IMG/VR virus record: IMGVR_UViG_3300000576_000017
Span: 1 to 20,752 of that record
Strand: one strand, 5' to 3'
Length of the DNA: 20,752 bases
Source: a virus
The notes beneath the pieces were generated by a model. The model made no database searches, was not told where the DNA came from, and was given only the letters and a program-made list of their open reading frames with translations. Shown here in pieces: positions 1-20,752 of the stretch. The first letter of the stretch is position 1, and every line of letters begins with the position of its first letter. The translations under genes and the position numbers were made by a program.

Positions 1-276
1 TGGGAACTCGCCCCTTGGTAGTGACCTGCTCCAAGGACCAGGCCCTAATATGGCATCTTTCAGTGTACTTTGCATTCCGTATAAATATTGGTAAGACCAA
101 TCAATTGGTTCTTGTGTTTCTTTATCAAACGGAGTGAAAATCAAAGTTCCAAATTTAATGTTAGAAATGTCAAGAGAATATCTTATATTTCCCAGATCAA
201 CTACAGGATATGCTTCTTCATCTCTTATTAGTTGTACTGCATCTCTTATTTTAGTATTAAAAGAAAGAACTATCAT
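1..276 (-). CDS. Partial hypothetical protein, runs off the left edge
   Basis: The minus strand is open from an ATG at 276 to the window edge, giving about 92 residues with no stop. The peptide starts MIVLSFNTKIRDAVQ and has a mixed, protein-like composition (DWSYQYLYGMQSTLKDAIL). I do not recognise it. The frame is also open upstream to an ATG at 330, but that would overlap the dihydrofolate reductase start, so 276 is preferred. No clear Shine-Dalgarno site precedes either ATG, which lowers confidence. The gene would be divergent from the reductase, with only 24 bp between the two starts, and it matches the minus-strand orientation of almost everything else here. Confidence 0.5.
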   Translation of the reverse strand, partial: MIVLSFNTKIRDAVQLIRDEEAYPVVDLGNIRYSLDISNIKFGTLIFTPFDKETQEPIDWSYQYLYGMQSTLKDAILGPGPWSRSLPRGEFP

Positions 277-300
277 CACATTATTTACCGAGGAGAAAAG

Positions 301-846
301 GTGAAAAACATCGCTATAATTGTTGCGCATTCTATTAACAGAGTGATCGGTAACAAAGGTTCTATTCCATGGCATATACCATGCGATCTTAGAAATTTCA
401 AAGATTTAACAACAGAACATGTGGTAATAATGGGAAGAAAAACATACGAATCATTACCAGACTCAGTAAGACCTCTTCCTAATAGACACACTGTTGTTCT
501 TACTGAAAATCCAAACTATCACGTCAATCACTCACGTGTTTCTGTGTGCACTACTAAAGAAAAAGCACTAATGATCGCAAGCATGAAAACAAAAAGAGAA
601 ACTATATTTGTGGCTGGCGGCGAACACATATACAGAATGTTCATGCCTGATGCTAATATAGTTTATTCAACTATTGTCTATAAAACGGTTGAAGGGGATG
701 CATTTTTTCCAGAATTCCCAGATCCAAAAAGTTGGATATATAACTGGGGGGATAGTTACTATAGAAATATGCACTACAGAAGCATAACAGACAACATAGA
801 GTTTGCTACGTTCCACAGATGGAAAAGATATGAGGCGGACAATTAA
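301..846 (+). CDS. folA: Dihydrofolate reductase
   Basis: The 181-residue product should reduce dihydrofolate to tetrahydrofolate with NADPH, supporting thymidylate synthesis during phage replication in the cytoplasm. Family marks are visible: an N-terminal IAIIVAHSINRVIGNKGSIPW (active-site loop with the substrate-side Trp and a DL pair soon after), VIMGRKTYESLP (NADPH binding), and FVAGGEHIY (second nucleotide loop). The length fits the family. The GTG at 301 is chosen as start because AGGAG lies just upstream at 291-295 and the protein then begins at the conserved first strand. An in-frame ATG at 232 would add 23 unrelated residues. This is the only convincing plus-strand gene in the window, lying convergently to the unknown gene at 870, which suggests separate acquisition or regulation. 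I see no strong promoter for it. Confidence 0.93.
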   Translation: MKNIAIIVAHSINRVIGNKGSIPWHIPCDLRNFKDLTTEHVVIMGRKTYESLPDSVRPLPNRHTVVLTENPNYHVNHSRVSVCTTKEKALMIASMKTKRETIFVAGGEHIYRMFMPDANIVYSTIVYKTVEGDAFFPEFPDPKSWIYNWGDSYYRNMHYRSITDNIEFATFHRWKRYEADN

Positions 847-856
847 TGCCCGCCTC
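832..856. terminator. Hairpin between convergent genes
   Basis: GAGGCGG (832-838) pairs perfectly with CCGCCTC (850-856) around an 11-nt AT-rich loop that contains the reductase stop codon. It sits between two convergent genes, so it could end transcription from both sides. The U-tracts on either side are poor, so terminator function is an inference. Confidence 0.5.
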
Positions 857-869
857 AGACAAATCAATA

Positions 870-1475
870 TTATGATTTTTGCGCTTCTTTTCCTTTCTTA
901 CTGGGACGACCACCAAGCTTCAGATCTGGACACAGCTCATAAGCTTTTTCACGCTTGGATTTCGCATCGGCTTCCATGAGTCTTGCTTGCGTGATAAGAT
1001 TGTTTGCTTCTTCTCGTGCACGCTCTTCTGGTGTTAATTCCTTTGCTTCTGTTTGTTCAGATGCAGCAGGCTGCTCCTTCACAAGCTGTTGCTCAGTTGG
1101 AGCGTTAGATGGTTGAGATGGTGCATTGCCATTAATAGCTGCGTTTGCTTCACGTAGCGGCAGCTTTCTGTTTGGCATAGGAATAAGATTCACCTTATCA
1201 ACTGGCATTTTTTTGATCAGACCACGAACATGAAGTGTCTGAAGCATAGGTGATCCGTCACCAAACACTCTGCGACTCAGCACTTCATAAAGATCAATAG
1301 TCTGTTGTGATTCTTGGCTTTCAACCACATTCATTAGATTATCGTGGTAAATATCAGGTAACGTGCTACTCTGAACTACCAGACAGTGCTCAGGGTCTTC
1401 TGGTAGTTCTCTAAAGATGACAACCAATTTATTACCAAGATGATCAATTCCAACATGTCTGGTAATGTTACTCAT
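870..1475 (-). CDS. Hypothetical protein, Lys/Glu/Ala-rich C-terminus
   Basis: The product has 201 residues. The start at 1475 (MSNITRHVG) is chosen because AAGGAG lies a few bases upstream. An earlier in-frame ATG at 1496 lacks such a site. The first 110 residues look folded (HLGNKLVVIFRELPEDPEHC, then a section ending RGLIKKMPVDKVNLIPM). They are followed by a low-complexity Pro/Gln/Ala-rich linker and a charged helical tail with a basic end (GGRPSKKGKEAQKS). The start overlaps the stop of the upstream gene (ATGAGTAA), so the two are translationally coupled. I do not recognise a domain. Head- or tail-associated roles are common for such phage proteins, but nothing in the sequence proves one. 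Confidence 0.8.
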   Translation of the reverse strand: MSNITRHVGIDHLGNKLVVIFRELPEDPEHCLVVQSSTLPDIYHDNLMNVVESQESQQTIDLYEVLSRRVFGDGSPMLQTLHVRGLIKKMPVDKVNLIPMPNRKLPLREANAAINGNAPSQPSNAPTEQQLVKEQPAASEQTEAKELTPEERAREEANNLITQARLMEADAKSKREKAYELCPDLKLGGRPSKKGKEAQKS

Positions 1476-1764
1476 TTGCTTCTCCTTGTTTTTCAAATAG
1501 CTGAGGTGCTGAGACTTTCAGAAAGTCAACTATCTTTGTGTAAGTGGCACCAACGCCAGCTACTTCTGATGCACTAAATGCGCCTCGACGTGTTGCAGCA
1601 TCAATGATTTGTGTTGCTGCATAGAGATCGTTGATCGTTATTGAATTCTCTTCTTGTTCTTGTGTTTGTTGTTCAACTACTGATTCTTCACTGACTGTGT
1701 TTTCAACAATAGTACTTTCAGTTGCAGTTGCTTTATCAGCTTTGTTTCTTCGTCTTCCTGGCAT
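1468..1764 (-). CDS. Small hypothetical protein, acidic linker plus helical C-terminus
   Basis: The product has 98 residues and starts MPGRRRNKADKA at 1764, with AAGGAG at good spacing upstream. The N-terminus is basic. A Glu/Gln/Thr/Val-rich low-complexity stretch follows (about residues 12-42). The C-terminal half looks helical: ITINDLYAATQIIDAATRRG, then FSASEVAGVGATYTKIVDFL. The compact helical end with a disordered start recalls small conserved proteins of marine T4-like phages, but I cannot name a function. It sits 1 bp downstream of the HNH gene and overlaps the next gene by 8 bp, so the three probably form one unit. Confidence 0.78.
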   Translation of the reverse strand: MPGRRRNKADKATATESTIVENTVSEESVVEQQTQEQEENSITINDLYAATQIIDAATRRGAFSASEVAGVGATYTKIVDFLKVSAPQLFEKQGEANE

Positions 1765-1765
1765 A

Positions 1766-2314
1766 TTAGCTCCTTTTTTCAATTAATTTTTCTGGCCACT
1801 GCAAATACAGTAGCCAACTTTCATCCTTAATAATTAGTGGGTACTTCATTCTTTTCGCCATTAGTTCATAATAACTTGGCTTGGTTGGCATTCTCTTTGG
1901 TACTATCTTTTTGTTGTCTCCTTTTCCATGGTTACATGGCTTGCACGCAGACACAATATTAGTCCAGCTAGTCTTACCACCATGTGCTCTTGGCACAACA
2001 TGGTCAAGTGTGAGTTCGTCAGTGCTCTTCGCGTGGTTGTCTCCACAATACTGACATGTAAAGTCATCTCTTAGTAGCACATTGTTTCGAGTGTATTTCA
2101 CCATCCTGTTCCACTTTATGTATTGTGTAGTCATCACAACACTAGGAACTTTTAGTGTAGTGGAGGGAGACCTCACCTCCCAATCTTCATACTCGTGCAC
2201 AACGTTGACTTTATCTTGATACGCAAGACGAACCGCAGTCTGCCAAGGTACTACTGAGAATGGCACCACACTAAGTGGTTGTGCATCTTGATTTAGTATC
2301 AATACATCTGTCAT
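1766..2314 (-). CDS. HNH endonuclease
   Basis: The 182-residue product carries an HNH nuclease fold: a CxxC pair (CQYCG), LTLDHVVPRAHGG as the core His motif, WTNIVSACKPCN with the Asn and second CxxC pair, and a following KGD. An N-terminal region of about 85 residues (VLILNQDAQPLSVVPFSVV onwards) matches a widespread bacterial and phage HNH group. It probably cuts DNA as a metal-dependent nickase or endonuclease. It could be a free-standing homing enzyme or a DNA-processing protein. The ATG at 2314 is preferred over a TTG at 2335, but neither has a clear Shine-Dalgarno site. A palindrome resembling a terminator lies about 20 bp upstream, so expression of this gene is unclear. Confidence 0.88.
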   Translation of the reverse strand: MTDVLILNQDAQPLSVVPFSVVPWQTAVRLAYQDKVNVVHEYEDWEVRSPSTTLKVPSVVMTTQYIKWNRMVKYTRNNVLLRDDFTCQYCGDNHAKSTDELTLDHVVPRAHGGKTSWTNIVSACKPCNHGKGDNKKIVPKRMPTKPSYYELMAKRMKYPLIIKDESWLLYLQWPEKLIEKRS

Positions 2315-2334
2315 TGTAGTCACTTTATTTATCA

Positions 2335-2354
2335 AAAAAACCTATAGGTTTTTT
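2335..2354 (-). terminator. A/T-rich perfect palindrome with U-tract
   Basis: A 20-bp perfect palindrome (A6-CCTATAGG-T6) is followed on the minus strand by a run of seven T. It lies after the metallopeptidase gene and before the HNH gene. The stem has few GC pairs, so it may be only a weak terminator. Confidence 0.4.
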
Positions 2355-2371
2355 CTTATTTTAGATTGGGT

Positions 2372-2390
2372 GTCTACTTATTTCGTAGAC
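2372..2390 (-). repeat. Inverted repeat over the stop codon of the metallopeptidase gene
   Basis: GTCTAC (2372-2377) and GTAGAC (2385-2390) form a 6-bp stem with a 7-nt loop that includes the TAA stop. It may stabilise the 3' end or add to the weak terminator just downstream. Confidence 0.35.
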
Positions 2391-3694
2391 GCCTCTTCAT
2401 AATGGACAGTCACACCAAAGGGCGCCTCGTGACCCGGACGACCTTTGGCAAGAAAGATGGTGTCACAATAATCTGGATCACCATACGTGTTGCCTGGGAA
2501 CAAGTCAGTGAACATGATGAATGTGCTTGGAATCATACCATGCTCTTTCATCATTTCCCAGTTGCACTCAAACAAAGTACCACCGCCACCTTCTGGTTGA
2601 AAATCTTCAAGTTCATCTTCGGTGTCGGGTGTGAAAGTATGGATTGTGTACGTCTTGGTATCAAAGCACCATGCAGTAACTTTGTAGTCAGAGAACTGAT
2701 CCATAATGCCTTTTACTTCACTCAAGAACACCTTGATATCTTGTGCACTGATACTACCAGAGGTGTCGATGGCGATGTGCACCTCAACACGATTCTGATT
2801 GTCCATACCAGGGAGGTAGATACCTTGGTCACGACCTTTCCGAGAACTACGAGACCATGTGTAATCGCTCTTCAGTGTGCTCAGAACGGTGTTATTAAGG
2901 TATTCACGCCAGTCAACTTTACTTTCAGTCCACTCTTTCACCAAACGAAGTGCGCCGCCCGGTACTTTACTAGCACCATTAGACTGCTCCTGTGCGTTCT
3001 TTACTGCATCAATGACGGCTTTTTTGATTTCGTCACTGAGGCGCTTTACATCTTCTTCAGACAGTTTTACTTTGCTGCTACCTTTTCCTTCTTTACCGTC
3101 GCTGTCTTCATCAGAAGAGTCGCCATCACCAGAAGAGCCGCCATCACCATCCATGTCTAGGTGAATATCCATGCTATTCATCAGTTCATCGGCGTGCTTA
3201 CCACCATTCATAGCATCATCAAGAATGATATCATACACTTCTTCAGTGGGCATATCGCGGTACTTCTCGTCAATAAGGCCACCAGGGTCATTCGGACCAA
3301 CACCCAACTTTGCATACTGGTCTTTATCTTTCTCATATCCTGGCATAGAACTAGCCTTTGGCATCTTACCAATGTTCAGATCTTGCAGCTCAAGATTAAT
3401 AACGTAATCACCTGCACAGTTCCACAGACGCGGGTTTCGCGTCTCGCGACGAAGAAAATGACGATAGACCATGTGCATCACTTCATGTGCAACAACAAAC
3501 TTTAGTTCTTCATCATCCATGCCGTTGACAAACTCAGTGTTGTAATACATATGATAGCCATCCACTGCCATAGTGGGGCACCAATCATCTGCTTCAACAA
3601 GCTTCAGACGGACGGCAAGCTGGCCGAAAAACGGATTGTCCATCAGAAAATCTACTCGTGCTTGCACGATTCGGTCAAGAACGTTTTCGTTCAT
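2378..3694 (-). CDS. VWA-like metallopeptidase-domain protein (DUF2201 type)
   Basis: The product has 438 residues. The start MNENVLDRIV at 3694 has AAGGAG five bases upstream. The N-terminal domain carries a zinc-type HEVMHMVYRH motif (HExxH at residues 70-74), as in the putative metallopeptidase domain that goes with DUF2201. An acidic Gly/Ser/Asp linker spans about 185-225. The C-terminal domain has VHIAIDTSGSIS, a MIDAS-like DxSxS at about 310-314, typical of VWA-like domains, and FIMFTDLFPG later. Proteins of this kind pair with MoxR AAA+ ATPases, and such an ATPase lies directly upstream. The pair may remodel or cleave a host or phage target, but the substrate is unknown. Expression comes from a consensus promoter at 3727-3755, behind a terminator that separates it from the ATPase. 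Confidence 0.88.
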   Translation of the reverse strand: MNENVLDRIVQARVDFLMDNPFFGQLAVRLKLVEADDWCPTMAVDGYHMYYNTEFVNGMDDEELKFVVAHEVMHMVYRHFLRRETRNPRLWNCAGDYVINLELQDLNIGKMPKASSMPGYEKDKDQYAKLGVGPNDPGGLIDEKYRDMPTEEVYDIILDDAMNGGKHADELMNSMDIHLDMDGDGGSSGDGDSSDEDSDGKEGKGSSKVKLSEEDVKRLSDEIKKAVIDAVKNAQEQSNGASKVPGGALRLVKEWTESKVDWREYLNNTVLSTLKSDYTWSRSSRKGRDQGIYLPGMDNQNRVEVHIAIDTSGSISAQDIKVFLSEVKGIMDQFSDYKVTAWCFDTKTYTIHTFTPDTEDELEDFQPEGGGGTLFECNWEMMKEHGMIPSTFIMFTDLFPGNTYGDPDYCDTIFLAKGRPGHEAPFGVTVHYEEASTK

Positions 3695-3726
3695 GTTTAC
3701 TCCTTGGATCATTGAAATCAGCGCTT

Positions 3727-3755
3727 ATTATACTATCACACACTGAGTTTGTCAA
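3727..3755 (-). promoter_or_regulatory. Perfect sigma70 consensus promoter for the metallopeptidase gene
   Basis: On the minus strand TTGACA (3750-3755) and TATAAT (3727-3732) are separated by exactly 17 bp. Both hexamers match the consensus perfectly. The gene start at 3694 is about 32 bp beyond the -10 box. Confidence 0.92.
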
Positions 3756-3769
3756 CCTATACTGAAATG

Positions 3770-3797
3770 AAAAAGGGCTGGCGAACCAACCCTTTTT
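3770..3797 (-). terminator. Strong rho-independent terminator after the MoxR gene
   Basis: The minus strand reads AAAAAGGGTTGG, then a TTCG tetraloop, then CCAGCCCTTTTT. The 12-bp stem has one G-U pair and ends in a T-run. It lies 15 bp after the MoxR stop codon and just before the next promoter, so the two genes are insulated transcription units. Confidence 0.93.
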
Positions 3798-3811
3798 CAG
3801 ACCTTTTCACA

Positions 3812-4915
3812 TCACTTGGTGATGTACTTGTTGTACTTCTGGTAGAAAGTATCAAACACGTCCGTTTCAATTGCAATCGGAAGCTCATACGTGCGCAGAG
3901 CAATGATTGCACCCATGATGATCATCTCGGTGTTCATGTTGTTCATCATGAACGAAAGGAAACGATCAGAAACTTCAGTCCACTCAGGCTCAGAACACAG
4001 ATCACATCCTTCAGCTTTGGCATTCTCAACGCGCTCACTCATGGTGTAGCACATAGAGATAACCAGAGAGTACAGAGCCGAAGAACTCACATTCTTATCA
4101 GTCAGTTCTGTGACCTTGCCATCCAGAATGTCATTAGGATTCGGCAGTTGGCTCTTCAGTCGGCAATGAGACATGAACTCAATAGCCAGACCGTTGCCAA
4201 CCGTACCACCAACAAGCTGACGGTTGATGCTTTCACTCACCTTCGGATCGTAAAGCTGGCTCACGAACTCCCAAGTACGAGGAGTAGCGAAAGCATTGTC
4301 TGCACTTTTCGGATCAAAGGTAAAAAGATTACCAGGGTTCGCCTTCAAGAAACCAATCACATCAGGATGAATGCGAGCATCAATCGCCCACTTTTCCCAA
4401 TCTGCATACGTGTGCTTCAGAGTGAAGTGAACAAAACGATTCTTCAGTGCACTCGGCATACGATGCGCAACAGCACGGTCAGTTTCACGGTTGCCTGCTG
4501 CCAGAATGCTAACACCCTCAGGAAGTACATACGTACCCACACGACGGTTCAGAATCAACTGGTATGCTGCCGCCTGTACACTCTGCGGTGCGGCAGTGAT
4601 TTCATCCAGAAACAGAATCGCGTTATGAAGCTCGGTTTCATCTTCACCAGGAAGCTCACCAGGGCGAGCCCAACGCATAGTATTGGTTTCAGGGCAATAG
4701 AACGGAATACCTTTGATATCAGTCGGCTCCATGATCAGAAGACGCATATCGATCACAGGTCGATTATGACGCTTGCCAATCTGGGCGATAATGTCACTCT
4801 TACCGATACCTGGTGCACCCCACAGCATCACCGGGCGACCAGCATCAATGCAGCGCTCCATAAGCTCGACTGCGTTGCTCGGAGATACTGCAAATTCTTC
4901 GTTCTGTTTACTCAT
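3812..4915 (-). CDS. MoxR-type AAA+ ATPase
   Basis: The 367-residue product has a Walker A motif GAPGIGKS (residues 33-40), Walker B ILFLDE (100-105), a sensor-1 AAGNRETD (139-146), and a likely arginine finger region RMPSALKNRF. This order and spacing fit the MoxR/RavA group, which acts as a chaperone-like remodeller with VWA partners. The gene next downstream encodes a VWA-like metallopeptidase, a typical partner. The ATG at 4915 follows AAGGA. A strong promoter lies at 4962-4990 and a strong terminator follows the gene, so it is expressed alone. The role in infection is unknown; candidates include virion protein maturation or control of host complexes. Confidence 0.92.
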   Translation of the reverse strand: MSKQNEEFAVSPSNAVELMERCIDAGRPVMLWGAPGIGKSDIIAQIGKRHNRPVIDMRLLIMEPTDIKGIPFYCPETNTMRWARPGELPGEDETELHNAILFLDEITAAPQSVQAAAYQLILNRRVGTYVLPEGVSILAAGNRETDRAVAHRMPSALKNRFVHFTLKHTYADWEKWAIDARIHPDVIGFLKANPGNLFTFDPKSADNAFATPRTWEFVSQLYDPKVSESINRQLVGGTVGNGLAIEFMSHCRLKSQLPNPNDILDGKVTELTDKNVSSSALYSLVISMCYTMSERVENAKAEGCDLCSEPEWTEVSDRFLSFMMNNMNTEMIIMGAIIALRTYELPIAIETDVFDTFYQKYNKYITK

Positions 4916-4961
4916 GCCAAATTCCTTGTTTGTGTGTGTGTTTTACGATGTTTCGATGTGT

Positions 4962-4990
4962 ATTATATCGAAAGCTGTGTTGTAAGTCAA
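4962..4990 (-). promoter_or_regulatory. Sigma70 promoter for the MoxR gene
   Basis: On the minus strand TTGACT (4985-4990) and TATAAT (4962-4967) are 17 bp apart. The start codon at 4915 lies about 47 bp beyond the -10 box, with a GT-repeat leader between them. Confidence 0.88.
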
Positions 4991-5067
4991 GAAAAATAGT
5001 TTGTTGTAAATCAGTAACTTACAAATTTTTTGTTAGCTTAGCTTTGTTTTGCTCGCCAACGAGTGGC

Positions 5068-5096
5068 ATTATATCAACTCTTGAAAATATCTACAA
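5068..5096 (-). promoter_or_regulatory. Extended -10 promoter upstream of the MoxR promoter
   Basis: A perfect TATAAT (5068-5073) is preceded by TGA, giving an extended -10 element. A poor -35 (TTGTAG, 5091-5096) sits 17 bp upstream. It would make a second, longer leader for the MoxR gene. Confidence 0.55.
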
Positions 5097-5216
5097 CCGC
5101 ATCTTTGATTTTTTCGCTAACGTGATTCTTTACTGCGTTCTGTGTTGATACAGTTTCCACAGGTTTGAATCTTGCATTATCACTGGTTCTGCTTCTGGCC
5201 AGCGATCACTAATAAC
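5074..5216 (-). pseudogene. Broken small reading frame in the gap before the MoxR gene
   Basis: The gap at 4991-5245 has no intact gene, but two overlapping minus frames read like pieces of one small protein. The first (5216 to a TAA at 5130-5132) contains ISDRWPEAEPVIMQDSN. The second (ending TGA at 5074-5076) contains FKPVETVSTQNAVKNH followed by an amphipathic helix ending VVDIFKS. One indel near 5160-5165 would join them. The first frame lacks a usual start codon after its upstream TAG. A promoter lies directly upstream at 5222-5249. It may be a decayed gene, a gene broken by a sequence error, or a transcribed non-coding RNA. Confidence 0.33.
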
Positions 5217-5221
5217 ATGCT

Positions 5222-5249
5222 ATGATACAGATATCACGAATAATGTCAA
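5222..5249 (-). promoter_or_regulatory. Promoter overlapping the end of the unknown gene at 5246
   Basis: TTGACA (5244-5249) and TATCAT (5222-5227) are 16 bp apart on the minus strand. The TGA inside TTGACA is the stop codon of the upstream gene. It would transcribe the 5074-5216 region and possibly the MoxR gene. Confidence 0.6.
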
Positions 5250-5599
5250 GCACTTTTGCTTTTAGATGTAAGCCACTTTTTCACATCACCTCCGTTTAAT
5301 TTGATAGTGAACGAATCTTTACTAGAGAACAAGTATAATCTCGTGGCCGTTAGAAAATAAGGATACTGCACTCCATACTTCAATGTCAGTAGTTCTTTTC
5401 CAGTCAGAGGTGAACTTATGCCAAAAGAAGAGTGTTGAAAATGCTTCTTTAAACATTGATACCCAGGTCTAGATAATCTGACTGTGGATCGGTTTTTGAA
5501 CAAACGTGAATCCAATTCTTCACGTTCGTGTTCTTCAAATTCTCCACAGTCAATTAAGTAGTCAAACAATTGCTGTTTTATGGCCGCAGCGTTGTCCAA
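5246..5599 (-). CDS. Hypothetical protein
   Basis: The 117-residue product starts at a TTG (5599), two bases after the glutaredoxin stop codon; no ATG or GTG is available near the beginning of the frame, and no good Shine-Dalgarno site is visible. Translation probably depends on coupling to the glutaredoxin gene. The N-terminus is acidic and helical (FDYLIDCGEFEEHEREELDS). The rest is mixed with basic and aromatic patches (PYFLTATRLYLFSS) and a Lys/Ser-rich end. I do not recognise a family. It is the last gene of the long cluster, and a promoter overlaps its stop codon. Confidence 0.72.
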   Translation of the reverse strand: MDNAAAIKQQLFDYLIDCGEFEEHEREELDSRLFKNRSTVRLSRPGYQCLKKHFQHSSFGISSPLTGKELLTLKYGVQYPYFLTATRLYLFSSKDSFTIKLNGGDVKKWLTSKSKSA

Positions 5600-5601
5600 T
5601 G

Positions 5602-5826
5602 CTATGCCAGGTCAGATTTGACCAACTCTTGATATCCTCCTATGTACTCGCCATCTGAGAATATCTGTGGAACAGTGCGAAGGCCTGGGTTGTTCTTCTT
5701 AAACTCTTCACGCTTCTGCATATCATCAAGACTCACTTCTGTATAGTCTAGATTTCTTTCTGTGAGCCACCTTTTTGCTGCAACACAATATGAGCATTTA
5801 GATGTTGTGTAAATTACAATATTCAA
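5602..5826 (-). CDS. grx: Glutaredoxin
   Basis: The 74-residue product is a short glutaredoxin with the dithiol active site CSYC (residues 11-14), a TVPQIF cis-Pro loop, and GGYQEL for glutathione binding. It would keep ribonucleotide reductase or other thiol enzymes reduced, a common task of phage-encoded glutaredoxins. The start is a TTG at 5826, supported by GGAGG six bases upstream. It overlaps the upstream stop codon by 4 bp (TTGA). An ATG start is not available. The neighbouring nucleotide-metabolism genes (dCMP deaminase, dihydrofolate reductase) fit a role in making dNTPs. Confidence 0.93.
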   Translation of the reverse strand: MNIVIYTTSKCSYCVAAKRWLTERNLDYTEVSLDDMQKREEFKKNNPGLRTVPQIFSDGEYIGGYQELVKSDLA

Positions 5827-6011
5827 AATTGTCCTCCGTCAAGTTCAATAAAAGTTTGGTCTGGTTCTGATTGACTATTGATTGCTTGTTTTTGTATAAG
5901 TGTTATTTCTTCTAGAAGTTTTTCTGCATCATCTACACTCATAGATACTGTTTCTCTATTCTTGGTTTTGCTATTTTTCACCATCAATTCAAATCTTCTG
6001 ATCGCATTCAT
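5823..6011 (-). CDS. Small hypothetical protein
   Basis: The 62-residue product begins with an ATG that overlaps the exonuclease stop (ATGA) and ends overlapping the glutaredoxin start. It is charged and probably helical (MSVDDAEKLLEEITLIQKQA), with an acidic end (TFIELDGGQF). No family is recognised. The tight overlaps on both sides support it as a real gene in the operon. Confidence 0.75.
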   Translation of the reverse strand: MNAIRRFELMVKNSKTKNRETVSMSVDDAEKLLEEITLIQKQAINSQSEPDQTFIELDGGQF

Positions 6012-7048
6012 GAACTTTCTGCCAAGTACCCATTATAAGGTGCGTTAAGTAGTGTTGCAAAGTCGTCTGGATACTTACTGATCTGCTGTAGACCCCATTG
6101 ATTACAGAACCGCAGAAAGTGAATACCAACATTACTCACGCGATCTTTATTAACTTCAGTTAGTATAGATTGAACAAATTGTTCTTTGTATTCTTCTGGT
6201 TGCTGAGTGAGGTCAATTAGGTGAACATTTTTCTCATATTCACTCTTTACTGTTCTCACATTACCATCAACATCTGTCCACGTTTGTAGCATGAAGTTGT
6301 TCCAGTTGTACCCGCCGTTGTTCTTGTCTTGGTATGCTTCCAAAATCCCAGTCTTGTTTTTTGTTCCTTTTAGTCTTGCACCTGGGTAAGCAGGAAACAC
6401 ATTATCACTCTTATCTCCGCGAATACACTTTATAAAAAGAGACTTATCAATCCAGTCACTGTCTGGAACAAAAGCTTCATTGGGCTCACCCACTTTTAAC
6501 TTTCCATCGCTCTTTATTTCAAAGCTTAGCTTTTTGCCCTTGTTGTCAAATACACCATCGTGTGAGTACACAAGATCATTTATGCCGTTGTATATTTTAA
6601 CGTTGGGTGATACAAGTTGGATAAAATCTGTATCTGAACTAACCACTACATGATTATCATCTGAGTGTAGCTGTGTCCACATGGCTATCATGTCATCTGC
6701 TTCTGCAACTGGACAGTGCAGTACTGTAGCATTGGTCTTATCCAGAAAGAATTCTGCCAATGAGTTGAATGCTTCAAGAAAGATTTCTTCCTCTTCAAGT
6801 TCTTTTTTAGACAGTTTCAAACGTGCAACTGCTCTATTTGCTTTGTATTCTGAACTGTAGCTTTTCCTCCAGCTCTTACCTTCAGTACAAAATACAACAT
6901 GTGTACCACCATGTTCTTTATAAACTTTTCTAATGGAATTGAAAATAATATGAAGACTCATACCAATCTTGGTATCAAGATCTCCCATGGTGCTATGCTT
7001 GGCCCTGTGGTATAAGTTCATAGCATCAATTAGTATATACGTAGTCAC
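6008..7048 (-). CDS. rnh: 5'-3' exonuclease, T4 RNase H / FEN family
   Basis: The 346-residue product has the FEN-type metal-binding pattern: ILIDAMNLYHR at the N-terminus (Asp8), VAEADDMIA (115-122), SSDTDFIQL (137-145), and IRGDKSDNV (209-217) with the helix-hairpin-helix region after it. It should remove RNA primers and 5' flaps during lagging-strand synthesis, like T4 RNase H. The GTG start at 7048 overlaps the upstream stop by 4 bp (GTGA). Its length is close to that of T4 RNase H (about 305 residues), with a longer insert of about 30 residues before the GDKSDN motif. It lies in the same operon as the clamp. Confidence 0.93.
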   Translation of the reverse strand: MTTYILIDAMNLYHRAKHSTMGDLDTKIGMSLHIIFNSIRKVYKEHGGTHVVFCTEGKSWRKSYSSEYKANRAVARLKLSKKELEEEEIFLEAFNSLAEFFLDKTNATVLHCPVAEADDMIAMWTQLHSDDNHVVVSSDTDFIQLVSPNVKIYNGINDLVYSHDGVFDNKGKKLSFEIKSDGKLKVGEPNEAFVPDSDWIDKSLFIKCIRGDKSDNVFPAYPGARLKGTKNKTGILEAYQDKNNGGYNWNNFMLQTWTDVDGNVRTVKSEYEKNVHLIDLTQQPEEYKEQFVQSILTEVNKDRVSNVGIHFLRFCNQWGLQQISKYPDDFATLLNAPYNGYLAESS

Positions 7049-7776
7049 TTTTTATCACCTGCTTCAATGTCATTCTTTAGTATAACGTCTTGGTGTACAG
7101 TTCTGTTTTTGTTTAGCTTCTCTGTGTTTTCACCTATACCATCAAACGCATCCAGTGCAATGTTTCTACATAGATCATTCAACCATTGATCAACTGTTTC
7201 TTCTGGTTCTGGATTGGGACCGTATCCGTTTCCTTCTAGGAATTCAACAAAATAAGCATTCCAATCCAACTCAATGCTTCCTTGTGCTGGGTTTTTTCTA
7301 TCTGTGTCGAAATTCTTCACTATTACCCAAGGTTCTTTTTTGATGGTGGCTACTGCTTTCTCGTGCTCTATGTCATTAATCTTACCATATCGCTTGTCGA
7401 TATCTAAGTGAGCAATCTTCAACTCATCTTCATCTTTGATTTCCAGTCTTGCTAGTTCTTTTTCGTAGTCAATCTTCTCTATTTTACCAAATTCTAGATC
7501 TATGTCAAGCAGTCTTCGTTCTGGATATTCATGCTCTAGCTCTGCGAGTCTTCTTAGACCCGCTTCTTGATCTATTTGATCATAGTCAAGGTTGGTTTTG
7601 GTATTTTCTATCTCTAGTGTTTTTGGGTCGTCTCCATATAAAATTCTGTTTCGCCTCAAACACAATTTATAAGGGTCATCACCATATTCATAGTCTGCTT
7701 CAGCAAGCTGTCTGGTTTTGCCACGTAAGCCCCAACTTCCCGGTAGCATCCAAAACGGTATTAGTCTTTTCCTCAT
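7045..7776 (-). CDS. Hypothetical protein with internal repeats
   Basis: The 243-residue product begins one base after the QueE-like stop codon. The N-terminus is basic (MRKRLIPFWMLPGSWGLRGK). Two repeats of about 23 residues are visible: LDIDLEFGKIEKIDYEKELA (from about residue 90) and LDIDKRYGKINDIEHEKAVA (from about 124). A weaker copy may begin near residue 63 (LDYDQIDQEAGL). The repeats look like short helix pairs with a conserved GKI turn. The C-terminal third is acidic with a Trp-rich start (WNAYFVEFLEGNGYGPNPEP). I do not recognise a function. Similar small helical repeats often mediate protein contacts. Confidence 0.8.
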   Translation of the reverse strand: MRKRLIPFWMLPGSWGLRGKTRQLAEADYEYGDDPYKLCLRRNRILYGDDPKTLEIENTKTNLDYDQIDQEAGLRRLAELEHEYPERRLLDIDLEFGKIEKIDYEKELARLEIKDEDELKIAHLDIDKRYGKINDIEHEKAVATIKKEPWVIVKNFDTDRKNPAQGSIELDWNAYFVEFLEGNGYGPNPEPEETVDQWLNDLCRNIALDAFDGIGENTEKLNKNRTVHQDVILKNDIEAGDKK

Positions 7777-7777
7777 T

Positions 7778-8683
7778 TTATTTTCCTATTACATTATCCC
7801 AAATATAAGCGTGCACCCTAGCACTCACATTATATCCGCGGCGTATGGTTTCTTCTACTATTTCAACTGTGTCATTGTCTCTTTGACTTGAATCTGTTGC
7901 TCCCACTGGCATGATCCAAACTGGCCAAGTCACACCTTCGTTTCTGAATAGCTGAACTAGTTCTTCAAGTTCATCCCATGATTCTGGTGCATTCCTGACG
8001 ACAAACTTTAGCTGTCCACTCTTAGAGACTTCTTGATATTCTGCAACAACCGCTGGATGTATTGCACGCTTGTTAGACTCTCCACTAACAGTGAATAGCT
8101 TGGGACTCACGCTCCAGAACCATTCACTAGTGCTCGTGTTTGAATACAGATTCTTAATAAGCTGTTTTAGTTCGGGTGTGATTTCTCTTGTACCATTGGT
8201 TTCAACTGTCACGTGTGTGGGGAAGTTATCTCTCTCAAGAAATTCATCTATGATTCCAATCATTCCGCGTTGATTCTTTTTCAACATGGGCTCGCCGCCA
8301 GTCATACACAAATGTCGAACTTTTCCATCACTCGTTACAAATTCACCATGTGGGTTGTAGTCATTATTCAGTAGAGATTCAAGTTTGTCTGCTATCTCTG
8401 ATACTGTGGATTCTGGACATAAATGCTTGAACCGCTTTGCCCATGAGTAAGATGAGTCGCATCCAGTAGTCCAAACAGGTAAATCTTCTATTCTACTAAC
8501 ATCCACAAGATCTATTTCTTTGTACGGAAGCACATATGTGTCAGGATCAGTTGGGTCTTCTTGTCCAAAACCAGAGCACGTTAGATTACACATGAACCAC
8601 CTAACCCATACTGTTGGAATTCCAGTATAGTGTCCTTCAAATTGTGCACTGGAAAACACTTCGGAATATCTATATTTCTCCAT
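7778..8683 (-). CDS. queE: QueE-like 7-carboxy-7-deazaguanine synthase (radical SAM)
   Basis: The 301-residue product matches the QueE group, which turns 6-carboxytetrahydropterin into 7-carboxy-7-deazaguanine, a precursor of queuosine and of 7-deazaguanine DNA bases. Visible features are an N-terminal YSEVFSSAQFEGHYTGIPTVW, CNLTC (Cys32, Cys36), TGGEPML (128-134), VETNGT, and WSVSPK. The usual CxxxCxxC motif lacks its third Cys; Phe39 stands there (CSGFG). A later GCDSSYSW (Cys75) may supply the missing ligand. The ATG at 8683 follows AAGGA, and a promoter lies at 8712-8740. DpdA and a QueD-like gene in the same cluster support DNA modification. An unrelated activity within the same radical SAM group cannot be ruled out. 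Confidence 0.85.
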   Translation of the reverse strand: MEKYRYSEVFSSAQFEGHYTGIPTVWVRWFMCNLTCSGFGQEDPTDPDTYVLPYKEIDLVDVSRIEDLPVWTTGCDSSYSWAKRFKHLCPESTVSEIADKLESLLNNDYNPHGEFVTSDGKVRHLCMTGGEPMLKKNQRGMIGIIDEFLERDNFPTHVTVETNGTREITPELKQLIKNLYSNTSTSEWFWSVSPKLFTVSGESNKRAIHPAVVAEYQEVSKSGQLKFVVRNAPESWDELEELVQLFRNEGVTWPVWIMPVGATDSSQRDNDTVEIVEETIRRGYNVSARVHAYIWDNVIGK

Positions 8684-8711
8684 AACAAATCCTTTTTCAA
8701 AATTGTTCTAT

Positions 8712-8740
8712 ATATTACACCAAAAACAGTTCAGTGTCAA
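8712..8740 (-). promoter_or_regulatory. Promoter for the queE segment of the operon
   Basis: TTGACA (8735-8740) and TAATAT (8712-8717) are 17 bp apart on the minus strand. The TGA in the -35 box is the stop codon of the preceding gene. It would give queE and downstream genes separate expression. Confidence 0.65.
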
Positions 8741-9030
8741 TCACAATCTCTGTCATCTGGGTATCTTCTACAGAACAGGTCCAGCAACTCTTGGTAATCT
8801 CTCAAGTCTCGCTGATCTTTTGTTTGTTCGTAACGATCACGCAAAGTCCTCAATTCAGATTTTAGATATGCCCATTGAAAATCTTCGTACTCAGACCGTG
8901 GAACAAAGTTAACCATTTGTTGTTCTACTTGACTTACTTTTCTTTCCACGTATCCGTGCGCAGCATATAATCCGCTTCCTGTTGATGTTATCAGTGCTAC
9001 GGTTGCTATTGCAGTTTGTATTGTATTCAT
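8737..9030 (-). CDS. Small membrane-anchored protein with coiled-coil tail
   Basis: The 97-residue product has an N-terminal hydrophobic segment (about residues 4-27, IQTAIATVALITSTGSGLYA) that could be a membrane anchor. A charged helical part follows (QWAYLKSELRTLRDRYEQTK and onwards), and the end is Cys/Asp-rich (FCRRYPDDRDCD). The topology resembles an inner-membrane spanin or other Rz-like protein, but no holin or endolysin is nearby, so that is only one possibility. The ATG overlaps the dCMP deaminase stop (ATGA), with AGGGAG upstream. The stop codon is part of the next promoter's -35 box. Confidence 0.75.
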   Translation of the reverse strand: MNTIQTAIATVALITSTGSGLYAAHGYVERKVSQVEQQMVNFVPRSEYEDFQWAYLKSELRTLRDRYEQTKDQRDLRDYQELLDLFCRRYPDDRDCD

Positions 9031-9521
9031 GGCTCCCTTATCGGATGGTGTGTTACACCTACGCCGTGTCTATGTAAAAATAACAAACCATCGTTATCTT
9101 TTAACTCAGCATAAAACAAATGAACTATGCCAGTGTTATATATACTCTTTGCGCACTCAATACAAGGAGAATGAGTTACGAACATCGTAGCTCCTTCTGA
9201 ACTTTCATTGCTTTGTGCTATTTTGTCTAAACAATTTCTTTCAGCATGTATAACTTCTGGCTTTGTGACTAATTTAAACCTTGATACACTATCTACAAAA
9301 GGATACTCTTCATGTGAACACCTTTCATCTCCGCGAACAACATATTCACATGTATTATCATGTCCAGAAGGCGTACCATTGTATCCAATTGAAATTGTTC
9401 TGTTGTTCTTCACAGCAATAGCACCTACTTTAAGTTTCTCAGCAGTACTCAACTGTGCAGTGAGGTAACAAACCTTCATATAGTAATCAATGTGCTTATG
9501 CTTCACTGTCTTTGTTTCCAA
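9027..9521 (-). CDS. dCMP deaminase
   Basis: The product, up to 164 residues, should convert dCMP to dUMP for thymidylate synthesis. Zinc-site motifs are clear: HAERN (His92, Glu94) and SPCIECAKS (Cys120, Cys123). LKVGAIAVKNNRTISIGYNG matches the substrate-binding start of the family. A Cys/His insert (TCEYVVRGDERCSHEEYPF) resembles the structural zinc site of T4-type enzymes. The start is uncertain: a TTG at 9521, a GTG at 9506 and an ATG at 9479 are all in frame, and none has a strong Shine-Dalgarno site. Any of them leaves the catalytic core intact, and the first two overlap the upstream gene. Confidence 0.92.
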   Translation of the reverse strand: METKTVKHKHIDYYMKVCYLTAQLSTAEKLKVGAIAVKNNRTISIGYNGTPSGHDNTCEYVVRGDERCSHEEYPFVDSVSRFKLVTKPEVIHAERNCLDKIAQSNESSEGATMFVTHSPCIECAKSIYNTGIVHLFYAELKDNDGLLFLHRHGVGVTHHPIREP

Positions 9522-9858
9522 GAACCATTCTTTCTAACATTTTGTACTTGTGGTATGCCTCTTTAAGAGCGTTGTGTTTATCTAAATCTTCTGGTGATGG
9601 CTCATCATATAGAATGCCTAACATTTTTTCTATTTTTTCTATTCTGCCAGGCAGGTCTCTCCATTCTTTTTCTTTCATTCCAAATATAGAAATCTCAGGT
9701 TCCTCTACATGATTAGCAATTGTTGAAACACCACAGTCTTGCAGAATTCCACCAACTTTTAGCCCAGTGGTAGAACTTGTATCCCAGTAACCGCTGCCTG
9801 TAAGATAAGTATTATCCAGGGTAATATTCGAGGATTGCTCCGTTGATGTTGTCTTCAT
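9496..9858 (-). CDS. Hypothetical protein
   Basis: The 120-residue product starts at an ATG (9858) with GGAGG a few bases before it. It overlaps the QueD-like gene by 47 bp, which is long for this genome. The first 55 residues are Thr/Ser/Gly-rich (NTYLTGSGYWDTSSTTGLKV) and contain two Cys-free loops around a single Cys. The second half is charged and probably coiled-coil (LPGRIEKIEKMLGILYDEPS and a Lys/Glu helix). I do not recognise it. Its place between queD-like and dCMP deaminase genes says little about its function. Confidence 0.72.
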   Translation of the reverse strand: MKTTSTEQSSNITLDNTYLTGSGYWDTSSTTGLKVGGILQDCGVSTIANHVEEPEISIFGMKEKEWRDLPGRIEKIEKMLGILYDEPSPEDLDKHNALKEAYHKYKMLERMVLGNKDSEA

Positions 9859-10189
9859 ATACCTCCACTTTTAATTCTCGTTCACCGTACTTATTTACGA
9901 TGGCATCTATTAATTCTTCAGCTATCATTTCACAGCTTTTATTATTCATTTCTAAGGCACCTGTGTTGTATAGTCTCTTACAAAACCGCGAGAACTGTAT
10001 AAATTCTATTTCTCGGTTGTTATGCTCTACTTCTATCGTAACATATATGAAAAAGTAATGAAAGTGACTATGACCCAAATGACTAACATCATCCCAATCT
10101 CCTGTCGCTAGTTTTGGGTCTGTGTCTGCACCAGGATAATAATGCACGCCTTCAATCTGAAATGGAACTTTAATATATCTTTTTATCAC
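9812..10189 (-). CDS. queD: QueD-like 6-pyruvoyl-tetrahydropterin synthase homologue
   Basis: The 125-residue product looks like the T-fold family that includes QueD (6-carboxytetrahydropterin synthase, the step before QueE). Support comes from a possible zinc-binding His set (His16 in FQIEGVHYYPG, plus HLGHSHFHYFF at 37-47), a central REIEF (59-63), SCEMIAEEL (85-93), and VEVYEDNINGA (108-118). The last resembles the family's VxVxE substrate-binding strand. It is a divergent form: the usual Cys-bearing GKCxxxHGH loop is not seen. It could therefore catalyse a variant reaction. The GTG start at 10189 has AGAGGA upstream and overlaps the deformylase gene by 20 bp. QueE and DpdA in the same operon support the pathway assignment. 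Confidence 0.68.
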   Translation of the reverse strand: MIKRYIKVPFQIEGVHYYPGADTDPKLATGDWDDVSHLGHSHFHYFFIYVTIEVEHNNREIEFIQFSRFCKRLYNTGALEMNNKSCEMIAEELIDAIVNKYGERELKVEVYEDNINGAILEYYPG

Positions 10190-10691
10190 GCTTTTTCCTC
10201 TTTGTTAGTTTCTTTAGTAGCATTTTTCTTTTTACTGGTGAAAAATAATCAACAAACACTATACCTTCTAAATGATCCAACTCATGCTGTATGCATATAC
10301 TCTCTATACCAGAGAACTCAGACTCAACGTACTGCTCTAGGTCTACATCCCAGTATTTCAGTAATACTGTTTGATGTCTGTTGACCTCTGCATATACACC
10401 TGGAAAACTCAAGCACCCCTCTTGATACATGATGTTTCCAGAGGATTCCAATATAATAGGATTCACAAAGTGGTGTTGTAATCCAGCACAATGAATACTG
10501 GTTGTGTCCATTACAAAAACACGTTTACCAATACCACACTGTGTGGCTGCCAAACCAATTCCATTGTTTGTTTGCATAGTGCAAAACAAATTGTTGACCA
10601 ACTCTTTGTTAGTTTCAGTGTCTTCAACATCAACGAGTGATGCTTTTCTAGTTAGAACCTTATCTGGCCACTCACGTATAGTGTATATCAT
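10170..10691 (-). CDS. def: Peptide deformylase
   Basis: The 173-residue product carries all three deformylase motifs: GIGLAATQ (residues 44-51), EGCLSFPG (91-98), and QHELDHLEG (135-143). The Cys and the two His bind the metal, and the Glu is catalytic. It removes the formyl group from new proteins. Phage versions may speed up maturation of phage or host membrane proteins. The ATG at 10691 is chosen because it overlaps the upstream stop codon (ATGA) and starts just before the family's first strand. The frame extends further upstream to 10769, but that lies inside another gene. The C-terminus is basic (KKLTKRKKRDKKIY), which could bind ribosomal RNA. Confidence 0.96.
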   Translation of the reverse strand: MIYTIREWPDKVLTRKASLVDVEDTETNKELVNNLFCTMQTNNGIGLAATQCGIGKRVFVMDTTSIHCAGLQHHFVNPIILESSGNIMYQEGCLSFPGVYAEVNRHQTVLLKYWDVDLEQYVESEFSGIESICIQHELDHLEGIVFVDYFSPVKRKMLLKKLTKRKKRDKKIY

Positions 10692-11215
10692 AGTGCAGAA
10701 TCTTGTGTGTACTTTATCCAAGGTGTAAAAGCTTCTTTGCTTTTTAGCTGATGTATAGAATGGCACCACACACCTGGGTTTGTTTTATTGAATCCTTCGT
10801 CATCAATTTTTAGTGTGGCATTGTAGTTAACACTATTTATACATGGGACTTCCAGTGAAATCATAGGAATGAAATTGCTATCTTCATACATTCTGTCCAT
10901 TTTTTGTCTTACAAATTCATGGTCCTCGAATGGAAAGTCAAGCGTGACTAACTTATTTCGTCCTCTCAAGAATGCAGTTATCAAAGCAAAATCAAAATCT
11001 CTGTTGAAGCTTTTATTCGCACCAAAATAAACGTGGTCGATGTTCTTTTGATGGCAAAGAACTCTCAGAACATGTAACTTTGCTGTTATATCTTTGATGT
11101 CTGGTGAACCCACAACAAATAATGTTTGCATACCTTTGGCAATCGTGTTTTCGACTTCTTCACCAATAAAGTATTGTACACTGTGATCTTCAGTATTAAT
11201 ATAAGGCCTGTTCAT
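10688..11215 (-). CDS. Conserved-looking hypothetical protein
   Basis: The 175-residue product is coupled to both neighbours by ATGA overlaps. It has an alternating strand-helix pattern: MQTLFVVGSPDIKDITAKLH, then IDHVYFGANKSF, NKLVTLDFPF, FIPMISLEVP, and NATLKIDDEGFNKTNPGVWC near the end. This suggests a compact alpha/beta domain. No catalytic motif is obvious. I have an impression that related proteins exist in T4-like marine phages, but I cannot name a family. Its position between a glycosyltransferase and deformylase, in a cluster with DpdA and Que enzymes, makes a role in base or nucleotide modification possible but unproven. Confidence 0.78.
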   Translation of the reverse strand: MNRPYINTEDHSVQYFIGEEVENTIAKGMQTLFVVGSPDIKDITAKLHVLRVLCHQKNIDHVYFGANKSFNRDFDFALITAFLRGRNKLVTLDFPFEDHEFVRQKMDRMYEDSNFIPMISLEVPCINSVNYNATLKIDDEGFNKTNPGVWCHSIHQLKSKEAFTPWIKYTQDSAL

Positions 11216-12399
11216 TGATGCTTTCCTATGTTGACGAACTTTCTATAATCTAATGTATTTCTTTGGTACTGAGGTAAGTTAACTCCAGTAATTATATCAA
11301 GTGTTCTGTCAATTGTCTTGTCTTGATAGCTGCTCACTTTACCAATGTTATACTCTAACGAATCATAGTTTAGCGCTGAGTATATCTTGTTTACTGCATC
11401 TGTAACACTCCAAGGTATGTACATATGATTTTCATTGTTTGCAAATACTTCTGGAAAGCTTCGGTAAGCTGGATATATCGTACCCACTCCTAATGCATCA
11501 GCCTCACTGACTGTATTACTCACCCAATCTTGCAACGCACAATTAAATAAAACTCTGCTATCATTGAGTAAAGAATAGTATTGGTCTTTTTTTAGACCTG
11601 TGTATATCTTGAAGTTTACATCATCTCGTTCAGATAGCTCTGATGCTCTATCAACATATTCTTGCCTGTTACTCTTTAACTGGTTATGGCCAGAGAGCAC
11701 AGCAAACTCTACTTCAGTGCCATTTATTCTTGCGTATTCTTCAACAACATCCATATAAAAGTGTGGCTGCTTTTCATCATCCCATCTTGCTGCAAACACA
11801 ACACGCAAGCTTTTTTCTTGTGTTGGTTTTATGCTCACACGACTTTGCACCTCATCTTTACCGAACGGCAGACCACTTACGTATATATTAGACTTAAAAC
11901 CAGCGATACGAAGGTGTGCAACCATTTCTTCTGATGCAACAATAATTCCGTCAACAACACTATCAACAATCTGCTCGTATGGTCGCATCCAATTAAACAT
12001 TCCTTCTCTGTTGACAAAATCATCAGGGTCTATAGTTTGAGCTAGACATCTAACAAAGATACGAGGATGATATTGCTCTGGCGTTTGATCAAGTATATAA
12101 GGTAGCGACTCAAACCCAGGTGTGAACATATCTTCGTAAAAGATAACATCTTCAGACGTTACCTCGCCTCTTTGTAGCATCTTAACTAAATTTGCATGTT
12201 GGGTTAGGCTATAATAGCTTCTACCATGTGCATCAAGAACTGATCCAGTAACTATCTGATTGTCATTATCAAGATAGTCGCCTCTCACAATCTCATAGTT
12301 TATGTTTCTTCGTTTGAATACTTCTGTATTCCAATTTTCAAGTTGCCATGTGTATCTTGCCTCATACTTCTCAAGGCCCATGTACCACAATTTTCTCAT
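11212..12399 (-). CDS. Glycosyltransferase, GT-B type (GT4-like)
   Basis: The 395-residue product resembles family 4 glycosyltransferases: a C-terminal nucleotide-sugar domain with VVFAARWDDEKQPHFYMDVV, IYTGLKKDQYYSLLNDSRVL, and SEADALGVGTIYPAYRSFPEV holding the donor-site Glu region. The N-terminal half begins LWYMGLEKYEARYTWQLENW and contains a Rossmann-like acceptor domain. It transfers a sugar from a nucleotide-sugar donor. The acceptor is unknown. The ATG at 12399 overlaps the DpdA-like stop (ATGA), so both are made together. This coupling raises the idea that it decorates modified DNA bases, as T4 glycosyltransferases do for hydroxymethylcytosine. Modification of host surface sugars or virion proteins is an alternative. 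Confidence 0.84.
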   Translation of the reverse strand: MRKLWYMGLEKYEARYTWQLENWNTEVFKRRNINYEIVRGDYLDNDNQIVTGSVLDAHGRSYYSLTQHANLVKMLQRGEVTSEDVIFYEDMFTPGFESLPYILDQTPEQYHPRIFVRCLAQTIDPDDFVNREGMFNWMRPYEQIVDSVVDGIIVASEEMVAHLRIAGFKSNIYVSGLPFGKDEVQSRVSIKPTQEKSLRVVFAARWDDEKQPHFYMDVVEEYARINGTEVEFAVLSGHNQLKSNRQEYVDRASELSERDDVNFKIYTGLKKDQYYSLLNDSRVLFNCALQDWVSNTVSEADALGVGTIYPAYRSFPEVFANNENHMYIPWSVTDAVNKIYSALNYDSLEYNIGKVSSYQDKTIDRTLDIITGVNLPQYQRNTLDYRKFVNIGKHQ

Positions 12400-13943
12400 T
12401 GATTACTCCCATCAAAAATATCGTCTGAGTCTTCAATAACATCGCTGCAATGAGTTGTGCTTTGGTCTTGGAACAATGAATCAAAAGTGTTAGACCGCTT
12501 ACCACCTATACTGATACTCTCCAAGAAAGCAGCATTATCATTGAGTATCTTTTGTGGATCTTTTGTAGTGGGATCAAACACATCTTCTACAAGTTTATTA
12601 AAGAATAACAATGATGCTGGTATTAGATCACTAACTTTGTTTGCTCCACTATTCTTTTTATCTGCGGTCCAATCACTATAGTGTAACCTTTGATAGATAC
12701 CTCTACACATTTCAAAGTCTACCAGCTTATTCGCTTCTATGACAGCTTCTATGTGCTTATACACGCAATGCGCAGCTACCAATACATAACTCATACTATC
12801 CCAAGACCCAAGACCTTCTTTCCCGAGCTGGTTCAGATCACCATGTCCAAGCTGACAAATATGCCCAACATTCATTCTGTCTGCGATTGGTGACTGAAAT
12901 GGAAGTGGAACAGTAGAACCTTTCATTGATCGTTCATCAATCGTGTTTCTCTGAACATACCCAATTCTTTCAGGTGTGAATATGTTATCTGCGTATATCT
13001 GACCTTTAGCTGCACCAAGAAATGGCGTTGCAGCATCAAAACTAATAGTGATGTTTGGGTTGTAATACTTTCTTAACTGTCTTTGTATCGCAGTCAAATA
13101 ACACGCCCAATCTAATCTACCAATACCAAGAAAGTGTATCCAATCTTTGTACTCAAGCAATCTACTTCTAGACAAGTCTAACATTCTCTCTAGCGCGGTC
13201 TTCATATGAAATTTATTGATACCGGCAAAAGCATACCCTTCAAATGTTCTATCAGGGGACAGATTCATCTTTGTGACTTCGGCTTGGTTGCTATATGGGA
13301 TAACTGCATCATACCATGTCTTGCTGTTAGTCGGAGACGTGCCACTCAAGACATTAAGAAACTTTGTCTTACCAGGTGTGCGATTCTTGATAAAGTAATC
13401 TAGGTTGATTAATGTGTAATCTAGTGTGTCCTTAAAAGATGTCAGCTTTGTTTTTTTGTTATATGGAGGTTCAGATGCCATAGCAGGAATATCAAACGTC
13501 ATACTCCAATCAGCAGTATTTTCAAGCCAGTTTAGTATTTTATGCCTGATAACATCACCACTGGCACCTGTGAAATTGTCCCAATCCATGTTCTTGAAAT
13601 GACTAGCACCTTTAGCCACTTGATAGCCACTGCTGTCACCAATTAGTGTTGTGTGATTACGATCTCTGCCATGTACCATGGATTCATCTGTCCGTCCTTT
13701 TGTTAAATCAAGATGTGCATGACCAGCAGAGTACAAAGCCCACTTATAGTGAAAGTAGCTGTTGTGTTCTTTCAAAAAGTCAAGACCAGCACTACCCAGT
13801 TCAAAAGAGTTACCAAAACGTTGATCTTGGTAACTCTGTGGCTTGTTAATAGACTTGGCTAATTGGCGAACAAAAAAGGTACTTAAAGCTGGTAAGTAAA
13901 TACTGTAACCACCGTTTTCTATTGCGCTATTAAAGTCTGTCAT
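12396..13943 (-). CDS. dpdA: DpdA-like DNA transglycosylase (TGT family)
   Basis: The 515-residue product fits the tRNA-guanine transglycosylase fold as used by phage DpdA, which swaps guanine in DNA for a 7-deazaguanine base. Visible matches are GDSSGYQ (102-108, compare SDSGGFQ in TGT, general-base Asp103), MTFDIPAMA (Asp151), FEGYAFAGINKF (compare the GYxIGGL loop), FLGIGRLDWA (271-280), and SFDAATP (301-307, nucleophile-type Asp303). It is longer than bacterial TGT (about 375 residues), as expected for DpdA, and I see no clear TGT zinc CxCxxC site. It begins with a TAATG overlap to the clamp gene. QueE- and QueD-like genes downstream support DNA modification rather than tRNA queuosine synthesis. 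Confidence 0.82.
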   Translation of the reverse strand: MTDFNSAIENGGYSIYLPALSTFFVRQLAKSINKPQSYQDQRFGNSFELGSAGLDFLKEHNSYFHYKWALYSAGHAHLDLTKGRTDESMVHGRDRNHTTLIGDSSGYQVAKGASHFKNMDWDNFTGASGDVIRHKILNWLENTADWSMTFDIPAMASEPPYNKKTKLTSFKDTLDYTLINLDYFIKNRTPGKTKFLNVLSGTSPTNSKTWYDAVIPYSNQAEVTKMNLSPDRTFEGYAFAGINKFHMKTALERMLDLSRSRLLEYKDWIHFLGIGRLDWACYLTAIQRQLRKYYNPNITISFDAATPFLGAAKGQIYADNIFTPERIGYVQRNTIDERSMKGSTVPLPFQSPIADRMNVGHICQLGHGDLNQLGKEGLGSWDSMSYVLVAAHCVYKHIEAVIEANKLVDFEMCRGIYQRLHYSDWTADKKNSGANKVSDLIPASLLFFNKLVEDVFDPTTKDPQKILNDNAAFLESISIGGKRSNTFDSLFQDQSTTHCSDVIEDSDDIFDGSNQ

Positions 13944-14689
13944 TACACTGCCTTTGCTGGTAGAATGTATTCAAATTTTCCTTCTTCGTTTGAGAACTCA
14001 ATCTTTAATGCACCTTTTTCAGAAAAGCACATAACACAATCTTCTGATTTCACAGCAAGCCTGAGTATAGCCAGCGTCTCGTTGATTGGCCATCCCCATC
14101 TGCCACCTAGTGTTCCACTAACATCACGAGCAAAAGGTACGTTAGTTCTATCATTACTTCCAGTACCGATCTTTAATACCAAATCCCCATCTATTGTTTG
14201 TGCGACAAAGATTTGCTCAAATGATCCTAGTATACCAGAAAAATAACTTAAGTCCTTTATATTACCTTCATTGGGCGCTACAGTTACGTCCCAAGTAGTA
14301 CCGCGGAAAACAGGAACTTTGATTTGCTCTTCAACAAGCTCTGAACTCATGAAACGATAGGTAGACTTATGGCCACCTGCTGCACTAAATTTAACTTCAC
14401 TGGGAATATCTTTTCCACCACGACTCTCAGTGACAACTTCTACTTTTGCACTCTCATCTTGAAATGGTGGGAATTTCAAGTAGCCATTTAGCACACTCAT
14501 TCTTGCCAGTCCTACTACACCTTCAAGCTCTGAGACTGGGTTGTGAAGTTTCCCATACATCACAACAGAACGTGATGGTTCCATTGCCTCAAACACCGTT
14601 TCTACATCATTGGTTGTGATTTTGACCATATCAATGAAACCGAGTCCATGTGTATGATCAAGAATATTTCGTAGAGTTTTGCTTAACAT
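13943..14689 (-). CDS. Sliding clamp, gp45-like
   Basis: The 248-residue product has the length and layout of the T4-like DNA polymerase clamp: an N-terminal helix (LSKTLRNILDHTHGL), a central section with long strands (SGILGSFEQIFVAQTIDGDL), and a strand-rich end (LAILRLAVKSEDCVMCFSEK, then IEFSNEEGKFEYIL). Similarity by eye is moderate, so the context matters: it lies directly after the polymerase, whose C-terminal tail looks like a clamp-binding peptide. A promoter overlaps the polymerase 3' end, and GGAG precedes the ATG. The clamp encircles DNA and, in T4, also activates late transcription. It heads the long operon of modification and nucleotide genes. Confidence 0.76.
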   Translation of the reverse strand: MLSKTLRNILDHTHGLGFIDMVKITTNDVETVFEAMEPSRSVVMYGKLHNPVSELEGVVGLARMSVLNGYLKFPPFQDESAKVEVVTESRGGKDIPSEVKFSAAGGHKSTYRFMSSELVEEQIKVPVFRGTTWDVTVAPNEGNIKDLSYFSGILGSFEQIFVAQTIDGDLVLKIGTGSNDRTNVPFARDVSGTLGGRWGWPINETLAILRLAVKSEDCVMCFSEKGALKIEFSNEEGKFEYILPAKAV

Positions 14690-14715
14690 TGTTTCTCCTG
14701 TAGTAAATTTTTCTA

Positions 14716-14744
14716 ATTATATAATACTTTTTATCCGAAGTCAA
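14716..14744 (-). promoter_or_regulatory. Promoter for the clamp/dpdA operon
   Basis: TTGACT (14739-14744) and TATAAT (14716-14721) are 17 bp apart on the minus strand. The -35 box lies in the last codons of the polymerase C-terminal gene. The clamp start at 14689 is 27 bp beyond the -10 box. Confidence 0.85.
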
Positions 14745-15747
14745 ACAAACTTTCCATGTGTTCTACTTCGGGTGATGTTCTTGATAAATCCCACCCAAGA
14801 ATTGAAAGTAGATTTTCAATTTTTTTGTCAACCACTGTTTGCATCATTGCATCTTCATCAAACGGAAGCTTCGTGAACCATTCTGGCAAATGTGTCTCGT
14901 CCACTGGATATGCAACACTTGACATTCTCAAATCATTATTCTCTTTTAGTGGACACACAACGATCTTCTGTCCATCTACAATTCTACTGCTATGTCTGTC
15001 ATGATACCTTTCTCTTAACGTGTTCCAGTTGATACTAGCCATAACATGTCCAGGTATAGTAGGCTTGGCTATTTTTCCATGTGTTGCTCTCTTTTTCAGA
15101 TAATTTTCTAACACACTGCCATACTTGCTCAAGTTATTAACTGCTTTTGGTGATCCTTTTTCCCATGGTTTCTTTCTTGAAAAAGTGCTTTTGAACGTTC
15201 TGATAAACTCAATAACTTCGTCTTCTGATCTATTAGTAAGTACCAATTCAAGCACTTGCTTCAAAAATTCTTGTACAACTTTTGGTGTGTCACTTCTGCG
15301 AAGGTCCAATCCAGTTATTTTCATCTTACCTGGCTTACCATCAACATCTTTTCTCTGGCCTTCGTCGTCATATACCATTATAGCATAGCGCTTTTTCTTT
15401 ATGAATAAGCCTGTTTCGCCAACTACTTCTCTTGCAGACTTTATCACCTTACCTCTTTCTAATGGTACGTTAAAAGTCTCAAGCATAAATTGTGGGAAAG
15501 TACTACTAACTTCTGCTGATACGGTGTCATATAGTTCTATAACTGTGTCTTTATCCCATACTATTTCACCATTGTCAATTTCCTTGCTCAAAACAGAATA
15601 CGCAGAAAAGTAAACTGAGTTGTGCACTAAAATATCATTAGCAAAAAAATAAGGATCATCATTCGCAACACCTATATCATATACATACTCATCATCAAAA
15701 TCATCTAATCTCTCAACACCAACCACTTCACTTACTTTAACATCCAT
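14731..15747 (-). CDS. polB: DNA polymerase B, C-terminal half, preceded by C-intein
   Basis: The 338-residue product starts with a 43-residue C-intein (YVYDIGVANDDPYFFANDIL, ending VHN). The C-extein begins SVYFSAY, the second half of polymerase motif C. This part also holds KKKRYAIMVYDDEG (the conserved KKxY-type motif of family B) and the thumb domain. The tail ESLFDFG resembles the clamp-binding C-terminal peptide of RB69/T4 polymerase (SLFDMFDF). GGAGG lies ten bases before the ATG at 15747, so the half is translated on its own. After trans-splicing, 295 residues would be joined to the N-terminal half to give a polymerase of about 974 residues. Alone it lacks the exonuclease, fingers and most of the palm. 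Confidence 0.93.
   Translation of the reverse strand: MDVKVSEVVGVERLDDFDDEYVYDIGVANDDPYFFANDILVHNSVYFSAYSVLSKEIDNGEIVWDKDTVIELYDTVSAEVSSTFPQFMLETFNVPLERGKVIKSAREVVGETGLFIKKKRYAIMVYDDEGQRKDVDGKPGKMKITGLDLRRSDTPKVVQEFLKQVLELVLTNRSEDEVIEFIRTFKSTFSRKKPWEKGSPKAVNNLSKYGSVLENYLKKRATHGKIAKPTIPGHVMASINWNTLRERYHDRHSSRIVDGQKIVVCPLKENNDLRMSSVAYPVDETHLPEWFTKLPFDEDAMMQTVVDKKIENLLSILGWDLSRTSPEVEHMESLFDFG
15619..15747 (-). other. C-intein (blocks F and G) of split PolB intein
   Basis: The 43 residues contain block F (EYVYDIGVANDDPYFFAND) and block G (ILVHN). The terminal Asn and the preceding His are the residues needed for Asn cyclisation. The next residue, Ser, is the +1 nucleophile. Confidence 0.95.
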
Positions 15748-15826
15748 TTCTTACAATCCTCCAGTACTGTTGCGTTATGTAATCAAACAGCAGTTCTATT
15801 TCTTCTTTTTCTTCGTCTGTATATGG
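15748..15826 (-). other. Spacer between split polymerase genes
   Basis: The 79-bp spacer holds the GGAGG site (15758-15762) of the downstream half. In the N-intein frame, directly after its TAA, 28 further codons are open and encode a charged, helical-looking peptide (YTDEEKEEIELLFDYITQQY and a short basic end). This could be a remnant of a former intein middle domain or of an inserted gene. The C-intein lies in another frame, with a TAA just before its ATG. Confidence 0.5.
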
Positions 15827-18244
15827 TTATGTTGACGTGTCGCTATCAACTATTGTTATTACTAAATCTCCTTGTTTTATTTCACTAGGTTTTTTCTCTA
15901 TTAAGCGACCATCTTGCATTATCATCACACTGTGATCATCAGTAACCACAACTGACTTTCCGTTAGAAGTTGTTACTCTATACCGTGCTTTGTTTTTTAC
16001 TTTGTGTCGGTATACATAGTTGTAATTAACAAAGTTCAAGACACCACTTGACCCAGTATGTGCTATTTTTATATCGCTGTTAAGAGAGTATTCTTTACCA
16101 TTGCTCTCCCAGTATTCATTCCCCTGCAAGAACAGCTCTTCTATAGTGGTATTTTGCACAGTCCCATTATCACGTGATATTCTTATCAATGAATCATGTG
16201 CAACCGAATCAGTATCTCCTGCGACGCACGCCCTTCCTTCATGGTCATACGATCCGTCAAGTATCTCATTGGTCTTTGCGGCCATATGTTTTGTTATACT
16301 TCTACCTGTTAATGTCGTACTCTGACCTATCCTTTTATCATAAAATCTACAATGAACATTCAATAGTCCGCCATAAACTGAGTTCAGAGAAATCTTACGA
16401 ACAAGCTGCCTCTTATCCCAAAAACTAACGAGCTTATTAAGTGTGTCGACATCTTGGTGTTTAACCAACCCATCACTAATACACAAACTATGTGCTGTTA
16501 AATAAGATTCGAGGTCTTCGGTGTTCTTTAGTGCATCCACAGAAAAGACTTCACCAATTGAATATCCATCTACAGTACCTTCTTCAGTTGGTGTAAAAGT
16601 CAAGTTGTTGTCAAGCTGAATACCGTTAACCAAACTTTCGTAATCTTTTTTAACTCTTTGCATCAGTTGTCGTTCAGAGTACCATCGTGTAAGAAGCGCT
16701 GGAATTATACCCTCTTGATCTGTCTTGAATATTGTTCCGTTGGCAGTTATGCACCAATTGTTATTTTTATTAAATACTAACTGACGAAGCTCAGCGCCAC
16801 TTAATTGAATACTTTGATTGTCTTCCATATCCAAAGTTAGATTTGCAACGTTATCAGCATCGTAAAAGTATTCCATTTCTAACACATTAAACCTGTCGTT
16901 CCACCATTCGGTCATGAACCGTTTAGCACCAGGTTGACTTACCCATTTTAATATCTCAGTGTCCGTCTCTGTTGTTCGTATTTGACCAACAATAGTCTCA
17001 GGGCTCATGTTACATGCTCTGATAACAGATGGATACAGACTGTTTAAGTCTGCTGATCCAATCCACTTGTGTAAACCTTTCTTGGGCGTCTGAACCCATC
17101 CTCCTGCTGCTTTGTCTTCAAGGTCAGCGAACTCTTCATCAAACACACTATGTTCGTTCTTTTTATATGATTTGTCTGGTACTCGCAAACCTTTGCTGTG
17201 AGCTTCGCAAATAATTGCGTTCTCTGTTACAGCAACTGCACCCATTGCGGCTGGAAGTAGCACACACGCACTATGTGCAATTGTTATAGCAAGTTCAATG
17301 TACTGAAGCTTTTTGTCTATGCGATCAAGCAATAAAGTATCTTGAATGTTATATTCTATGAACTTCTGAAAGTCATTGTGATACAACTCATCAAGTGTTC
17401 CATCGTACTCTACTTTCTTTTCACCAAGTTCAGCTTCAGCAATATTATCTAATGAATAGCTGTGTCGCTCTTCATATGTAAACTTTTTATATAGCTGCAA
17501 GTAGTCAAAGTGAATACGCCCAGTTAGATCATACGTCTCTGCGGTCTTTCCACCTCTCAGATATTCTCGCTTTGAAGGAAGTTGACCCCACAAACACAAC
17601 TTTCGGCTTTCATTTCTTCCGAGTATTTTGAATATGCGATTCACCGTGTATGGGATATCATACCCTTCGCTGTTCCACCCACTGATAATATCAGCATCTT
17701 CAACTAATAGCAGAAAAGACTGCAATAGCTCTGATTCACTTTCGCAGATGATAGTATTTCCAACAGTACATGCAATCTGTTGTGCTTGTTCTTTTGTGAC
17801 TGTATCTGGTGCCAATGCAAGACATACAGTTTGATTCAACCACTGTAAATGAACAGCAACTGATATAATTGGGTTATTTGCGTCTTCTGGATCGCTGTAA
17901 CCTAGCTCTTGGTCAAACGCAGTCTCAATGTCAAAGAATAAGTTGTTCGTGACTGGTGTATTTTTGTTTAAGTAATGTGCTTCAAGTACTTTATTAAGTG
18001 GCTTGATATCACTTTCAAATTTTTGTTTGTGTGAGTGGATTCGTTTAAGTTGTTTGAACTCTTTATCAGTATTGCACGTTATACGAGATAGCGAGTCTCC
18101 GTATATGCTCTTGTGTCTTCCATTTGGGTCTTTGGTGTAAAATTCATATACAGCGGGATAGTCAATGAAAACTCTTTTTCCGTTGACTCTTTCTACTACC
18201 TTTACAACCGATTCATTTGGTGCATATATTGCATCTACGTACAT
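15827..18244 (-). CDS. polB: DNA polymerase B, N-terminal half fused to N-intein
   Basis: The 805-residue product contains the proofreading exonuclease and the first part of the polymerase of a T4/RB69-like family B enzyme. Exo I is LFFDIETAFD (Asp105, Glu107), Exo II ISGWNSEGYDIPY (Asp196), and Exo III EYNIQDTLLLD (Asp302). Polymerase motif A is DLNSLYPSVIR (399-409) and motif B RKISLNSVYGG (616-626). Motif C starts AGDTD and is interrupted by the N-intein at residue 680. The ATG at 18244 is chosen because AAGGAG lies just upstream. An in-frame ATG at 18265 overlaps the previous gene and has no such site. It should replicate the phage genome once joined to the half at 14731. Confidence 0.95.
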   Translation of the reverse strand: MYVDAIYAPNESVVKVVERVNGKRVFIDYPAVYEFYTKDPNGRHKSIYGDSLSRITCNTDKEFKQLKRIHSHKQKFESDIKPLNKVLEAHYLNKNTPVTNNLFFDIETAFDQELGYSDPEDANNPIISVAVHLQWLNQTVCLALAPDTVTKEQAQQIACTVGNTIICESESELLQSFLLLVEDADIISGWNSEGYDIPYTVNRIFKILGRNESRKLCLWGQLPSKREYLRGGKTAETYDLTGRIHFDYLQLYKKFTYEERHSYSLDNIAEAELGEKKVEYDGTLDELYHNDFQKFIEYNIQDTLLLDRIDKKLQYIELAITIAHSACVLLPAAMGAVAVTENAIICEAHSKGLRVPDKSYKKNEHSVFDEEFADLEDKAAGGWVQTPKKGLHKWIGSADLNSLYPSVIRACNMSPETIVGQIRTTETDTEILKWVSQPGAKRFMTEWWNDRFNVLEMEYFYDADNVANLTLDMEDNQSIQLSGAELRQLVFNKNNNWCITANGTIFKTDQEGIIPALLTRWYSERQLMQRVKKDYESLVNGIQLDNNLTFTPTEEGTVDGYSIGEVFSVDALKNTEDLESYLTAHSLCISDGLVKHQDVDTLNKLVSFWDKRQLVRKISLNSVYGGLLNVHCRFYDKRIGQSTTLTGRSITKHMAAKTNEILDGSYDHEGRACVAGDTDSVAHDSLIRISRDNGTVQNTTIEELFLQGNEYWESNGKEYSLNSDIKIAHTGSSGVLNFVNYNYVYRHKVKNKARYRVTTSNGKSVVVTDDHSVMIMQDGRLIEKKPSEIKQGDLVITIVDSDTST
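15830..16207 (-). other. N-intein (blocks A and B) of split PolB intein
   Basis: The 126 residues begin with Ser1 (SVAHDSLIRIS, block A) right after the polymerase GDTD. Block B is RYRVTTSNGKSVVVTDDHSV, with the TxxH motif TDDH at intein residues 89-92. No endonuclease domain is present. The end (EIKQGDLVITIVDSDTST) is where natural split inteins usually break. Confidence 0.95.
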
Positions 18245-18877
18245 TAATTCTCCTTTGCTGCGCATTGATATTCTAATTCAAGTCTGGTTCTGATAGTATC
18301 ACCCCATCCCTGCTCATTCAGCTTAGACAACATTGCTTTTTCTGTAACTGTTCTTCTAGTGGTTGCATAAGTTCTGGGTAGTCGTCTTACAAAATTTGGA
18401 AACTATAGTCTGCCTTCCTTTCACCTTTATCTGCAAGTGCCCCGATATTCCTTTTTTACACACCACGAATCCTAAACTATTCAAGCGTGTGTTCTGGTGG
18501 TAAGTCTCTTTTTGCTTTCTCAACAGTGAACGACTGCTGAGCCACAGCTCTTGTGGTTTTCTGCGTGATTCTGATAATTTCTAGAACCTCCAGTTTCAAT
18601 GTTAATTAGTCCAAGACCTAATATATCAGATATCCAATAATGGCCCTCAGATTTATCTTTGTATGATATGCATAGTCTGCCACTAATTCCTTTGTAGTGT
18701 AGTGGCTTTTTGTTATCCCCGTGCCAATTTGTTGGTTTCCCCCCTTGGCGCTGAATGTGAATTACTCACTTTATGATGGTATTCCCCAGTGAAATAGACA
18801 TCTGTTATCTCAAATTCACTAGGCTTACGCATCAACACTTCAGCCATTGCAGTGTCAAACAGCTCCTTTGCGTTTTT
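18244..18877 (-). pseudogene. Frameshifted gene upstream of the polymerase
   Basis: Coding-like sequence runs from an ATG at 18877 (MKNAKELFDTAMAEVLMRKP) to a TAA at 18244 that overlaps the polymerase ATG (TAATG), but it changes frame at least four times. The first change is at a G6 run (18739-18744). Dropping one G continues the protein with PTNWHGDNKKPLHYKGISGR. Later pieces contain QQSFTVEKAKRDLPPEHTL (stop at 18477), LGFVVCKKGISGHLQIKVKG (stop at 18356), and LPRTYATTRRTVTEKAMLSK up to the final stop. The conceptual product is about 210 residues and contains KGISG twice, so it may hold a duplicated domain. I do not recognise it. Either the gene is dead, or this stretch has sequencing indels. 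Confidence 0.7.
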
Positions 18878-18896
18878 CATACTCTTTATCTTTCGT

Positions 18897-19178
18897 CTAA
18901 GGTTTTGGTTCACCTAGATTTAAGGTTGTTAGGATATCTTCAAGCTCTTCAAACTTTCTACGTTCGTCAGCAAGATTATTTTTGTGTGCGGTTTTGACTG
19001 CTTTCTTCAGAACACCTGGGGTGATGCCCATCTCTTCAGCGATAGCTTTTATAGTATCATTCAAGCCGCTTTGTAGATCATCAATCTCTTGATATACAGT
19101 GCAACCTTCACGCACTAGCTCTTTTAGTCTGCGTACATCATCAGCATTATAGTGGCGAATATGAGATTTGTCTGTCAT
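18897..19178 (-). CDS. dsbA: DsbA-like double-stranded DNA-binding protein
   Basis: The 93-residue product resembles T4 DsbA, a small helical protein that binds double-stranded DNA, including late promoter regions. The central GLNDTIKAIAEEMGITPGVL is followed by KTAHKNNLADERRKFEELED, which lines up by eye with the T4 region containing YHKDNRDVFEAETEEVVEL. The length matches (T4 DsbA has 89 residues). The ATG at 19178 has AAGGAG at good spacing, and a promoter lies at 19207-19235. The role in this phage may be transcription control or genome organisation. Confidence 0.75.
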   Translation of the reverse strand: MTDKSHIRHYNADDVRRLKELVREGCTVYQEIDDLQSGLNDTIKAIAEEMGITPGVLKKAVKTAHKNNLADERRKFEELEDILTTLNLGEPKP

Positions 19179-19206
19179 TCGTTCTCCTTTTTAGTGTTGT
19201 CTGAAT

Positions 19207-19235
19207 ACTGTATCAAACAACAGAGGAGATGTCAA
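19207..19235 (-). promoter_or_regulatory. Promoter for the dsbA-polB segment
   Basis: TTGACA (19230-19235) and TACAGT (19207-19212) are 17 bp apart on the minus strand. It starts a few bases after the stop of the preceding gene and would drive dsbA, the frameshifted gene and the split polymerase. Confidence 0.72.
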
Positions 19236-19238
19236 CAG

Positions 19239-19529
19239 TTAATCTCTAATTAATTCAATTTCAAAGTCTTGCGTAATTACTCCGGACAAAGAACTTACAA
19301 TCTGGTCTAGGTCATCGTATGAAGTATCATCATCTACTTTCATCTCATATATAACTTCTGATTGTTCTTCATACATTGATATTGCAACACTATCATCGGC
19401 CAATTCGCCGTCTTCATGATATGCACTCGTTAAATGAATATCTGTTATTTCACTTACAATTTCATACACCTGATCTATTTCTTGATCACTGAGTTGTGAT
19501 TCTGTTGTTATTCTGATATAACGTTGCAT
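19239..19529 (-). CDS. Acidic hypothetical protein
   Basis: The 96-residue product is strongly acidic, with only a few basic residues. It starts MQRYIRITTESQLSDQEIDQ and has a likely strand-helix-strand layout (two halves, each with a helix such as DQEIDQVYEIVSEITDI and SYDDLDQIVSSLSGVI). GAGG lies about eight bases before the ATG at 19529. The ATG overlaps the stop of a short upstream reading frame (TAATG). The acidity could mean DNA mimicry or binding to a basic partner, but this is a guess. No family is recognised. Confidence 0.75.
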   Translation of the reverse strand: MQRYIRITTESQLSDQEIDQVYEIVSEITDIHLTSAYHEDGELADDSVAISMYEEQSEVIYEMKVDDDTSYDDLDQIVSSLSGVITQDFEIELIRD

Positions 19530-19646
19530 TATTTTACCTCTATCCAGTTCAAGGAGCTGTACACAGTTGTGGTTTGGTTTGTTAGACGTTGTGCTTGTAC
19601 TACGAAGACCAAACTGTCTGTTGCATCGAAATTTTGGTCAACTACC
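19530..19646 (-). pseudogene. Coding-like frame without a start
   Basis: An open minus frame of 38 codons ends in a TAA that overlaps the ATG of the next gene. It reads VVDQNFDATDSLVFVVQAQR, continues with a Thr-rich section, and ends YSSLNWIEVK. A TAG lies right before it, and no ATG or GTG occurs within it. In the same frame beyond that TAG, a short coding-like stretch (GASLRIFSS) continues upstream. It is probably the tail of a small gene broken by a stop or indel. It may also relate to the 58-residue gene just upstream, which ends in the hairpin at 19645-19667. Confidence 0.45.
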
Positions 19647-19667
19647 TAAGAACTAAAGATTCTTAGG
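19645..19667 (-). repeat. Hairpin over the stop codon of the 58-residue gene
   Basis: CCTAAGAA and TTCTTAGG form a perfect 8-bp stem with a 7-nt loop. The TAA stop of the upstream gene is inside the 5' arm. No U-tract follows, so this is not a classical terminator. Confidence 0.55.
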
Positions 19668-19839
19668 CTTGCTCCATTCCCACATCAACAGAACCATCTT
19701 CTAGTTCAATCAAATGGTGAACCACAGCGTTCACTGCATACTCAAATCTCGTGTTACCAGCTTGCTCTCTATCATCAGATGCCAGGTCAAGCTTGGTTTT
19801 TTGTCTGTCTTCTTTTGTTGGTAAACTAGAAATAGCCAT
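19663..19839 (-). CDS. Small hypothetical protein (58 residues)
   Basis: The ATG at 19839 lies one base after the stop of the upstream gene. The product begins MAISSLPTKEDRQKTKLDLA and continues with a helical, acidic section (RFEYAVNAVVHHLIELEDGS). The composition and tight spacing support a real gene. No family is recognised. Its stop codon is inside a hairpin, after which coding-like sequence continues in another frame. Confidence 0.7.
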   Translation of the reverse strand: MAISSLPTKEDRQKTKLDLASDDREQAGNTRFEYAVNAVVHHLIELEDGSVDVGMEQA

Positions 19840-19840
19840 C

Positions 19841-20278
19841 TTAGAAACTCAACAATACTCTATCAATGTGTCCAAGGCCTGTTATATCATCAGTTGGAGA
19901 AGGTTCAGGTATGTAATCTCTATTTAGCACTGCACGCAAGTAAACAAAATTGCCAAAAAATGAAAAAGCCCTTGTTCCAGTATCTCCTATGTCTCCACTT
20001 GGATCAGCAGGATCTTCAGGAAATCTAACAAATGGCGATATAACAGCGGAAAATGAGTTTAAATTAATAAAAAACCAATCTTCTTCTTTTGGGTCAACTT
20101 CCAGTGTACCTTGAAGTCCGAACTCACCTGTGAAATTACTATATATAACTTGAACAGTATGAAGTCCATCTGTTCTTCCATAGTAACCATCTGCTCTAAT
20201 CGGTTCTCCAACCAAGCTGTGATTTCTTCCAGTATTGCTCATCATAACAACACTTTTTCTGGATGGTGTCATAGACAT
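19841..20278 (-). CDS. Hypothetical protein, possible virion component
   Basis: The 145-residue product has a strand-rich composition: YYGRTDGLHTVQVIYSNFTG, GLQGTLEVDPKEEDWFFINL, FVRFPEDPADPSGDIGDTGT, and AFSFFGNFVYLRAVLNRDYI. The pattern of a GRTDG-type start, a beta sandwich core, and the phrase FSFFGNFVYLRAV recalls proteins I believe are common in marine T4-like phages. Those are usually annotated as hypothetical and sometimes as structural. The start at 20278 follows the upstream stop by one base. A second Met two codons later is an alternative. No strong Shine-Dalgarno site is visible, so coupling is likely. Confidence 0.78.
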   Translation of the reverse strand: MSMTPSRKSVVMMSNTGRNHSLVGEPIRADGYYGRTDGLHTVQVIYSNFTGEFGLQGTLEVDPKEEDWFFINLNSFSAVISPFVRFPEDPADPSGDIGDTGTRAFSFFGNFVYLRAVLNRDYIPEPSPTDDITGLGHIDRVLLSF

Positions 20279-20279
20279 A

Positions 20280-20453
20280 TTATTCTTCTGTTCCTTTGAT
20301 TACTTCAGTCACACAACCTTCACCGACTAGCTCACCAACGATTCCTTCAAGGTCTGAAATTAAAGTATCAGTTACTTTTTGTTCTGCATCTTGTGAATCT
20401 TTAACAAGCTGTGAAACTTTTATTACTATCAATTCTTCTGCTACTTTTGCCAT
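20280..20453 (-). CDS. Small hypothetical protein (57 residues)
   Basis: The ATG at 20453 (MAKVAEELIVIKVSQLVKDS) has AGGAG upstream. The frame extends to 20501, but that part lies inside the upstream gene and lacks a ribosome site. The protein is helical in the middle (LVKDSQDAEQKVTDTLISDL), followed by EGIVGELVGEGCVTEVI. The function is unknown. It sits between a membrane protein and a likely structural-type protein in one unit. Confidence 0.75.
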   Translation of the reverse strand: MAKVAEELIVIKVSQLVKDSQDAEQKVTDTLISDLEGIVGELVGEGCVTEVIKGTEE

Positions 20454-20463
20454 TATTTCTCTC

Positions 20464-20697
20464 CTAATTTTTCCAAGTCGCAAGACCCATATATGCACCA
20501 ACCAAAGAAATGAACCCTGATATTGCTATTATTAAAACACTATTAAATTCACTTAAGTCTCCAGCTCTGCCAGTAACTGCCACAACAATAACTAGTAAAA
20601 CCAAAACCATAGCAAACACCAGAGAAATCTTTGCAATCTGTCTTCTGTGCTTCCATTTTCTGGATGTTAATTCTTCGTTGAAGTTTTCTTCTTGCAT
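20464..20697 (-). CDS. Two-helix membrane protein, holin-like
   Basis: The 77-residue product has two hydrophobic segments, about residues 24-42 (ISLVFAMVLVLLVIVVAV) and 53-72 (SVLIIAISGFISLVGAYMGL). A charged N-terminus (SRKWKHRRQ) suggests that this end stays in the cytoplasm, giving a hairpin with both ends inside. Size and topology fit small phage membrane proteins, including some holins, but no lysis gene is nearby. The ATG at 20697 lacks a clear Shine-Dalgarno site, and the frame stays open to the right edge, so a longer form starting outside the window is possible. Confidence 0.72.
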   Translation of the reverse strand: MQEENFNEELTSRKWKHRRQIAKISLVFAMVLVLLVIVVAVTGRAGDLSEFNSVLIIAISGFISLVGAYMGLATWKN

Positions 20698-20705
20698 TCT
20701 ATTAT

Positions 20706-20752
20706 TTACCCAGAATAACTTTTTATGGGTAGCAAAAACAATAATGGGGCCA
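20706..20752 (-). CDS. Possible 3' end of a gene entering from the right
   Basis: A minus frame is open from the window edge to a TAA at 20706-20708, giving 14-15 residues (ending FLLPIKSYSG). The stop lies 8 bp before the next ATG, as expected for a packed operon. The piece is too short to identify. Confidence 0.3.
   Translation of the reverse strand, partial: APLLFLLPIKSYSG

What the first reader, a model, noticed from the sequence alone, without database searches (positions are those of the whole stretch)
14731..18244. Phage DNA polymerase split in two genes by a trans-splicing intein inside motif C
Seen: the N-gene ends with exo and polymerase motifs A and B, then GDTD followed by a Ser1 intein with block A and TDDH block B. 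The C-gene starts with blocks F and G (ILVHN) followed by SVYFSAY. Joining restores GDTDSVYFSAY, the catalytic motif C. Each half has its own Shine-Dalgarno site and the frames differ. Known: PolB inteins occupy this pol-c site, and Nanoarchaeum equitans has a split one there. Split inteins in fractured phage genes were reported for other replication and nucleotide genes. Inference: splicing is essential, fast, and could act as a switch for replication. The Ser1/+1 Ser chemistry makes it a distinct split intein to study.
Basis: partly seen in the sequence, partly recalled or inferred. Interest (0 to 1): 0.87.

Follow-up and report, generated by a model that had tools for sequence, protein, structure and literature searches.

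The report
Phage DNA polymerase rejoined by split intein
A virus of bacteria encodes its DNA-copying enzyme in two genes whose products probably join by protein splicing inside the enzyme's active site; the parts are real, but phages with this arrangement are already known, and this one has no homing endonuclease gene between its halves.

Summary
On the minus strand an 805-aa gene (15827-18244) ends in GDTD plus a 126-aa intein N-half. After a 79-bp spacer with stops in every frame, a 338-aa gene (14731-15747) begins with a 43-aa intein C-half and SVYF. All known catalytic positions of a class 1 Ser1/Ser+1 intein are present, and neither half has a cysteine. Splicing itself was not tested.

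It is a new member of a known kind. Pseudomonas jumbo phages PA5oct and MIJ3 have the same split at the same site, published for MIJ3. Aes123 PolB1, CP21 and PolB16 are other cysteine-independent PolB split inteins. Two corrections: the site is GDTD|S, two residues downstream of pol-c (YGD|TDS), so it is not the Mimivirus/Nanoarchaeum allele; and Ser1/+1Ser chemistry is shared with many relatives.

New here: the closest polymerases (60-68% identical) are intein-free; intein and polymerase trees conflict (AU p 2e-5 to 7e-14), so the intein moved horizontally; and the endonuclease gene found between the halves of most relatives is absent. A related pair (L215/L246) shows such a gene deleted while the split remains. 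In passing, three phages carry two inteins separated only by Thr-Asp inside motif C.

The parts
15827..18244 (-). N-gene: PolB N-extein plus intein N-half, 805 aa (alternative upstream ATG at 18265)
   Evidence: PF03104, PF00136 and PF14890 over cut-off; phrog_262 E 4e-148
16208..18244 (-). N-extein, 679 aa: exo I/II/III, motifs A and B, ends in GDTD of motif C
15830..16207 (-). Intein N-half (126 aa): Ser1, NX motif Arg67-His68, block B Thr89-Asp-Asp-His92, no Cys
15748..15826 (-). 79-bp spacer between the halves, stops in all three forward frames, no detectable homing-endonuclease remnant
15758..15762 (-). Shine-Dalgarno-like GGAGG for the C-gene
   Evidence: sequence
18250..18253 (-). Shine-Dalgarno-like GGAG for the N-gene ATG at 18244
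   Evidence: sequence
14731..15747 (-). C-gene: intein C-half plus PolB C-extein, 338 aa
   Evidence: phrog_1918 E 1.5e-54; TIGR01443 over cut-off
15619..15747 (-). Intein C-half (43 aa): block F VYDIG, penultimate His42, Asn43, no Cys
14731..15618 (-). C-extein starting at +1 Ser (SVYFSAY), with KKKRY motif

Best explanation
A family B DNA polymerase of a PA5oct-like phage, interrupted inside catalytic motif C (GDTD|S) by a class 1, cysteine-free Ser1/Ser+1 split intein. The two genes are translated separately. The intein halves associate, fold and splice through ester intermediates (Ser1 N-to-O shift, transfer to the +1 Ser, Asn43 cyclisation), joining the exteins into GDTDSVYF and giving the full polymerase. 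The intein arrived horizontally. It belongs to a group of phage split inteins in which a VSR-like homing endonuclease gene usually sits between the halves; here that gene is absent, most likely lost by deletion, leaving a split intein with no mobility gene of its own beside it. Shown: the sequence anatomy, catalytic residues, insertion site, tree conflict and intein-free kin. Inferred: splicing activity, loss of the endonuclease, need for splicing.
For: Intein models hit both halves; closest solved relative 9hth aligned across blocks B, F and G. Ser1, NX His68, Thr89, Asp91, His92, His42, Asn43 and +1 Ser are invariant in the alignments. PA5oct has the same gene order and site with an endonuclease gene between the halves; C-gene 56% identical, N-gene 49%; MIJ3 is published as such. 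Closest PolBs L004-L012 are uninterrupted at GDTDSVYF. The polymerase tree groups the window with these and PA5oct (100/100); the intein tree groups it with L175 (95/91) and seven others (100/99); AU tests reject agreement, p 7e-14, 4e-5 and 2e-5. In that nine-row intein clade all but the window and L180 carry the endonuclease. L215 lacks about 856 bp of endonuclease present in L246 and keeps the split, with a 99-bp gap.
Against: No splicing was measured. The window's own spacer retains no recognisable endonuclease remnant, so loss is inferred from relatives only. No second contig of this phage was found to confirm the spacer. A structural model of the two halves together could not be made.
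Confidence: 0.9

Rival explanations
1. An assembly or sequencing error: the intein is really contiguous (a mini-intein) and the stop and frame shift are artefacts.
For: Contiguous mini-inteins at the same site exist in relatives (L018, L235 and others). No second contig of this phage was found.
Against: The break lies where relatives carry the endonuclease gene; 84 of 92 split inteins in the survey have an endonuclease, a remnant of one, or only a short gap at this place. The C-half has its own ATG and GGAGG. One frame would need both a stop removed and a frame shift.
Confidence: 0.04
2. The halves do not splice but work as a two-subunit polymerase, as proposed for fractured genes without inteins.
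For: The Agrobacterium phage Atu_ph07 polymerase is in two genes without an intein, broken upstream of motif B; Aes508 gp43 is annotated as split at another place without an intein.
Against: All splicing residues are kept, and the break falls inside motif C, which would leave 126 and 43 foreign residues at the active site.
Confidence: 0.04
3. The 79-bp spacer is an RNA intron or a recoding element that makes one protein.
For: Phage polymerase genes often carry group I introns; Aes508 has one in the same gene.
Against: No Rfam intron or recoding element in 14600-18500. Even if the spacer were removed, the intein would still have to splice.
Confidence: 0.02

Closest known systems
Pseudomonas jumbo phages PA5oct / MIJ3 split PolB intein (PMC6892783)
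   Same: Same polymerase clade, same GDTD|S site, Ser1/+1Ser, same split position, no Cys; the 248-aa protein next to the polymerase and a homologue of the window's 515-aa protein are shared.
   Different: A 1.7-kb gene (annotated Hef-like or HNH homing endonuclease) lies between the halves; the window has 79 bp. The window's intein belongs to another intein lineage (AU p 2e-5).
Aes123 PolB1 split intein and engineered CLm (PMC11923092; 9hth is the closest solved relative)
   Same: Cysteine-less, Ser1/+1Ser, DTD|S site (read from phage Aes508), 120 + 39 aa halves; measured ultra-fast trans-splicing.
   Different: T4-like Aeromonas phage; a VSR-like endonuclease gene between the halves; N-halves about 33% identical.
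LCGC14 PolB2, GOM-OPS-1 PolB2 and CP21 PolB1 split inteins (PMC12707363)
   Same: PolB host, Ser1/+1Ser, similar half lengths.
   Different: Each has one non-conserved Cys according to the paper; the window's has none. LCGC14 and GOM sequences were not compared here.
PolB16 OarG split intein (PMC10189870)
   Same: N-extein SGDTD, Ser1/+1Ser, NX histidine.
   Different: Atypical split with a 15-aa N-half.
pol-c inteins (Mimivirus, archaeal PolI, Nanoarchaeum equitans; PMC549080)
   Same: Also inside motif C of PolB; the N. equitans one is split.
   Different: Insertion at YGD|TDS, two residues upstream.

Membership tests
Class 1 intein (Ser1/Ser+1 subgroup) | Nucleophile at residue 1, block B T-x-x-H, penultimate His, C-terminal Asn, nucleophile at +1 | tested here: met
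   Ser1, Thr89/His92, His42, Asn43, +1 Ser
Class 1 intein (Ser1/Ser+1 subgroup) | NX motif [RK]-H of cysteine-independent inteins | tested here: met
   Arg67-His68; His68 invariant in the 11-row alignment
Class 1 intein (Ser1/Ser+1 subgroup) | Protein splicing activity | not testable with these tools
   needs co-expression
Naturally split intein | Halves encoded by two separate genes, broken at the usual endonuclease position | tested here: met
   79-bp spacer with stops; same break as PA5oct and other split relatives
Naturally split intein | The halves associate and fold as one HINT domain | tested here: inconclusive
Fractured gene with free-standing homing endonuclease | VSR-like endonuclease gene between the intein halves | tested here: not met
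   79-bp spacer; best HMM scores no better than shuffles
pol-c intein allele | Insertion at YGD|TDS | tested here: not met
   window is GDTD|S; pol-c defined in PMC549080
Aes123/PolB16-type site | Insertion at (G)DTD|S in PolB | tested here: met

The most novel reading that the evidence does not exclude
The split intein has outlived its homing endonuclease because obligatory joining of two separately made polymerase halves benefits the phage, for example as a control on when replication starts; it would be a domesticated split intein and not a decaying parasite.
Probability: 0.05. Interest if true: 0.75.

Novelty: new member of a known kind. Interest (0 to 1): 0.36.

Why it matters
It is a naturally split intein with no cysteine in either half, from a lineage separate from Aes123 and PA5oct. 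Such inteins are described as rare and useful for joining proteins under oxidising conditions, so it is a testable candidate tool. For evolution, the comparison shows horizontal entry into an otherwise intact gene and an endonuclease-free end state in the life cycle of fractured genes. It also separates two intein alleles two residues apart in the most conserved motif of family B polymerases.

Tried and rejected
Endonuclease remnant in the spacer (PYTDEEKEEIELLFDYITQQYWRI): scores no better than shuffled peptides. Electrostatic signature of split against contiguous inteins: no difference in half charges (p 0.97 and 0.37), although the window's C-half is strongly acidic (-10). Promoter between the genes: no consensus site in the spacer and no enrichment over shuffles in the region. 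RNA intron: no Rfam match. Same spacer in another viral contig: none. The Dassa 2009 and Bhagawati 2019 papers were not held; what I say of 'fractured genes' as a class rests on citing papers and my own knowledge.

Full report
WHAT IS THERE. The window lies in a 27.7-kb virus record. On the minus strand, 15827-18244 encodes 805 aa and 14731-15747 encodes 338 aa in another frame, 79 bp apart. Together they hold all exonuclease and polymerase motifs of a family B polymerase once. The first product ends GDTD + 126 aa (S1VAHDSL...SDTST), the second starts with 43 aa (MDVKV...ILVHN) + SVYFSAY. Curated intein models recognise both halves, and the closest solved chain is 9hth, annotated as a DNA polymerase (E 2.7e-17). 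Catalytic positions are complete: Ser1, NX motif R67-H68, T89-D-D-H92, block F, H42, N43, +1 Ser. Neither half contains Cys. No other intein (PF14890) or PolB match was found in the record, which is a fragment.

KNOWN RELATIVES. The nearest cultured relatives are Pseudomonas jumbo phages PA5oct/MIJ3 (C-gene 56%, N-gene 49% identical). They have the same site and split with a 1.7-kb endonuclease gene between the halves; [quoted passage not shown] Aeromonas, Tenacibaculum, Campylobacter, Vibrio and Lak phages have similar arrangements with VSR-like endonuclease genes. Cysteine-less split PolB inteins have been characterised biochemically. So kind, host gene, site and chemistry are all known.

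SITE. The pol-c allele, shared by Mimivirus, archaeal PolI and Nanoarchaeum, is YGD|TDS. The window is GDTD|S. Both alleles are frequent in related phages: 51 distinct GD|TDS and 55 GDTD|S inteins in my set, the latter Ser1/Ser+1, the former Ser1/Thr+1.

SURVEY. HMMs of both intein halves and of VSR-like endonucleases were run over 251 sequences. Among 110 distinct motif-C inteins: 62 split with an endonuclease gene, 9 split with an endonuclease remnant, 13 split with only a short gap (the window among them), 8 split with another or unrecognised insert, 18 contiguous. The set was gathered with intein motifs as bait and capped at 80 rows a scan, so these are not frequencies in nature, and the conservation counts are partly by construction.

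ORIGIN. The closest polymerases (L004-L012, 60-68% over the C-extein, same 248-aa neighbour gene) have no intein. In the polymerase tree the window sits with these, PA5oct and L125 (100/100). In the intein tree it sits with L175 (95/91) in a nine-member clade (100/99) whose polymerases lie elsewhere. AU tests reject the window with the intein clade on polymerase data (p 7e-14), with L175 alone (p 4e-5), and the window with PA5oct and L125 on intein data (p 2e-5). The groups for these tests were chosen after the quick trees, so the p values are optimistic, but the likelihood differences are large (304, 141 and 71 log units). The intein moved between phages. Seven of the nine members of its clade carry the endonuclease; the window and L180 do not. 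Deletion is the likely route: L215 and L246 are 78-79% identical on both sides, and L215 lacks about 856 bp of endonuclease while keeping the split. The window's spacer itself shows no remnant, so its loss is inferred.

FUNCTION. Splicing is inferred from complete residues and from characterised relatives. Without it the two products would carry foreign tails at the active site, so it is probably required for polymerase activity. Nothing here supports regulation; the intein-free closest kin suggest a tolerated insertion.

VERDICT. Real and correctly read in its main point; a new, endonuclease-free, cysteine-free member of a known kind.

Noticed in passing
L198 3583-5796 (IMGVR_UViG_3300043449_000599); L201 2218-5959 (3300020198_000887); L146 2536-5514 (3300009194_000009): Three phage contigs carry two inteins in one PolB motif C, separated only by Thr-Asp: GD|intein1|TD|intein2|S. 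In L198 both are contiguous in one ORF; in L201 the second is split with an endonuclease remnant; in L146 the first is split around a full endonuclease gene. I found no paper describing inteins two residues apart.
   Followed up: partly
L120 and L206; L166 and L164; L215 and L246; L126 and L128: Pairs of related phages differ in intein state: contiguous against split with endonuclease, or full against deleted endonuclease. They are direct snapshots of state changes in fractured genes.
   Followed up: partly
window 12396-13943 and 7778-8683: A 515-aa protein without Pfam or NCBIfam match, whose LIGDSSGYQVAKG stretch reminds me of TGT/DpdA-type transglycosylases, shares the record with a QueE-like radical SAM protein (phrog_2076). 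The phage may modify its DNA with 7-deazaguanine. Homologues lie near the polymerase in PA5oct and several intein-free kin.
   Followed up: no
window 1766-2335: Free-standing HNH endonuclease gene (PF01844 E 3e-14), about 12 kb from the polymerase; a role in moving the intein was not examined.
   Followed up: no
window 13943-14689: 248-aa protein directly downstream of the polymerase, conserved there in PA5oct and the intein-free kin whose contigs cover it, without any Pfam or NCBIfam match; the position suggests a sliding-clamp-like partner.
   Followed up: no
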